This document shows positions 1 to 64,000 of a DNA stretch of 64,000 bases, piece after piece. How positions within the stretch are numbered: position 1 is the first letter of the stretch; every line of letters begins with the position of its first letter. The position numbers and the translations under genes are program-made. The stretch spans positions 62,001-126,000 of the forward strand of contig CAIVZR010000048.1 in NCBI GenBank assembly GCA_903910445.1. Reading direction: 5' to 3'. The notes below the pieces were generated by a model, which was given only the letters and a program-made list of their open reading frames with translations, did no database searches and was not told the DNA's origin. This stretch comes from an uncultured Bacteroidota bacterium. Lineage in GTDB: Bacteria > Bacteroidota > Bacteroidia > UKL13-3.

Positions 1-1
1 T

Positions 2-2518
2 GCAAAGGAATTAGGAAAAATTTTCCTCAAAGGACTCACCTTCGAAGAAGCCAAACGTGTGATCCGTCAGAGATTGGGTGCCACTTATAATACCGAGAAC
101 TCAGGCGTAGAAATAACACTTAACTATGCCCGTACAATTTTAGTTCATATTAGTGGTGAAGTTTTCAAGCCGGGTTCTTATGTAATTCCCGCAATTAACT
201 CTGCATTTAATGCACTCGTTGCTGTTGGTGGTCCCACCGATATTGGATCGGTTCGTAATATCTATATCAAACGCGATGGTAAAATTATCGATACTGTAGA
301 TGCCTACGATATCCTTTTCAATCCAGCAAAATCACGTGAAATATTCCTACAAAGCAACGACTACCTCATTGTTCCAGTTGCAACGAAAACAGTTAAAATT
401 GATGGCGCAATTCGTAAACCCAACTTGTTTGAATTGAAAAAACAAGATGGCTTAAATAGCTTGATTACCTATGCAGGCGGACTTAACATGAGTGCCTATA
501 CGAAATCGGTTCTGGTTAAACGACTCTCAGGTGATAAGATTTTAAATATCACTGTAAATTTCGATAGCTTGAAATTAGCCAATAAGGATTTCATGCTCTA
601 TCCAGGTGATGAAGTATTTATTAGAACCTATAATGCTAAACAATATAACTTAGTTACAATTAATGGAGCTTTAGAAATTCCTGGAGAATTTGAGTGGAGA
701 GAAAATATGCATATCGCCGACCTGATAAAAAATGCAGGGGGCTTACTCATCGATGCATATACCGAAAAAGGATATGTTCTGCGCTATAACCCCAACTTAA
801 CAGTAACATATATTCCATTCAGTGTTAGCAATGCATTAAATTCCGATAAGAGTATCGATAATATGTTGCTCAACAAAAGAGATATTGTTTATATCAGTGG
901 CAAAAACGAATTCTTCGATCCATTCAATATTACTATCGTTGGTGAAGTTCGCAAGCCAGGTACATTTCCTCTCGCATCTAGGTTAAAAGTAAGCGATATC
1001 ATATTCCTTGCTGGAAATGTAAAGCCCGAAGCATATCTCGATAAAGCAATTATTATTCGTACCAATGACGACTTAAGTAAAACGACGATTTCAGTAAATC
1101 TAAAAACAATACTCAGCGATACTGCAAGTCGTGAAAATATTTTCTTGAGCAAAAAGGATGTTATTACTGTATTCAATTTTTCATCTTTCCTCGATACATA
1201 TAATTTCACCATCGAAGGTGCAGTGCGCAAACCTAGTACCTTCGAATTCGCCGAAAACACCCGAATTTCGGATATCATTCTTTTGGCAGGTGGTTTGAAA
1301 CTTGATGAATATGTAAAAGAACTTGTTCAAATTACACGTATCAATCGCGAAGATTTCTCACTTTCCTATCTTCGTTTCAACCTCGCTAATATTCTTGAAA
1401 ATCCGCAAAGTGAAGAGAATATTGTACTTCAAAAAGGCGACTTAGTAAAGGTGTTGAATAAACGTGAATTTATTCAAGAATATAAAATCAGTGTGTATGG
1501 AGCGGTTAAGAATCCTGGCCCAATGCCTTTTGGTTACAACCTTACATTACGCGATGTTTTATTAATGGCTGGAGGATTTACACAAGATGCAGAAAATGGC
1601 AGAATTGAAGTTTCTCGTATAATGAAAATTTCAGGAGCATCAGGAATGCCGGAGCCCATCAAACAAGAACTTGATACCTTTCATATAGAACGAAACTTAT
1701 TAATTAATGCTACTACAGGTGTTTACACTTTAATGCCTTATGATGAAATTTTCATTCGTTCAAAACGTGATTTTGTAAAACAGCGTCACGTTTATTTAGG
1801 TGGTGAAGTAGCTTACCCAGGTATTTATGCGATCGGAAATAAAAATACAAGCATTAATGATATAGTGAATCGTGCAGGAGGACTTACTAAATATGCATTG
1901 GTAAAAGGCGCAACCTTATCTCGAACATATGATAATCCAGGAAAAGTATATTTCAATATGAAACGTGCAATCAACCGTCCTTGGTCACATTATAACTATG
2001 TTCTGGAAGATGGCGACTCCATCACAGTGCCTAAAATGAGCGATCTGATTTATATTGCTGGGGCCTTGAAATTTGAAAACACCTTGCGATTCCAAGGCGA
2101 TACACTCGGTGATGCAACATTCAGAATTGATAACCTGAGCGTGCCTTATGTATACGGTAGAAGGGCTAAATTCTATATAAAAAGTTATACCGGTGGCTTT
2201 TCCAAATATTCAAAACGTGGAAAAACAGTGGTGGTTACCGCTGATGGAAAAATTCGCCGTACGTATAATTTATTATTGTTCAGAATTTTCCCTAAAGTAT
2301 CATTGGGATCTAAAATATTAGTGAAGCCAAATCAACGTAAGATTGACCGAGATAAGGTGAAAGATATGAAACAGAAACGCAGAATAGAACAACTGAAACC
2401 ATCAAATCTTAAAGGGAAATTAAATGCAACAGCTGTTGAAGATTATTACAAAACCTTTATGGATCGTATTACACAAGTATTATCTATTGTACTCTTGGCC
2501 CGTACCGCTATTAAATAA
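2..2518 (+). CDS. SLBB-repeat polysaccharide export protein (5' end cut by window edge)
   Basis: The reading frame is open to base 2, well before the GTG at 59, so the true start lies left of the window. The visible 838 residues hold seven SLBB-like repeats, each with a G-x-V/I-x-x-P-G core followed by a D-x-I/L-x-x-A-G-G segment (for example GEVRKPGTF, GAVRKPSTF, GEVAYPGIY). Wza-type outer-membrane export proteins have one to three SLBB domains and about 380 residues; long multi-SLBB versions occur in Bacteroidota. The tail is lysine/arginine-rich and ends in a short hydrophobic stretch. The Wzz-like gene starts 14 bases downstream, so the two are probably one operon for export of capsule or exopolysaccharide. 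The role is inferred from domain family and neighbour. Confidence 0.85.
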   Translation, partial: AKELGKIFLKGLTFEEAKRVIRQRLGATYNTENSGVEITLNYARTILVHISGEVFKPGSYVIPAINSAFNALVAVGGPTDIGSVRNIYIKRDGKIIDTVDAYDILFNPAKSREIFLQSNDYLIVPVATKTVKIDGAIRKPNLFELKKQDGLNSLITYAGGLNMSAYTKSVLVKRLSGDKILNITVNFDSLKLANKDFMLYPGDEVFIRTYNAKQYNLVTINGALEIPGEFEWRENMHIADLIKNAGGLLIDAYTEKGYVLRYNPNLTVTYIPFSVSNALNSDKSIDNMLLNKRDIVYISGKNEFFDPFNITIVGEVRKPGTFPLASRLKVSDIIFLAGNVKPEAYLDKAIIIRTNDDLSKTTISVNLKTILSDTASRENIFLSKKDVITVFNFSSFLDTYNFTIEGAVRKPSTFEFAENTRISDIILLAGGLKLDEYVKELVQITRINREDFSLSYLRFNLANILENPQSEENIVLQKGDLVKVLNKREFIQEYKISVYGAVKNPGPMPFGYNLTLRDVLLMAGGFTQDAENGRIEVSRIMKISGASGMPEPIKQELDTFHIERNLLINATTGVYTLMPYDEIFIRSKRDFVKQRHVYLGGEVAYPGIYAIGNKNTSINDIVNRAGGLTKYALVKGATLSRTYDNPGKVYFNMKRAINRPWSHYNYVLEDGDSITVPKMSDLIYIAGALKFENTLRFQGDTLGDATFRIDNLSVPYVYGRRAKFYIKSYTGGFSKYSKRGKTVVVTADGKIRRTYNLLLFRIFPKVSLGSKILVKPNQRKIDRDKVKDMKQKRRIEQLKPSNLKGKLNATAVEDYYKTFMDRITQVLSIVLLARTAIK

Positions 2519-2532
2519 ACCGATTAATACCT

Positions 2533-3594
2533 ATGGCAGATATTGCCCCGAACGAAAATAATCTATACGATTACCTGGCTATTGTTAAAGGTGTTTTCTC
2601 TCAATTATGGAATAGAAAATGGATCATCTTGGCAATCACAGTTGTTTTTGCTATAGCTACCTTCTTCTATTTGAAATTGAATAAAAAGGCTGTTCATTAT
2701 GTCGCGAATTGTACCTTTATGCTCTATGATTCCGACAAGGGAATCAATTCACTCTCTAGTGTATTAGGAGCAAATACAGCCAGTGGAACAAGCAATAAAG
2801 ATTTAATTATTTACTTGCTTGGCTCTCGTCGTATTATTGAAGATATGCTACTTTCTCCAGCCTACTTCAATGGCAAGGAAGATTTCGTTGTAAATCATTA
2901 CGCACGAGTACATAAATTCGATGAGTCTTGGAATACTCATCCGCTGCTAAAGGATTTTCGATTTAAGAAAAAACAGGATTTAGCATATTCCGATTTTCAA
3001 GATAGTGTTCTTGGTGGTATCGTTAATAGGATTTCTAGTCAGGAATCATTCGATATAGATATGAAAAGCTGGAAGATGAGCATGTCATATCGCGATGAAG
3101 ATGAACACTTCGCTAAGCTGATCGTAGAAAAACAAATAGATGCCCTTTGTGCATTTTATATCTCACGTAAAAGAGTAAAAGGTGTGGAGACTGTTGATTT
3201 CCTTCAACAAAAAAGAGACTCACTTACAAATGCATTGAGGGGTACAGAGATGTCATTCGCTGCTTGGAAAGATTCAAATCAACGATTGATAAAGGCTACA
3301 GGTGGTGCAGAAGAAGGTAAATTTCGAGGTGATTTAACAATGCTTAATTCGGCATTATTGGAAAGTACTAGACAATTGGAAATGGCAAAACTCACATTGC
3401 TCGATGAAAGTCCAATCGTTCAAACAATTGATACACCTAAATATCCTTTACCAAAAAACGTAACATCCAATTGGAAATTAATATGGGTTATAGTAAATCT
3501 TATCGGATTTATTTTAATCGCAGCGATCACCGTTGGACAAAAATATATTTCGGATTATTTTAAAAAACAAAAACTATCGCACGCTAAAAGTTGA
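2533..3594 (+). CDS. Wzz-like chain-length determinant / polysaccharide co-polymerase
   Basis: The 353-residue protein has the classic Wzz layout: a short cytosolic N-terminus, a membrane helix at about residues 32-50, a long periplasmic region with helical, charged sequence (about 200-290), a PKYPLPKN proline-rich stretch, and a second membrane helix at about 318-337 with a short lysine-rich tail. Proteins of this family set the length of O-antigen or capsule chains in the inner membrane. No C-terminal tyrosine-kinase domain is present, so it is the Wzz rather than the Wzc type. It lies 14 bases after the SLBB gene and 21 bases before the NeuB-like gene, in the same direction. Confidence 0.82.
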   Translation: MADIAPNENNLYDYLAIVKGVFSQLWNRKWIILAITVVFAIATFFYLKLNKKAVHYVANCTFMLYDSDKGINSLSSVLGANTASGTSNKDLIIYLLGSRRIIEDMLLSPAYFNGKEDFVVNHYARVHKFDESWNTHPLLKDFRFKKKQDLAYSDFQDSVLGGIVNRISSQESFDIDMKSWKMSMSYRDEDEHFAKLIVEKQIDALCAFYISRKRVKGVETVDFLQQKRDSLTNALRGTEMSFAAWKDSNQRLIKATGGAEEGKFRGDLTMLNSALLESTRQLEMAKLTLLDESPIVQTIDTPKYPLPKNVTSNWKLIWVIVNLIGFILIAAITVGQKYISDYFKKQKLSHAKS

Positions 3595-3615
3595 GCGATA
3601 TAATACTAGAAAAGA

Positions 3616-4497
3616 ATGTTTAAATTTGATTACAGAGAGCCTAAAGTGATAGCAGAAATTGGATGCAATCACATGGGAGATTACGCCATCGCAATTGAAC
3701 TTATCGACTTAGCAAAATCTTGCGGTTGTAAATATGTGAAATTTCAAAAACGCAATTCAAAGGAATTGCTTACCGATGAACAATATAATGCACCGCACCC
3801 CAACCCATGGAATAGCTACGGTTCTACTTATGGTGAACATCGCGAAAAACTAGAATTTAGCACTCATCAACATCGCGATCTATTTGCATATTGTGAGAAA
3901 GTTGGAATAGAATACTCTACTTCTGTATGGGATGTTACCTCCGCCAAAGAAATTATCGCATTGCAACCTCATTTTATTAAGGTTCCGTCTGCCTGCAATA
4001 ATAATTTCGAAATGTTGCAATTGCTTCGTGATGAATACAAAGGGCAAGTTCAAATTTCTTTTGGAATGACTACGCAAACAGAGGAGGATGGAATCGTTTC
4101 TTTCTTCGAAGAAACTAATCAATCAAGATCACGTCTTGTAGTGTATTCTTGTACAAGTGGATATCCTGTACCTGATCATGAAGTTTGCCTTCTTGAAATC
4201 AATCGACTATATAATAAGTTTGCAGATCGTGTTTTTGAAATCGGATTCAGTGGGCATCATAATGGAATCGCGCTCGATATTGCTGCATTTACACTGGGTG
4301 CACGATGGATTGAACGTCACTTTACTGCCGATCGAACATGGAAGGGAACTGATCATGCCGCTAGCCTTGAAAAACCAGGTATGGAGAAATTAGTGCGCGA
4401 CCTGAATGGTACTTTTAAAGCACTAACGTACAAGCACGAAGAGATTCTTGAAATAGAAAAAGTGCAACGCGAGAAATTGAAATATCGCAAAAATTAA
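3616..4497 (+). CDS. neuB: NeuB-family nonulosonate (sialic acid-type) synthase
   Basis: NeuB-family enzymes condense phosphoenolpyruvate with a six-carbon sugar to make nine-carbon acids such as Neu5Ac, KDN, legionaminate or pseudaminate. The N-terminus carries the family motif AEIGCNHMG (about residues 12-20) followed by KYVKFQKR; later segments FIKVPSACNNN, GFSGHH and ARWIERHFTADR fit the TIM-barrel active site. The protein has 293 residues and stops after the barrel, so the C-terminal SAF (antifreeze-like) domain of E. coli-type NeuB is absent. The phosphatase gene begins 1 base after its stop. That pairing suggests a 9-phosphate product that is then dephosphorylated, as in the KDN-9-phosphate route described in Bacteroides. 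The exact sugar cannot be read from sequence. Confidence 0.85.
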   Translation: MFKFDYREPKVIAEIGCNHMGDYAIAIELIDLAKSCGCKYVKFQKRNSKELLTDEQYNAPHPNPWNSYGSTYGEHREKLEFSTHQHRDLFAYCEKVGIEYSTSVWDVTSAKEIIALQPHFIKVPSACNNNFEMLQLLRDEYKGQVQISFGMTTQTEEDGIVSFFEETNQSRSRLVVYSCTSGYPVPDHEVCLLEINRLYNKFADRVFEIGFSGHHNGIALDIAAFTLGARWIERHFTADRTWKGTDHAASLEKPGMEKLVRDLNGTFKALTYKHEEILEIEKVQREKLKYRKN

Positions 4498-4498
4498 A

Positions 4499-5020
4499 AT
4501 GACAAGCCAACTCCAAAATATTAAACTTCTTATAATGGACTGTGATGGTGTTCTTACCGATGCAGGTATGTATTATAATGCAGAGGGAGATAACCTAAAG
4601 AAATTTTCTACCTACGATGGAATGGGTATCAACCTATTGCGCCGGATTGGAATTAAATCGGCAATTATCACTGGCGAAAACTCACCTATCGTAGCACGCA
4701 GAGCAGAGAAATTAAAAATTGAACACGTATATTTAGGATGTGCCGATAAGCTAGCTGCAGCGAGGGAAATATGCATGAACGAGAAAATTTCAATTCGCGA
4801 TATTGCATTTATTGGAGATGATATCAACGATCTTGAACTGCTTCGTAATGTAGGTTTCGCAGCCTGTCCGCCCAACGCTAGGAAGGAGGTGAAAATGATT
4901 GAAAATATTCACTTGCTTGAAACCCCAGGAGGGCAAGGTACGGTAAGAGAGCTAGCCGACTTAATTTTAAAATCTAAAGGAATTAAAATTGGCAACCTAC
5001 TTCAATCAAATATTCAATAA
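4499..5020 (+). CDS. KdsC-like HAD phosphatase (nonulosonate/KDO phosphate phosphatase)
   Basis: The 173-residue protein is a cap-less (C0) HAD phosphatase. HAD motif I is MDCDGVLTD (about 13-21, nucleophile in DCD), motif II is the SAIITGEN stretch (about 53-60), and motif IV is FIGDDINDLELL with the metal-binding aspartates. Length and layout match KdsC (KDO-8-phosphate phosphatase) and the closely related KDN-9-phosphate and Neu5Ac-9-phosphate phosphatases. The start codon is separated from the upstream NeuB-like stop by one base, so the two are almost surely translated together. I infer that its substrate is the phosphorylated product of that synthase rather than KDO-8-phosphate, but the two cannot be separated by eye. 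Confidence 0.82.
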   Translation: MTSQLQNIKLLIMDCDGVLTDAGMYYNAEGDNLKKFSTYDGMGINLLRRIGIKSAIITGENSPIVARRAEKLKIEHVYLGCADKLAAAREICMNEKISIRDIAFIGDDINDLELLRNVGFAACPPNARKEVKMIENIHLLETPGGQGTVRELADLILKSKGIKIGNLLQSNIQ

Positions 5021-5029
5021 TAGCCTACA

Positions 5030-5812
5030 ATGAATACAAATCCCGCAATAATACTCACTGGAGGCCTCGGACTGATTGGCAAGTCAACAGCACATTTTCT
5101 AGCGAGTAAAGGCTACCATATCATCATCGTTGACATTGCTCCTAACTGCGAATTTGCATCTGATAGCATTAGCTATATTCAATTTGATTTAATGCTTATT
5201 GAGAACTATACTGCCTTGATGGAAAAGGTGACACAACTCACTGCGAATCTTAAAGGCGTAATAAATAATGCCGCATTCAATCCGAAAGTAGAAGACAATA
5301 GCATCAGTGTTGGGAAATTTGAAGATTTGAATTTACTCGAATGGCGCAAAGAAGTAAACCTGAATTTAACAGCACCGATCTTTCTTATTCAAGCGCTATT
5401 GCCGCTATTTAATCATACTGATGCCACGCCATGTAAAATAGTAAATGTTATTTCAACTTACGGTTTAGTACCCCCCAACCAAGATATTTATAAAGGACTT
5501 GGTGCGATTCAAGGAAAGGAAGTGTTCAAGCCGATAAATTATCCAGTTACAAAAGCAGGACTTGCCATGGCAACGAAATACTTGGCGGTTTATTTGGGCG
5601 ACCGAGGATTCAATGTTAATGGCATCGCTCCAGGTGGAATTGCAAATAATCAACCCCAAGTATTTGTTGATGCTTATGCCGCACTCACACCCATGAAGAG
5701 AATGGCCAAAGTGGAAGAAATGATGGAAACATTTCATTTGCTATGCAGCAAAGGAAGCGATTATATCAATGGGCAAATTATCGCTGTTGATGGGGGATGG
5801 ACTGCTTGGTAA
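5030..5812 (+). CDS. SDR-family oxidoreductase
   Basis: This is a classical short-chain dehydrogenase/reductase of 260 residues. It has an N-terminal Rossmann glycine motif TGGLGLIG (about 10-17), the NNAA motif, the catalytic Y-x-x-x-K as YPVTK with an upstream serine in VISTYG, and a C-terminal ending GQIIAVDGGW typical of the family. It starts 9 bases after the KdsC-like gene in the polysaccharide locus. The SDR is therefore likely to modify a sugar intermediate (oxidation or reduction at one carbon), but the substrate is unknown. Cytosolic; no signal peptide. Confidence 0.85.
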   Translation: MNTNPAIILTGGLGLIGKSTAHFLASKGYHIIIVDIAPNCEFASDSISYIQFDLMLIENYTALMEKVTQLTANLKGVINNAAFNPKVEDNSISVGKFEDLNLLEWRKEVNLNLTAPIFLIQALLPLFNHTDATPCKIVNVISTYGLVPPNQDIYKGLGAIQGKEVFKPINYPVTKAGLAMATKYLAVYLGDRGFNVNGIAPGGIANNQPQVFVDAYAALTPMKRMAKVEEMMETFHLLCSKGSDYINGQIIAVDGGWTAW

Positions 5813-5860
5813 AAAATGATATCACTAGATTGATTATAAAAATAATATCAATTAAAAACT

Positions 5861-6400
5861 ATGCTACTTATTCGTAAAGCTACCAGTAATGATGCAGAAG
5901 CAATTCTTAGCATATACAAACCATTTATCGAAAATACCGCTATCACATTCGAATTTACAGTTCCTGATATCGAAGAATTCCGATTGCGTATCAATCCAAT
6001 TATAGAACATTATCCTTACCTGGTTTGTGAATTTAATAATCAAGTAATTGGTTATGCCTATGCACACAAGTTTCGTGAACGTGCGGCCTACGATTGGGAT
6101 ATAGAAACTTCTGTTTATGTCGATGAAAAATTCCATCAACAAGGAGTCGCCACAAAACTCTATGAAAAACTTATTGATGAATGCACTTTACAAGGCTTTC
6201 ATAATGCTTTTGCGGGTATCACCTTGCCAAATATTAAAAGCGAAAGATTTCACACAAAATTAGGATTTACTGAAATTGGAGTATTTAAAAATGCGGGATT
6301 TAAGCAAGGTGTCTGGCATAGTGTGCTATTTATGGAACGCAATCTAATTCCTTGCGAAGGAACTCCAGAGCCCGTGAAATCCAAACATACCGGGAATTAA
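5861..6400 (+). CDS. GNAT acetyltransferase, phosphinothricin/methionine sulfoximine acetyltransferase type
   Basis: The 179-residue protein starts with IRKATSNDAEAI, and has the E-N-T-A-I-T-F-E segment, YAYAHKFRERAAYDWDIETSVYV and the acetyl-CoA loop QQGVATKLYEKL (about 91-102), followed by GFTEIGVFKNAGFKQGVWHSV. This order is typical of the Pat/Bar branch of GNAT enzymes, which in most bacteria N-acetylate glutamine-analogue toxins or related amino acids. It lies 48 bases after the SDR and could be the last gene of that operon. Nothing ties it to polysaccharide synthesis. A hairpin terminator follows within 25 bases. Confidence 0.82.
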   Translation: MLLIRKATSNDAEAILSIYKPFIENTAITFEFTVPDIEEFRLRINPIIEHYPYLVCEFNNQVIGYAYAHKFRERAAYDWDIETSVYVDEKFHQQGVATKLYEKLIDECTLQGFHNAFAGITLPNIKSERFHTKLGFTEIGVFKNAGFKQGVWHSVLFMERNLIPCEGTPEPVKSKHTGN

Positions 6401-6423
6401 TTTTCAAATGTTCTCAAAAACAA

Positions 6424-6450
6424 AAGCCACAACTTTGCAGGTTGTGGCTT
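6424..6450. terminator. Bidirectional hairpin terminator between GNAT gene and ftsZ
   Basis: A 10-bp perfect stem (AAGCCACAAC at 6424-6433 with GTTGTGGCTT at 6441-6450) has a 7-base loop and A-rich/T-containing flanks on both sides. It sits between the convergent ends of the polysaccharide operon and the dcw cluster and could stop both. Confidence 0.75.
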
Positions 6451-6470
6451 CTTTACAGTTCACATAAAGG

Positions 6471-8042
6471 TTAATCTACTTCCGGATTGAAAAACGAATT
6501 ATTCGTGTTAAAAAGCGGTTTATCTTTATTCTCCGTATTCAGTGAAATATTAGAACTAATACGTTCAGATGAATGAATTTCTTCATCCAGTTGCAGATTC
6601 AATCGCATAAATGCCGGTGTGTTGATTTGGTCTTCCATATCTTCCACAGGCTTGTTTAAATCGAAATTAAACCCCTTCAATTTTGAAGCACGTTCTTGCG
6701 AACGCTTCAACATCTCCATCTCATCTAAAGATAAAGAAGCAAACATAACCGACGGTTCTGGATCGCTTATAGGTTTTATTTCACTTGAAATAACCTCCGC
6801 ATTCGAATTGAGATATGTTACGTTTTTTGTGTTTTCGTTATTTTCAGCATTGGAAACATTCCATTTTGAATCGAAATTCTGAAATGCATAATTTTCATTA
6901 CTAGACGGTGCATCCTCATTTTTTTCAATGCGAGTCATTACAACTTCTTCATTGTTTATAGCAGTTTCTACAACGGGTGCCGAAACCACTTCATTTACTG
7001 GAGGAGCAACTACTACAGGTGAAGCTGGAATCTCTGAAACAATATTCTTCTCAGAACTTAAGAGGGGCTTGATGCTATTGTTAACTTCAAAACCAGTAAC
7101 AATTAAGGTTACACGTAATTGATCTTCCAAACTCTCATCATAGCAATCGCCAATTTTAATATTCGCATCCTGACCAACAGCATCCTCAATATAAGTCATT
7201 ATTTGATCAAATTCATCCATCATGAATTCGCGACGACCATAAGTAATATTCGCCAATACATGTTGAGCTCCATTTACATTGGCATCATTCAATAGGGGAG
7301 ACTCTAGCGCTGAATTAATGGCCTCAATAGCTCGATTCTGTCCATTGGCTTCTCCAATACCCATCAATGCCGAACCGCTATCGGTCATGGCATTGCGAAC
7401 ATCGGCGAAATCCACATTCATACGTCCAGTGATGGTAATCAATTCGGAAATTCCTTTGGCTGCAGTACACAATACATCATCAGCTTTTGCAAAGGCGGCA
7501 TTCATTGATAAATTTCCAAATAATAATGGAAGTTTATCATTGTTCACCATAATTACACTATCAGTATTCTTTCGAAGCTCGTTAATTCCTTCTTCCGCCA
7601 GATTGCGTTTTCTACGTCCTTCACGCATGAATGGAGTGGTGATAATTCCAATGGTGAGAATTCCTAAGTCTTTTGCAATTCTTGCAATTACAGGAGCAGC
7701 ACCAGTTCCAGTGCCTCCACCCATACCAGCAGTAATAAAAACCATCTTGGTATTTTTGGTAAGCAATTGCTCTATCTCTTCACGCGATTCCTCCGCAGCA
7801 AGATTCCCAATATCAGGGTTAGATCCTGCACCCAATCCCTCTGTTAAAGTTTTACCTAAATAAACTTTGGTTGGTATCGGACTAGAATCCAAAGCCTGTG
7901 CATCAGTATTGCAGATGATGAAATCTACATCTTTTATACCCATGCGATACATGTGATTTATAGCGTTGCCACCACCACCACCAACTCCTATCACTTTAAT
8001 GATGTTGTTGCGTTGCTCTTTTGGAATATCAAATTGTATCAT
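6471..8042 (-). CDS. ftsZ: Cell division protein FtsZ
   Basis: FtsZ is the tubulin-like GTPase that forms the division ring under the membrane. The 523-residue protein has the N-terminal GVGGGGGNAINHM loop (about 19-31), the tubulin signature GGGTGTG at 108-114 and the downstream NNDKLPLLF and DFADVRN segments of the T7 and GTPase-activating region. After the globular part (to about residue 320) comes a long, Glu/Asn/Val-rich linker. A TPAFMRLN motif resembling the FtsA-binding peptide lies about 60 residues before the end, and the protein ends in NNSFFNPEVD. That extended tail matches what I know from Bacteroidota FtsZ. It is the last gene of the dcw cluster, 51 bases after ftsA. Confidence 0.97.
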   Translation of the reverse strand: MIQFDIPKEQRNNIIKVIGVGGGGGNAINHMYRMGIKDVDFIICNTDAQALDSSPIPTKVYLGKTLTEGLGAGSNPDIGNLAAEESREEIEQLLTKNTKMVFITAGMGGGTGTGAAPVIARIAKDLGILTIGIITTPFMREGRRKRNLAEEGINELRKNTDSVIMVNNDKLPLLFGNLSMNAAFAKADDVLCTAAKGISELITITGRMNVDFADVRNAMTDSGSALMGIGEANGQNRAIEAINSALESPLLNDANVNGAQHVLANITYGRREFMMDEFDQIMTYIEDAVGQDANIKIGDCYDESLEDQLRVTLIVTGFEVNNSIKPLLSSEKNIVSEIPASPVVVAPPVNEVVSAPVVETAINNEEVVMTRIEKNEDAPSSNENYAFQNFDSKWNVSNAENNENTKNVTYLNSNAEVISSEIKPISDPEPSVMFASLSLDEMEMLKRSQERASKLKGFNFDLNKPVEDMEDQINTPAFMRLNLQLDEEIHSSERISSNISLNTENKDKPLFNTNNSFFNPEVD

Positions 8043-8093
8043 GTAATTATATTTTAATTTTAATTTTTTTACTTTGCTTTTTTTTACGAGATT

Positions 8094-9455
8094 TTATTTT
8101 TCAAAGTCTTCAAAGTCTTCCCCATCCTTTAAAAAATTAGATAGGTAACTTCCAAATCCTTTAAGCAATCCCGATTTATGTTTGGTTGTTTTTTCTTCCT
8201 TCTCCGCTTTTTCTTCTTTCTCTTCCACACTCACTGGCTCAATTCTGTTATTCGCTTTATTATTAAACATGTCCTCCGATTCATACTCCTCAAACCCTTT
8301 AATCACAAGCCCTACACCAGTTGAATAGGTTGGGTTGGCCACATCCACAAAGCTTTTTGCCAAATGCTCGTTAGGCAAACCAATACGAGCCGAAAGCCCA
8401 GTATGGAATTCAACAAACTGTGCCAAATGCTTAATATTAGCACCTCCACCAGTAAGTACGATGCCACCAATTAATTTCTTCTCTAATCCTACCGATTTTA
8501 TTTCATGATATACATGACCAATAATTTCAATCATGCGGGCCTCAATAATGCGGGCCAAATTCTTTGTTGAAATCTCTCTATTACCTCTGCCTCTCAAGCC
8601 TTCAATGCTGATATAATCGTTCTCCTTCTCCATGCTCGATAAGCAACTTCCAAAATTGGTCTTCAACATCTCAGCTTGACGCTCCAATATCATACAACCG
8701 CTCTTAATATCATTAGTAAGCACCTTTCCTGCAATAGGGATGATTGCTGTATGGCGAATCACATGTTCGTGAAAAATAGCAACGTCAGTAGTACCACCTC
8801 CTATATCTACCAAACATACACCTCCATCCAATTCGTCATCGCTTAAGCATGCTGCCGCCGATGCAATGGGTTCAAGAAATAAAGTCTTCGTAGTTAAATT
8901 TCCTTTCGATACACAACGGCGAATATTATTAGCCGCAGTTATTTGCCCTGTGATGATATGGAAATTTCCTTCCAAGCGAGTACCCGACATTCCCACTGGA
9001 GTACCAATGGCTAATTCATTATCTACATAGTAACTTTGAGGAATCACATCAATAATCTCATGACCTGGTTCCAATGGAACACGCTTCATATCCATCACAA
9101 GTGCTTTGATATCACTGATATCAATTTCATCGTCAGTATTGTTGCGTAAACGAATGCAACGACTTTGCGAACTTTTTATGTGCTGACCTGCAATTCCAAC
9201 AAATACTTCTGCAATCTTAATTTGAACTTCGCTCTTTAAGTTTTTACGAATATCATCTTCCGCCTTTTTCACTGCTTCAACAATCGCATCGGTAGTTTGT
9301 GCAATATTGGTTACCACTCCACGCTGTACGCCATTACTGTCGGCCTTCCCCATCCCCAATATTTCTACTTTGCCGGTTTCGTTCTTGCGCGCTACAAGTA
9401 CACAAATCTTTGTTGTGCCAATATCCAATCCAATTACTATTCTCGATTGCTCCAT
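8094..9455 (-). CDS. ftsA: Cell division protein FtsA
   Basis: FtsA is the actin-like ATPase that tethers FtsZ to the membrane and recruits the division machinery. The phosphate-1 loop VIGLDIGTTKICVLVA opens the protein (about 7-22), DIGGGTTDVAIF is the phosphate-2 loop, and LTGGGANIKHL the adenosine motif. The 453-residue length includes a charged Glu/Lys linker near 405-425 and a C-terminal amphipathic helix (GLLKGFGSYLSNFLKD) that should bind the inner membrane. It lies between ftsQ (53 bases upstream) and ftsZ (51 bases downstream), the conserved order. Confidence 0.96.
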   Translation of the reverse strand: MEQSRIVIGLDIGTTKICVLVARKNETGKVEILGMGKADSNGVQRGVVTNIAQTTDAIVEAVKKAEDDIRKNLKSEVQIKIAEVFVGIAGQHIKSSQSRCIRLRNNTDDEIDISDIKALVMDMKRVPLEPGHEIIDVIPQSYYVDNELAIGTPVGMSGTRLEGNFHIITGQITAANNIRRCVSKGNLTTKTLFLEPIASAAACLSDDELDGGVCLVDIGGGTTDVAIFHEHVIRHTAIIPIAGKVLTNDIKSGCMILERQAEMLKTNFGSCLSSMEKENDYISIEGLRGRGNREISTKNLARIIEARMIEIIGHVYHEIKSVGLEKKLIGGIVLTGGGANIKHLAQFVEFHTGLSARIGLPNEHLAKSFVDVANPTYSTGVGLVIKGFEEYESEDMFNNKANNRIEPVSVEEKEEKAEKEEKTTKHKSGLLKGFGSYLSNFLKDGEDFEDFEK

Positions 9456-9508
9456 ACAAGGTTGACTTTTTATACTTATTTAATTTTATTTTAATGGTTT
9501 CGGTAACG

Positions 9509-10288
9509 TCATTCAATAATTGCCATCTTCTTCTTCGCCACTATCTGATTCGCAAAACTAACATCGATGCTACTGTACTTGTCCCATCCGGCCTTTGGTA
9601 ACGCTTGTTTGTAAAATGCTAAGAGTCTTTCAAACTTCCCTTCAATATCATTTGCATCTCCAAAAACAACCTTCGTATCTCCCAGTTTTGTGGTTAAAAC
9701 TATTACACTATCGGATGTTACAAAAATCTGTTCAATCGAGCTAAACCAAAAGGGAGTCTTATGCACATATTGTGCAATACCGGCGCACGTTTTCAGAATA
9801 TTCGAATTGATTGTGTCACATTTAGTACACTTCTCGAAAATGTTGCCATTGCATACAGCAACTCTAGCAGTGAAATTATCACTCAATGGCATCTTCATGT
9901 TTTCTTCATCCACATAGTAACTTTCATTGTCAAGATTAAATACTCGCATGATTGCAGTACGTTGCCAAACCTTAATAAACACTGCCCCATCAACTGCTTT
10001 ATACACTTCAGCTTTTTTTATATGTGGGTTATTTTCCAATAAGTTTTCAATTTTGCTTGCATCAATATTCCCTATACTGTTTCCAATAATTTGCGTCGAT
10101 TGAATATAGTCTAGCACCAAGGCCGAATCAATAAAATGGTTAGTCTCTGTTCCTTCTATCTGGATATTGATCTTTTCACAAATCTGATTTTGTCGGTGTG
10201 CATTAATCATGAAAAACAACACTCCTACACCTGCTATCAAAAGCGTCCAAACAGCAATCATGAGTATTTTTTTTATCTGCACTTTCAT
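9509..10288 (-). CDS. ftsQ: Cell division protein FtsQ/DivIB-like
   Basis: The 259-residue protein has a short cytosolic N-terminus, one membrane helix at about residues 9-27, and a periplasmic POTRA-like domain (INIQIEGTETNHFIDSALV ... IKKAEVYKAVDGAVFIKVWQRTAIMRVF) followed by a beta region. This is the FtsQ/DivIB layout; the FtsQ family is poorly conserved in sequence, so the call rests on topology and position. It sits between murC-murB (9 bases upstream) and ftsA, where ftsQ stands in most dcw clusters. It should bridge FtsL/FtsB and the septal synthase. Confidence 0.88.
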   Translation of the reverse strand: MKVQIKKILMIAVWTLLIAGVGVLFFMINAHRQNQICEKINIQIEGTETNHFIDSALVLDYIQSTQIIGNSIGNIDASKIENLLENNPHIKKAEVYKAVDGAVFIKVWQRTAIMRVFNLDNESYYVDEENMKMPLSDNFTARVAVCNGNIFEKCTKCDTINSNILKTCAGIAQYVHKTPFWFSSIEQIFVTSDSVIVLTTKLGDTKVVFGDANDIEGKFERLLAFYKQALPKAGWDKYSSIDVSFANQIVAKKKMAIIE

Positions 10289-10297
10289 TTTCTAACC

Positions 10298-12598
10298 TTA
10301 TTTTGATTGATATGATTTTTCACCTACTTGCATTACCTCAGTATGTAATCTTACATTAAACTTTGTTTCTATAGTCTCAATAATAAAACTCACCAATTCC
10401 ATAAATTCTTGCGCTGTAGCTCCTCCATTGTTTACAATGAAATTGGCATGCTTCGGCGATACTTGCACTTGGCCATGCATATATCCTTTTAGCCCAGCAT
10501 CTTCAATAAGTTTGCCTGCATACTGCGGTAATGGGTTTTTAAATACACTTCCTGTATTTGGTTTGTCTAGCGGCTGTGCATCCTTCCTTTTTTCAAGTAA
10601 TGTTTTACGCTTTAAACTAACCGCTTCAATATCCTCAGCATGTTTTAATTCGAAGGTGGTCTCTAATATAATATCATTGGCAAATTCAGTGTGCCGATAG
10701 CTAAATTGAATTTCATTTTTCAACTTTTCTTGAACCTTACCATGGCGAATAAATTTTACTTTTCGAATACAATCGAAAATCTCGGTGCCATAAGCTCCTG
10801 CATTCATGCGCGTTGCACCTCCAATGGTAGCAGGCACTCCAGCAGTAGCCTCCAATCCTTCATATCCCAATTTTAGACTTTCCAATACAAATTTGGGTAA
10901 TGAGTAGGAAGCACTTACTGTAAATAAATTACCCTCTTGACTGAAAATTGTTTCGGCTTCTCCCATCGCAAGTACAATGCCGCGAATGCCTGCATCACTT
11001 ACCAATAAATTACTTCCGTTGCCAAGAATAAATAATGGAATCAAATACTTCTCCGCAAATGCTGCCGTAAGTATAATATCATTTTGATTTTTGGGCTTCA
11101 CCAAAATGTCTGCAGGGCCTCCAATTTTTAGCCAGGTATATTTCATCATGGGCTCCTGCGTATGCACACTTCCTTCAATCATTCCCCCTAGCTCGCTCGC
11201 ATATTCGCTTGCATTGATTCTCAGTAGTTCATTTTTGATTGGGAGTACAAGTGCATCTATATCTCCTGCTCCAAGACTTACCATCACCTCCGGATTACTC
11301 GCTGCAATCAATTTCGCTAGCATCTCCTTTGAACAAATACTTTTTTTATTATGAAGCTTATTGAAAATAATTTCAGAAGTAATTCCCTCAATTGGAAGTT
11401 CTCTTGCAGGATAAATATCTAATAAAAAAACCTCATCCAATAAATTCAAGCTCTCTGCAAAACCATCAACGAAATCGCGAGTACGCGAAAATAAATGTGG
11501 TTGAAATGCACCCGTGATTTTTTGATTTGGATAGAGCGCTCTCACAGAACTAATAAACGCCCTCAACTCTTCTGGATGATGAGCATAGTCATCAATGAAA
11601 ATATGTTTCGGATGCTTTAAAATATATTCAAACCGACGCTTTACTCCTTGAAAAGTTTTGAGCCCATCTCTAATTTCATCCGGCATCAATCCCACAGCCA
11701 GCACAGCACTAATTGCCGCTACCGCATTCTCTACATTATGCGAACCAGGTATCCCCGATTCGAGATTCGAAATTCGAATGCCTGTTTGACGATTGAAGTA
11801 ATCGAATATATATACCCCCGATTCAATTCTAATATTCTCTGCAATAATATCGGATTCTGGTTCACTAATTGAAAACGATAAGTGCTTGCCTTCATTAAAG
11901 CTAAGTGGTAAATTTTGCTTGTAAAACAAAATTCCATCCTTGTTTAATCTGTTTGCGAAATCTTGAAACCCTTGATGAAACGAAGCTTCCGAACCATAGA
12001 TGTCTAAATGGTCGGGGTCCATGCTATTGATAATACTATACGTTGGCGACAACTTCAAAAACGAACGATCGTATTCGTCAGCTTCAACAACACATATAGC
12101 AGGGGTTTCGTTGTTAAATGGTAACAACAAATTGGTTTGATAGTTTGTTGCAATTCCTCCTAAAAAAGCTAAGCAATTCTTTCCACTATGATATAATAAA
12201 TGTGCAACCAAGCTCGATGTGGTAGTTTTTCCATGGGTGCCAGCAACAGCAATGGTGGTATAGTTTTCACTAATCAACCCCAGAATCTCTGAACGTTTTT
12301 TTATGGTAAATTGCTGAGCCTGCAATTCATTCCACTCTGCAAAATCTTTTGGAATAGCAGGTGTCAGAACTACCAAGGTATCGTTTATATTTAAATCGTG
12401 GTTCGCAATTGTTTGTGCGCCTTCATCATAATAATGAATTTTTATACCTTCTTCACTGAGTCGCTGAGTGAGCGGTGTTGGTGTTTTATCGTAGCCGCTC
12501 ACAGTCATTCCAAGATGGTTGAAATATCGAGCCAATGCCGACATCCCAATTCCTCCAATACCTAGGAAATAAACTTTTTTATACTGAGCGAACGACAT
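10298..12598 (-). CDS. murC-murB: MurC-MurB fusion: UDP-MurNAc--L-alanine ligase / UDP-MurNAc dehydrogenase
   Basis: This single 766-residue frame carries two complete cytoplasmic enzymes of UDP-MurNAc-peptide synthesis. Residues 1 to about 460 are MurC: GIGGIGMS dinucleotide-like fold at 13-20, ATP loop GTHGKTT at 120-126, EADEYDRSF, DDYAHHP and a full C-terminal ligase domain. Residues from about 480 to 766 are MurB: FAD-binding GNGSNLLVSD (526-535), GVPATIGGATRMNAGAYG, FSYRHTEF, and TGSVFKNP (682-689) containing the likely catalytic serine, ending in the conserved HTEV. MurB makes the substrate of MurC from the enolpyruvyl precursor, so the fusion joins consecutive steps in reverse gene order. 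Its start overlaps the murG stop by one base (TAATG). No internal stop or frameshift is seen. Confidence 0.94.
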   Translation of the reverse strand: MSFAQYKKVYFLGIGGIGMSALARYFNHLGMTVSGYDKTPTPLTQRLSEEGIKIHYYDEGAQTIANHDLNINDTLVVLTPAIPKDFAEWNELQAQQFTIKKRSEILGLISENYTTIAVAGTHGKTTTSSLVAHLLYHSGKNCLAFLGGIATNYQTNLLLPFNNETPAICVVEADEYDRSFLKLSPTYSIINSMDPDHLDIYGSEASFHQGFQDFANRLNKDGILFYKQNLPLSFNEGKHLSFSISEPESDIIAENIRIESGVYIFDYFNRQTGIRISNLESGIPGSHNVENAVAAISAVLAVGLMPDEIRDGLKTFQGVKRRFEYILKHPKHIFIDDYAHHPEELRAFISSVRALYPNQKITGAFQPHLFSRTRDFVDGFAESLNLLDEVFLLDIYPARELPIEGITSEIIFNKLHNKKSICSKEMLAKLIAASNPEVMVSLGAGDIDALVLPIKNELLRINASEYASELGGMIEGSVHTQEPMMKYTWLKIGGPADILVKPKNQNDIILTAAFAEKYLIPLFILGNGSNLLVSDAGIRGIVLAMGEAETIFSQEGNLFTVSASYSLPKFVLESLKLGYEGLEATAGVPATIGGATRMNAGAYGTEIFDCIRKVKFIRHGKVQEKLKNEIQFSYRHTEFANDIILETTFELKHAEDIEAVSLKRKTLLEKRKDAQPLDKPNTGSVFKNPLPQYAGKLIEDAGLKGYMHGQVQVSPKHANFIVNNGGATAQEFMELVSFIIETIETKFNVRLHTEVMQVGEKSYQSK

Positions 12599-13683
12599 TA
12601 TTTTTTCGGTGCTAATTTTAAAATTTCATCAACAATTTTTTCGGTTGCATCCATACGGGCCATTTCCGAAATGTTTTTCTTTAATTCATTTCTATGTTTC
12701 TCATCTTTCATTAATACCAATACCTCATTTACCAATTGTTGTGGAGCATCGGCATCAGTAACCATTAAAGCAGCTTTGCGATTTACCAGCGCCATTGCAT
12801 TCTTCGTTTGATGATCCTCTGCAACATTTGGAGAAGGCACCAGAATACACGCTTTATTCGCACAACTCATCTCGCTTATACTTAAAGCACCTGCTCTCGA
12901 TATTACCACATCGGCAACCGCATAAGCCATATCCATTTCCTTTATGAAATCTACTACCTTAATAAACTCACTATTCAACTGCTTATAATTTTCGTAATAG
13001 TATGCACCTGTCTGCCAAAGCACATTGATCTTGGCTTCCTGTAGTTTCTGAATCCCTGCGGCAATACTTTTATTTATTGTGCCAGCACCCAAACTTCCAC
13101 CTAAAATAAGAAGAGTCTTCTTCTCATCATCAAGCTTGAACAGCTTTATTGCATTGTTTTTTTTACTATAAATATTGATGATGTCTTTTCGAATAGGATT
13201 TCCAGTTTGTACTATTTTTTGAGATGGGAAAAACTGATCCATTCCATCATATGAAACACAAATCGTATTTACTTTTTTGGAGAGTAATTTATTAGTTAAT
13301 CCAGCATATGAATTTTGTTCCTGTATCACCGTTTTAATTCCCATCGAAGCCGCTTCATTCACAATGGAGCCACTTGCAAATCCACCAGTACCAATAACCA
13401 CATCTGGCTGAAAGGATTTGATGATTTTACGAGCTTTGAATTTACTAGCAAGCACCTTAAATGGAAATAATAAATTGCCTAATGTTAGTTTTCTCTGAAG
13501 CCCACTAATCCACAATCCTTCTATCTTGTATCCATTGGCAGGCACTTTTTCCATTTCCATCTTGTCCTGTGCCCCTACAAATAAAATTTCACATGATGGA
13601 TCTCTACGCTTTAATTCATTGGCAATAGCAATGGCAGGATAGATATGTCCGCCAGTGCCGCCTCCTGATAAAATGTATTTCAT
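12598..13683 (-). CDS. murG: MurG: lipid II synthase (GlcNAc transferase)
   Basis: MurG adds GlcNAc to lipid I on the inner face of the cytoplasmic membrane to form lipid II. The 361-residue protein starts with the GGGTGGHIYPA loop (about 7-17), has VIGTGGFASGSIV near 95, the IQEQNSYAG segment, LGGSLGA as the second glycine loop, and the donor-binding SRAGALSISEM and PSPNVAEDHQTKNA motifs. It lies 17 bases after ftsW and overlaps murC-murB by one base. Confidence 0.96.
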   Translation of the reverse strand: MKYILSGGGTGGHIYPAIAIANELKRRDPSCEILFVGAQDKMEMEKVPANGYKIEGLWISGLQRKLTLGNLLFPFKVLASKFKARKIIKSFQPDVVIGTGGFASGSIVNEAASMGIKTVIQEQNSYAGLTNKLLSKKVNTICVSYDGMDQFFPSQKIVQTGNPIRKDIINIYSKKNNAIKLFKLDDEKKTLLILGGSLGAGTINKSIAAGIQKLQEAKINVLWQTGAYYYENYKQLNSEFIKVVDFIKEMDMAYAVADVVISRAGALSISEMSCANKACILVPSPNVAEDHQTKNAMALVNRKAALMVTDADAPQQLVNEVLVLMKDEKHRNELKKNISEMARMDATEKIVDEILKLAPKK

Positions 13684-13700
13684 TGCTGTATGTTTTTTAT

Positions 13701-14918
13701 TTATGATTGAATGGTATTGTTTTTGTGTTCTGCTTCCGCCTCAATTCTAGCTTGCTCTTCCTCATTCTCATCTATATGTCTGCTTACACTTAAAATACAT
13801 CCAAATGCAAAGCAAGTAAACCACAAACTAGTTCCACCCATACTTACCAATGGCAATGGTAATCCCGTAACAGGAAATATATTTACAGCAACGGCCATAT
13901 TGATAAATGCCTGAATAACCAAACTAAAACTTAGACCAATGGCCAGCAATGCACCAAAAGCTCTAGGGCTTTTCATTGCAATTCTAATCGTTCGATATAG
14001 TAAAAGCAGATACAGCGAAATAACTGCCAATGCCCCAAACAATCCATATTCTTCTATAATGGTTGCATACACGAAGTCGGCATACGGATTGGGAAGAAAA
14101 TTCCTCTGTGTACTCTTCCCCGGCCCTTTGCCAAAAACACCTCCTGTAGCTATCGCTATTTTTGCCTGCTCATTTTGATAGGAAGCCGTTTTATCATCAC
14201 CACCATAATTCTCTATCCTCGATTGCCATGTGGCAACACGCCCAAGTTTTTTCACTACTGAACTTGGTAAACTCTTCACCACAAATATTGCTGCGGTTAA
14301 TAGAATAATCCCCGATATCATCAGCAATAAAATGTATTTAACATTAATTCGACCAATAAACATGATGATTATCGAAGTCATAAAAAGCACTGCTGCCGTC
14401 GAAAGATTCGCAGGAAAAATCAACATGCAAATAACAATCACTGAAACTAAAATGGGAACAAATGCTTTCTTGAATTCTTTAATCTCTTCTTGCTTTTTAG
14501 AAAGCTGCCGGGCTAAAAACATAATTAGCGCAATCTTTGCCAAATCGGAAGTTTGAAATGAAGTATTAATGATGGGAAGTGTTATCCATCGCTTGGCATC
14601 ATTTACATCGCTTCCAAATATCAAAGTATAGAGTAGTAAAGGAATCGATGCTAACCATAAAATCTGCGCCACTCTCGAATAATATCGATAATCAACCAAG
14701 TGGCAAAAATATATGATCAGAAAACCTACGAAAACAAAGAGTAATTGCTTAAAGAGATAATACTGGGTATTGCCTGCTTTTTTTGTATATACAAGTGTAC
14801 CTGTGGCACTATATATTACAGCCATACTAAACAACGACAATACCACCACAATCATCCAAATAGCGAAATCGCCTTTGGTGAGCTGTGTGAAGCGCTTGAT
14901 GGTAGAATTGATATTCAT
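13701..14918 (-). CDS. ftsW: FtsW: septal peptidoglycan polymerase (SEDS family)
   Basis: The 405-residue protein has about ten hydrophobic helices and SEDS-family features: a WQSRIENYGG loop with QNEQAKIAIATGGVFGKGPG, a DFVYATIIEEYG motif (catalytic aspartate region of FtsW/RodA) and the closing PVTGLPLPLVSMGGTS. FtsW polymerises glycan strands together with FtsI. The C-terminus is a charged cytosolic tail. Located between murD and murG, as in other dcw clusters, which favours FtsW over RodA. Confidence 0.95.
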   Translation of the reverse strand: MNINSTIKRFTQLTKGDFAIWMIVVVLSLFSMAVIYSATGTLVYTKKAGNTQYYLFKQLLFVFVGFLIIYFCHLVDYRYYSRVAQILWLASIPLLLYTLIFGSDVNDAKRWITLPIINTSFQTSDLAKIALIMFLARQLSKKQEEIKEFKKAFVPILVSVIVICMLIFPANLSTAAVLFMTSIIIMFIGRINVKYILLLMISGIILLTAAIFVVKSLPSSVVKKLGRVATWQSRIENYGGDDKTASYQNEQAKIAIATGGVFGKGPGKSTQRNFLPNPYADFVYATIIEEYGLFGALAVISLYLLLLYRTIRIAMKSPRAFGALLAIGLSFSLVIQAFINMAVAVNIFPVTGLPLPLVSMGGTSLWFTCFAFGCILSVSRHIDENEEEQARIEAEAEHKNNTIQS

Positions 14919-14940
14919 TACTTAGCTAGGATAAATCGAA

Positions 14941-16284
14941 TTATAAATCTCTTACCGCTTTTTTAAATTGACGGCCACGGTCTTCATAATTTTCGAACAA
15001 ATCGAAACTTGCACAGGCTGGCGACAATAATACTTTATCTCCTTTGGCCGCAAAGCGATACGCTACATTCACTGCTTCTTTTGCTGAAGTAGTATTGATA
15101 ATCATATCTACATCATTCATAAATGCTTCATGAATCTTGCGATTGTCCTTACCAAGGCAAACAATGAATTTCACTTTCTCTTTTACCAATGGTTTTAATA
15201 ATGCATAATCATTACCTTTATCTTGACCACCTGCAATCCATATTAATGGGGCATCGCTGCATTCTAAAGCATACCAAGCACTATTAACATTCGTTGCTTT
15301 AGAGTCATTGATGAATTCAATTCCTCCTACTTTGGCAACAAATTCTAAGCGATGCTCCGCATTTTCGAAATCTTGCAAACTCTCTCTAATGGTTTCTTTA
15401 CGCAAGTTGTAAATTTGTCCTACAATAGCCGCAGCCATTGAATTGTAAGTGTTGTGTTGCCCTACTAAAGCAAGTTCGTTGATGTACATATTGAATTCCT
15501 GATTATTGTATTTTATATTTAATTGTTCATTTTCTTTATAAGCTCCCTCACTCAGTATTCCTTTTATACTAAATGGCAATCGTTTTGCATTTGTTTTTAC
15601 CAATTGCATATGCTCCATGGTAAGAGGATCATCGGCACAATAGATGAAGAAATCATCAGCTGTTTGATTTTGTGTTACTCGAAACTTTGAAGCGATATAA
15701 TTCTCGATTTTATACTCATATCTATCCAGATGGTCGGGAGTGATATTGCATAGTATCGCAACCTCAGCCTTGAAATCGAACATCCCATCTAATTGAAAGC
15801 TGCTTAATTCAAGAACATAGTACTCGAAATCCTCCGTGGCTACCTGTCGCGCGAAACTCTCACCTACATTGCCGCCTAAGCCAACTTTTAGTCCCGACTT
15901 TTTAAGAAGATGATAGATTAATAGCGTAGTTGTGGTTTTACCATTGGTTCCCGTGATGCAAATCTTTTTGGCATTCGTATATCTTCCGGCAAATTCAATT
16001 TCACTTATTACTGGAATATTTCTACTATGTAATTCCTTTATCAAAGGTGCCTTGTCGGGTATTCCAGGGCTTTTAATCACTTCATCAGCATTTAAAATTT
16101 TAGCCTCGGAATGTTGCCCTTCTTCATATTCTATTTGATGCTCGAGCAGCTCCGATTTGTATTTTTCTTTAATAATTCCTTGATCACTTAAAAACACATC
16201 AAACCCTTTTTGTTTCGCAAGAACAGCAGCACCTGTGCCGCTTTCTCCGGCTCCAAGTATGACGATGCGTTTCGAGGTATTCAT
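14941..16284 (-). CDS. murD: MurD: UDP-MurNAc-L-alanine--D-glutamate ligase
   Basis: This is a Mur ligase of 447 residues with an N-terminal Rossmann-like GAGESGTGAAVLAKQKG, the ATP loop GTNGKTT at 112-118, YVLELSSFQLD, NITPDHLDRY, and FINDSKATNVNSAWYAL with AGGQDKG in the C-terminal domain. The ELSSFQL and DSKATN motifs distinguish MurD from the other Mur ligases. It adds D-glutamate to UDP-MurNAc-L-Ala in the cytoplasm. It lies 20 bases after mraY and 22 bases before ftsW. Confidence 0.96.
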   Translation of the reverse strand: MNTSKRIVILGAGESGTGAAVLAKQKGFDVFLSDQGIIKEKYKSELLEHQIEYEEGQHSEAKILNADEVIKSPGIPDKAPLIKELHSRNIPVISEIEFAGRYTNAKKICITGTNGKTTTTLLIYHLLKKSGLKVGLGGNVGESFARQVATEDFEYYVLELSSFQLDGMFDFKAEVAILCNITPDHLDRYEYKIENYIASKFRVTQNQTADDFFIYCADDPLTMEHMQLVKTNAKRLPFSIKGILSEGAYKENEQLNIKYNNQEFNMYINELALVGQHNTYNSMAAAIVGQIYNLRKETIRESLQDFENAEHRLEFVAKVGGIEFINDSKATNVNSAWYALECSDAPLIWIAGGQDKGNDYALLKPLVKEKVKFIVCLGKDNRKIHEAFMNDVDMIINTTSAKEAVNVAYRFAAKGDKVLLSPACASFDLFENYEDRGRQFKKAVRDL

Positions 16285-16304
16285 GAGTTAATTGCGACTA
16301 ATTT

Positions 16305-17573
16305 TTAACGTAGTTTTAAAGTGATGAAACAAACGATAGCAAGCATAATTCCTATAATCCAAAAGCGAGTCACAATTTTGCTTTCGTGATATCCACTCTT
16401 TTGATAATGATGATGTAATGGCGACATCTTAAACAAGCGATTAGCTTTTGCATACTCCAGTCCATACTTGCGCTTGCGATATTTAAATACACCAACCTGC
16501 ATCATGACTGATAAATTCTCAACCAGGAAAATGCCACACAGGATGGGAATCAAAAGCTCCTTACGAACCATGATTGCAAATGCAGCGATAATTCCTCCCA
16601 ATGGAAGACTGCCTGTATCACCCATAAATATTTGTGCTGGAAATGAATTGTACCATAGGAAACCCACGGTTGCACCCACAAAAGCACCAGCGAAAATTAA
16701 TAGCTCCCCAATATGAGGGATATACATAATATTGAGATACTCACTGAATACTTTATTACCAGAGACATAGGCGAAGATTCCAAGCACTGCTCCAATGATT
16801 GCGGAGGTTCCTGTTGCAAGCCCGTCAATACCATCGGTAATATTCGCACCGTTAGATACAGCGGTAATTATGAAGATTACAATAGGAATAAAAATGATCC
16901 AAGCCAATGAATTGCAATCGTTGCAAAACCAAGAAATCAATTTTTCATAATTGAATTCATGCGACTTTACAAATGGAATGGTGGTTTTAATCGAATGCTG
17001 TGTTCTAACGTAATAGGTATTTCCATTGATTACTTCTCGTTTCAAAGAAGTGGTGTCTACATTTAATGTTACGGCTTCCTTAGGTGAGATAAACTGACCA
17101 GTTACAACGTTTTTATTATAGTATAAGGTAGCCCCTACGATGATTCCAAGGATCACTTGTCCTAATACCTTGAACTTACCTGCAAGTCCTTTTTTATCAT
17201 TCTTAAATACCTTAATATAGTCATCTAAGAAACCGATTAAACCCAACCAAATGGTACAAATGAGCATCAAGATTACATATACATTCGTGAATTTGGCAAA
17301 TAATAAAGTGGGTATTATTATCGCTGATAGGATAATCAATCCGCCCATGGTAGGTGTTCCTATTTTTTGTTTTTCTCCCTCTAAACCTAAATCACGAATT
17401 GTCTCTTTTACTTGTAAGCGTTGAAGTTTGGCAATCAAATTTTTTCCAAAAACAACCGTAATAAGTAATGATAAAATTACTGCCATCGATGTACGGAATG
17501 AAATGTATTGGAATACACCTACTCCTGGTAAACCGTAGTGCTCTTTTAAGTAATCAAATAAAAAATAAAACAT
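16305..17573 (-). CDS. mraY: MraY: phospho-MurNAc-pentapeptide translocase (lipid I synthase)
   Basis: MraY transfers phospho-MurNAc-pentapeptide to undecaprenyl phosphate. The 422-residue, multi-helix protein shows [11 protein letters not shown] (about 52-62), [13 protein letters not shown] with the catalytic [29 protein letters not shown] and [12 protein letters not shown]. It is about 60 residues longer than E. coli MraY because of a soluble insertion near 165-235 between the [13 protein letters not shown] helix and [12 protein letters not shown]; this insertion is familiar from Bacteroidota. It lies between murE (52 bases upstream) and murD. Confidence 0.96.
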
Positions 17574-17625
17574 ATCGTGTCGTTTAATTGATTTGGTATT
17601 CTCGCTTCTTTTTTCTTTTAAATAT

Positions 17626-19089
17626 TTATTTTTCCATCAGCTCAAAACATATCCTCACTTCTTCTTTATCATCAAAATGGTGTTTAATGCCTGAAATTTC
17701 TTGGTAGGTTTCGTGCCCTTTGCCCGCTATCAAAATGATATCACCTGTTTTAGCATTTGCAACGGCTGTCTTTATTGCTGCTCTTCTATCGGTTATACGT
17801 AAAACCTTTTTATAATATTCACTGGGGATGCCCGCTTCCATCTCATCTAAAATTAGTTCCGGATTTTCTGTTCTTGGATTATCACTGGTAAGAAATACTC
17901 GATCACTTAATTCACAAGCAACTTTCGCCATCACAGGACGTTTCGTCTTGTCTCTATCGCCGCCACAACCAACAATAGAAATTAAGGTTTCATTTCGGGT
18001 CCTGATTTTATTGATTGTTGTCAATACATTTTTTAATGCATCTGGAGTATGCGCATAATCAACAATAGCAATGATTTTAGATGTCGATTGGAAATAATCA
18101 AAGCGCCCATTCACCGATTTTAGAGCAGAAATCGCTGCAAGCAATTCGGTTTTCTCCTTACCCAATAAGAAGGCAGTGGCGTATACCAATGCAATATTGT
18201 AAGCGTTGAATTCACCTGTCAGTTGTATCCAAAATTCTTTTCCATCTATCTGAAGCAACATGCCATTGAAATCCTGTTCCACAATTCTTACACGGAAATC
18301 AGCCATATTATTCATACTGTATGTATAACATGATGCCTCTGTATTTTGTAACATCACCATGCCATTACGGTCATCCTTGTTCACGATGGCAAAAGCCGAT
18401 GAATCCAATTCATCAAAAAACTTCTTCTTAGCATCTCTATATGCCGCAAAGGTTTTATGATAGTCAAGGTGATCGTGAGTAAGATTCGTAAACAAGGCAC
18501 CGGCAAAATGTAATCCTGCAATTCGGTTTTGATGTATAGCATGACTACTACATTCCATGAAAACGAATTCGCAATCGGCAGAAACCATCTCAGCTAGTAA
18601 GGCATTCAATGCAACCGCATCAGGTGTGGTATGCGTAGCCGTTATCGTTTTGTTTAGTATCTTGTTTTCTACAGTAGAAATCAATCCAACACGGTGCCCG
18701 AAGCCACTAAATAATTGATAAAGTAAAGTAACAACAGTTGTCTTGCCATTCGTGCCAGTTACACCAATAAGCTTTAGTTTCGATGAAGGATCACCATAAT
18801 AAAGCGTGGCTATTCTACCCAAACTTTCTGATGCATCTTTAACTTGAATGTAAGTAATGCTATCATGAATTATCGATGGGATTGTTTCACATACAATAGC
18901 CCTCGCACCTTTTGCAATAACCTCTTCAATGTATGAATGGCCGTCCGAATGACTCCCTCTAATCGCTACAAATAAGGCGCTTTCAACTATCTTCCTCGAA
19001 TCAATACACACCTCTGTTATATCACAAGCAGTATCGCCTATGATTTTTACAATGGTACTCGTTTGAATAAGTGTATCTAATTTGATCAT
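17626..19089 (-). CDS. murE: MurE: UDP-MurNAc-tripeptide synthetase, probably meso-DAP specific
   Basis: The 487-residue Mur ligase has the ATP loop GTNGKTT at 112-118, the MECSSHA motif, [11 protein letters not shown], and [10 protein letters not shown]. The substrate-specificity motif DNPR at 403-406 is the form found in enzymes that add meso-diaminopimelate rather than lysine, so the peptidoglycan is predicted to be the DAP type. It lies 3 bases after ftsI and upstream of mraY. No murF is found next to it, so D-Ala-D-Ala ligation must be encoded elsewhere. Confidence 0.96.
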
Positions 19090-19092
19090 TAC

Positions 19093-21198
19093 CTATTGAA
19101 GATTTAATTCGATGGATTGATTTTTATAAATTATTGCACCTGGAGGCTCGCTCTGTGTTGCAACTTTTCCATTCCCGTTTATTTTTACTGCGATTCCTAA
19201 ATTCTCTAGTATATATAAGGCGTCCTTTGCACTCATGCCAATAACATTTGGAACCTTGGTTTCATATACTTTAATTTCATTTACACTAAATGCCGAATCA
19301 AACTTGCCGATACGCACAAAATCACTTCCGTCATCAGCATCTTGATAGAAATAGTTGAATCCTAATGTGGTACTTATAGATTTAAAATCTTGGATACTTC
19401 CCGATTTAACAATTGGAAGCTTCGCCGAGTAAGGGGTGGTATCAACCACCGCTTTCTGCATGTCTGTATTAAGTGAATACACTTTATCAGCAATTTCCTT
19501 GAATACAGGTCCTGCTACTAATGCACCATAATAAACACCACCTGTGGGATTATTAATGACAACCATGCATGTATACTTAGGATGGTCGGCCGGAAAGAAA
19601 CCTACAAATGATGATTGATATACTTTTTTTGCATATCCTAAATTTCGATCGGCAACCTGTGCTGTACCCGTTTTTCCTGCCACAGAGTAATTAGGATTTT
19701 TTAGGGTCTTAGCAGTACCATGCTCTACAACCCCAATTAACATCGGGAGCAATTGCTTCAAGGTCTCATCACTGCATATCTTTTCATTGAGAATAACGGT
19801 GCTGATTTTTTCAACCGATTCATCAGTACTTCTTATCTCTTTAACCAAGATGGGTTTTACCATCTTGCCATTATTGGCAATGGCATTATATAAGGTGATC
19901 ATCTGCATTGGTGAAACATTCACCTCATAACCTATACTCAACCATGGGAGTGATGTGCTATACCAAATTTTCTTATCAGCTGGTGTTTTTACAAGGGGTG
20001 TTGCTTCTCCATTTATTTGCAACCCGAGCTTTTTGTTCAGTCCAAGCTTTATTAAATGATCAGTAAATTGCGTTGGATTCTTAGCATAGGCCTTTGTAAC
20101 AAACTTTGAAATGGCCACATTACTCGATTTCTCAAATGCACGTTGCAACGTAAGTACACCATAACCTCCCGCTTCCGAATCCTTCATCACACGATCACTA
20201 TATTTTTTTTCTCCTCCTTCGGTGCTTGTACTATCATTCACAGTGGCTAATCCATCTTCCAATAAACTCATTACCGATACTAACTTGAATGTTGATCCAG
20301 GTTCCGTATTATCACCAATGGCATAGTTAAAATCTTCGACGAAATCTCCTTCACCTCTTCTGCGTAAATTGGCAATGGCTTTTATCTCTCCAGTAGCAAC
20401 TTCCATCAAAATAGCACACCCATGATCCGCTTTGAATTTCTCTAGTGAAGTCATTAAAGCATGTTCCGCCACATCTTGCAAATTCACATCAAGTGTTGTT
20501 ACAATGTCCTTTCCATTTTCCGGCTCTACCTCATTCTCATCATTCAATGGCATCCACATTCCTCCCGAAATCTTTCTCACCAATCGTGTACCATTGATGC
20601 CTTTAAGGGTTTCGTCAAATGCTCCTTCGATACCTACTTTTGTTTCGCCATTATTGGTATATCCAATAGTTCTGAGTGCAAGGTGCTTGAATGGCATCAT
20701 GCGCATATTCTCTTGCTCTACCATAAAACCTCCTTTGTATTTGCCTTGACAAAAAATTGGGAAGCTCTTCAGTTGCTTCACATAGTTATAATCAATCTTG
20801 TTCTTAAAAAGAAAATATCGCTCATTGCGTTTTCTTGCATTTACCAAAATCGATTTATATTCTTCAGCACTTTTGTCTCTAAACAAGGCGCTGATTTTCG
20901 AACTCAAACTATTGATGCTGTCGTTAAATATCTTATCAGTAATTCCTTCCGCACGCAAATCCAATCGGATATCATAAATAGGAATTGAAGTGGCTAATAA
21001 ATTCCCATTACAATCCAAGATATTGCCACGTGTGGCTTCAATGCTCTTGTTTATTACTAAGCTATCCGACTTGCTTCTCCAGTTTGCCCCTTCAATGACT
21101 TGTATCTTAAATGCATAAAACATAATCATAAACGCAAAGAGGCACAGCAAACCAAAGGTGAGCCATACACGCCAAAATATATCTTGCTTTACGTTCAT
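19093..21198 (-). CDS. ftsI: FtsI/PBP3-type septal transpeptidase with PASTA domain
   Basis: This class B penicillin-binding protein of 701 residues has one N-terminal membrane helix (about 11-30), a dimerisation domain, and a transpeptidase domain with all three active-site motifs: STFK at 302-305, SSN at 358-360 and KTGT at 509-512. A single C-terminal PASTA-like domain follows (VPNVIGMSAKDAL ... to the end). FtsI cross-links septal peptidoglycan with FtsW. It lies 7 bases after the FtsL-like gene, the normal order. A PASTA tail on a division PBP is common in Bacteroidota. Confidence 0.95.
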   Translation of the reverse strand: MNVKQDIFWRVWLTFGLLCLFAFMIMFYAFKIQVIEGANWRSKSDSLVINKSIEATRGNILDCNGNLLATSIPIYDIRLDLRAEGITDKIFNDSINSLSSKISALFRDKSAEEYKSILVNARKRNERYFLFKNKIDYNYVKQLKSFPIFCQGKYKGGFMVEQENMRMMPFKHLALRTIGYTNNGETKVGIEGAFDETLKGINGTRLVRKISGGMWMPLNDENEVEPENGKDIVTTLDVNLQDVAEHALMTSLEKFKADHGCAILMEVATGEIKAIANLRRRGEGDFVEDFNYAIGDNTEPGSTFKLVSVMSLLEDGLATVNDSTSTEGGEKKYSDRVMKDSEAGGYGVLTLQRAFEKSSNVAISKFVTKAYAKNPTQFTDHLIKLGLNKKLGLQINGEATPLVKTPADKKIWYSTSLPWLSIGYEVNVSPMQMITLYNAIANNGKMVKPILVKEIRSTDESVEKISTVILNEKICSDETLKQLLPMLIGVVEHGTAKTLKNPNYSVAGKTGTAQVADRNLGYAKKVYQSSFVGFFPADHPKYTCMVVINNPTGGVYYGALVAGPVFKEIADKVYSLNTDMQKAVVDTTPYSAKLPIVKSGSIQDFKSISTTLGFNYFYQDADDGSDFVRIGKFDSAFSVNEIKVYETKVPNVIGMSAKDALYILENLGIAVKINGNGKVATQSEPPGAIIYKNQSIELNLQ

Positions 21199-21205
21199 TT
21201 AAATT

Positions 21206-21601
21206 TTACTCCTTGGGTTTCTCTTCAATTTTTAACTTTACTGCAGGCTCTCTTAACTCCTTTAATCCATTTACTTCCATCTTCTTTGCGATGTCTGTTT
21301 GCATACTCTCTTGCATTAATTCAGCCTTGGTGCTTAAGTATTCACTTCTCAATTCTTTAATTTCACGATTTAATTTTTCTGTATTTCTAACAGTCTTTTC
21401 AGCGTATTGCTGCAAACTGATATAGAACACTACCAACACAAATACAAACAAGGTGAAGGGGAGCCATTTCGTTGCATCTTCTCTCTTAAAGAAAAACGAC
21501 TCTTCTTTTATCTGCTTCTTTGGCTTCTCTTTTTGAGCAGGAGCATTGGGTTCAACCACTGGCTGATCCTTTTCCTCCTCTTTTATTTTTACTTCATTCA
21601 T
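21206..21601 (-). CDS. FtsL-like small division protein
   Basis: The 131-residue protein has a highly charged cytosolic N-terminus (Glu/Lys/Pro-rich, residues 1-45), a single membrane helix at about 47-65, and a periplasmic stretch (66-115) with a heptad-like, coiled-coil character. It occupies the ftsL place between rsmH and ftsI. Its ATG overlaps the rsmH stop as ATGA (4 bases). FtsL sequences are poorly conserved; the call rests on topology and position. The expected job is to link FtsQ to FtsW/FtsI in the septal complex. Confidence 0.8.
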   Translation of the reverse strand: MNEVKIKEEEKDQPVVEPNAPAQKEKPKKQIKEESFFFKREDATKWLPFTLFVFVLVVFYISLQQYAEKTVRNTEKLNREIKELRSEYLSTKAELMQESMQTDIAKKMEVNGLKELREPAVKLKIEEKPKE

Positions 21602-22500
21602 AATTTCTCTCCAATTCGTAATTTGGCACTGCGGCTTCTGCTATTACTTTGTTGCTCATCGGCATTAGCCTCAATGGGCTTCTTATTTACTGGTCGCATC
21701 AAGGTTGTTCTATTACCATAAAAATCTTTTTCATCATCTCCACTAAAATTGCCCTTCTGAATAAAGTTCTTTACTAACCTGTCTTCCAGGCTATGATAGC
21801 TCATCACTACCAATCGGCCTCCAGGTGCCAATGCCTCGTTCGTTTGCGATAGAAACTTTTGCAATACATGCAATTCTCTGTTTACCTCAATTCGAAGTGC
21901 CTGAAATACCTGAGCCATATATTGATTCTCCTTCCACTTTGGAACGCAGGTCTTTATAAGGTCTTTTAACTGAAAAATGGTATTTACCGAATCTTCTGAA
22001 CGATTTGAAACAATTGTTCGAGCCAAATTGTAGGCATTGTTTATTTCTCCATAAAACCTGAAAATTCGGGTTAAGGCTTCCTCAGTATAAGTATTAATAA
22101 TTCTCTTGGCAGTGAGCGATTGGCTCGAATCCATGCGCATATCCAATTCGGCATCGAAACGAAAACTAAACCCCCGCTCTGGTGTGTCGAATTGATGAGA
22201 TGAAACTCCCAAATCTGCCAAAATACCATTCACAGGTAGTAAATTGAGATAACGGAGATGATTGTTCATGTATTCGAAATTCTGATTGATGAAAATTAAA
22301 CGGTCGTCTTCAATTAGATTCTTAATAGCGTCCTCATCTTGATCAAAAGCGATGAGTTTACCCTTTGGGCCTAGGCGCTTCAAGATTTCTCTGCTATGTC
22401 CACCACCACCGTAGGTTACATCTACATAAATACCGTCGGCCTTTATGTCAAGTGCGTCCATGCACTCTTGCAGCATTACAGGGTTGTGGTATTCCGTCAT
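21598..22500 (-). CDS. rsmH: RsmH (MraW): 16S rRNA m4C1402 methyltransferase
   Basis: The 300-residue protein carries the RsmH signature near its start, YHNPVMLQE, then the SAM-binding DVTYGGGGHSREIL (about 27-40), GILADLGVSSHQFD, ERGFSFR, and VMSYHSLEDRLVKNF. It methylates N4 of C1402 in 16S rRNA. It is the second gene of the dcw cluster, 61 bases after mraZ, and overlaps the FtsL-like gene by 4 bases, implying coupled translation. Confidence 0.96.
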   Translation of the reverse strand: MTEYHNPVMLQECMDALDIKADGIYVDVTYGGGGHSREILKRLGPKGKLIAFDQDEDAIKNLIEDDRLIFINQNFEYMNNHLRYLNLLPVNGILADLGVSSHQFDTPERGFSFRFDAELDMRMDSSQSLTAKRIINTYTEEALTRIFRFYGEINNAYNLARTIVSNRSEDSVNTIFQLKDLIKTCVPKWKENQYMAQVFQALRIEVNRELHVLQKFLSQTNEALAPGGRLVVMSYHSLEDRLVKNFIQKGNFSGDDEKDFYGNRTTLMRPVNKKPIEANADEQQSNSRSRSAKLRIGEKL

Positions 22501-22561
22501 TGTTCGGTGTTTAAGTCTTACTGGTTTGTATTCTTACAATTCCTAAAATTCACTCCCAATG

Positions 22562-23014
22562 TTAAAGCACAATCCCTTTCATTACCCGCTCAGCTAGCTC
22601 ACTATATTGCTCTGGATTCTGATTCATCTCTGCTTCATAGCTTGTCTTATCCCAAAGTTCAATCTTCGATGAATTCGTCACAAACACAACATCACTTTTT
22701 AGTCCGCCATATTCCTGCAAGTTTTTTGGAATGAGTATTCTCCCGTTAGCATCCGAAGTCAAAATATTTGCTCCGCGATTGAATAATCTCAAGAAATCAC
22801 GATTTTCTTTGATGAAGGTATTGAGCTTGTTTAATTCTGAAGTGATTCTATTCCATTCATCTTTGGTATAGAGTACCAAACATTTTTCAAATCCACAATT
22901 CACTACCAACTGTTCCTTGCTATCATCGGGCAATTGTGCCACCAACGCCTTCGGGAGCATTATGCGTCCTTTGGCATCCATTGTACAATTATATTCTCCG
23001 ATAAAATGAACCAT
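22562..23014 (-). CDS. mraZ: MraZ: transcriptional regulator of the dcw cluster
   Basis: The 150-residue protein consists of two AbrB-like swapped-hairpin repeats, each with the family D-x-x-x-R core: DAKGRIMLP in the first half and DANGRILIP in the second. In E. coli MraZ represses its own dcw operon by binding direct repeats spaced every 10 bp in front of the gene. Here three such repeats are present 48-71 bases upstream (see the operator entry), so autoregulation is likely. It is the first gene of the cluster. Confidence 0.95.
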   Translation of the reverse strand: MVHFIGEYNCTMDAKGRIMLPKALVAQLPDDSKEQLVVNCGFEKCLVLYTKDEWNRITSELNKLNTFIKENRDFLRLFNRGANILTSDANGRILIPKNLQEYGGLKSDVVFVTNSSKIELWDKTSYEAEMNQNPEQYSELAERVMKGIVL

Positions 23015-23041
23015 TTGTAGTAGTATTCAGTAATTAAAAAT

Positions 23042-23049
23042 CAAATGTA
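23042..23049 (-). promoter_or_regulatory. -7 promoter element for the mraZ/dcw operon
   Basis: Read on the minus strand this is TACATTTG, an exact match to the Bacteroidota -7 consensus TAnnTTTG. It lies 28-35 bases upstream of the mraZ ATG, giving a predicted leader of about 20 bases. The GTGG repeats begin about 12 bases further upstream, so a bound MraZ would cover the -33 region. Confidence 0.6.
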
Positions 23050-23061
23050 GGGTATTTTTTA

Positions 23062-23085
23062 CCACAATTTACCACTTTCCCCCAC
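23062..23085 (-). promoter_or_regulatory. Putative MraZ operator: three direct repeats spaced 10 bp
   Basis: On the minus strand GTGG occurs at 23085-23082, 23075-23072 and 23065-23062, exactly 10 bp apart, in the contexts GTGGGGGAAA, GTGGTAAATT and GTGGTAAAAA. E. coli MraZ binds TGGGN repeats with the same 10-bp period just upstream of mraZ. Position, spacing and core all fit. That MraZ binds here is inference. Confidence 0.7.
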
Positions 23086-23104
23086 AATTGTTGATAAAAG
23101 GCAC

Positions 23105-23128
23105 TTATGCACAGGTTTTTGTGGACAG
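23105..23128. promoter_or_regulatory. Two DnaA-box-like 9-mers in the mraZ-dnaE gap
   Basis: TTATGCACA at 23105-23113 matches the DnaA-box consensus TTATNCACA exactly. Just beside it, TGTGGACAG at 23120-23128 is, on the other strand, CTGTCCACA, 7 of 9 to TTATCCACA. Two 9-mers in AT-rich DNA can be chance. If real, they might link DnaA to expression of the dcw operon or dnaE. Confidence 0.3.
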
Positions 23129-23344
23129 CAAAGGAGGGGATGATTAGCCTACGGAAATGGCCTGTTTAATCAATAGATAGTAGGGAAAATTGATAAGTCC
23201 TCGTTAGGAAAGTGAAGACAAACAAAAAAATGTATGAATAGAAGTGCAAAGGATAAGTACTTAAATCCCATGCAAAATAGCCCTTTGAAGGGTATTAGTC
23301 AAAAATAAACAAGGATCGAAGTTTAATTTTAAAGGCAACTTAAA
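23129..23344. other. Rest of the gap between mraZ upstream region and the dnaE stop
   Basis: Together with the elements above, this completes a 330-base gene-free stretch. I see no ORF of note and no strong terminator. A short CCCTT-x2-AAGGG hairpin near 23281-23292 lacks a clear T-run on the minus strand, so where dnaE transcription ends is unclear; read-through into mraZ is possible. Confidence 0.4.
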
Positions 23345-26300
23345 TTAATCAGCCAAGGCAATTTCCTCAGTAATTTCATCTGGCCCCTCTTCAATTACTT
23401 TCACAATAGTTTCTTGAGCGAAACTCATTAAGGGCATATCATTCACGCGGTACTTTTCCAATCCGAGATTTTCGAATTCTTCAAGTACTGCCGAGGTAAC
23501 ATTAATCCGGTATTTTTTTGAAAGTAACTCTGCCATCATATTGTCCTGTGGATGACTCATGATAAGCTTAAAATTACTCGCTCCAGGATTGGCTTTCAAG
23601 ATATTCTCTATCCCATCAATTAAGGGCGGGGTTACTTGCAATGCCGATACTTGAAGTAGAAACTGCTTCATCATTTTATCGCGAATATCTCCCAAATGTT
23701 CAACAGATGAAATCTTAAATTCTTTCTCAGTTTCCGATCCCCATCGAGCGCCAATTCTTCCTTTAATTAGTAGGAAATTATTTGGTTTGAAGCGATTGGC
23801 AAAACTGTCGAAATCCTTGTTGAACAAGGCTATCTCTAATACATTATCGTAATCCTCAATGATGGCTTTCATCCAAGGCTTATTGGTGGTTTTAGTCATC
23901 CGATCCTCAGTAGCGGTAACAATTCCAGCGATGATAAACTCTCCATCTCGCTTGGCTTCCATCGAACTTTTTACAGCAGTGATATTGCCCTTGGTAAAAT
24001 GCTTAATCTCAAATTTAAAATCATCCAATGGATGCCCACTGATATACATCCCCACCACTTCTCGCTCTTTCTTCAACTCCTCCAATCGAAGCCACGGGTC
24101 ACATTTAGGAAGTACAGGTTCTGCCAAGGATGGAGCGTCACTCGCTCCTCCAAATAAACTCGCTTGATTGCTATTGGCACTCTCTTGCTTATTGGCCCCA
24201 TAACGCAATGCCTTCTCTATAGTATTGGGTTCGCGTTCAGAGTTTTCTGGATAGAAATATTGGCGGCGATGCGTATTCGGTATACTGTCGAAAGCACCCG
24301 ACATAACTAAGGGTTCTAATACCCTCTTATTAATACTCTTTAGATTTACTCTAGAAGTCAAATCAAAAATGCTAGTAAAGATTCCATTACTTTTCCGCTC
24401 ATCAATAATGGCATGGGAAGGCGTTTCACCCACACTTTTCACACCCCCAAGTCCAAATCGAATCTGACCATTTTTATTTACTGTAAACAATAAATTCGAT
24501 TCATTAATATCAGGTCCAAGCACCTGTATATTCATTCGTTTACACTCCTCCATAAAGAAGGCGACTTTTTCAATATGGTCTTTATTATGGGTGAGAACGG
24601 CACTCATATATTCACTTGGGTAATGCGCCTTCAAATAAGCAGTTTGAAATGCTACCACACTGTATGCTGTAGAGTGCGACTTGTTAAAGGCATAACTTGC
24701 AAAGGCTTCCCAATCGGTCCATATTTTCTCTAATGCTTTTGATGGATGCCCCTTGGCCGATGCTTGAGTTATGAATTGCCCTTTCATTTTATCCAAGGTT
24801 TTGAGATCTTTTTTCCCCATCGCCTTTCGTAAAAAATCGGCTTCACCTTTAGTGAAATCGGCCAACTTCCGACTCAATAACATCACTTGCTCCTGGTATA
24901 CCGTGATACCATAGGTTTCTTTCAAGTGCTCTTCCATATCAGGCAAATCGTAAGATACTTTTTCAATACCATGCTTCCTGCTAATATAATTTGGAATATA
25001 CTGCATTGGACCTGGCCGGTACAAGGCATTCATTGCAATCAAATCCTCAAATCTATCAGGCTTCAATACGCGTAGATGCTTCTGCATTCCTGCACTTTCA
25101 AATTGAAAAGTTCCTATTGTATCTCCACGCTGGTATAGTTGTAAGGTCTTTAAATCATCTAATGGAATATCATCTAAAACAATTTTTACCCCATGATTAT
25201 TTTCAATAAGTAGCAAAGCAGTTTTTAATATGGATAAAGTTCTTAGCCCTAAAAAGTCCATTTTAATTACCCCAGCTTCTTCAATTACATTGCCACCATA
25301 TTGTGTGATATACAATTGTGAATCTTTCGCTGTTGCAATGGGTATCAGGTCCGTTAAGTCGCTAGGCGCAATAATAATTCCAGCGGCATGCACACCTGTT
25401 CCTCTTACACTACCTTCTAATACTAATGCCTGCCTCAATACATTGGCTTCTATAGATGAATCCGCTTTCAATATTTCACGTAATTTTTTTACGTTTTCCA
25501 TATCCTCAGCAGCCAACTCTTTCAACTCATCAAATGGTTTCTTCATGATGGCATTTAAATTCGTTCCTGGTTTATCAGGTACCAACTTCGCCAAGGCATT
25601 ACTATCTCCAATTGGTAATTCCATTACACGAGCCACGTCCTTAATACTCATCTTGGCTGCCATGCTACCATAGGTAACAATCTGTGCTACTTGATTCTTA
25701 CCATACTTCTCTACTACATAATCAATAACCCGCTGACGGCCTTCATCATCAAAATCAGTATCAATATCGGGCAACGACTTACGATCGGGATTCAAAAAAC
25801 GCTCAAAGAGTAAATCATATTTTAATGGGTCGATATTGGTTATCCCAACACAATAAGCCACCGCACTGCCGGCAGCCGATCCACGACCAGGACCTACAAA
25901 CACACCAATATCCTTTCCGTGATTAATGAAATCTTGCACTATAAGGAAATACCCCGCAAAGCCCATCGTTTCAATTGTTTGTAATTCAAAATTCAATCGG
26001 TCTTCAACCTCTTGCGTAATTTCTTTATAACGCTTTTTAGCACCCTCAAATGTAAGATGCCGTAAAAATTGATCTTGAGTTAAAAATTCTTTTGGGATAA
26101 TGAAGTTTGGCAATGCCACTTGTCTCTTTAAATCGAGGTCTTGAATTTTATCCACGATAAGATTAGTATTGTCAATGGCCGCTGGTAAGTCATGAAATAA
26201 TACCGACATCTCTTCTGTTTTCTTAAAGAAGAATTGATCGTTATAAAATGCAAAACGACGGTCCTTAACAATCACATCATCATCACTAAATTCTTTTATA

Positions 26301-27001
26301 GTAGGAGTAGAAAGTTTCTCACCTGTATTGATGCAAAGCAAGATATCGTGAGCTACATTGTCTTCGCGTTCTACATAATGCGAATCGTTACTCGCTATAT
26401 AGGGGCGTTTATACTTCTCTGCAAAACGCAATAATACCTCGTTTACTTTGTGCTGTTCGGGAATATCATGTCGTTGCAGCTCGATATAATAATCATCTCC
26501 AAATAAATCAAGCCACCATTCAAACTCTTTCTCTGCCTCAGCTTCACCTTTTTTTAAGATATATTGTGGTACCATCGCTCCTAAACAACACGTGGTTGCA
26601 ATTAAATCGGAACTGTATTTCTGTATTAGTTTTTTATCAATACGTGGATACTTGCCATATTGACCTTCAGTGTAACCAAGCGAGCATAATTTTATTAAGT
26701 TTTTATACCCCTGTTCGTTCTTCGCTAATAACAATTGATGATATCTTTTATCCTTATCATCCTTACTGAACTGCTTTCGGGTCATATCCTCTACCACATA
26801 AAACTCGCATCCAATAATAGGTTTTATACCTTGCTTATGAGCCTCTGCAACAAATTGAAAAACTCCAAACATATTACCATGATCCGTAATTGCACAAGCT
26901 GGCATCTTATCGGCCTTCGCTTTGGCAAGCATCTTCTTAATATCTGCAGCACCATCAAGTAAGCTGAATTGAGTATGACAATGTAAATGAGAAAACAACA
27001 T
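23345..27001 (-). CDS. dnaE: DNA polymerase III alpha subunit
   Basis: This is the replicative DNA polymerase of 1218 residues. The N-terminal PHP domain is recognised by FSHLHCHTQFSLLDG (about 3-17) and CAITDHGNMFG. The polymerase active-site motif LPDIDTDFDD lies near residue 410, followed by the palm and fingers segments (GSVRGTGVHAAGI, DFLGLRTLSIL, YRPGPMQYIPNYI, YQEQVM, AYSVVAFQTAYLKAHYP). The C-terminal third contains the helix-hairpin-helix and an OB-fold (FIIAGIVTATEDRMTKTTNKPW). Length and order are those of a full DnaE1. It is transcribed toward mraZ but separated from it by 330 bases. Confidence 0.97.
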   Translation of the reverse strand: MLFSHLHCHTQFSLLDGAADIKKMLAKAKADKMPACAITDHGNMFGVFQFVAEAHKQGIKPIIGCEFYVVEDMTRKQFSKDDKDKRYHQLLLAKNEQGYKNLIKLCSLGYTEGQYGKYPRIDKKLIQKYSSDLIATTCCLGAMVPQYILKKGEAEAEKEFEWWLDLFGDDYYIELQRHDIPEQHKVNEVLLRFAEKYKRPYIASNDSHYVEREDNVAHDILLCINTGEKLSTPTIKEFSDDDVIVKDRRFAFYNDQFFFKKTEEMSVLFHDLPAAIDNTNLIVDKIQDLDLKRQVALPNFIIPKEFLTQDQFLRHLTFEGAKKRYKEITQEVEDRLNFELQTIETMGFAGYFLIVQDFINHGKDIGVFVGPGRGSAAGSAVAYCVGITNIDPLKYDLLFERFLNPDRKSLPDIDTDFDDEGRQRVIDYVVEKYGKNQVAQIVTYGSMAAKMSIKDVARVMELPIGDSNALAKLVPDKPGTNLNAIMKKPFDELKELAAEDMENVKKLREILKADSSIEANVLRQALVLEGSVRGTGVHAAGIIIAPSDLTDLIPIATAKDSQLYITQYGGNVIEEAGVIKMDFLGLRTLSILKTALLLIENNHGVKIVLDDIPLDDLKTLQLYQRGDTIGTFQFESAGMQKHLRVLKPDRFEDLIAMNALYRPGPMQYIPNYISRKHGIEKVSYDLPDMEEHLKETYGITVYQEQVMLLSRKLADFTKGEADFLRKAMGKKDLKTLDKMKGQFITQASAKGHPSKALEKIWTDWEAFASYAFNKSHSTAYSVVAFQTAYLKAHYPSEYMSAVLTHNKDHIEKVAFFMEECKRMNIQVLGPDINESNLLFTVNKNGQIRFGLGGVKSVGETPSHAIIDERKSNGIFTSIFDLTSRVNLKSINKRVLEPLVMSGAFDSIPNTHRRQYFYPENSEREPNTIEKALRYGANKQESANSNQASLFGGASDAPSLAEPVLPKCDPWLRLEELKKEREVVGMYISGHPLDDFKFEIKHFTKGNITAVKSSMEAKRDGEFIIAGIVTATEDRMTKTTNKPWMKAIIEDYDNVLEIALFNKDFDSFANRFKPNNFLLIKGRIGARWGSETEKEFKISSVEHLGDIRDKMMKQFLLQVSALQVTPPLIDGIENILKANPGASNFKLIMSHPQDNMMAELLSKKYRINVTSAVLEEFENLGLEKYRVNDMPLMSFAQETIVKVIEEGPDEITEEIALAD

Positions 27002-27428
27002 AAGTGGGGTAAATTTACGAAGGATTAAATGGGGCTCGTTTTTTTGTTGAAAATTGATACTATTTGTTTACAAATCAGTCGAATTTAATATCGACCCAAT
27101 ATTAAACGGTGTCGCATATAACGAACAAATATGGTTGAACCCTGATTTTAGATTTTGCGAATCCCCAAAATCGATTTTATACTCAATAATTAACCTGCTT
27201 AATTTGAACATTTGATAATTTAAATCAACAGGTTAGGGGATACCTCACAACAATTTGAGGATTTAGTATTGTATTTTTTTTAATGCGATAGTGCCACCAA
27301 AAAAATAAAAAAATAGTTTTTTTTATTAAAAACTACCTCTTAGATTGCATCTGAGAACAAGACATATGGGCACACCTGCAGCCCTGTGAGGATCGTAAAA
27401 CTATTTTTAATTTTTAAAGATTCCAACT
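27002..27428. other. Gene-free stretch with several inverted repeats
   Basis: This 427-base AT-rich gap separates the divergent dnaE and the small plus-strand ORF. It contains a 7-bp inverted repeat (TAACCTG at 27191-27197, CAGGTTA at 27229-27235), a CCTCA/TGAGG hairpin (27243-27247 and 27256-27260), an AGTTTTT/AAAAACT pair around 27314-27333, and a GGGC/GCCC pair near 27367-27385. The clustering hints at a structured transcript or leader for the small ORF, but I cannot match it to a known RNA family (it lacks the SRP RNA or tmRNA hallmarks). Confidence 0.35.
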
Positions 27429-27608
27429 ATGAAGCAATTTTTTACCAACCCCAATTCTTTATTTTTCAAAACACTCAAACGAATTAATCATTTTCGAAGT
27501 AATCTTATCGCAATGATGCTTCTGCTAATATTACTTTATCTGAGTTATCAAAAGAAACATGATCATGTGCCGGATAGAAGCCTTACCAACATTGATTGGT
27601 TGTTATAG
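27429..27608 (+). CDS. Possible 59-residue single-helix membrane peptide
   Basis: An ATG at 27429 opens a 59-codon frame ending with TAG. The peptide starts MKQFFTNPNSLFFKTLKR, has a lysine/arginine-rich N-terminus, one strongly hydrophobic helix at about 26-40 (LIAMMLLLILLYLSY), and a polar tail. A strong terminator lies 17 bases after the stop in the same orientation, which suggests a real transcription unit. I do not recognise the family and found no clear -7 element. It could also be non-coding DNA that happens to be open. Confidence 0.4.
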   Translation: MKQFFTNPNSLFFKTLKRINHFRSNLIAMMLLLILLYLSYQKKHDHVPDRSLTNIDWLL

Positions 27609-27624
27609 CAAAATCGGGTACATA

Positions 27625-27658
27625 AAAAAAGAGGAGAATAATTTCTCCTCTTTTTTTT
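27625..27658. terminator. Bidirectional hairpin terminator between the small ORF and ald
   Basis: An 8-bp stem (GAGGAGAA at 27632-27639, TTCTCCTC at 27644-27651) with a TAAT loop is flanked by A7 on the left and a T-run on the right, so it can end transcription from both sides. It lies between the plus-strand small ORF and the 3' end of ald. Confidence 0.8.
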
Positions 27659-27679
27659 ATTAGAAATTTCAATGAAATA

Positions 27680-28795
27680 TTATTTCAAAAAATCATCAGC
27701 ACTGCTTAATGGCATATTAAACGCATCTGAAACTCCTTTGTACACAATTTTATCGCCAATTGTATTTAATCCTTTTTTCAATTCTTCATTTTCCGAGCAG
27801 GCTTTTTTCCATCCTTTATTAGCTAACTGAATTGCATACGGTAATGTTGCATTTGTTAGTGCCAAGGTAGAAGTATAAGGTACTGCACCAGGCATATTTG
27901 CTACGCAATAGTGAATAATACCATCAATTTCATAAGTTGGATTCTCATGTGTAGTAGGCTTACAAGTTTCTATACATCCTCCTTGATCTACTGCAACGTC
28001 AACTAATACAGTTCCGGGTTTCATTAATTTTAGCATATCACGTGTAATCAAGTGAGGTGCTTTAGCTCCTGGAATTAATACGCCTCCAACTACTAAATCT
28101 GCATCCTTTATTTCAGCAACAATATTATAATGATTGCTCATCACAGTTTGTACGTTCTTTGGCATAATATCATCCAATTCACGTAGGCGTTTCAATGAAA
28201 TATCCATTATCACAACCTCGGCACCCATTCCTGACGCAATCTTCGCCGCTTGTGTCCCTACAATTCCACCTCCTAGAATAACCACCTTAGCAGGTTTTAC
28301 CCCTGGTACGCCGCCTAATAAAATACCTCTTCCACCCATTGGCTTTTCTAAGTATTTCGCTCCTTCTTGTATACTCATTCTTCCTGCAACTTCACTCATT
28401 GGGATAAGTAAAGGTAAGCTTCTGTCGGTTTTTTCTACCGTTTCATAAGCAATACAAATACCTTTTCGAGTTAACATCGCATCCAATAATGGTTTGTAAG
28501 AGGCATAGTGGAAATAAGTAAATACCAATTGATTTTCCTTAATTAAAGGATATTCTTTTTCAATTGGTTCCTTTACTTTAACAATCATTTCAGCAATAGC
28601 ATACACTTCTTCAATAGTAGGAAGTATTGTTGCTCCTGCTTTAGTATAATCTTCGTCCTCAAAACCGCTGCCAACTCCCGCGCTTGTCTGAACATAAACA
28701 GTATGTCCGTTCTTTTTAAATTCAGCAACTCCGGCAGGGGTAATTGCCACACGGTTTTCGTTATTTTTAATTTCTTTAGGTAAGCCAATAATCAT
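27680..28795 (-). CDS. ald: Alanine dehydrogenase
   Basis: The enzyme interconverts L-alanine and pyruvate with NAD and ammonia. The 371-residue protein starts IIGLPKEIKNNENRVAITPAGV, the family signature with the substrate-binding arginine, followed by KVKEPIEKEYPLI, the NAD Rossmann loop VILGGGIVGTQAAKIASGMGAEV (about 171-193) and NMPGAVPYTSTLAL near 300. Length and layout match Ald throughout. Cytosolic. It ends at a shared terminator and has its own -7 element. Confidence 0.95.
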   Translation of the reverse strand: MIIGLPKEIKNNENRVAITPAGVAEFKKNGHTVYVQTSAGVGSGFEDEDYTKAGATILPTIEEVYAIAEMIVKVKEPIEKEYPLIKENQLVFTYFHYASYKPLLDAMLTRKGICIAYETVEKTDRSLPLLIPMSEVAGRMSIQEGAKYLEKPMGGRGILLGGVPGVKPAKVVILGGGIVGTQAAKIASGMGAEVVIMDISLKRLRELDDIMPKNVQTVMSNHYNIVAEIKDADLVVGGVLIPGAKAPHLITRDMLKLMKPGTVLVDVAVDQGGCIETCKPTTHENPTYEIDGIIHYCVANMPGAVPYTSTLALTNATLPYAIQLANKGWKKACSENEELKKGLNTIGDKIVYKGVSDAFNMPLSSADDFLK

Positions 28796-28822
28796 GACGT
28801 AGGGTATTTAAAATTTAGGGCG

Positions 28823-28830
28823 CAAAAGTA
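28823..28830 (-). promoter_or_regulatory. -7 promoter element for ald
   Basis: On the minus strand this reads TACTTTTG followed by CGCC, a TAnnTTTG match 28 bases upstream of the ald ATG. No good -33 TTG is visible at the usual distance. It lies in the 43-base gap after the aminotransferase gene. Confidence 0.5.
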
Positions 28831-28838
28831 AGAAAATC

Positions 28839-29942
28839 TTATGAGAAGAATTTTTTTATTGTATCACATACAAAATCAACCTCAGCTTCCTTTAATCCAG
28901 GATATAATGGTAAACTCAAACAGGTTTTAGCTATAATTTCTGCAATAGGGAAATCGCCAGCTTTAAAGTTTAATGATTGATATGCTTTCTGCATGTGCGG
29001 AGGTACAGGATAATGAATTAAGGTGCCTATTTCATGCATGCGTAAATACTCCTGTAAATTATCCCTCCTCGCCGTTCTAATCATATAAATATGATAAACA
29101 TGGGTGGCATATTGGGCTACTGTAGGCAATATCAAATCACCAACCCCTCTTAATTTGTCCTGATATCGTTTGGCCAGAGCAACACGCTCCATATTCCAAC
29201 GATTCACCAAGGGAAGCTTTACACTTAAAAATGCTGCTTGTATTTCGTCCAAACGGCTATTCACTCCTTGAACCTCATTGAAATACTTACGCTCAGAACC
29301 ATAGTTCCTTAAAACACCTACTTGATGCATCAATGCTTCATCGTTACTTGTTAATGCACCTCCATCACCTAATGCGCCTATGTTTTTTCCGGGATAGAAG
29401 CTCGTGGCATTGATTTTTCCAAAGCTACCCGTTACCTCTTGCTTATACATTGCACCCTGCGATTGGGCATTATCTTCTATAACCGCCAAATTAAAGCGGT
29501 TGGCAATATTCATGATTGCCTCCATCTCACAACACTGGCCATATAAATGAACCGGTATAATAGCCTTGGTGCGAGTATTGATTTTCGCTTCTATCAAATC
29601 AGGATTGATATTATATGTCCCAATCCTGGGCTCAACTGGAATGGGTTGTGCGCCTAAAGAACTTACGGCAAGCCAAGTAGCGATATAGGTATTGCTAGGA
29701 ACAATAACCTCATCTCCAGGACCGATATTCAATGATTTTAATGCAAGGATAATCGCATCCAATCCATTGGCAACCCCTTTGCAGTATTTAACCTTACTGA
29801 ATTCGGCATATTCTTTTTCAAATTGCTCAACCTTAGATCCTAGAATATACCAACTGCTATCAATAACTGAACGGGCAGCATTTATAAGCTCATTCTTAAT
29901 TGGCAAATTTTGATGGTTAAGGTCTAGATATGGAACCTTCAT
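28839..29942 (-). CDS. DegT/DnrJ/EryC1/StrS-family sugar aminotransferase
   Basis: PLP-dependent enzymes of this family transaminate nucleotide-linked keto-sugars. The 367-residue protein shows VPYLDLNHQN at the start, YCKGVANGLDAIILAL, GDEVIVPSNTYIATWLAV, VIEDNAQSQGAMY, and the PLP-lysine motif SFYPGKNIGALGDGG near 185, then YGSERKYFNEVQGVNSRLDEIQAAFL. These give high confidence in the family, and the QdtB/FdtB-like branch is possible. No other sugar-nucleotide genes adjoin it here; the closest are 24 kb away at the left end. The histidine kinase gene ends 33 bases upstream on the same strand. Confidence 0.88.
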   Translation of the reverse strand: MKVPYLDLNHQNLPIKNELINAARSVIDSSWYILGSKVEQFEKEYAEFSKVKYCKGVANGLDAIILALKSLNIGPGDEVIVPSNTYIATWLAVSSLGAQPIPVEPRIGTYNINPDLIEAKINTRTKAIIPVHLYGQCCEMEAIMNIANRFNLAVIEDNAQSQGAMYKQEVTGSFGKINATSFYPGKNIGALGDGGALTSNDEALMHQVGVLRNYGSERKYFNEVQGVNSRLDEIQAAFLSVKLPLVNRWNMERVALAKRYQDKLRGVGDLILPTVAQYATHVYHIYMIRTARRDNLQEYLRMHEIGTLIHYPVPPHMQKAYQSLNFKAGDFPIAEIIAKTCLSLPLYPGLKEAEVDFVCDTIKKFFS

Positions 29943-29975
29943 ACGTGTAATAAAATAACGCGAGATAAGCGTGGT

Positions 29976-31523
29976 CTAGGAACGTTTCAATTGAAGTTCG
30001 AGTTGGGGAATTGCCTTATTCAGCGCCGTTTGAATACGATAAAAGGCATCTGTGATCTTCTCCATATCTCTCGAATTCTTACATTGATATTGGATTTCTA
30101 ACACCGCTTCCGATGCCAAATGCATTCCCATTAGAGAATAAGATGGTTTTAGTTTATGAATAATCTTATACAGTTCATCTAAATTTTTTTCTTCCAATTT
30201 AACTTTACCAATCTGCATCTCCATCGGAGTTTCCTTCAGAAACACCTCAATTACTTCACTCACAAATTCTAAATTACCTCTCGATAATTCATGCAGGTAT
30301 GATAAATCAATACTGTCGTTTTTAAACTCCTTGAAATTCTGTGCTGCTTCCGATTTTGAATAGATATTTGTTTTAGAAGGCACCAAGGCTGCAATTTTCT
30401 TCATCAACTCATCAGTATTCATTGGCTTCGATATATAATCGTTCATGCCAGTAGCCAAACATTTTTCGGCTTCCCCTCTAAAAGCGTGGGCAGTATAAGC
30501 AATGATTGGGATTTTATTCAATGGTGCCGACATGGCCTGTCTTATAAACTGAGTGGTAGCATACCCATCCATTACAGGCATCTGAAGGTCCATTAAGATG
30601 ATCTCATAACTTGACTGATTAAGCATCTCAACAGCAATTTTTCCATTATCAGCTACATCAACATTAATTCCATGTAACTGTAAAATCTTCTGTGTTACAA
30701 TTTGATTGAGTCGGTTATCTTCAACCAATAGTAAATGCAAATGGTTGAAAAATATTTCTTCTACCTTGTTAGGTTTTAAAGGGGCCTTACTTAAATCTTT
30801 TTTGAGTTGTAATTGTATTGTGAATGTACTTCCTTTCCCCTCTGTACTCTGAGCACTTATTACCCCATTCATCAATTCGGCAAGCTGCTGGGAAATCTGC
30901 AATCCCAAGGCAGGTACCATCAATGACTCGGTATAATCATTGGTTTGTGGGCGATGCTTCTCAAATATTTTTGCTAGCGCATCTTTCGACATCCCAATCC
31001 CAGTATCTTGAATTTTAATTTCAATGGTAACCGATTGAAGTTTATCCTCCAGTAGGTTTACTCGAATTTCAATATTCCCACTATAGGTGAATTTTACTGC
31101 GTTGTTTACAATATTGTTAATGAGAATTTGGCATATACCCTTATCCCCTCTAATTTTAAGTGGAATCTCCTTGTCAATAAAATAATTAACCTTTAACCCT
31201 TTCTCAGCAATGGTTGGCTTATGTAATTGGATGATTTTGGAAATAATATCTTCAATTGAAAAGATATCCTCTTTCAATTTCATGGTATTGTTTTCCAATT
31301 GCATGAATTCAAGCAAACTGCTAACGAGTTCTGATAATGTATTAATGGCTGAGTTAATATGCGAAACATACTCCCGCTGCTGTTCGTCCAACCCAGAAGA
31401 TTGAAGAATTTCCGACAAACCGCTAATTGAATATAGCGGAGTTCGAATTTGATGACTCAGATTAATTAAGAATTTTTCTTTGTCGGATAATACAATATTG
31501 GTTATTTTCTTATTTCTACCCAT
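29976..31523 (-). CDS. Soluble hybrid histidine kinase: HisKA-HATPase-REC-Hpt
   Basis: The 515-residue protein has no membrane helix and no PAS or other sensor domain. HisKA begins almost at once, with the phospho-accepting histidine at H24 in NLSHQIRTPL. The ATPase domain has an N-box ILINNIVNNAVKF (about 133-145) and DTGIGMS (173-179). A receiver domain follows with phospho-accepting D312 in LMDLQMPVMDG, and a C-terminal Hpt domain with H456 in IIHKLKPSYSLMG. This is a full four-step phosphorelay chain without an output domain or its own sensor, so it should receive its signal from a partner protein and pass phosphate on. Confidence 0.9.
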   Translation of the reverse strand: MGRNKKITNIVLSDKEKFLINLSHQIRTPLYSISGLSEILQSSGLDEQQREYVSHINSAINTLSELVSSLLEFMQLENNTMKLKEDIFSIEDIISKIIQLHKPTIAEKGLKVNYFIDKEIPLKIRGDKGICQILINNIVNNAVKFTYSGNIEIRVNLLEDKLQSVTIEIKIQDTGIGMSKDALAKIFEKHRPQTNDYTESLMVPALGLQISQQLAELMNGVISAQSTEGKGSTFTIQLQLKKDLSKAPLKPNKVEEIFFNHLHLLLVEDNRLNQIVTQKILQLHGINVDVADNGKIAVEMLNQSSYEIILMDLQMPVMDGYATTQFIRQAMSAPLNKIPIIAYTAHAFRGEAEKCLATGMNDYISKPMNTDELMKKIAALVPSKTNIYSKSEAAQNFKEFKNDSIDLSYLHELSRGNLEFVSEVIEVFLKETPMEMQIGKVKLEEKNLDELYKIIHKLKPSYSLMGMHLASEAVLEIQYQCKNSRDMEKITDAFYRIQTALNKAIPQLELQLKRS

Positions 31524-31546
31524 AAAAGAAATTAAAGTGTGTGCGC

Positions 31547-31554
31547 CAAATATA
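31547..31554 (-). promoter_or_regulatory. -7 promoter element for the hybrid kinase gene
   Basis: Minus strand TATATTTG followed by GCGC matches TAnnTTTG, 24 bases upstream of the kinase ATG. It supports the start at 31523 and hence the lack of an N-terminal sensor domain. No clear -33 element. Confidence 0.5.
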
Positions 31555-31749
31555 TCAAATTTATTGATATTCTAGTCGATGGTAAAAGTATAAAAAATAA
31601 TTAGCTGCGAGCTGAAAAGAAATTAACGAATGGTTTATACCATAAATGAGTTCTCAATTAATTTCTATTTAACTAGTCGGATACCTATCTATAATTGATA
31701 ACTAATGGCTTACTAAAGCGCAATGGTGAAGATTTATTGTATAAGATAT

Positions 31750-32580
31750 TTATTTCACCGACACCAATTCACAGTCGAAGGTTAGTGTGGAACCGGCAGG
31801 AATTAACCCGCCTCCAACTTCTTGGTCGCCATAAGCAAGGTTCGCAGGGATGATAAAACGATATTTAGCGCCTTGACGCATTAACAAAATCCCCTCATCC
31901 CAACCGCTAATCACCATTCCTACACCTACCTTAAATTCAATGGGCTCCTCACGTAGCACTGAGGAGTCAAATATTTTCCCATCATTAAGATACCCAGTAT
32001 AGTGAACTTTAACATCGGCTCCTGAATAAGCTTGTATGCCTGTGCCCTCCTTCACAACATAGTATTTCAATCCAGAAGCAGTGGTGTGTTCCGGTTGGTT
32101 TTGCCAATGGTATTCAGTGGTGAAAACAGGCTCCTTAATTTTAACAAGTGTTACTTCGAAGTATAAAGTTGAATTGGCGGGAATCCCTCCAATATTCCGA
32201 TCTCCATAACCTAACGATGGTGGAATAATGAGCATAGCCGAATCACCAACACCTAACAATGCAATACCTTCATCCCAGCCTTTGATTACTTTTCCCATCC
32301 CAAGTTGAAACTCAAAAGGCTCGCCTCGTTTGAAGCTATTATCAAATTCAGTTCCATCGGCAAGCTTGCCACGATAATGAACAGAAACTTTATCTCCATT
32401 CTTTGGTTTTTCACTACCTCCAGTATGCTTTAAAATTACATATCTTAATCCGCTCGGAGTTACAAGGGTATCTGGTCCGTTCATAACAGGTTTTTTGGGT
32501 TCTTTAATAGTTAGTTTTTTGTGGGTATTACACGACACCAAGGCAACCAAAAGCAAAACAGAATAAAGTATATTACGCAT
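31750..32580 (-). CDS. Lipoprotein with two canonical FKBP peptidyl-prolyl isomerase domains
   Basis: The 276-residue protein begins with a lipoprotein signal ending in ALVSC, so C17 should be lipidated and the protein anchored to a membrane facing the periplasm. Two FKBP domains follow, both with the conserved core: domain 1 has VHYRGKLADGTEFDNS and VIKGWDEG with GYGDRNIGG; domain 2 has VHYTGYLNDGKIFDSS, VISGWDEG and AYGDQEVGG. Both keep the W of the active-site WDEG, so both may be active. It is the last of four adjacent FKBP genes, 5 bases after the third. Confidence 0.92.
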   Translation of the reverse strand: MRNILYSVLLLVALVSCNTHKKLTIKEPKKPVMNGPDTLVTPSGLRYVILKHTGGSEKPKNGDKVSVHYRGKLADGTEFDNSFKRGEPFEFQLGMGKVIKGWDEGIALLGVGDSAMLIIPPSLGYGDRNIGGIPANSTLYFEVTLVKIKEPVFTTEYHWQNQPEHTTASGLKYYVVKEGTGIQAYSGADVKVHYTGYLNDGKIFDSSVLREEPIEFKVGVGMVISGWDEGILLMRQGAKYRFIIPANLAYGDQEVGGGLIPAGSTLTFDCELVSVK

Positions 32581-32585
32581 GGCGT

Positions 32586-33437
32586 TTATAAAATGTTTAA
32601 GAGTTCAATTTCAAAGATCAAAGGCGTCATTGGTGGAATCGAAGAGCCTCCCTTCTCACCATAAGCTAGTTGATAAGGAATTATTACCATGAGTCGGTCG
32701 CGAATGGACATCAATTGCAATGCCTCGTCCCAACCTTTAATAACGCTGCCTGTACCCACAATAAATGTGTAAGGTTGATTCCTTGGAATGCTGCTATCAA
32801 ACTCACGGCCATCAAGAAAATAACCAGTATAATGAACCATTACAGTATCACCAACTTTTACTCTTCTTGCAGGACCTTTTAATGCAAATTGATAATACAA
32901 TCCACTCGGAGTTTCCTGCATCTGTAAATTATTTTCCGAAATATATTTCTTGATATCGGCCGCTTGAATCTCAGGGGCTCGTTTGGCATCTTCTGCAATT
33001 CTTCGCTCATACTCGGCCTTCGTTACAATTGATACTAGCTTTAATGTAATCCGAAATTTACTTCCTTTGGTAATAAAGGATGGTAGTGAACTCCCCAACG
33101 ATTTCTCGAAAAGGGAATCAGCAACCACTGAAACCTCAGCACTATCGCCTTCACTCATCATCGTAAACATCTCATAAAAGCATCCGTTATAAGTGGGCTT
33201 GGGCACAAAGATCTGAAATGCTTCGCCTTGAAAATAACTACTCATTACGATGGAATCCTTATCAGTTTTTCCAACCAATTCCATAAAAACCAAATCGCCA
33301 ATATTCGCGGTTTGCTTATTGATGCTTTGGCGCCAATAGAAATATTTAACCCCATTCGGGCCTGTTAAATACTGCGCCTCAGCAGCAAAGGATATTAAAG
33401 AAAGAATTAAGAGCAGGAATATTTTCGAACGGATCAT
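32586..33437 (-). CDS. Periplasmic FKBP-type isomerase with degenerate N-terminal domain
   Basis: The 283-residue protein has a cleavable Sec signal (MIRSKIFLLLILSLISFAAEA, cut probably after AEA; no lipobox). The C-terminal half is a canonical FKBP domain with VHYTGYFLDGREFDSS, VIKGWDEA and AYGEKGGSSIPP. The N-terminal half (about 30-150) resembles an FKBP fold in outline (GDLVFMELVGK, MMSEGDSAEVSV, GSKFRITLKLVSI) but lacks the FD and WDEG residues, so it is unlikely to catalyse isomerisation. Third gene of the four-gene array; 4 bases after the second. Confidence 0.9.
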   Translation of the reverse strand: MIRSKIFLLLILSLISFAAEAQYLTGPNGVKYFYWRQSINKQTANIGDLVFMELVGKTDKDSIVMSSYFQGEAFQIFVPKPTYNGCFYEMFTMMSEGDSAEVSVVADSLFEKSLGSSLPSFITKGSKFRITLKLVSIVTKAEYERRIAEDAKRAPEIQAADIKKYISENNLQMQETPSGLYYQFALKGPARRVKVGDTVMVHYTGYFLDGREFDSSIPRNQPYTFIVGTGSVIKGWDEALQLMSIRDRLMVIIPYQLAYGEKGGSSIPPMTPLIFEIELLNIL

Positions 33438-33441
33438 AATA

Positions 33442-34329
33442 TTACTGTTTCGTTACTTTTACAAATTCAACATCGAAAAGTAATGGTGTGAATGGGCCAA
33501 TGTCATTGCCAGCACCTTGTTCTCCATAAGCCAATGAAGAAGGAATTGCTATCGTTGCTTGTTCTCCTTCTTTTAAAATACTGAATATCTCATCCCACCC
33601 TGCAATTACCATATGAGCACCTAAGTTAAACTCAAAAGGTTGACCGGATTCTTTATTAGAATCAAATACTTTTCCATTGAGGAGGCGGCCAGTATAAATT
33701 GCCGAAACTCGATCACCATTAATGGCCTTCGCTCCTCCATCGGCTACTTTGGTGATAAGATAATACATGCCAGATGCGGTTTTTATGAATGGCTTACCTG
33801 TGGCTTTAATATACTGTTCTATGATACCTAATTCATTTTTTTGCCTTTCAAGCATTTCTGCCTCAGCTTTGGCCTTGCGGGCAGCCATCTCTGATTTCAA
33901 AATCACGCTGTCAATTTTCACAAAGAAATACATAGGGTCGCCCTTTTTAGCAAATGTTGGGGGTGGAGCACCTACATATGTACTGAAGAAAGAATCCGCA
34001 TTAATAATAAATACGGCACTATCTCCTTTGGTTAAAAGGGTTAACCCATCCTCGAAATTGCCTTTCTTATAATTGTCTTGAATCACCAAATTCATATAAG
34101 GTGCATTCGGGTTGCGGTCGCTATTGTATAAAGTAGAATCGCTGATTCTACCTCTCAATTTAAAATAAACCATATCTCCAGCAGCAATTCGAACCCCTTT
34201 GTTTGACTTGAAAAACTTATACTCAAGTCCTGCTGGGGTTTTTTGAGTTTTGATTTTTGCTCCCTGTGCATTATTGCTCAGAAAACTTAGGAGAAGGGTG
34301 GTAACGATGATTAGCTTTACGAACTTCAT
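33442..34329 (-). CDS. Periplasmic FKBP-type isomerase with degenerate N-terminal domain
   Basis: The 295-residue protein has a Sec signal peptide ending near NNAQG. The N-terminal FKBP-like half has GDMVYFKLRGRISDSTLY and GNFEDGLTLLTKGDSAVFII, where the active-site tryptophan of GWDEG is replaced (GNFEDG). A Lys/Glu/Ala-rich helix (KSEMAARKAKAEAEML) links it to a canonical FKBP domain with AIYTGRLLNGKVFDSN, VIAGWDEI and AYGEQGAGNDIGP. It closely resembles the next gene upstream along its whole length, so the two are tandem duplicates. Second gene of the array, 1 base after the first. Confidence 0.9.
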   Translation of the reverse strand: MKFVKLIIVTTLLLSFLSNNAQGAKIKTQKTPAGLEYKFFKSNKGVRIAAGDMVYFKLRGRISDSTLYNSDRNPNAPYMNLVIQDNYKKGNFEDGLTLLTKGDSAVFIINADSFFSTYVGAPPPTFAKKGDPMYFFVKIDSVILKSEMAARKAKAEAEMLERQKNELGIIEQYIKATGKPFIKTASGMYYLITKVADGGAKAINGDRVSAIYTGRLLNGKVFDSNKESGQPFEFNLGAHMVIAGWDEIFSILKEGEQATIAIPSSLAYGEQGAGNDIGPFTPLLFDVEFVKVTKQ

Positions 34330-34330
34330 A

Positions 34331-35200
34331 TTATTTTTTTGCTTTGATTATTTTTAATAGTTCAACGTCAAATGTTAACGGAGTAAATGGACCAATATCT
34401 TCACCAGCTCCTTGGGCTCCATAGCCCAATGCCGAAGGTATAACTACACTAGCTTTCTCACCTTCATGTAATAATGCAAATATTTCATCCCATCCTGCAA
34501 TTACTTGATGTGTGCCTAATTGAAACTCAAATGGCTTTCCTGATTTAGAATTACTATCGAATTCTTTACCATCGAATAATCTTCCAGTATAATTAGCTGA
34601 AATTAAATCTCCTTCTGCTCCCATGGCGCCTTTATTAGCTTTGGTAACGATATAATAAACTCCTGATGCAGTCTTAGTGTATTTTACACCCGATTTGGCA
34701 ACATAGGCTTCAATCGAAAGCGCTTCATTCTTTTGTTTTTCAACCATCTCTAACTCTTGAATGGTTTTTCTTTCTGCCTGAACTTTCTTAGAAATGAAAC
34801 TATCAATTTTTATATTAAAACTAATACGCTCTCCTTTTTTAATGAATGGAGGCGCTGGCGATCCAATATACACTTGGTAAAATGAATCAGCACTAATCAT
34901 AAATAATGCACTGTCTCCAGTGGTCAATAAAGTTAATCCTTCTTCAAAATTTCCTTTTGCGAAATTTTCACGAACTGCCAAATTCATATATGGCATATGG
35001 GTATTTTTGTAGGTGTTAAACAATACAGAGTCGCTTACTTTTCCAATTACTTTGAAGAAAACAAGGTCGCCAGCCGCAATCTTATCGCCTGTATTTGAAG
35101 TGTAAATTTTGTATTCTAAACCTCCAGGTGTTTTCTGCATTCTTTTACAAGATACAATCAGCAGGCTTAAGGTTGCAAGGGTTAATAAAAACTTGGTCAT
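34331..35200 (-). CDS. Lipoprotein FKBP-type isomerase with degenerate N-terminal domain
   Basis: The 289-residue protein starts with a lipoprotein signal ending LLIVSC (C18). The N-terminal half copies the degenerate FKBP pattern (GDLVFFKVIGKVSDSVLF, GNFEEGLTLLTTGDSALFMI), then a charged helix and a canonical C-terminal FKBP domain (ANYTGRLFDGKEFDSN, VIAGWDEI, GYGAQGAGEDIGP). It is the first gene of the four-gene array, 49 bases after the LTA-synthase-like gene on the same strand. Anchoring in a membrane and the canonical isomerase domain point to help with folding of exported proteins. Confidence 0.9.
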   Translation of the reverse strand: MTKFLLTLATLSLLIVSCKRMQKTPGGLEYKIYTSNTGDKIAAGDLVFFKVIGKVSDSVLFNTYKNTHMPYMNLAVRENFAKGNFEEGLTLLTTGDSALFMISADSFYQVYIGSPAPPFIKKGERISFNIKIDSFISKKVQAERKTIQELEMVEKQKNEALSIEAYVAKSGVKYTKTASGVYYIVTKANKGAMGAEGDLISANYTGRLFDGKEFDSNSKSGKPFEFQLGTHQVIAGWDEIFALLHEGEKASVVIPSALGYGAQGAGEDIGPFTPLTFDVELLKIIKAKK

Positions 35201-35237
35201 AATGGATGTTAATAAAATTAATTGAAATATAGGGGCG

Positions 35238-35245
35238 CGAAATTA
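35238..35245 (-). promoter_or_regulatory. Possible -7 element for the FKBP array
   Basis: Minus strand TAATTTCG is close to TAnnTTTG (one change) and lies 38-45 bases before the first FKBP ATG. It overlaps the 3' end of the preceding gene region. Weak on its own. Confidence 0.3.
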
Positions 35246-35249
35246 ACGA

Positions 35250-37124
35250 TTAAAATCTTAAAAATTCGCTGAAAAGTACCTGTTGCAAGGCCTCTCCTTT
35301 TTTTCGTAATTTTTTGATTTCAACCGAATCACTTGAACTGCTTAAGAAAAACCTGTTTTTATCGGTATCAAAGGATACCCAAGCTTTGCCATCGGTAAAT
35401 CCACCTCCCAATTGTACTGGATAAAAAGCCCATTCAGGAGTGGCACTATTCAACATATTCCTACTCCATGGAAAGTTAGAACTACTTAAATCACATTGGC
35501 GAAGTAGCGTAGCTGCAATATCAGCTTGCATTACCGCCCGATGCACTTGCATTCCTCTATATTTTTTCTTGATTACATCTCCAAAAAACAAGCAAGGGAT
35601 CTGATGGAATTCAAAAGATTGCATCATCTGAAATGTCGGAGAAGAATGCGAATGATCGGCAACCAACACGAACAGGGTATTCTTATACCAAGGCATGCTA
35701 CGAGCGGTTTTGAAAAATTCACGCAGGGAAGCATCACTATAATGAACGCTACTAGCGTATTCCCCTTCCTCTTTAAGTTGATCAAACTCATGAGGCACAG
35801 GAATATCATAGGGCATATGCGAACTTAAGGTGAATAAACAATAAAAAAAAGGAGATGCCGCTAAATTCATGCCTTGTGCATATTGTTGCATCATAACTCC
35901 ATCATGTATTCCGAGCCTGGCTCTTGGTAATGAGTTATCGAAATCTTTCTCTTCTTTAACAATATCAAAATTCTGACTGTATAAATAACTTTTAATATTT
36001 CCATAACTTAGTTGACCTCCAAAGTAGAAACCTGAGTGGTAACCCTTTTCTTGAAATGGTTTATTAAGGCATCCAATTTTTTTGGCCTTTGAAGCTTGAT
36101 GGGTGAAAAACATTCGGTAAGTGTGGGGATAGCCACTCAAAATTGCCGCCATCCCTTGATCAGATGCAATGGATGAGGAAATCATATGGTCAAACAATAC
36201 GCCCTCTTTACTCAATGAATCGAATACAGGCGTGATTCCGTCTATCCCTCCACAACTCTTTACCACATTGGCACTCCAACTCTCCAAAATAATAAAACAT
36301 ATATTTGGACGAGAATTCGATAGAATCTCAACAGTGGAATCATAAGGCACACGATACAAATCCTTCACTATTTTTTGCGCCTCCTCATCTTTCATTACTT
36401 GGTAAGGATTTCGATCCAAATTATGAACGTTCTCGGAAAAATTCGAAACCAAATTCCAAGCTGGATTTATTGCGGCATCATTCAAAACGGGGTTCGAACT
36501 ATAGTAGCAAACACTCTGACTTATCGGAATTGGATACCATCCACCCCGAATACCTGTAAATACCAACAAGGCGTTTACTCCAAGTATCATGATGCCTAAT
36601 ATTACTCGTAATGCAGCCTGATTAATTTCCGTGTATAGTTCAATAAGCCTTATATAACGCCAATAAAACCAGGTAAAAATTCCACCTAAAATTAAGGTAG
36701 CCGCAAAAAATGAAATCATTAAGGATGCAGAGATGGTCTTCAAAACCTCTGTAAAATGAATGAAATGCGATAAAGCCTGGTAATTTAACTTTGTACCCCA
36801 TTCCCCATAAATTCCATCTTCCCCAATAGCAATAAACCCATAACAAAAGATCATCAATATGCTATATATATTTATGGCACGCAGGTACTTTTCATTCTGA
36901 AACAGGTAGCCTAAGCCTATAAAAATAACCGGTAAAACCAAAATATATGAAGCCGAGGAGGCATCTAAATACAAGGCTTGATAAAAATTTTTTAGAATGG
37001 AGATAAAAGAATCATTTTGGAATTTCCCATAATAGATTATGATAAAAATAAACCTGTAAATGGTGAAGATGACCATCCAGAATAAAAAGTATCGCAAAAT
37101 AAACAACCACTTTTTCAGAATCAT
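35250..37124 (-). CDS. LTA synthase-like membrane sulfatase/phosphoglycerol transferase family
   Basis: From the ATG at 37124 the protein has 624 residues. About five N-terminal membrane helices span roughly residues 1-200, followed by an extracytoplasmic sulfatase-fold domain with ICFIILESWSANVVKSCGGIDGITPVFDSL (metal-site glutamate), SSSIASDQGMAAILSGYPH (nucleophile region), SSHMPYDIP and LFVLVADHSHSS. This is the layout of LtaS and of other alkaline-phosphatase-fold enzymes that transfer phosphoglycerol or phosphoethanolamine to envelope glycans or lipids. A longer frame begins at 37352, but those 76 extra residues would overlap tRNA-Cys on the other strand, so I reject that start. The acceptor is unknown. 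Confidence 0.87.
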   Translation of the reverse strand: MILKKWLFILRYFLFWMVIFTIYRFIFIIIYYGKFQNDSFISILKNFYQALYLDASSASYILVLPVIFIGLGYLFQNEKYLRAINIYSILMIFCYGFIAIGEDGIYGEWGTKLNYQALSHFIHFTEVLKTISASLMISFFAATLILGGIFTWFYWRYIRLIELYTEINQAALRVILGIMILGVNALLVFTGIRGGWYPIPISQSVCYYSSNPVLNDAAINPAWNLVSNFSENVHNLDRNPYQVMKDEEAQKIVKDLYRVPYDSTVEILSNSRPNICFIILESWSANVVKSCGGIDGITPVFDSLSKEGVLFDHMISSSIASDQGMAAILSGYPHTYRMFFTHQASKAKKIGCLNKPFQEKGYHSGFYFGGQLSYGNIKSYLYSQNFDIVKEEKDFDNSLPRARLGIHDGVMMQQYAQGMNLAASPFFYCLFTLSSHMPYDIPVPHEFDQLKEEGEYASSVHYSDASLREFFKTARSMPWYKNTLFVLVADHSHSSPTFQMMQSFEFHQIPCLFFGDVIKKKYRGMQVHRAVMQADIAATLLRQCDLSSSNFPWSRNMLNSATPEWAFYPVQLGGGFTDGKAWVSFDTDKNRFFLSSSSDSVEIKKLRKKGEALQQVLFSEFLRF

Positions 37125-37236
37125 GATTGCGAAAATACAAAAAACACGGAACCTATGTAATAAAAGCCACCAAAGGATTTGAGGGGCGTTATTGCAGAAC
37201 ATGATGTAGCATATTAGCAACCAAATTGGGATAAAA

Positions 37237-37267
37237 TTGGGTAGAGCAAAAAAAAATTCTATTTTTG
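37237..37267 (+). promoter_or_regulatory. Promoter of tRNA-Cys
   Basis: TTG at 37237-37239, a 20-base spacer, then TATTTTTG at 37260-37267 fit the Bacteroidota promoter (TTG, N17-23, TAnnTTTG). The tRNA begins 12 bases further on. Confidence 0.75.
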
Positions 37268-37278
37268 CACTAGTTAAT

Positions 37279-37349
37279 GGTCCTGTGGCCGAGTGGTTAG
37301 GCAGAGCTCTGCAAAAGCTCGTACAGCGGTTCGACCCCGCTCGGGACCT
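37279..37349 (+). tRNA. tRNA-Cys (GCA)
   Basis: The 71-base sequence folds as a cloverleaf: acceptor GGTCCTG with CGGGACC, anticodon stem GAGCT/AGCTC around loop CTGCAAA giving anticodon GCA, T-arm AGCGG/CCGCT around TTCGACC, discriminator T73 as expected for Cys. The 3' CCA is not encoded (the genome has CTC). It has its own promoter and terminator. Confidence 0.96.
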
Positions 37350-37361
37350 CATTTTAAGAAG

Positions 37362-37393
37362 GAGAATAAAGGGTAACTTTTATTCTCTTTTTT
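37362..37393 (+). terminator. Terminator of tRNA-Cys
   Basis: GAGAATAAA (37362-37370) pairs with TTTATTCTC (37379-37387), followed by six T. It begins 13 bases after the tRNA. Confidence 0.75.
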
Positions 37394-37576
37394 AATTTAT
37401 GAATATCTAACTAGCATTTAGCTTCTCACCTCATTCGCGTGATTTCTTTGTAATTGTACATTAACACACATTATCTCCTTATATTCGTAAAAAAGCTGAT
37501 TATTGTAAACGATTATTCCAAATTAATCGTTTGACTTATTTATAGTAACTAAATTGAAAGTATCTTGTCATTAAGT

Positions 37577-39652
37577 ATGAAAATTAAAATATCATTAGTA
37601 GTTGTAATCATTGCAGCATTGTCCTTTTTTGCATTCCGCAAAACCAACGATAAACAAGCTTCAATCCTTAAATCATTAGTTCAAACTCTTCAAAAAGAAC
37701 ATTTCAGCGATTTGAATTTCGATGATGGCTTCTCTAAGAAGGTTTTTAAAATGTACCTCGAACGTATTGATCTAAATAAGAAATTCTTTCTAAAAAGTGA
37801 TATCGATGAGTTGAAAAAATATGAAACCAGTCTTGACGACCAGCTACTAAATAGTACATCCGAGTTTTATATGGCAGCCTCCGAGCGGTTCAAAAGCCGC
37901 ATCGATGAATCGGAAAAATACATGATGGAAGCATTTGATAAACCATTCGATTTTAGTACTAATGAATCAGTTCAAATGGATTCAAAAAAGATCGAATGGG
38001 CCAAAGATCAACAAGAATTAAAACAACAATGGTACTTGTCATTGAAATATCAAACGTTAGCTCGCTATAGTGATATGTTAGATGAAAAAGCTACTGCAAT
38101 CGAAAAGAAAGACACCAGTTATAAAGTACGCACCGATGATGAATTGGAAGCCGATGCACGTGAGAAAACTAAAAAAGCGAATAGTGATTATTTCAAACGC
38201 CTTCGTAAACTCGATGAGGACGAAAAATTTAGTATTTATTTGAACTGTATCACCAGTGTATGCGACCCCCATAGCGATTATTTTACACCTCCTAAAAAAC
38301 AAGAATTTAACGACCAAATGAGTGGTAGTTTTGAAGGAATTGGTGCCCAATTACAAGAGAAAGATGGTTTTGTAAAAGTAACCCTAATCATCACAGGAAG
38401 TGCATCATGGCGCCAGGGTCAACTTAAGGTTGATGATGTCATTACCAAAGTTGCTCAAGGAGCTTCAGAGCCTGTTAGTGTTCAAGACATGCCGCTCAAT
38501 GATGTTGTTAAAATGATCCGTGGTAAGAAAGGTACAGAAGTTCGACTTACCGTGAAGAAACCCGATGGAAGCACCGTTGTCATCACCATCGTTCGCGATA
38601 TCGTGGTAACCGAAGAAACTTTTGCAAAATCAATGCTCATCAAAGAAAGCAATCATACCATTGGCTATATATATCTGCCTGAGTTTTATGCCGACTTTAG
38701 CAAACGTTCAGGTCGTCGCTGTGCAGTAGACATTTTGAAAGAGATTGAAAAACTTCAAAATGACCATGCAGAAGGTATTATTCTCGATTTGCGTAATAAT
38801 GGGGGAGGTTCACTATCAGATGTTGTGGATATGGCCGGTTTCTTCGTTAAAGATGGCCCAATGGTACAAGTTAAAGATCGTAAGGATCAAAGCGTTCAAC
38901 TGAATGATGAAGACGACGCAGTGAGATACAGTGGCTCACTCATTATCATGGTAAACGAGTTAAGTGCTTCAGCCTCCGAAATTATGGCAGCCGCAATGCA
39001 AGATTATAAGCGTGCAATCATTATTGGTTCTCCATCAACTTTTGGTAAAGGTACAGTTCAAAGAATTTTTGAACTCGATAATGCAATGAGCGAATCAGGG
39101 TTGGGAAGTGCCAAAATAACAACTAGCAAGTTTTATCGGATCAATGGTAGCACCACCCAATTAAAAGGAGTGATTCCTGATATAATTCTTCCCGATCAAT
39201 ACAAATACTTGGATATTGGTGAAAAAGATGAAGATTATCCTTTGGCTTTTGATGAAATAAAAAAGGCCAAATATGAAACTTGGTCAAATGCTCCTGATTA
39301 TAATAAAATCAAGGAAAGCAGCGCCAAACGTGTAGATAAAAACGATGCATTTAAGCTCATCGAACAATATGCTAAACGATTAAAAAACGAGCGCGATAAT
39401 CAAGTATACTCTTTGAATTTGAAGAAATACCAAGACGATCTGAAACAGGATAAGGAAGCAAATAAAAAGAATGAGTTAGTAACAAATTATAAATCGCATT
39501 TAAATTTTGAAGCGCTCACCGATGACAAGGCCTCGTGGCAATCGGATTCTGTGAAGGTGTCCAAAGCGAAAACATGGCAGGGTCAACTTCAAAAAGATGT
39601 TTACTTGGAAGAAGCGGTTAGCGTAATGCTCGACATGTTGAGTAAACAATAA
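37577..39652 (+). CDS. Prc/CtpA-type C-terminal processing protease (S41A)
   Basis: Starting at the ATG at 37577 (a TTG four codons earlier is less likely), the protein has 691 residues: N-terminal membrane anchor or signal (KIKISLVVVIIAALSFFAF), a helical N-terminal domain, a PDZ domain (GIGAQLQEKDGFVKVT ... MIRGKKGTEVRLTV), the S41 protease domain, and a Prc-type C-terminal domain rich in Lys/Asp. By comparison with E. coli Prc, the Ser-Asp-Lys catalytic residues are S465 (in SASASEI), D476 (QDYKRA) and K491 (FGKGTVQ). Such proteases trim or degrade periplasmic proteins and act in envelope maintenance. Convergent with rplY. Confidence 0.93.
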   Translation: MKIKISLVVVIIAALSFFAFRKTNDKQASILKSLVQTLQKEHFSDLNFDDGFSKKVFKMYLERIDLNKKFFLKSDIDELKKYETSLDDQLLNSTSEFYMAASERFKSRIDESEKYMMEAFDKPFDFSTNESVQMDSKKIEWAKDQQELKQQWYLSLKYQTLARYSDMLDEKATAIEKKDTSYKVRTDDELEADAREKTKKANSDYFKRLRKLDEDEKFSIYLNCITSVCDPHSDYFTPPKKQEFNDQMSGSFEGIGAQLQEKDGFVKVTLIITGSASWRQGQLKVDDVITKVAQGASEPVSVQDMPLNDVVKMIRGKKGTEVRLTVKKPDGSTVVITIVRDIVVTEETFAKSMLIKESNHTIGYIYLPEFYADFSKRSGRRCAVDILKEIEKLQNDHAEGIILDLRNNGGGSLSDVVDMAGFFVKDGPMVQVKDRKDQSVQLNDEDDAVRYSGSLIIMVNELSASASEIMAAAMQDYKRAIIIGSPSTFGKGTVQRIFELDNAMSESGLGSAKITTSKFYRINGSTTQLKGVIPDIILPDQYKYLDIGEKDEDYPLAFDEIKKAKYETWSNAPDYNKIKESSAKRVDKNDAFKLIEQYAKRLKNERDNQVYSLNLKKYQDDLKQDKEANKKNELVTNYKSHLNFEALTDDKASWQSDSVKVSKAKTWQGQLQKDVYLEEAVSVMLDMLSKQ

Positions 39653-39673
39653 AAGGATAGTTCCTCAATTTAT

Positions 39674-39708
39674 AAAAAGGGTGCACCATATTATGATGCA
39701 CCCTTTTT
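39674..39708 (+). terminator. Terminator of the Prc protease gene
   Basis: AAAAAGGGTGCA (39674-39685) pairs with TGCACCCTTTTT (39697-39708) across an 11-base loop, followed by T-rich sequence. First of two hairpins between convergent genes. Confidence 0.8.
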
Positions 39709-39720
39709 ATTTTGGGCATA

Positions 39721-39754
39721 AAAAAAGAGGTCAATTTTAGTTGACCTCTTTTTT
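39721..39754 (-). terminator. Terminator of rplY
   Basis: AAAAAAGAGGTCAA (39721-39734) pairs with TTGACCTCTTTTTT (39741-39754) over a six-base loop. It lies 18 bases past the rplY stop and could work in both directions. Confidence 0.8.
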
Positions 39755-39771
39755 GCAATCTCTAATGAAGA

Positions 39772-40389
39772 TTATTTCTTCTTAGGAGCAGCAGGAGCCG
39801 CTTTAGCACCATCTTTAGCAGGAGCCGTAGCTTCCGCTTGAATAGAGGCACGAGTTACTTCAACCGCTACAACTGTATTAGCAGCTGCATCAAGAATTTC
39901 AATGTTCGGAACACTTAAGTCACGCACACGGATACCTTGACCAATCTCTAATTTCTCTACATTAACTTCAACGAAGTCAGGCATGTTTTCAGCACTACCG
40001 AATAAACGTAAACGCTTAATACGGTGAGCCAAACGACCCCCTGCACGTACACCGGCAGAGTTACCTTTTAATTTTACAGGAATATTCAAAGTTACTGGCT
40101 TACCAGCAACAATTTCCTGAAAATCTACATGTAAAATCTCATCACTTACTGGATGGAATTGCACATCTTGTAAGTGAGAGCTGATTTTTTTACCTTCTAG
40201 TTCTAATTGAACCAAGTAAGTGTTTGGTGTGTAAATCAATGCTTTTAAATCAGCTGAATAAACAGAGAAGTGTATGTGCTCGGTACCGCCATACACCACA
40301 CAAGGCACTTTGCCTTCATTTCGCAGTTCTTTACTGCTTACCTTTCCGGTGTTACTTCGAATGTCGCCTTTAATGACTAACGTTTTCAT
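39772..40389 (-). CDS. rplY: 50S ribosomal protein L25/Ctc (5S rRNA-binding)
   Basis: The 205-residue protein is the long (CTC/TL5) form. An N-terminal L25 domain has the GDIRSNTGKVSSKELRNEGKVPCVVYG pattern and the DVQFHPVSDEILHVDF segment, then a C-terminal beta domain (PVTLNIPVKLKGNSAGVRAGGRLAHRIKRL). It ends in a low-complexity Ala/Pro/Lys tail. It binds 5S rRNA. The prs gene lies about 100 bases upstream on the same strand, a pairing seen in many bacteria. Confidence 0.95.
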   Translation of the reverse strand: MKTLVIKGDIRSNTGKVSSKELRNEGKVPCVVYGGTEHIHFSVYSADLKALIYTPNTYLVQLELEGKKISSHLQDVQFHPVSDEILHVDFQEIVAGKPVTLNIPVKLKGNSAGVRAGGRLAHRIKRLRLFGSAENMPDFVEVNVEKLEIGQGIRVRDLSVPNIEILDAAANTVVAVEVTRASIQAEATAPAKDGAKAAPAAPKKK

Positions 40390-40489
40390 GATAATAAATA
40401 AATTAAATAATTAAAATTCTGTCTCCTCCTCTAAGTGTTTATATTTTATTGAATTTCATTCACCATTTTCATGGCATCTGAAACTTATT

Positions 40490-41458
40490 TTATAGCATTT
40501 GTTGCTGAAAACTCTCTTGTACTTTAAATAAGCTGCTAATCGAGCCATACTCATGAACATTCCTTATCGCATCGGCGAATAGGCGTGCTGTGGAGAGTAC
40601 ACGAATTTTACTGGTGATATTTTTTACAGGAATGGTATCACAAACAATCAGTTCGGTGAGTGCCGAATTTTCAATGGTCTCATATGCTTTACCCGAAAGA
40701 ACTGGATGGGTACAAACAGCTCTAACAGAACTAGCTCCTTTTTCCATCAACATCTCTGCAGCTTTACAAAGGGTACCGCCTGTATCAATCATATCATCTA
40801 CTAATACTACATCTGCATTGGTAACATCTCCAATCAAGGTCATACTATCAATTTCATTGGCAATCTTACGATGCTTATCACAGATTACCATCGTGGTTCC
40901 TAAAGTCGTAGCAAACTGACGATTTCTATTAGATGCTCCTAAATCGGGTGAAGCAATAATTAGATTCGGAAGATTTAAACTACGTATATAGGGAGAGAAA
41001 ATGGTTTGTGCATCCAAGTGATCCACAGGAATATCAAAAAAACCTTGAATTTGTGGTGCATGTAAATCCATCGTCATTACACGATGTGCGCCAACGGCAG
41101 TGAGCATATCAGCTACCATCTTTGCAGTAATTGGAACACGTGGCTTGTCTTTTCTATCCTGACGAGCATATCCAAAATATGGAATCACAGCAGTGATATA
41201 ATTGGCGGATGCCCTTTTTGCAGCATCAATCATCATACATAGCTCCATGAAATTTTCGGCAGGGGGATTCGTCGATTGAATTAAGAACACATCACACCCT
41301 CGAACAGATTCGTTATAACTAACTTGAAATTCACCGTCCTTAAAGACATTCACTTGCATATTTCCAAGCGGTTGACGATACTCCAACGCAATGGCTTTGG
41401 CTAACCCGAGGGTAGCTCTTGCACTGAAAATTTTTACCTGATTCGCACCTATGGGCAT
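40490..41458 (-). CDS. prs: Ribose-phosphate pyrophosphokinase (PRPP synthetase)
   Basis: PRPP synthetase makes phosphoribosyl pyrophosphate from ribose-5-phosphate and ATP for nucleotide, His and Trp synthesis. The 322-residue protein has the ATP/metal-binding stretch YGYARQDRKDKPR, DLHAPQIQGFFDIPVDHL and the PRPP-binding loop VVLVDDMIDTGGTL. Length is normal for class I enzymes. It lies 70 bases after tRNA-Gln on the same strand. Confidence 0.96.
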   Translation of the reverse strand: MPIGANQVKIFSARATLGLAKAIALEYRQPLGNMQVNVFKDGEFQVSYNESVRGCDVFLIQSTNPPAENFMELCMMIDAAKRASANYITAVIPYFGYARQDRKDKPRVPITAKMVADMLTAVGAHRVMTMDLHAPQIQGFFDIPVDHLDAQTIFSPYIRSLNLPNLIIASPDLGASNRNRQFATTLGTTMVICDKHRKIANEIDSMTLIGDVTNADVVLVDDMIDTGGTLCKAAEMLMEKGASSVRAVCTHPVLSGKAYETIENSALTELIVCDTIPVKNITSKIRVLSTARLFADAIRNVHEYGSISSLFKVQESFQQQML

Positions 41459-41527
41459 AACTAATATTGGTTAGTTTAAAAAAAAGGTCGAAAACTTTTA
41501 GAATTTTCGACCTCACCGAAACTTTGG

Positions 41528-41600
41528 TTGTCCGACCAGGGCTCGAACCTGGACTCTTCTGGACCAAAACCAGACGTGTTGCCAGTTACACCATCAGACA
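41528..41600 (-). tRNA. tRNA-Gln (TTG)
   Basis: On the minus strand 73 bases fold as a cloverleaf: acceptor TGTCTGA with TCGGACA, anticodon stem TCTGG/CCAGA around TTTTGGT giving anticodon TTG, T-arm CCAGG/CCTGG around TTCGAGC, discriminator A. The next three bases (41527-41525) read CCA, so a CCA end may be encoded here, unlike tRNA-Cys. Confidence 0.96.
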
Positions 41601-41627
41601 ATGTTCCTTCCCCTTTTTTTGGGATTG

Positions 41628-41635
41628 CAAAAGTA
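41628..41635 (-). promoter_or_regulatory. -7 promoter element for tRNA-Gln
   Basis: Minus strand TACTTTTG followed by CAAT is a TAnnTTTG match 27 bases upstream of the tRNA 5' end. A clear -33 TTG at the normal spacing is not seen. Confidence 0.5.
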
Positions 41636-41878
41636 GTAAAAAAGTTTATAATATTTTGGAAATTTCTGCGAATTTTAAAGGAGTATTTAAAAGAAGGCGA
41701 TTTTATCCGAAATAATTAAGGAGAATCAACGTTATTCGATTGATATAGTTGGATCGCGCCGAAGTTTTGAATTTGATTTAGTAAGCCATTATCTCCCCGC
41801 TGCGAATAGCCGTTTAGGAAACCAAACGCTTAAATTCGACTTTTTTTAGAGGGTATCCTTTATATCAACATAAAATTA

Positions 41879-41886
41879 TACATTTG
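41879..41886 (+). promoter_or_regulatory. -7 promoter element for the first PorG-like gene
   Basis: TACATTTG matches TAnnTTTG and lies 22-29 bases before the ATG at 41908. It overlaps a TTG codon at 41884 that could otherwise be taken as a start, so the ATG at 41908 is the better choice. Confidence 0.55.
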
Positions 41887-41907
41887 CATTTTAGGTTCTT
41901 CGCATCA

Positions 41908-42738
41908 ATGAAAAGATTAATTACTATAGCGTTTATTATAAGCATTGCACTGCATAGCATGGCCCAAAAGGTTGAAGTCGGCTTAATGGGTGGAGGAATG
42001 TTCTATGTAGGCGACCTCACAGAGAAACGTTATTCTGAAATCCACCCTGCTGGAGGTATGTTTCTAAGAATTAATGCCAGTGGAAGAATGGCACTTAAAG
42101 GCAACGTCCTTGTAGGTACTGTTTCTGGAACTGATGCCGATGCAGAATCATCAACAAGAAGATTTCGCAACCTGAGTTTTCAATCGCGTATTTCCGAATT
42201 TGCTGCCGAAGTAGAAGTTAACTTGGTTGACAATTACGCTTCTAAAGGCCGTAGAACGATCTGTGTACCTTATCTATTTGCTGGTTTAAATGTATTCCAC
42301 TTTAATCCGCAAGCTTCTTTATATGATAGTATCTCTGGTAAAACTACCCTTTACGAATTACAACCGCTCGGTACTGAAGGTCAGGGTCTTACCAAATACC
42401 CCGATCTAAAACGTTATAACCTAAACTCCTTCGCATTTCCATTGGGTGCCGGTATTAAATTTCATCTAGGTGATTTCCTAACAATGGGTCTCGAATTTGG
42501 AATGCGTAAAACATTAACTGATTATTTGGATGATGTGAGTGGCTTTTATGCAGAAAATGCATTGATAAGCGCTCAATATGGTCCAACGGCTGGTAAACTC
42601 GCCGATCGATCCCCAGTTGAAAATTTAAAAAACACTGTCCGAGGAAATCCTAGTACTCAAGACTGGTATGGATTCGGTGGGGTTCTCATCAGCTATACTT
42701 TTATCAAAAAACCAAAAATCCGTTGTAATACATTCTAA
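41908..42738 (+). CDS. PorG-like (DUF6089) outer-membrane protein, copy 1
   Basis: From ATG 41908 the protein has 276 residues with a Sec signal (MKRLITIAFIISIALHSMAQ, cleavage after AQ). The mature part opens with VEVGLMGGGMFYVGDL, resembling the E-L/V-G-x-x-G-x-x-x-Y-x-G-D-L start of DUF6089/PorG barrels, and later has TLTDYLDDVSGFY and RGNPSTQDWYGFGG, also typical. It ends with alternating beta-strand sequence. PorG is an outer-membrane component of the type IX secretion system. The second copy starts 21 bases downstream, and both precede uppS-bamA-ompH, the neighbourhood of porG in Porphyromonas. The function as PorG is inference for this copy. Confidence 0.75.
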   Translation: MKRLITIAFIISIALHSMAQKVEVGLMGGGMFYVGDLTEKRYSEIHPAGGMFLRINASGRMALKGNVLVGTVSGTDADAESSTRRFRNLSFQSRISEFAAEVEVNLVDNYASKGRRTICVPYLFAGLNVFHFNPQASLYDSISGKTTLYELQPLGTEGQGLTKYPDLKRYNLNSFAFPLGAGIKFHLGDFLTMGLEFGMRKTLTDYLDDVSGFYAENALISAQYGPTAGKLADRSPVENLKNTVRGNPSTQDWYGFGGVLISYTFIKKPKIRCNTF

Positions 42739-42759
42739 ACGTATGGTATAGCTTTACTT

Positions 42760-43536
42760 GTGAAGTATTTTCTTTTTTCTTTTTTAATGTTATCTCCTTG
42801 TTTTCTGCTTGCTCAGAAATATGAGCTAGGAATCTGTGCAGGTAGTGCCAACTATATTGGCGACCTCTCACCTCGATTATCTCTGGTTAATACGCGCGAA
42901 GCTTTTGGATATTTTGCAAAAAAGAATATCTCCAAATACTGGGCATTTCGCCTAAATTATAATTATGCCCGTATTGTAGGTGCCGATTCCAATCTGAAAT
43001 TTAATCAGATAAGAAATCTAAGCTTTAGCAACAATCTAAATGAATTCGCTGGTTTGTTCGAATTCAACTACAAACCATATGCAGTTGGAAGTCTACCCAA
43101 TAGTTCTACCTTCTATGTGGTTTTTGGCCTGGCTTTAACGGTTCATAACCCAAGAGCCTCCTATCAAGGAATTACCTATAATTTAAGTGAACTGAAAACC
43201 GAAGGGCAGTCAAAATCTTATTCAAAAATAATAGTAGCATTGCCCATGGGTATTGGATACAAATGGGATATCACTAAAACATTAATTCTTTCTGCTGAAA
43301 TGGGTTTCAGATGGACCTTTTCCGATTACCTCGATGATGTGAGCGGCAATTACCCCGATCTTAACGGAAAATTACCAATCGCATCGCATATGAGCGATAG
43401 GTCAGTGGAAATTAATGATGTTCCTTTGAGCACTATAACCAAGCAACGTGGAGATGCAAATCCCTATGATTGGTATGTGATTACTGGAATTCATCTCGCC
43501 TATAGATTAAGGCCTTCCTCATGTTATCATTTTTAG
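42760..43536 (+). CDS. porG: PorG-like (DUF6089) outer-membrane protein, copy 2
   Basis: A GTG start (an upstream ATG at 42743 runs into a stop at once) opens a 258-residue protein with signal KYFLFSFLMLSPCFLLAQ. The mature start YELGICAGSANYIGDLSP and the later FSDYLDDVSGNYPD and RGDANPYDWYVITG are the DUF6089/PorG hallmarks, and match this family better than copy 1. It should be a small beta-barrel in the outer membrane working with the T9SS; T9SS-type cargo tails occur elsewhere in this window. The C-terminus ends in SCYHF. It lies just upstream of uppS and bamA. Confidence 0.8.
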   Translation: MKYFLFSFLMLSPCFLLAQKYELGICAGSANYIGDLSPRLSLVNTREAFGYFAKKNISKYWAFRLNYNYARIVGADSNLKFNQIRNLSFSNNLNEFAGLFEFNYKPYAVGSLPNSSTFYVVFGLALTVHNPRASYQGITYNLSELKTEGQSKSYSKIIVALPMGIGYKWDITKTLILSAEMGFRWTFSDYLDDVSGNYPDLNGKLPIASHMSDRSVEINDVPLSTITKQRGDANPYDWYVITGIHLAYRLRPSSCYHF

Positions 43537-43544
43537 TAACTTTG
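43537..43544 (+). promoter_or_regulatory. Possible -7 element for uppS-bamA
   Basis: TAACTTTG follows the porG stop directly and lies 99 bases before uppS, giving a predicted leader of about 90 bases. No good -33 element. The operon could also be read from the porG promoter. Confidence 0.4.
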
Positions 43545-43642
43545 TGGGCTTGGTGTTCGTAAGAAGAATCATCCCAACATTGTTATTTTACAATGGCGAG
43601 TTGAGGGTTTTTCTATTATCAATGACAAATGATAATTTGTAA

Positions 43643-44386
43643 ATGAGTTTAAAAGAGAAAATAGATAAGGAAAAACTTCCAAAACATATAGCCATTATCA
43701 TGGATGGTAATGGACGGTGGGCTAAGAATAAAGGTAAAATAAGAATCTTTGGACACCAAAATGCAATCACCTCCGTTCGAGAATCGATTGAATCATGTGC
43801 CGAATTAGGAATTGGATATGTAACGCTCTATGCATTTAGTACCGAAAACTGGAACCGTCCGAGATTTGAAGTTTCTGCACTAATGGAACTTCTTGTTAAA
43901 ACGATCCGAAAGGAAACGAAGACATTAATGGATAATAATATCCGTTTGAAAGCCATTGGAAACCTATCACAATTGCCTGAAAAATGTTATAAAGAGCTTT
44001 TCGAAGGGATAGAGTTTACAAAGAACAATACGGGAACTACCCTAATTCTTGCATTGAGCTATAGCGCAAAATGGGATATCACTCAAGCCGTTCAAAACAT
44101 AGCGAACCAAGTTGTTGAAGGTAAAATAAAGTCGAATGAAATATGTGAAGAACTGATTAATGGTCAGCTATCAACGGCCAGTTTCCCCCACCCAGACCTA
44201 ATGATCAGAACTAGTGGAGAACATCGAATCAGTAATTTCCTCGTGTGGGAATTGGCCTATGCAGAGTTCTACTTTACCGAAGTGCTCTGGCCCGATTTTA
44301 GAAAAGAAAACCTCTATGAAGCAATCCTCGATTACCAAAACAGAGAACGTAGATATGGTAAGACAAGTGAACAAATATCAAAATAA
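43643..44386 (+). CDS. uppS: Undecaprenyl diphosphate synthase (isoprenyl transferase)
   Basis: UppS extends farnesyl diphosphate with cis-isoprene units to make the C55 carrier lipid used by MraY and polysaccharide enzymes. The 247-residue protein has the catalytic HIAIIMDGNGRWAK (about 14-27), GHQNAITSVRE, YAFSTENWNRPRFE and the C-terminal DLMIRTSGEHRISNFLVWELAYAEFYFTEVLWPDF. Length and motifs are standard. Cytosolic face of the membrane. It lies 35 bases before bamA. Confidence 0.96.
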   Translation: MSLKEKIDKEKLPKHIAIIMDGNGRWAKNKGKIRIFGHQNAITSVRESIESCAELGIGYVTLYAFSTENWNRPRFEVSALMELLVKTIRKETKTLMDNNIRLKAIGNLSQLPEKCYKELFEGIEFTKNNTGTTLILALSYSAKWDITQAVQNIANQVVEGKIKSNEICEELINGQLSTASFPHPDLMIRTSGEHRISNFLVWELAYAEFYFTEVLWPDFRKENLYEAILDYQNRERRYGKTSEQISK

Positions 44387-44421
44387 TATTAAATTAAAAC
44401 GCTAACTTCGATAATCTCTCT

Positions 44422-46902
44422 ATGAGAAATAAAATAACTGTCTTGCTCCTCCTAATTGGCATTTTGGGTTTCTCTCAAACCTACTACTCACATAACTACG
44501 ACACCCCGAAAAAATATACCTTAGCTGGCGTACAAATGGTTGGTGCCGTTTACCTTGATACCACAATTCTAATTCATAATATTGCGAATCTTTCTGTTGG
44601 CCAAGCAATCAATATGCCTGGAGAGGAAATAGCTAGAGCGATCGAAAACCTATGGAGACAAAAGTTTTTTAGCGATATACAAGTGGTAATTACTTCTATT
44701 GAATCCGATAAAATGTACTTGCAAATAAATGTGGTTGAACAACCCCGGTTATCAAAATACAATTTTAAAGGACTTTCGAAAAATCAATCAAAAAATGTAA
44801 AAGATGAAGTGAAGATAAAAAGTGGTGATATTGTGAACGATTATTTAAAAAATAAAGCCACTACAAATATTCGGAACTACTATATAGGCAAAGGGTTCAG
44901 TAACGTTAAAGTGAATGTAACTGAACTAAATGATACTGCATTTAGGAATAGTAGTATGCTGGTTTTTGATGTAGATAAAGGCAAAAAAGTGAGAATTAAA
45001 AATATCACCTTCGAAGGCAATAATCACCTGGCTTCAACGAAACTTCAACGTACCTTAAAGGATACTAAAAAATATAGGTGGTATTTCTTTCAAGGTGGTA
45101 AGTTTAAAGAAACAGAATACTCAGGAGATAAAGATAAAATCATTTCAAAATACAATAACCTTGGATATAGAGATGTTCAAATTACCAGTGATACAGTTTA
45201 TAACCTAACACCGGAAAGATTGCTTATAAATATTAATATAAATGAAGGAAAGCAATATCACTTCAGAAAAATTACTTGGATTGGAAATACTAAATATACT
45301 ACCGAACAATTAAATCAAGTGTTAGGGATTAATGCTGGAGATATTTATAACCAATCCCTACTCGACAAAAAACTCACCTATAATGAAGGAGGTCTGGATG
45401 TGAGTTCTATTTATATGGATGATGGTTACTTGTTTTTTAATATTACTCCTGTTGAGGTACTCGTTGAAAACGATTCTATCGATTTGGAAATGCGCATTTA
45501 TGAAGGGAAACAAGCCATCATTAATAGTATCACAGTAAGAGGAAATACCAAAACTAGCGATCATGTTATCCTACGTGAAATAAGAAGTAAGCCAGGCGAT
45601 AAATTCAGTCGCTCAAATATTATTCGCTCTCAACGTGAACTTTCTCAAATGGGAATTTTTGATCCAGAAAAAGGAAACGTAATTCCAACCCCACATCCCG
45701 AAAGCGGAACTGTAGATATTGAATATATTGTAGAAGAAAAACCTTCCGATCAAATTGAACTCCAAGGTGGATGGGGCGGTGGTTATATCGTAGGAACTTT
45801 AGGTTTAACCTTAAATAATTTCTCCGCAAAGAAAGTATTTAGAAAAAGCGAATGGGCTCCAATCCCTAGTGGTGATGCACAACGTCTCAGTATTAAAGCA
45901 CAATCATCGGGTGCATACTATTCGTCTTTTAATGCATCTTTTAATGAACCCTGGCTTGGTGGTAAACGCCCCAACAATTTCAGTGTAAGTACTTACTATA
46001 CCATTCTATCATCCGATTACAGAAAATATAGCGACCCTGCCAAATCATTAATGAAAATTATTGGAGCAAGTGTTGGATTAGGAAAACGATTAAAATGGCC
46101 CGACGATTTCTTCGCAATCAATCACTCTCTTACTTACCAGTTATATAACCTAAGCAACTATCAGCTCATCACTTTAGGAACACAGGTTTTCAATAATGGG
46201 GTTTCTCATAACTTTAATTATAAAGCTACCATCGCTCGAAATAGTATTGATAACCCAATTTTCCCAACCTCTGGGTCGAATTTCTCTTTGTCGATGCTCT
46301 TAACTCCGCCATACTCTGCATTCCGCAAGAATTTCGATTATGAAAATGCGACCCTCGCCGAACGAAATAAATTAGTCGAATATCATAAATGGAGATTCGA
46401 TGCGCAATGGTTCGCACCACTCCCTAAAAAGTTTGTACTCTATGCTAAAGCAAGCTTTGGTTTTATGGGCACCTATAATAAAAAGTACAATGTGCCACCG
46501 TTTGATCGATATGTAATGGGAGGGAGCGAACTTACAGGTTATGCCAACTTCAATACAGAGCCTGTAGGATTGCGTGGATATGCCGATAGAAGTTTAACAC
46601 AAATTTATGAAAATCATAATGGAGGTAGCACAATTTTCAATCGGTATACCTTAGAACTACGTTACCCAATTACAACTGGTCAGGCTGCTACAATTTATGC
46701 CTTAGGATTTGCTGAAGCAGGTAAGCCATTCAATTCGTTTAAATACTTTAATCCTTTCGAATTGTATCGCTCTGCGGGTGTTGGAGTAAAGGTTTATTTA
46801 CCAATGCTTGGATTGCTTGGCTTAGATTATGGTTGGGGATTCGATAATCCAGCAGGCGTGAAAAAAGGAAACTTCCATTTTAGTATCGGTCAGGCTTTCT
46901 AA
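44422..46902 (+). CDS. bamA: BamA: outer-membrane protein assembly factor
   Basis: BamA inserts beta-barrel proteins into the outer membrane. The 826-residue protein has an N-terminal signal (KITVLLLLIGILGFSQT), a series of five POTRA domains (about 25-440; for example KKVRIKNITFEGNNHLASTKL, KQAIINSITVRGNTKTSDHVIL) and a C-terminal 16-strand barrel domain with the VMGGSELTGYAN region and RGYADRSL, ending in the FSIGQAF outer-membrane signature with terminal F. It sits between uppS and two ompH genes, the conserved order. Confidence 0.95.
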   Translation: MRNKITVLLLLIGILGFSQTYYSHNYDTPKKYTLAGVQMVGAVYLDTTILIHNIANLSVGQAINMPGEEIARAIENLWRQKFFSDIQVVITSIESDKMYLQINVVEQPRLSKYNFKGLSKNQSKNVKDEVKIKSGDIVNDYLKNKATTNIRNYYIGKGFSNVKVNVTELNDTAFRNSSMLVFDVDKGKKVRIKNITFEGNNHLASTKLQRTLKDTKKYRWYFFQGGKFKETEYSGDKDKIISKYNNLGYRDVQITSDTVYNLTPERLLINININEGKQYHFRKITWIGNTKYTTEQLNQVLGINAGDIYNQSLLDKKLTYNEGGLDVSSIYMDDGYLFFNITPVEVLVENDSIDLEMRIYEGKQAIINSITVRGNTKTSDHVILREIRSKPGDKFSRSNIIRSQRELSQMGIFDPEKGNVIPTPHPESGTVDIEYIVEEKPSDQIELQGGWGGGYIVGTLGLTLNNFSAKKVFRKSEWAPIPSGDAQRLSIKAQSSGAYYSSFNASFNEPWLGGKRPNNFSVSTYYTILSSDYRKYSDPAKSLMKIIGASVGLGKRLKWPDDFFAINHSLTYQLYNLSNYQLITLGTQVFNNGVSHNFNYKATIARNSIDNPIFPTSGSNFSLSMLLTPPYSAFRKNFDYENATLAERNKLVEYHKWRFDAQWFAPLPKKFVLYAKASFGFMGTYNKKYNVPPFDRYVMGGSELTGYANFNTEPVGLRGYADRSLTQIYENHNGGSTIFNRYTLELRYPITTGQAATIYALGFAEAGKPFNSFKYFNPFELYRSAGVGVKVYLPMLGLLGLDYGWGFDNPAGVKKGNFHFSIGQAF

Positions 46903-46989
46903 ATGTTAAAAGATTAAAAGAAAAATTCAAACCATGCTTTTGGTACGATTATAGGAAAGCATCAAGTACATTTTAAATACTCACTAAAA

Positions 46990-47538
46990 ATGAAATCAAT
47001 CAACAAATTTTTTATCGCTCTTTGCTTGTTTACTATAGCAGCAACAACCAATTCACAGGCACAAAAATTCGCATTTGTCGATAGTGAATACATGCTTGGC
47101 AAAATGCCAGAATATAAAGCAGCTCAAAAACGCCTCGACGATATGAGCGCCGATTGGCAGAAAGAAATTGAGAAACGACTTACAGAAATTGATAAAATGT
47201 ATAAAGATTATCAAGCCGAACAAGTAGTATTAACTCAAGATCAACAACAAAAAAAGCAACAGGAAATCGTTGATAAAGAAAAGAGCCTAAAAGATTACCA
47301 AAAATCAAAATTTGGACAAGGCGGCGAACTTGAAAAAAAGAAACAAGAACTCATTAAACCCCTTCAAGATAAAATTTTCGATGCAGTACAAAAAATTGCA
47401 AAACAACGTGGACTCGACTTCATATTTGATAAAAATGGAGAAATGGTAATGTTGGTAGCAAATATTAAGTTCGACTTAAGTGATGATGTACTTGAAATGA
47501 TGGGGTATACTGTTACTGAAGACCCAAACAAAAAATAA
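46990..47538 (+). CDS. OmpH/Skp-family periplasmic chaperone 1
   Basis: The 182-residue protein has a signal peptide (INKFFIALCLFTIAATTNSQAQ), a mature N-terminus KFAFVDSEYMLGKMPEYKAAQKRLD typical of OmpH/Skp (A-x-V-D-x-E-Y/R motif), a long coiled-coil arm rich in K/Q/E (about 50-125) and a conserved C-terminal KIAKQRGLDFIFDKNG. Skp-type trimers hold unfolded outer-membrane proteins in the periplasm and deliver them to BamA, encoded 87 bases upstream. Copy 2 follows 72 bases on. Confidence 0.92.
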   Translation: MKSINKFFIALCLFTIAATTNSQAQKFAFVDSEYMLGKMPEYKAAQKRLDDMSADWQKEIEKRLTEIDKMYKDYQAEQVVLTQDQQQKKQQEIVDKEKSLKDYQKSKFGQGGELEKKKQELIKPLQDKIFDAVQKIAKQRGLDFIFDKNGEMVMLVANIKFDLSDDVLEMMGYTVTEDPNKK

Positions 47539-47610
47539 GAAACATTTTTAATTTACAATAGAAAAATACACCTTTGTGCCATTTTAAACCAATAATTTTT
47601 AATTTATATA

Positions 47611-48159
47611 ATGAATACCTTTAAAAAATTTGCTTCAGCACTTATTATCCTTACCCTTAGTTTTGCTGCAAATGCACAACTTAAAATTGCGCATCTTAAT
47701 TCTTCAGACATAATGCAAAAAATGGATGATTATAAAATCGCTGAATTGCGTTTGGATAGCCTTTCTAATTCAAAGAAGAAAGAAATAGCCATGTATCAAG
47801 ATGAATTTCAGAAAAAACAATCGGAATATATTGCATTAAATAAGGCAACTTCCTCTGAAGCTACCATGAAAATGAAGGAAAAAGAGCTTACCGATATGGA
47901 TCAGCGAATTAAAGACTTTGCTCAAGATGCTCAAACAGAGCTTGAAAATTTCCAAGTTGAGTTAATTAAACCAATTCAAAAGAAATTACAAGATGCAATT
48001 GAAGGAGTAGCAAAGGAAAAAGGATACGCTTATGTACTCGATGATCAAGCTTTGTTGGTAAAACCAGCTGCTGATGATATTTCAAACGCTGTGCGCTTAA
48101 AATTGGGTATTCCAGTGGAGACTATCACACCGACTCCTGCACCAGCTCCTAAAAAGTAA
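47611..48159 (+). CDS. OmpH/Skp-family periplasmic chaperone 2
   Basis: The 182-residue protein has a signal peptide (TFKKFASALIILTLSFAANAQ), a mature start LKIAHLNSSDIMQKMDDYKIAELRLD, a coiled-coil arm (about 45-120) and EGVAKEKGYAYVLDDQA near 135, ending in a Pro/Ala-rich tail. It is a paralogue of the preceding gene; two or more ompH copies after bamA are common in Bacteroidota. A strong terminator follows. Confidence 0.92.
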   Translation: MNTFKKFASALIILTLSFAANAQLKIAHLNSSDIMQKMDDYKIAELRLDSLSNSKKKEIAMYQDEFQKKQSEYIALNKATSSEATMKMKEKELTDMDQRIKDFAQDAQTELENFQVELIKPIQKKLQDAIEGVAKEKGYAYVLDDQALLVKPAADDISNAVRLKLGIPVETITPTPAPAPKK

Positions 48160-48180
48160 CTAACAACCAATAAATCAAAA

Positions 48181-48210
48181 ACCCGTTCGCAATGCGAGCG
48201 GGTTTTTTTT
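48181..48210 (+). terminator. Terminator of the bamA-ompH operon
   Basis: ACCCGTTCGC (48181-48190) pairs with GCGAGCGGGT (with one G-T pair) around a short loop, followed by a run of eight T. It lies 22 bases after the ompH2 stop. Confidence 0.85.
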
Positions 48211-48399
48211 GTGCTATAAATTTCTTAAAATAAATTTGGCTCGTAAGGTAAAATTTGCTTAATTTTAAACTGTTAAATTTAATATGAAAAGTATTATAAT
48301 GTTAACATCTAAAATGGTCTAAATGAGGGTGAAACATCAAATCTGCTTTTTAAATATAACAATTGTCTATTTTAAATAAATTGAATTAATTTATAGTGT

Positions 48400-50712
48400 A
48401 TGGCTACAACAGCTAAAAAGAGTGAAGTAAAAGCAGCTAAAGCTTCAAAAATAAAAACTGCCGTCAAAGAAACAGGGTCCACTGCCACCGCAACGCACCA
48501 AGAATTAAGTCTATCATTGCTAAGCGGAAAGTTACCTAAAGATGTTTTAAAAAGTTTTTTTGGTTTCGATAAATTCAAAGGAATGCAAGAAGACATTATC
48601 AAAAATGTACTTCAAGGGAAGGACTCGTTTGTTATTATGCCTACAGGAGCTGGCAAGTCATTGTGCTACCAATTACCTGCGATAATGATGGATGGTGTTG
48701 CAATCATTGTTTCTCCGCTTATTGCTTTAATGAAAAATCAAGTGGATCAAATTCGTGGATTCGCAGATAATGGATCCTTGGCGCATTTCTTGAACTCTTC
48801 ATTAAGTAAAACAGAAAGTAAACGGGTAAAAGAAGATATTTCTTTAGGGAAAACCAAAATGCTCTATATCGCACCCGAAACCTTAAAGAAAGATGAAACA
48901 ATAGAGTTTTTCAAAAAACTTAAAGTGTCCTTTGTTGCTATCGATGAAGCACATTGTATATCTGAATGGGGGCACGATTTTCGTCCAGAATATCGCCGAA
49001 TTAAAGACATGGTGAAACAAATGGGCCCCGAAGTGGCAATGATCGCATTGACAGCTACCGCAACGCCCAAGGTTCAAAGCGATATTCAAAAGAACTTGCA
49101 GATGGAAGAAGCCACAGTCTTCAAATCGTCATTTAATAGAGGGAATCTCTATTATGAAGTTCGCCCGAAACTAACAAAGGATAAGATATTTAAAGAAATC
49201 GTTGGATTTGTTCGCCAACGCCCAGGTCAAAGTGGAGTAATATATTGCCTTAGTCGTAAAAAGGTAGAAGAATTGGCTCAAGTACTTAATGTGAATGGAA
49301 TCAAAGCACTTCCTTACCACGCAGGACTAGAGGCATCTCAACGTAGTAAAACTCAAGACGCATTCTTAATGCAAGATGTTGACGTGATTGTTGCAACAAT
49401 CGCATTTGGTATGGGAATCGATAAGCCAGATGTCCGTTTTGTTATTCATCACGATATACCGAAATCGCTCGAAGGCTATTATCAAGAAACTGGACGTGCT
49501 GGTAGAGATGGATTGGTAGGTGATTGTTTAATGTTCTATAATTATAGCGATCTAGAAAAACTAGAAAGCTTTATGAAAGACAAACCAGTGGCAGAAAAGG
49601 AAATAGGTGGATTGCTTTTATTTGAAGCAGCTTCTTTTGCCGAATCGTCTTCTTGTCGCAGAAAAATGCTATTGCACTATTTTGGTGAAGAATTCCCTGA
49701 AAAGGATTGTAATAAAATGTGCGATAATTGTCGCCATCCTAAAAAGATGGAAGATGTATCTGAAGATGTTAAGAATGCATTAACCACCATTTCTAAGCTG
49801 GATTGCCTTGTAAACTTAGAACATATCGTAAATGTAATACTAGGTATCCGAAAACAACAAGTAATCACCTTCGGTCACGATGCCAATGAATATTTTGGGA
49901 TAGGTAGAGGTAAGGATGAAATTTACTGGAAAGCTGTAATGCGACTTTGCCTTCTCAATGGACTTCTCACCAAGGATATCGAAAGCTATGGTATGATGAT
50001 ATTGAATGAGAAAGGCAAAGCATGGTTAAAAAAACCTAGCAAAATGCTGATGCCTCTCGATAATGCATTTGAACGAATTGATGATGATGAAGAGTTTGTA
50101 GCAACAGCAAGCGCAGGCACATTAGATGAAACGCTCATGGCAATGCTCAAAGATTTGCGTAAAAAAGTGGCTAAGGAATTTAAACTTCCTCCATACGTAA
50201 TTTTTAGCGACCCTAGCCTAAGCGATATGGCAACTAAATATCCAATAACGCTTGAGGAACTTACAAACATTCAAGGCGTGGGTGCAGGTAAAGCTCAAAA
50301 ATTTGGTAAGAAATTTTTAGAAACTATTGAGAAATATGTGGAAGCCAACGATATTGAACGTATTGAAGATATTGTTGTAAAATCAGTCGCCAATAAGTCA
50401 GTAAAGAAGGTAGCCATCATTCAAAATATTGATAAGAAAGTACCGATCTCCGATTTAGCGAAGGCCAGTACCATGACAAAAGATGAAATGATTGATGAAA
50501 TTGAACAAATTGTAAATAGTGGTACTAAACTAAATATTAAATATTACCTAAATGGCTTAATGGACGATCATCAACAACAAGAAATTTTTGATTATTACTG
50601 TCAAGCAGAAACTGACGACCTCCAAGTTGCCCAGGATTATTTTGATGGAGATTATAGCAGAGAAGAACTCCAGTTAATGCGTATCCGTTTCATGAGCGAA
50701 ATGGCGCACTAG
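48400..50712 (+). CDS. recQ: RecQ-family ATP-dependent DNA helicase
   Basis: RecQ unwinds DNA in recombination and fork repair. The 770-residue protein has an N-terminal Lys/Ala-rich extension (about 45 residues), Walker A PTGAGKSLCYQLP near residue 80, the DEAH box DEAHCISEWGHDFRP (D at about 182), helicase motif IV-VI (YCLSRKKVEELA, ATIAFGMGIDKPDVRFVIHHDIPKS, YYQETGRAGRDG), the four-cysteine zinc site (CRRKMLLHYFG ... CDNCRHP), a winged-helix domain and an HRDC-like domain (LPPYVIFSDPSL). About 150 further residues follow the HRDC, longer than E. coli RecQ. A single-gene unit between two terminators. Confidence 0.95.
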   Translation: MATTAKKSEVKAAKASKIKTAVKETGSTATATHQELSLSLLSGKLPKDVLKSFFGFDKFKGMQEDIIKNVLQGKDSFVIMPTGAGKSLCYQLPAIMMDGVAIIVSPLIALMKNQVDQIRGFADNGSLAHFLNSSLSKTESKRVKEDISLGKTKMLYIAPETLKKDETIEFFKKLKVSFVAIDEAHCISEWGHDFRPEYRRIKDMVKQMGPEVAMIALTATATPKVQSDIQKNLQMEEATVFKSSFNRGNLYYEVRPKLTKDKIFKEIVGFVRQRPGQSGVIYCLSRKKVEELAQVLNVNGIKALPYHAGLEASQRSKTQDAFLMQDVDVIVATIAFGMGIDKPDVRFVIHHDIPKSLEGYYQETGRAGRDGLVGDCLMFYNYSDLEKLESFMKDKPVAEKEIGGLLLFEAASFAESSSCRRKMLLHYFGEEFPEKDCNKMCDNCRHPKKMEDVSEDVKNALTTISKLDCLVNLEHIVNVILGIRKQQVITFGHDANEYFGIGRGKDEIYWKAVMRLCLLNGLLTKDIESYGMMILNEKGKAWLKKPSKMLMPLDNAFERIDDDEEFVATASAGTLDETLMAMLKDLRKKVAKEFKLPPYVIFSDPSLSDMATKYPITLEELTNIQGVGAGKAQKFGKKFLETIEKYVEANDIERIEDIVVKSVANKSVKKVAIIQNIDKKVPISDLAKASTMTKDEMIDEIEQIVNSGTKLNIKYYLNGLMDDHQQQEIFDYYCQAETDDLQVAQDYFDGDYSREELQLMRIRFMSEMAH

Positions 50713-50729
50713 GTTCTATATGTATAATA

Positions 50730-50761
50730 AAAAAGGGATTACTGTTCAGCAATCCCTTTTT
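50730..50761. terminator. Bidirectional terminator between recQ and glyS
   Basis: AAAAAGGGATT (50730-50740) pairs with AATCCCTTTTT (50751-50761) around a 10-base loop. It lies between convergent genes and has A and T runs on both sides. Confidence 0.85.
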
Positions 50762-50776
50762 TATTGAATTAATATT

Positions 50777-52252
50777 TTAAACGAGTAGTTTCGACATGCT
50801 TACCTCCCTAGCAATGAGTTGAGGAATGGCACTAATAGCAATTCGTTCTTGCTTCATACTATCTCTATAACGTATGGTTACAGTATTATCTTGAACTGTA
50901 TCATAATCTACCGTAATACAGAACGGAGTTCCAATTGCATCTTGTCTGCGATAACGCTTCCCAATAGCGTCTTTCTCGTCGTATTGGCAGATATAATCGG
51001 ACTTTAAACTATTGATAATATTGCGTGCTATTTCAGGCAAACCGTCTTTCTTTACAAGTGGCAAAACAGCTACTTTTACAGGTGCCAAGGCAGGATGGAA
51101 TTTCAAAACGGTACGGATATCTTTTTGATCTCCATTGATTACTTCTTCCTCACAATATGCATTTATCATCGTAAGTAAGAACATACGATCAACGCCTATA
51201 GAGGTTTCAATTACATAAGGAACATAATTCCCAATAGCTTTTCCATCAGCTCCAAGTTCCGGATCAAAATAATGAAGCTTCTTTCCACTAAATTGTTGGT
51301 GCTGCTTTAAGTCGAAATCTGTGCGACTATGTATTCCTTCCACCTCTTTAAATCCGAATGGGAAATCAAATTCAATATCTACCGCTGCATTGGCGTAATG
51401 TGCTAATTTAACATGGTCATGATAACGATATTTATCAGGGGAAGTTCCCAATGCAAGATGCCATTTTAAACGAGCTTCTTTCCAATAAGCATACCATTGC
51501 ATCTCAGTGCCTGGACGTACAAAAAATTGCATTTCCATTTGTTCGAACTCACGCATACGCATGATGAATTGGCGCGCAACGATTTCATTTCTAAATGCTT
51601 TTCCTATCTGTGCTATCCCAAATGGAATTTTCATTCGCCCGCTTTTTTGAACATTTAAAAAGTTTACAAAAATTCCTTGAGCAGTTTCTGGTCTTAAATA
51701 TATCTCATTAGCATCCTCAGCCACACTGCCCATTTGAGTGCTATACATTAAATTGAACTGACGTACATCGGTCCAATTACGGGTACCACTTATCGGACAT
51801 ACTATCTCGTGTTCTTCAATGAGTTGTTTTAATTGTTCTAAACTATTATCCAATAAAGCTTGGTCTAATTTTGATTGTAAATCCTCGGCTTTTTGAGTCT
51901 TTCCATCTTTCTCATATCGAGTAATCTTATCTTCAATCAATTGATCGGCACGATAGCGTTTCTTACTATCTTTATTATCAATCATGGGGTCACTAAATCC
52001 ATCAACATGGCCACTTGCCTTCCAAATTTTTGGATGCATAAAAATAGCGGAATCGATGCCTACAATATTTTCATGCATGTTTACCATGCTCTTCCACCAA
52101 TACTCTTTAATATTCTTTTTTAACTCACTCCCATAATTGCCGTAATCGTATACAGCTCCTAAGCCATCATAAATTTCAGATGAAGGAAATACAAATCCAT
52201 ATTCCTTACAATGCGATACTACGCTTTCAAATACATTCTTTTCTTTTGCCAT
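50777..52252 (-). CDS. glyS: Glycyl-tRNA synthetase (class II, single-chain dimeric type)
   Basis: The 491-residue protein is the eukaryote/archaea/Bacteroidota type, not the alpha2beta2 type. It starts with VVSHCKEYGFVFPSSEIYDGLGAVYDYG, has the motif 2 region FRNEIVARQFIMRMREFEQMEMQFFV, motif 3 ETSIGVDRMFLLTM near 365, and a C-terminal anticodon-binding domain (PVKVAVLPLVKKDG, GTPFCITVDYDTV). A zinc or insertion module near 145-160 has CPISG. Cytosolic, essential for protein synthesis. Confidence 0.96.
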   Translation of the reverse strand: MAKEKNVFESVVSHCKEYGFVFPSSEIYDGLGAVYDYGNYGSELKKNIKEYWWKSMVNMHENIVGIDSAIFMHPKIWKASGHVDGFSDPMIDNKDSKKRYRADQLIEDKITRYEKDGKTQKAEDLQSKLDQALLDNSLEQLKQLIEEHEIVCPISGTRNWTDVRQFNLMYSTQMGSVAEDANEIYLRPETAQGIFVNFLNVQKSGRMKIPFGIAQIGKAFRNEIVARQFIMRMREFEQMEMQFFVRPGTEMQWYAYWKEARLKWHLALGTSPDKYRYHDHVKLAHYANAAVDIEFDFPFGFKEVEGIHSRTDFDLKQHQQFSGKKLHYFDPELGADGKAIGNYVPYVIETSIGVDRMFLLTMINAYCEEEVINGDQKDIRTVLKFHPALAPVKVAVLPLVKKDGLPEIARNIINSLKSDYICQYDEKDAIGKRYRRQDAIGTPFCITVDYDTVQDNTVTIRYRDSMKQERIAISAIPQLIAREVSMSKLLV

Positions 52253-52262
52253 AATTGAACCG

Positions 52263-52270
52263 CAAAAATA
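52263..52270 (-). promoter_or_regulatory. Possible -7 element for glyS
   Basis: Minus strand TATTTTTG followed by CGGTT matches TAnnTTTG, only 11 bases upstream of the ATG, which would give a very short leader. No -33 TTG. Confidence 0.4.
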
Positions 52271-52341
52271 ACATACTAAACCATTTATACTATTTATCCT
52301 TCATTTTTTGTTTATTTGCATAAACAGCTAATTATTATCAA

Positions 52342-53229
52342 ATGAGAAATTTCTTTCTATCTATCGGCATCCTTGGCGCAATGTTCATGAATGCACAAAC
52401 CTACTCCTTCACTAAAAGTACGGGTACTTATGCCAATCTTACTGGATCCACCATTTTAAATAATACGAACTGGGTTAGTTTCGAAACAGCCATCAAGCTG
52501 CCATTTGCCTTTAAATACTGGGGAGTAGCGCTTTCCGACTCGATTTATGTAGATGATTGGGGTAGTTTGAGTGTTGATAATTCATTTGGCGAAGAAATAA
52601 GTTTTATGTTCGAAGATTTGAATAGTAGAGGTGCGAGTAAATCACCAATTAGTTATGTGGTATCTGGTATTACCCCGAATCGAATTTTGAAAGTCGAGTT
52701 TAAAAATATCGGATTTGACGGGGACCTCCCTGGGTTAGTTGATTCGGCCAATGCGCAATGCTGGCTTTATGAAACCACAAATGTGATTGAATATCGATAT
52801 GGAACCGCTAGCGTAAAAGCAACCACCTGGACGGATGCAGGGGTATATGTTGGGATTTTCGATCCTTCATTTTTGAATTTTGTGAACCTAGAAGGAAACC
52901 CTGCAAGCCCATTGGTTAATACTACCGATATGAACACGTTTAATCCATTAACAACGCTTCCCGCTACAGGAACAATATACAAATTTACTCCTTCAGGAAC
53001 AGGCATTAACTCCCCTAAAATTAAATTTCAACAAGTTGGCAATACTATTATTTTTCCCAATACAATGATTGTCAATTCAGTGAAAATATTTAATGTGAAT
53101 GGCCAATTAATGTTGGATGTAAAAAGTATGGATTCAAATATTGACATTTCAACACTTATTCCAGGTGTTTATTTTATTTCCCTGCAAACCAATGAAGGAA
53201 CAATTACCGAAAAGGTAATTAGATATTAA
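52342..53229 (+). CDS. Secreted protein of unknown function with T9SS-type C-terminal sorting domain, paralogue 1
   Basis: The 295-residue protein has a Sec signal (NFFLSIGILGAMFMNAQ, cut after AQ), a beta-rich body with no family I recognise (SFTKSTGTYANLTGST, LNSRGASKSPISYVVSGITPNR, VNLEGNPASPLVNT), and a C-terminal stretch of about 75 residues typical of type A T9SS sorting domains (VKIFNVNGQLMLDVKS ... ISTLIPGVYFISLQTNEG, VIRY end). It should cross the inner membrane by Sec and the outer membrane by T9SS and be attached or released outside. The next gene is a close paralogue. Confidence 0.85.
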   Translation: MRNFFLSIGILGAMFMNAQTYSFTKSTGTYANLTGSTILNNTNWVSFETAIKLPFAFKYWGVALSDSIYVDDWGSLSVDNSFGEEISFMFEDLNSRGASKSPISYVVSGITPNRILKVEFKNIGFDGDLPGLVDSANAQCWLYETTNVIEYRYGTASVKATTWTDAGVYVGIFDPSFLNFVNLEGNPASPLVNTTDMNTFNPLTTLPATGTIYKFTPSGTGINSPKIKFQQVGNTIIFPNTMIVNSVKIFNVNGQLMLDVKSMDSNIDISTLIPGVYFISLQTNEGTITEKVIRY

Positions 53230-53274
53230 TTGCAACCTTTTGCTCATTTTTGGTATTAGAGTAAATCCCCCATC

Positions 53275-54168
53275 ATGAAAAATAAAAGTTTTATAGCTCA
53301 AAAGGCAATTATTATTGCCTTATTCGTTCTAACAAATTTTGCTGCAAGAGCGCAGTTCTATGCATATACAAAATCCACTGGAACTTATACAGAGTTAACT
53401 GGGGCTACCCAATTACTAAATGGCAACTGGAATGATTTCAGTGCGAGCTTTAAAACGCCGTTTACTTTTCGATACTTCTCCCTGAATATTTTCGATTCAA
53501 TTGAACTTACAGATTGGGCCGGGATTTATTTCAATAATATCAATAACGGCTTATTTGATATCTATAGTACCGATTTAAATAGCAGAGGAAATAATAAGTC
53601 ACCCATAAGCTATCTTTCTTCAGGTATTATGCCAAATCGAGTTTTAAAAATCCAATATAAGAATGCTGGTTTTATGGCCGATGCTCCGAGCTTTTCTGAT
53701 TCCGTTAATTTTCAACTATGGATCTATGAAACATCGAATATTATTGAATTTCGTTATGGCCCCAATCAAGTAAAATCAACTTCCTATAATGGAGATAATG
53801 GCCCTTATGTGCAAGTTGCCGACCCATTAAGCATTTCAACAAATTTTATTGTCTTAGAAGGAAATCCAGCAAGCCCGTCAGTTAGAACCTCTAACATTTC
53901 TAGTTCTACAACATTAACTGGATCTCCAGCTAATGGCACTATTTATCGCTTTGCCCCATCGCAGTTTCATACTGGAATAAATGATCATCAAAATCCCTTA
54001 GGTAACGTATCTTATATTGATAAGATTGTTATTTTTAATATGAGCGGACAAATTATTAAAAGTTATTCAGGCAATGAATCTGGCGATTTAAATTACCTTC
54101 CTTCAGGTATCTATATCATGCAAGCCTATACAGCCGAAGGCGTTGTAACTACTAAGTTTGCGCGGTAA
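53275..54168 (+). CDS. Secreted protein of unknown function with T9SS-type C-terminal sorting domain, paralogue 2
   Basis: The 297-residue protein has a signal peptide (about 1-27, ending RAQ) and closely matches the previous protein: YTKSTGTYTELTGAT, LNSRGNNKSPISYLSSGIMPNR, LEGNPASPSVRT. It ends in a T9SS-like tail (VIFNMSGQIIKSYSG, PSGIYIMQAYTAEGVVTTKFAR). The duplicated body of about 200 residues is the same fold family, not recognised. The two genes are 45 bases apart in tandem and may be co-transcribed. Confidence 0.85.
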   Translation: MKNKSFIAQKAIIIALFVLTNFAARAQFYAYTKSTGTYTELTGATQLLNGNWNDFSASFKTPFTFRYFSLNIFDSIELTDWAGIYFNNINNGLFDIYSTDLNSRGNNKSPISYLSSGIMPNRVLKIQYKNAGFMADAPSFSDSVNFQLWIYETSNIIEFRYGPNQVKSTSYNGDNGPYVQVADPLSISTNFIVLEGNPASPSVRTSNISSSTTLTGSPANGTIYRFAPSQFHTGINDHQNPLGNVSYIDKIVIFNMSGQIIKSYSGNESGDLNYLPSGIYIMQAYTAEGVVTTKFAR

Positions 54169-54269
54169 CTGATTTACATCTATTCTTTTTCTTGTGCTTA
54201 AATTCTATCCTCTAAGCATCTTCTTCCGAATTTGCCTAGATTAGCCTTTCGCCATTGTATCTCATTTTG

Positions 54270-54277
54270 TACCTTCG
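54270..54277 (+). promoter_or_regulatory. Possible -7 element for valS
   Basis: TACCTTCG followed by C is one change from TAnnTTTG and lies 58-65 bases before the valS ATG. The nearest TTG is only 12 bases upstream, so the -33 element is poor. Confidence 0.35.
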
Positions 54278-54334
54278 CAAAGATTCAATCATGCAGGTTA
54301 TTACACCTGTTTTCAATATAAATTACAAGTAAAT

Positions 54335-56962
54335 ATGGAGATTTCTTCAAAATATAACCCAACCGAGGTAGAGCAAAAATGGTATGACTACTGGTTGGAA
54401 AAAGGATTTTTTAAAGGAGATGCTAACCGCGGAATTGCAGAAGGGAAAGAGCCTTATTGTATCGTAATTCCGCCACCCAACGTAACAGGGGTGCTCCATA
54501 TGGGCCATATGCTTAATAATACCATTCAAGATGTGATGGTACGTCGAGCCCGCATGCAAGGAAAGGAAGCCGTTTGGGTGCCTGGTACCGACCATGCAAG
54601 TATTGCCACAGAAGCCAAAGTGGTAGCCATGCTTAAAGAGCAAGGCATTGATAAGAAGGATTTGTCGAGAGAACAATTTTTGAAGTATGCCTGGGAATGG
54701 AAAGAGAAATACGGTGGTATAATTCTTCAACAACTTAAAAAACTTGGGGCAAGCTGCGATTGGGATCGTACGCGCTTTACCATGGAACCATCGCTCAGTG
54801 ATGCAGTGATAAATGTATTTATTGACCTGTATCGCAAAGGGAATATTTATAGAGGTATCCGAATGGTGAATTGGGATCCACTTGGAAAGACCGCGCTTAG
54901 CGATGATGAAGTAATACAAAAGGAAAACACAGCTAAGTTTTATTATGTAAAATATAAGTTGGTTGATGCCGATGGATATATCACTGTTGCCACTGTAAGA
55001 CCCGAAACTATTATGGGTGATGTTGCCATTTGTGTAAATCCTAATGATGAGCGCTATAAGAATTTGATTGGTAAGAAATGTATCGTTCCATTGGTGAATC
55101 GAGAAGTGCCAATTATTGCAGATGATTATATCGAAATTGATTTTGGTACAGGAGCACTCAAAGTTACTCCAGCCCACGATAAAAACGACTATGCAATAGG
55201 TCAGAAACATGGCCTAGAAACAATTGATGTATTAAATGAGGATGGAACAATTAGCGAAGCCGCTAAGGTATTCGTTGGCATGGATCGATTCAAAGCTCGC
55301 AAAGCTGCCGCCGATCAGCTTGAAAGCGAAGGCCTTATTGAGAAGATTGAAGAAATAAAAAACAATATCGGAACAAGCGAACGCACCGGGGCTGTAGTAG
55401 AACCAAGGCTAAGTATGCAATGGTTTTTGAAGATGGAGGAACTAGGCAAGCCTGCACTAGAAAATGTTCTTAATGGTAACATCAAATTTCATCCCGAGAA
55501 ATTTGTAAATACCTATAAGCATTGGATGGAAAATGTGAAGGATTGGTGTATCAGCCGTCAGTTATGGTGGGGACAGCGTATTCCAGCTTGGTATAATGAA
55601 AAAGGCGATTTTGTGGTTGCCAAGACTGAAGCAGAAGCGATTGCTTTGTTCATAGAGAAAAATGCACCTTTTAATAATATACATCAAGACAATGATGTAC
55701 TCGACACTTGGTTCTCTTCTTGGCTTTGGCCCATCAGCGTATTCGACGGATTTGAAAATCCAGATGGGAAGGATATAAATTATTTTTACCCAACTCAAGA
55801 TCTTGTAACGGCTCCTGAAATCATTTTCTTCTGGGTCGCTCGTATGATTATTGCTGGATATGAGTATCGCAAAGAACTGCCTTTCAGTAATGTTTATTTC
55901 ACAGGTATTGTTCGCGATAAACAAGGCAGGAAAATGAGCAAAAGTTTAGGTAATAGCCCCGATCCACTCGATCTCATTGAGAAAAGTGGGGCTGATGCCG
56001 TAAGATTTGGAATGTTGGTATGTTCGCCAGCAGGCAACGATATTTTATTTGATGATAAATATATTGAACAAGGAAGGAATTTCACGAATAAAATCTGGAA
56101 TGCTTTCCGTTTGGTAAAAGGATTTAACATCAATGAAAATGAAAATGATTCAAATCAAAATGATACAGCTATCAAGTGGTTTCAAGAAAAGCTAATCGCC
56201 ACCAAATTGGAAGTTGAAGGATTATATAAGCAGTATAAAATGAGCGAAGCCTTAATGAGTATTTATAAACTCATTTGGGATGATTTCTGTGCCATGTATT
56301 TGGAAATGATTAAGCCCGCTTTCGGCGAACCAATTGAGAACAAAACCTATCAACGTACTATCGAATTTTTTGAGGAATTGATGCAATTGCTTCATCCAAT
56401 TATGCCATTCATAACAGAGGAAATCTGGCATGGCTTAAATAATCGCGATGCCAACAATTGTATCATCGTTTCGAATCAAAAAACTGAATCAAGAAAAGCA
56501 GATGAATCTTATTTACAACTTTCAGATCTTGCACTCGATTTGGTAGCACAGGTGAGAAATGTAAGAAATTCAAAAGGCCTATCTCCCAAGGAACCATTAA
56601 AATTATTTGCGGCTTCCGAATCATTGCAAACACTCTCTTCTTTTGAATTTATAATAAAAAAACTAGCAAATATTGATGCGTTCGAATCAGCTTCAACGCA
56701 ACCGGCTAACACCATGCCATTGCAAGTAAAAACTGCTACTTGGTATCTGTTATTGCCCGAAAGTGCTACTAGTATTGATAAAGAAGCTTTGCATAAGGAA
56801 ATCGATTATCTAAATGGATTTTTAAAGAGCGTGGAATTAAAATTAAGCAATGAAAAGTTTGTTGCCAATGCGAAGCCCGAACTCATAGAAAAGGAACGCC
56901 AAAAGAAAGCCGATGCGGAAGCAAAAATCGCTACACTTCTCGGTCAAATTCAAGTAGGTTAA
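54335..56962 (+). CDS. valS: Valyl-tRNA synthetase
   Basis: The 875-residue class I synthetase has PPPNVTGVLHMGH (HIGH motif, about 45-57), the ValRS editing domain (VATVRPETIMGDVAICVNP), WCISRQLWWGQRIPAW and the KMSKS motif in GRKMSKSLGNSPDPL near 533. A C-terminal anticodon-binding helical domain and a coiled-coil arm (LHKEIDYLNGFLKSVELKL ... KERQKKADAEAKIATL) complete it. Typical length. Cytosolic. Confidence 0.97.
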   Translation: MEISSKYNPTEVEQKWYDYWLEKGFFKGDANRGIAEGKEPYCIVIPPPNVTGVLHMGHMLNNTIQDVMVRRARMQGKEAVWVPGTDHASIATEAKVVAMLKEQGIDKKDLSREQFLKYAWEWKEKYGGIILQQLKKLGASCDWDRTRFTMEPSLSDAVINVFIDLYRKGNIYRGIRMVNWDPLGKTALSDDEVIQKENTAKFYYVKYKLVDADGYITVATVRPETIMGDVAICVNPNDERYKNLIGKKCIVPLVNREVPIIADDYIEIDFGTGALKVTPAHDKNDYAIGQKHGLETIDVLNEDGTISEAAKVFVGMDRFKARKAAADQLESEGLIEKIEEIKNNIGTSERTGAVVEPRLSMQWFLKMEELGKPALENVLNGNIKFHPEKFVNTYKHWMENVKDWCISRQLWWGQRIPAWYNEKGDFVVAKTEAEAIALFIEKNAPFNNIHQDNDVLDTWFSSWLWPISVFDGFENPDGKDINYFYPTQDLVTAPEIIFFWVARMIIAGYEYRKELPFSNVYFTGIVRDKQGRKMSKSLGNSPDPLDLIEKSGADAVRFGMLVCSPAGNDILFDDKYIEQGRNFTNKIWNAFRLVKGFNINENENDSNQNDTAIKWFQEKLIATKLEVEGLYKQYKMSEALMSIYKLIWDDFCAMYLEMIKPAFGEPIENKTYQRTIEFFEELMQLLHPIMPFITEEIWHGLNNRDANNCIIVSNQKTESRKADESYLQLSDLALDLVAQVRNVRNSKGLSPKEPLKLFAASESLQTLSSFEFIIKKLANIDAFESASTQPANTMPLQVKTATWYLLLPESATSIDKEALHKEIDYLNGFLKSVELKLSNEKFVANAKPELIEKERQKKADAEAKIATLLGQIQVG

Positions 56963-57014
56963 TACTCAATTTTCCCCGCCTATAAGATAGTAACGTGTAA
57001 TTGTATTTTATTAC

Positions 57015-57044
57015 TTGTTACATTCAATTAATTATATATTTTTG
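57015..57044 (+). promoter_or_regulatory. Promoter of the sensorless HisKA-REC-AraC gene
   Basis: TTG at 57015-57017, exactly 19 bases, then TATTTTTG at 57037-57044: a full Bacteroidota promoter. The ATG at 57064 lies 20 bases further, so the start annotated is almost certainly the real one. Confidence 0.75.
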
Positions 57045-57063
57045 TGAATATTGATAAACGAAA

Positions 57064-58596
57064 ATGAGCACTGATAATAAAGTAAACGACTTTTATTCGA
57101 ATATAGTACATGAATTTCGGACACCGCTTACATTAATCATCAGCCCGGCCGAGCAAATACTGAATGATTCATCCGATAAGGTAGCAAAAGAGAATGCTCA
57201 AATTATTCATAGGAATGCCAATAAGCTTTTAAAGCTTATTAATGAGATGCTTGATATTAGTAAGTTGGAGAATAATAAAATGATTCTTCAATCGGATGAA
57301 GGTGATATCGTTTATTTTATTCGTCAACTGCTTGAGTCTTTTTCTCCTTACGTAACTCATAAGAATATTTCACTTCTTTTCTATTCCGATTTCCAAGAAC
57401 TTCATATTGTATTTGACAAAGAGAAGATGGAAAAGATTCTCAATAATCTGATCTCCAATGCATCGAAATTTACAAAGGTAGGAGGGAAGGTATCCCTTAA
57501 ATTATCCTTGCTAAAAAATAACGACCTGCAAATTGTTGTCACCGATACAGGGATTGGAATTTCAAAGGAGAAACTTCCTTTTGTGTTCGACCGTTTTTAT
57601 CAAGGTGATACAAAACGCTTTGTAGATCAGGATGGTACCGGAATTGGACTTTCCTTATGTAAGGAATTGACACACCTAATGAATGGTAAGATATTCGTTG
57701 AAAGTGTTGTGGATATAGGATCTGAATTCACAGTGCAAATTCCAGTAACCGTTCAAACAAAACAAATTAAGTATGAGCGGATTATTAATGTAGTACATTC
57801 TAAACCAAATAAGAATAAGGATGCTGCGTTGCCTTTCGTTTCTGATGAGGATACAATTTTGCCTATACTATTGATTGTGGAAGACAACGAGGACATGAGA
57901 AACTATTTGGCTAATTTCTTTAGTAAGACCTACCAGATTTTGATTGCTGCCGATGGATTAGAAGCATACGAGAAAACGCTTTCACTTGTTCCAGATATTA
58001 TTGTTAGCGATATTTTAATGCCACGTATGAATGGCTTCGAATTGTGTGAGCAGATTAAAAATGATAATCGAACAAGTCATATTCCAATCGTACTTCTCAC
58101 CTCAATTGGTGCCGGTGAGAAACGTATTGAAGGGTATGAGTATGGAGCCGATGACTATCTATCCAAACCATTTAATGCCTACGAACTTTCTCTTCGATTG
58201 AAAAACTTAATTGAGAACAGAGAGCGGCTACGTAATTTCTATTTAGGCCACCCAGTTCCTAATTCCAAGGTAAAGCACTCTGAACGCGAATTGAAATTTA
58301 TTGAAAAACTTGAAAAGTTCGTCGATAAGAACTTGATGAATGAAAACCTATCGGTTGATGACTTGAGCGAAGAAGCAGCGATGAGTTCATCTCAATTAAA
58401 TCGCAAGTTAAAAGCATTGCTAAATCTCACTCCCAATCATTTCATTAGAAAATATAGACTCCAAAGAGCTAAAATTTTATTGGAGAACCGAGAAGGAAAT
58501 ATTTCTGAAATTTGTTATAAAGTGGGATTTAGTAGCCCAGCATACTTTACAAAATGCTTTAGTGAGGAGTTTCAAATGCTTCCAAGCGAATTGTAG
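57064..58596 (+). CDS. Cytosolic histidine kinase-receiver-AraC fusion lacking a sensor (hybrid two-component-like regulator)
   Basis: The 510-residue protein joins HisKA (H16 in NIVHEFRTPL), HATPase (N-box ILNNLISNASKF at about 125-136, DTGIGIS at 161-167, GTGIGLSL), a receiver domain (phospho-accepting D316 in IIVSDILMPRMNG) and a C-terminal AraC-type DNA-binding domain (VDDLSEEAAMSSSQLNRKLKAL ... EICYKVGFSSPAYFTKCF, about 405-510). This order is that of Bacteroides hybrid two-component systems, but the large periplasmic Reg_prop/YYY sensor and membrane helix are missing: HisKA begins at residue 5. A complete promoter just upstream shows this is not a cut gene. It should sense a cytosolic cue or partner and bind DNA itself. 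Confidence 0.9.
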   Translation: MSTDNKVNDFYSNIVHEFRTPLTLIISPAEQILNDSSDKVAKENAQIIHRNANKLLKLINEMLDISKLENNKMILQSDEGDIVYFIRQLLESFSPYVTHKNISLLFYSDFQELHIVFDKEKMEKILNNLISNASKFTKVGGKVSLKLSLLKNNDLQIVVTDTGIGISKEKLPFVFDRFYQGDTKRFVDQDGTGIGLSLCKELTHLMNGKIFVESVVDIGSEFTVQIPVTVQTKQIKYERIINVVHSKPNKNKDAALPFVSDEDTILPILLIVEDNEDMRNYLANFFSKTYQILIAADGLEAYEKTLSLVPDIIVSDILMPRMNGFELCEQIKNDNRTSHIPIVLLTSIGAGEKRIEGYEYGADDYLSKPFNAYELSLRLKNLIENRERLRNFYLGHPVPNSKVKHSERELKFIEKLEKFVDKNLMNENLSVDDLSEEAAMSSSQLNRKLKALLNLTPNHFIRKYRLQRAKILLENREGNISEICYKVGFSSPAYFTKCFSEEFQMLPSEL

Positions 58597-58670
58597 CTCA
58601 AAGCAATTTAGATGCTCAATTTTTATTAGCAATTGAATATTTTTTAATACACACATAACCTTAGTTGGCT

Positions 58671-58678
58671 TAGATTTG
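58671..58678 (+). promoter_or_regulatory. -7 element of a candidate small RNA
   Basis: TAGATTTG followed by CATTG is an exact TAnnTTTG match in the gap after the kinase-AraC gene. No protein start follows on this strand, only the hairpins described for the candidate RNA. A TTG at normal -33 distance is not present. Confidence 0.4.
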
Positions 58679-58683
58679 CATTG

Positions 58684-58766
58684 TTATGAAAACAAAGCTA
58701 TTGTCCCTATAGCTCACCTGCTAATGAAAAAAATTTGAGCCCTCTGATTATTCGGAGGGTTTTTTT
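58684..58766 (+). ncRNA. Candidate small RNA of about 80 bases
   Basis: From a predicted start near 58684 (about 6 bases after TAGATTTG) the transcript would contain a 6-bp hairpin (AGCTAT 58696-58701, ATAGCT 58709-58714, 7-base loop TGTCCCT), a single-stranded linker, and a terminator hairpin with a T-run. The only ORF is an 8-codon MKTKLLSL frame at 58686, whose stop lies in hairpin 1. No known family is recognised. It could instead be the 3' end of the upstream kinase-AraC mRNA. Confidence 0.4.
58740..58766 (+). terminator. Hairpin terminator after the kinase-AraC gene/candidate RNA
   Basis: CCCTCTGA (58740-58747) pairs with TCGGAGGG (58752-58759; one G-T) around TTAT, followed by seven T. 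Strong intrinsic terminator on the plus strand. Confidence 0.85.
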
Positions 58767-58812
58767 ACAAATGATAATTTTGAAATTTATAATGGGACTT
58801 AAATTGAAGCAC

Positions 58813-59079
58813 TCAGCATCCGCAAGCACGTAATTTAGTCACATAGCCTTTTCGATTTATTCGTTCAATAACATGTCCATCACTATTGAAGATATAAGTT
58901 TGAAAGAGTTTGCCATTTCTGTATTTTTCTACTTTAACTATATGCTTAGCCGAATCATAGTAAGTCCAAGCCCCGCTCTTTTTTCCATGCTTCATTTTTC
59001 CTTCTGCACTCGAATCAGATGGAGATGAAATGGCATATCCAAATAAGAACAAGAAGAAGAGAAGGAAGTTGAAGCGCAT
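58813..59079 (-). CDS. Small secreted protein with a MORN-like repeat
   Basis: The start chosen is the ATG at 59079 (88 residues), one base after the methyltransferase stop; a longer frame from 59094 would overlap it. The protein has a hydrophobic signal (MRFNFLLFFLFLFGYAISS) and a mature part with KMKHGKKSGAWTYYDSAKHIVKVEKYRNGKLF, which resembles a MORN-type repeat as found in toxin-antitoxin-system YwqK-like proteins (G-x-x-x-G-x-W-x-x-Y). The tail ends CGC. Function unknown. Overlap with the preceding gene suggests one transcript. Confidence 0.65.
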   Translation of the reverse strand: MRFNFLLFFLFLFGYAISSPSDSSAEGKMKHGKKSGAWTYYDSAKHIVKVEKYRNGKLFQTYIFNSDGHVIERINRKGYVTKLRACGC

Positions 59080-59080
59080 A

Positions 59081-59863
59081 TTATTTTCTGGCAATTAAAA
59101 AAATATCCCACGTTTTTTCAAGGCCTTCCTTTTGCAAGTAGAAATCCTTGGTGTCTATTTCAAGCGTTGCATCGTTTTTCTCCTTCAGTTGATCTCTCAT
59201 TAAGGTGGTTATCCAATTATATGGTTTGATAAGTAAAGAGGCCGGAAGTATTTTATGGATTCCCAAAATATCCCATTTCATTATTCGTCTAACCCATTTA
59301 CTATTTTCCTCATAATAGGTATTTACCTTTTCATTGCCTTGCAATCCTTGAAGTTCAAATCCAGCAGCTCCAAAAACAGAGTTTGCTTCGTTTCGCATCT
59401 CCTCAAAAGTCATCTCATGAATATGAAATGGGTTCCTAGCAATGCTCATTTTGGCATTCGGTGTTGTACATAAGAACACACCACCTGGCTTCAAAACCCG
59501 AAATACATCCTTTATGAATCCCGCTTGATCATGTATATGTTCAATAAACTGAAATGCCGTAACTACATCCATACTAGCATCTGGCAAATTTATTGGAGGA
59601 ACTACGCTCCTTACAAACTTCAAATTGCTTACTGCAGCATGTTGGCTGATATTGTCGTCTATTGTTTCTTGTGAATAGTCAACACCAGTAACCGATTTGG
59701 CATATTTTGCCATATCGCTGCTTCCATAGGCTGGTCCGCATCCAATATCAGCCACCTCCTTGTCAGTAATATAGTTGCGAGCGAATTCGTAAGCATAAAA
59801 ACAACGCTTAACGGTTACATTATTTGCCTCCTCAAAGGAAGGTCTCTCTCTGGTTCCAGCCAT
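59081..59863 (-). CDS. Class I SAM-dependent methyltransferase
   Basis: The 260-residue protein has SAM-binding motif I VADIGCGPAYGSSDMAKY (about 37-54), motif II VTGVDYSQETI, then DVVTAFQFIEHIHD and VLKPGGVFLCTTPN. This is the UbiE/SmtA-like Methyltransf_11 branch with unspecified substrate. In polysaccharide regions such enzymes methylate sugars or lipids, but none of the immediate neighbours points to a substrate. Its stop lies 1 base before the start of the small secreted protein gene. Confidence 0.85.
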   Translation of the reverse strand: MAGTRERPSFEEANNVTVKRCFYAYEFARNYITDKEVADIGCGPAYGSSDMAKYAKSVTGVDYSQETIDDNISQHAAVSNLKFVRSVVPPINLPDASMDVVTAFQFIEHIHDQAGFIKDVFRVLKPGGVFLCTTPNAKMSIARNPFHIHEMTFEEMRNEANSVFGAAGFELQGLQGNEKVNTYYEENSKWVRRIMKWDILGIHKILPASLLIKPYNWITTLMRDQLKEKNDATLEIDTKDFYLQKEGLEKTWDIFLIARK

Positions 59864-59884
59864 GAATTAAAATTTATTTTGGAG

Positions 59885-59892
59885 CAAATATA
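59885..59892 (-). promoter_or_regulatory. -7 promoter element for the methyltransferase gene
   Basis: Minus strand TATATTTG followed by CTCC matches TAnnTTTG, 22 bases upstream of the ATG. -33 element not clear. Confidence 0.5.
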
Positions 59893-59952
59893 CGGAATTC
59901 GGTTTTCAAGATAAACCAAGTATTCAGTCAATTGAAATCTAATCTGCACAAA

Positions 59953-59981
59953 AAAAGGAGTGCTTTTCGGGCACTCCTTTT
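59953..59981. terminator. Hairpin terminator for the T9SS cargo gene
   Basis: AAAAGGAGTGC (59953-59963) pairs with GCACTCCTTTT (59971-59981) around a 7-base loop. It lies 49 bases past the stop of the minus-strand T9SS gene. Confidence 0.8.
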
Positions 59982-60007
59982 GTGGTTTTTTTTCCTGTAA
60001 GAGGAAA

Positions 60008-60022
60008 TACTACTACTACTAC
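60008..60022. repeat. (TAC)5 microsatellite
   Basis: Five TAC units in a row lie 8 bases past the stop codon of the T9SS cargo gene, outside coding sequence. Could vary in copy number between strains. Confidence 0.9.
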
Positions 60023-60029
60023 TCTAAAC

Positions 60030-61937
60030 TTACTGTTTTGCCATCATTTTATATTTTGCATTCAAATTATTAGCAGAGATATTGATGAAATACATCCCGT
60101 TAGCTAATTCTGAAGTATTGAATTCGATATTATTATTTCCTTTTCTTCCTTTCATTTCTTCAGTTGCAACAACCTGCCCCTTAGCATCTAATAAACTAAT
60201 AGTAACATCGCTATTGGAAGGAAGTGTGAAAGAAATATTTAAAGAACCTTGGAAGGGATTAGGAAATGCATTGCTGATTTTTAATGTATTTTCTGAAGAG
60301 ATTGATACTGTGATAATATTGCTGTATTCGAAATTACCATTGAAGTCGATTTGTTTCAATCGGTAGTATACTGTTGCAGCAGCTACTTCTGTAATTTGGT
60401 TATCGATATAGTTGTATTTTGAGAGATTTTTTGTAGTTCCGTTACCAGTAACTTCTCCAATTTTAGTGTAATTAACACCATCAATGCTACGTTCGATTTC
60501 AAAATGGTCATTATTTAACTCTGTAGCTGTAGCCCAATTTAATTGGGTATTGTTATTATTTAATTTTCCTAAAAATGAAATCAATTTCACCGGTAAAGGA
60601 TTGATTGCAGTTGTTGATCCAAAAGTGAAATTATTAAATGAACTAACACCAGTTACAGTTAAAGTACCCGACGCAGTTGTTCCGCTTGCTGTACCTGATA
60701 GGTTAGTCCAACTAGTTCCATTCCAGCTCACCATACGTAAATTGGCTGGAGTTGTTACTTTACTACTGTCATTCCATGTTAATACAACAGTTGCAGTTCC
60801 AGTTCCAGTGCGAGTAATCGTCCAAAACTCTCTTGATGAGATGGTGTTTACTCCTGATGGCTTTGCTGAAGTATCATTTGGCATGCCATAAGTATATTCT
60901 ACCAAGAATGCATCAGTACTTACAGATGCTGCGCTTATTGTTGCAGTTCTTAGTTTATTATTTGTTCCAACTGGAAATACAAAGGCTGAGGTAAGATTCG
61001 TTTTTTTAACAGGTCCGTTAATATAACTAGTAGCAGATGCTCCTGTAGTTGTGGCCGTGCCAGTTAAGTTCAACAAGTTAGATGAAGTAGTATTCACAAT
61101 CCCACTTGTCATCGTTAGTGTATTTGAAACTGAGGCTGTAGTGTTCAAAGTAATAGAATTGCTTGCCTTGTTTATTGTTAAGTTGTAGAAGTTAGTTGTT
61201 TGTGTACCTGAAATAGTTTGACTAACAGTTCCGTTAAATGTAACGGTAGTAGCTGCTGAAGTTAAGTCAGTTGCTGAATTGTTATTTGTCCAGTTTCCAG
61301 CAACCGATATTAAACCAGTAGCTGCATTTGCAAAACCAACATTGTTTGAACCATTGATAGTAACATGGTAAAATTGGTTGGTTCCCGAATTGAATCTTGG
61401 AGAACTTTTAGTAAAAGCACCAGTCCAATTAGTAGTACCAGCTGCTGAAGTAAAATTACCACCATTATTGTAATAATCGCGGGTAATATTTAAAATAGAT
61501 GTTCCTGAATTTTCGTTTTGAGTAACTGAAGAATTTGATGCGACCAATTTAAAATCCTTTGCAGTAATTGTTCCACCAGTTTGAATCAATGTGCCGGTAC
61601 CATTAATATTAAGGGTAGATGTAACAATTAAAGTACCACCATTAACCACTGTTAAGGTTGCATTAGAATTACTGGTATTAATTGTTATAGTACTCACGGT
61701 TACACTAGTGCTAATAACGGGGTATCTTGTTAAAGATCCAGGAATCACAACAAGGTCTCCTGCGCTAGGAACCGCCGCACCCGACCAATTTCCTGTAGAA
61801 GTCCAGCTTGTGCTCGATGATCCTGTCCAAGTTCTAGTGGCTGCATTAAGAGTGTTAGAAAATAAAGTGAAAAATAAGATTGCGAAAATTGCGCAAATAG
61901 TTTTTAATAATAGAGGTTGTCTAGTAGTTGTAGTCAT
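60030..61937 (-). CDS. Large Thr/Ser/Asn-rich secreted protein with T9SS C-terminal sorting domain
   Basis: From the ATG at 61937 (635 residues; a frame from 62018 would add 27 residues ahead of the signal) a Sec signal (KTICAIFAILFFTLFSNTLNAA) precedes a long body of beta-strand repeats rich in Thr, Ser, Asn (for example NWSGAAVPSAGDLVVIPG, TTNWTGAFTKSSPRFNSGTNQ), then a fibronectin-type segment (PLPVKLISFLGKLNNNNTQLNWATATELNNDHFEIERS) and a clear T9SS type A sorting domain (NAFPNPFQGSLNISFTLPS ... LANGMYFINISANN). It resembles gliding- or adhesion-related cargo proteins of Bacteroidota. Function unknown. Confidence 0.88.
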   Translation of the reverse strand: MTTTTRQPLLLKTICAIFAILFFTLFSNTLNAATRTWTGSSSTSWTSTGNWSGAAVPSAGDLVVIPGSLTRYPVISTSVTVSTITINTSNSNATLTVVNGGTLIVTSTLNINGTGTLIQTGGTITAKDFKLVASNSSVTQNENSGTSILNITRDYYNNGGNFTSAAGTTNWTGAFTKSSPRFNSGTNQFYHVTINGSNNVGFANAATGLISVAGNWTNNNSATDLTSAATTVTFNGTVSQTISGTQTTNFYNLTINKASNSITLNTTASVSNTLTMTSGIVNTTSSNLLNLTGTATTTGASATSYINGPVKKTNLTSAFVFPVGTNNKLRTATISAASVSTDAFLVEYTYGMPNDTSAKPSGVNTISSREFWTITRTGTGTATVVLTWNDSSKVTTPANLRMVSWNGTSWTNLSGTASGTTASGTLTVTGVSSFNNFTFGSTTAINPLPVKLISFLGKLNNNNTQLNWATATELNNDHFEIERSIDGVNYTKIGEVTGNGTTKNLSKYNYIDNQITEVAAATVYYRLKQIDFNGNFEYSNIITVSISSENTLKISNAFPNPFQGSLNISFTLPSNSDVTISLLDAKGQVVATEEMKGRKGNNNIEFNTSELANGMYFINISANNLNAKYKMMAKQ

Positions 61938-62018
61938 AGTGACTATCCGATTACAAGTACTATGCCAAAAGAGGATAATCCCACCCTTTATTCTCTGAAA
62001 AGAAATCGAAAATGCCAT

Positions 62019-62398
62019 TTATATTCATAATCGTCTGTTAATCAACGTATTAAATTTATAAGTAATTGTGTACTAAAAAATAGGCACTAACACTTAAATC
62101 ATTTTTAAATTAAATAAATAGTGCGCACGTGTCTATTCGTTGTTCTTTTTTCTAGAAACTTAAATCGACATAGTAATATATTGATGCCGAAAACTAAAAA
62201 TCTGAAGTGAATTAGTATGCAATTCGATTGTTTTTGAAAATAGTTCCAATATCTGATTGGTATATACATTCGCTAACCCGCGCTAGCGCAGGTAAACTCT
62301 GGTTATATATAGAGGAATTATTTTATGTGCTATTTGGTTAAACAAATTCGCCTCAATTGTTTTTGTTTTAATTAAGTATATATTTTAAATAATCATCA
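62019..62398. other. 380-base AT-rich gap with two palindromes
   Basis: No gene or RNA recognised. It holds an 8-bp palindrome GTGCGCAC at 62121-62128 and an 18-base near-palindrome at 62276-62293 that is much more GC-rich than its surroundings (see repeat entry). No clear promoter for the flanking genes. Confidence 0.4.
62276..62293. repeat. GC-rich 18-base imperfect palindrome around GCGCTAGCGC
   Basis: ACCCGCGCTAGCGCAGGT pairs with itself except at one position; the central 10 bases are a perfect palindrome. It stands out in AT-rich intergenic DNA and could be an extragenic repeat (REP-like) or a protein-binding site. Not seen elsewhere in this window. Confidence 0.5.
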
Positions 62399-62692
62399 AT
62401 GATAACTGATGAAAAAAAACATTTTATTTTCTGTGTTTTTTGCTTGATTATTTTTTTTCAGAATTGTAAAGTTCGTAAAAAACCGGTGTGTTTTTTATTG
62501 AACAGTGATGTAGATTTTAAATTATTTGCCAATTTATTTAAATATGACAATTATCATAATGTCCAAAAGGCTAGTATTTATTGGGATTTAAATCCCCTAA
62601 ATCAGACAGTAAACCCTTATAAATTCTATTTATTTATTAAAAAAAAGATTTGGAAGTGCCATATTTTTCTATCTAAATTCATACTCGATTAA
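62399..62692 (+). CDS. Doubtful 97-residue ORF, possible lipoprotein (may be frameshifted)
   Basis: The frame from ATG 62399 gives 97 residues: MITDEKKHFIFCVFCLIIFF then QNCKVRKKPVCF and a Lys/Asn/Phe-rich tail ending SKFILD. The first 20 residues look like a lipoprotein signal ending in a cysteine, but start oddly. A second ATG at 62409 in another frame (MKKNILFSVFFA) is a cleaner signal start but hits a stop within 13 codons. An A8 tract (62412-62419), a T6 tract (62436-62441) and a T8 tract (62451-62458) could each shift the frame. The body matches nothing I know. It may be a real small lipoprotein, a frame-shifted remnant, or chance. Confidence 0.3.
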   Translation: MITDEKKHFIFCVFCLIIFFQNCKVRKKPVCFLLNSDVDFKLFANLFKYDNYHNVQKASIYWDLNPLNQTVNPYKFYLFIKKKIWKCHIFLSKFILD

Positions 62693-62751
62693 AGGCATTT
62701 AGTACTACCAGTTTAAATGTTTTTTAAAGAAAAAAACCAAATACACGAGTC

Positions 62752-64000
62752 ATGAAAACTTCTAACTTTTTATCAATTCTCATATTGATAATCAATTTCA
62801 CAAACACTAATGCTCAAGCCAACAAGATAGCTTTTGTTCAAAACAAAGGCCAATGGCAGAGCGATGTCTATTTTAAAGCCGACCTCCCCAATGGGCAAGC
62901 ATTGGTTACCCCAACGGGTATGCTTGTAGGTCAGTTCGATTCCGCTTCCATTCAAGAACGGTCGAATTGGGTAATGGGAGCAGAAGATCGTCAAACAGGG
63001 AATCAATTCCTGCTTGATAATCCTATAGCTCCCGATATTAAAGGGCATGGTTGGAGATATCATTTCTTAAATGCTAATCCTACCCCTATAATAGTAAATA
63101 AAGGCAAAAGCAATGACTTCTATAACTATTGGTTAGGCGATCCAGGCCAGCATGCTAGTAAAGTTAGCTCCTTTGACGAAATCACTTACACTAATATATA
63201 TAATGGTGTAGATGTAAAATATTATTCTTCTCCTGAAGGTTTCCTTGAAAACGATATTATTGTAAAACCATATGCCAATCATGATATCATCTCATTTGAA
63301 CTCGAAGGAATTGACGAAATTACATTAGGCCTTAATGGTACTTTGGTTTTAGGTACCTCCGTTGGCGAAGTTATCATACCTGCACCAGTTAGCTATCTAT
63401 TGGATAACAAAGGAAATAGATTCCCAATCATTGTAAATTTCGAATTAACCAATACCATCATTCGCTTTCAAGTTCCGGCTTACGATAATTCAAAAACATT
63501 GGTAATCGATCCAATTGTATTAAGATGGGCTACTTGGGCTACAAATAGTGCCTCTTCAGTGAGCACTCACAATCATGCAACAGGAGTTGATTCATTAGGC
63601 TTTATATATACAACTGGCTTAATAAGTTCTACTGGACTAATTACCGTAGGCGCGTTTCAATCAACAGCAGGTGGAGGTATGGATATGTTTGTAGGCAAGT
63701 ATCAAGAACCAAATAGCCCGGGTGGTGTAGGCGTGAGAGTATGGCAAACCTATTTAGGGGGAGCCCGGGTTGATGATAACGCTGCCTTACAAGTGGGTAC
63801 CGATGGTTACATATATATAGCCGCAAATACTTATTCAAATATCCCAAAAACCTTTGGTACTGGTTTCACTGCAGGCGCATGGACCCAACGTACTGGCAAT
63901 AGCGGTACCTTCGGGCAAGCCTTGATTATAAAATTGGATATGGGGGGAAATGGAGCAATGGCTCGTGAAATTGGAAGTTGCACGATGGATTTCTCATTTC
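62752..64000 (+). CDS. Large secreted DUF7948/SBBP-repeat protein, T9SS-type (3' end cut by window edge)
   Basis: An ATG at 62752 opens a frame with no stop before base 64000 (416 codons seen). The Sec signal is MKTSNFLSILILIINFTNT followed by NAQA. The mature start KIAFVQNKGQWQSDVYFKADLPNGQALVTPTGM is the DUF7948 N-terminal domain found in Bacteroidota gliding or adhesion proteins, followed by NDIIVKPYANHDIISFELEG and TLVIDP. After about residue 265 come repeats with the SBBP beta-propeller pattern (VDSLGFIYTTGLI, VGTDGYIYIAANTYS). A T9SS sorting domain is expected beyond the window. Function unknown; likely cell-surface or secreted. Confidence 0.87.
   Translation, partial: MKTSNFLSILILIINFTNTNAQANKIAFVQNKGQWQSDVYFKADLPNGQALVTPTGMLVGQFDSASIQERSNWVMGAEDRQTGNQFLLDNPIAPDIKGHGWRYHFLNANPTPIIVNKGKSNDFYNYWLGDPGQHASKVSSFDEITYTNIYNGVDVKYYSSPEGFLENDIIVKPYANHDIISFELEGIDEITLGLNGTLVLGTSVGEVIIPAPVSYLLDNKGNRFPIIVNFELTNTIIRFQVPAYDNSKTLVIDPIVLRWATWATNSASSVSTHNHATGVDSLGFIYTTGLISSTGLITVGAFQSTAGGGMDMFVGKYQEPNSPGGVGVRVWQTYLGGARVDDNAALQVGTDGYIYIAANTYSNIPKTFGTGFTAGAWTQRTGNSGTFGQALIIKLDMGGNGAMAREIGSCTMDFSF

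Follow-up and report, generated by a model that had tools for sequence, protein, structure and literature searches.

Genes and features at the locus

The window analysed here is the whole 64,000-nucleotide stretch of contig CAIVZR010000048.1, from an uncultured Bacteroidota bacterium (genome G000). Within it, a short stretch is bounded by the stop codon of a gene for a 510-aa regulator on one side and, on the other, by a convergent gene of 93 codons, which is followed by a methyltransferase gene. According to the list of open reading frames, only opposite-strand genes lie downstream of the candidate RNA described below. A preliminary description had proposed a small RNA at this place, and the elements it named, namely the box TAGATTTG, the AGCTAT/ATAGCT pair, the terminator arms and a run of seven T, were all where it had put them when the sequence was read. 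The coordinates are collected in Table 1.

Table 1. Observed and predicted features at the candidate small RNA locus, in window coordinates
Feature	Position	Strand	Remarks
Upstream regulator gene, 510 aa	57064-58596	+	HisKA, HATPase_c, receiver and AraC-type HTH domains (Pfam); no sensor domain
AT-rich upstream block TTGAATATTTTTTAATACA	58633-58651	+	About −50 to −32; aligned and conserved, in this form or as a variant, in five of five genus genomes
−7 box TAGATTTG (TAnnTTTG) of a predicted sigma-A-type Bacteroidota promoter	58671-58678	+	Same place in five of five genomes
Predicted small RNA	58683-58766	+	About 80-84 nt; 5' end from the box position, 3' end from the terminator
6-bp hairpin, AGCTAT (58696-58701) / ATAGCT (58709-58714)	58696-58714	+	Folds in G000 and G003 only
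Unpaired element CTAATGAAAAAAA before the terminator	58721-58733	+	Conserved; T tract on the other strand for the convergent gene
Intrinsic terminator	58737-58766	+	Stem of at least 11 pairs in five of five genomes, with differing sequences
Convergent gene, small secreted-type protein	58813-59094	−	From the list of open reading frames; a neighbour, not part of the RNA

In each of the five genomes of the genus the regulator has a single close orthologue (100, 100, 77, 73 and 71% identity, this genome included), and the candidate RNA stretch lies directly behind it in every one. All five proteins share the same start, and the regulator is a cut-down hybrid two-component protein that has been kept as such in the genus. 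The remaining 59 of the 64 family genomes yielded no orthologue at E≤1e-100, and a scan of GTDB genomes returned the four other genus members and six more distant proteins. A regulator from Saprospiraceae (L027, 39%) was rejected as an orthologue, being a full-length protein of 1386 aa. The convergent protein had no Pfam match; it ends in CGC, its position is conserved in the genus, and by eye it contains what we take to be MORN/YwqK-like repeats.

Predicted promoter

The word TAnnTTTG is not evidence on its own: the window holds 61 matches on both strands, against 85.8 expected by chance, and the case is lifted above chance by conservation and not by the word. The distance from the TTG of the upstream block to TAnnTTTG, computed from positions, is 38, 38, 39, 38 and 38 bp in the five genomes, and the spacer between block and box varies in sequence among them. 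As judged from the aligned genomes, such a fixed distance across a drifting spacer is the mark of a promoter in DNA and not of an mRNA tail. In Bacteroidota promoters, a TTG is expected 17-23 bp upstream of TAnnTTTG. None is present there (about −33) in this genome or its near twin G003, which counts against a promoter. The block itself would be an UP-element-like sequence or an activator site.

The combination of block and box was specific to the locus. TTTTTTAATACA followed by TAnnTTTG 15-22 bases on had a single occurrence per genome in four of the five genomes, each time at this locus, and the reversed control gave none; the fifth genome, G004, carries a diverged block and is absent from this count. 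A degenerate 17-mer of the block gave eight matches in the five genomes, five of them at the locus, and none in its reversed control. The three extra matches were rejected as paralogous sites because they lie inside a long coding frame (G000 and G003) or in tandem repeats (G002), with no TAnnTTTG within 120 bases; no regulon was found with this 17-mer across the five genomes.

By eye, the block forms a perfect dyad in G002 (TGTATT-N6-AATACA), a partial one in G000, G003 and G001, and none in G004, where it has been lost. The dyad is possibly the site of a dimeric regulator.

Because the TAnnTTTG box has been mapped at −12 to −5 in Flavobacterium psychrophilum, according to the part of that report used here (PMC9723704), the 5' end is predicted near 58683, one base from the 58684 given in the preliminary description.

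Conservation within the genus

The five genus genomes represent four lineages, G003 being a near twin of G000. With G003 left out, the four lineages share 48 invariant columns, 17 of them in the best 30-column window. In 300 dinucleotide-shuffled sets the mean was 14.6 invariant columns (maximum 26), with a best 30-column window of 6.3 on average (maximum 11), and TAnnTTTG, which is aligned in all four lineages here, was so aligned in none of them. Between G000 and G003, positions 58630-58735 differ at 1 of 106 bases. The words concerned are common in AT-rich DNA, and the stretch might be unremarkable DNA of this kind that carries a terminator; with no shuffled set reaching the observed conservation, and with so few differences in the close pair, we regard chance as very improbable.

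Because shuffling destroys homology, real regions were added as controls. The DNA in front of the methyltransferase gene, with a TAnnTTTG box of its own (TATATTTG in G000, TATCTTTG in the others), was less conserved than the candidate stretch, with 23 invariant columns of 186 and no more than 10 in any 30. In three lineages, the DNA upstream of the regulator itself had 27 invariant columns of 105 and a best 30-column window of 16; for the last 100 bases of the small RNA region in the same lineages the values were 50 of 110 and 18, so that the gap between the best windows is small.

In the close pair, the adjoining non-coding DNA differs at 3 of 33 (58597-58629), 3 of 31 (58736-58766) and 5 of 46 positions (58767-58812), in total 11 of 110 (Fisher p 0.005), and the third codon positions of the regulator differ at 39 of 511 (p 0.008 against 1/106). 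One of four other intergenic stretches compared, 52253-52341 between divergent genes, has 0 differences in 89 bases and exceeds the rest of the nearby intergenic DNA in conservation, and conservation like that of 58630-58735 is therefore not unique among intergenic regions.

Body and terminator of the candidate RNA

The terminator arms CCCTCTGA (58740-58747) and TCGGAGGG (58752-58759) are followed by the seven T at 58760-58766, and RNA folding lengthens the stem to 11 pairs (58737-58747 / 58752-58762). A simple scan for terminators missed this one. For the 83-nt stretch the predicted folding energy is −22.1 kcal/mol, compared with a mean of −12.2 for shuffled sequences (z −3.82; 0 of 200 shuffles as good), a value owed mostly to the terminator. 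Three differences between G000 and G003 fall within it (58739, 58742 and 58754); by eye, they turn G-U into A-U, C-G into U-G and U-G into U-A, so that pairing is kept. Consensus folding gave one pair changed on both sides, and because its alignment misplaces the terminator arms, single folds were used.

The terminator is the only conserved fold of the candidate RNA. It had been suggested that two stems be sought in relatives, and the two fared differently: the terminator stem is kept in all five genomes, and in the single folds AGCTAT/ATAGCT forms only in G000 and its near twin, two of five, so that its role as a defining stem is not supported. The predicted folds of G001, G002 and G004 lack it, and G004 has a different hairpin. 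Within the body, the alignment places CTAATGAAAAA in four of the five genomes and CTTATGAAAAG in the fifth, G004. A long-range stem between the 3' region of the regulator and CTAATGAAAAA was dropped, as it was seen by eye in only two or three genomes, and the pattern of CTAATGAAAAA plus CC was uninformative, being as frequent in its reversed control.

Conservation is weaker in the body than in the promoter, as would be expected if the promoter were real and the transcript had no role as an RNA, selection acting on transcription against the convergent gene or on protection from its readthrough. The unit does point at that gene, and the predicted transcript overlaps the gene's probable 3' end at the terminator, which is probably used from both sides. 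We nevertheless consider this explanation quite unlikely, since the unit retains a strong terminator, which in this genome ends 46 bases short of the neighbour's coding region, and CTAATGAAAAA in the body is conserved.

Independent gene or 3' end of the regulator mRNA

No terminator was found by the terminator scan between the regulator stop codon and the predicted small RNA promoter, and for this reason the regulator mRNA probably ends at the same terminator as the candidate small RNA. The stretch could then be only the 3' untranslated end of that mRNA with its terminator, perhaps cut to a stable 3' fragment, and TAnnTTTG would be unused. The lack of an intervening terminator speaks for this, as do the terminator being the best conserved structure and TAnnTTTG alone not exceeding chance. 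It is at odds with a box and a block that hold their distance while the sequence between them drifts, and with the start of the 3' region, whose first 33 bases have diverged much more in the close pair (3/33 versus 1/106). On balance we judge it improbable.

The comparison instead points to an independent intergenic small RNA gene at about 58683-58766, from a sigma-A-type promoter to the shared terminator, which we consider the likely reading because the spacing-constrained promoter has only a terminator behind it. The alignment shows the predicted promoter, its spacing, the body element and the terminator kept at one place in all five genomes. The preliminary description had allowed for an RNA made on its own or for a processed 3' fragment, and had proposed checking whether the terminator alone is conserved. 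That check left the small RNA reading standing, as five of five genomes also keep the promoter, the upstream block and some of the body; this favours an RNA with its own promoter, a processed 3' fragment being the less likely product, and the regulator mRNA probably shares the 3' end.

The low coding capacity noted previously, not beyond 8 codons, agrees with the longest ATG frame inside the stretch, which has 8 codons. Such ATG frames (8 codons here, 14 in G002) could in principle encode a tiny peptide or a translated leader. The alignment revealed no open reading frame shared among the genus genomes: there is an in-frame TAG in this genome, no ATG at that place in G001, a frame of 4 codons in G004, and a 1-nt indel between G001 and G002. 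A short peptide was rejected on these grounds and is largely refuted; we give it almost no credence.

Distribution and comparison with known small RNAs

A sequence model of the candidate gave strong matches at the five genus loci only (74-100 bits); across the remaining 59 of the 64 genomes of the family the best score was 22.8 bits. The two best matches outside the genus (L043 and L044) lie inside coding frames and were taken as chance, as were L046 and L047, which were rescored to about 18 bits. Next to the methyltransferase gene in 11 other genera (L063-L073), only one weak piece came up (10 bits), and a weak DNA match in G029 covers 45 bases of the terminator part only. Thus, these searches gave no convincing relative of the candidate outside the genus. 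The earlier statement that no known family is matched agrees with Rfam 15: at the gathering cut-off only two tRNAs were found in the window and nothing in the four other genus loci, and the best sub-threshold scores of about 20-23 bits are all below cut-offs of 37 or more. The locus was not found in a narrow literature search, from which we make no claim about its absence from print.

The candidate is good but ordinary, and of a kind already known. As in intergenic small RNA genes, the comparison indicates a promoter of its own, an intrinsic terminator (stem in five of five genomes) and no conserved coding frame. It resembles GibS, an intergenic small RNA of 145 nt from Bacteroides thetaiotaomicron, in that, going by the portion of the GibS report used (PMC7366714), both have a promoter of their own (putative in the candidate) that is retained along with the gene across a single genus, an intergenic position, a largely unstructured body and a Rho-independent terminator. 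It differs from GibS in its length of about 80 nt and in its predicted promoter, which has TAnnTTTG, whereas GibS is said in the same portion to have a non-canonical motif (PMC7366714); the candidate is known from sequence alone, and no sequence relation is claimed. Like Rfp18 of F. psychrophilum, it would be a small RNA conserved in a genus of Bacteroidota with TAnnTTTG promoters, but Rfp18, as far as the consulted part of its description goes (PMC9723704), is strongly folded, and there is support for its involvement in protease expression. The same part of the GibS report counts 21 UTR-derived small RNA candidates, 5' and 3' together (PMC7366714). The present candidate is similar to 3'-end-derived small RNAs in lying directly after a coding gene and probably sharing its terminator, and is different from them in having a conserved putative promoter of its own.

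Proposed function

We propose that the box and the AT-rich block would together form a sigma-A-type promoter, the block helping RNA polymerase or binding an activator. The transcript would begin near 58683 and end at 58766. It would be a largely unstructured RNA that most likely works in trans, with its unpaired body, such as the conserved CUAAUGAAAAA, base-pairing with a target; the whole stretch would probably double as the 3' end of the regulator mRNA. Transcription, the 5' end, the base-pairing function and a trans target are what we infer from these features. Pairing with the translation start regions of neighbouring genes (the regulator, convergent, methyltransferase and valS genes, valS in G000 and G003 only) showed no consistent excess over shuffles, and the sole strong match was the trivial antisense one.

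More speculatively, the sensorless kinase-AraC regulator may bind the block at −50 to −32 and drive the RNA as its dedicated output, a module that we consider possible though doubtful. It would be in keeping with a block nearly unique to the locus and a promoter lacking the −33 TTG in this genome, and with the occurrence of regulator and RNA together in all five genus genomes, neither having been found in the other 59 family genomes. The promoter of the regulator gene itself does not carry the block, scoring 4.1 at best, versus 27-36 for the loci. If the regulator does drive the RNA, the locus would offer a rare example of a hybrid two-component-type regulator whose local output is a small RNA. 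To our knowledge, few small RNAs of Bacteroidota are known outside Bacteroides and Flavobacterium; the candidate was recovered by sequence comparison alone, in uncultured lineages that are freshwater ones as read from isolate names.

Elsewhere in the window, the adjoining genes at 52342-53229 and 53275-54168 encode clearly similar secreted-type proteins of 295 and 297 aa, apparently a tandem duplication.
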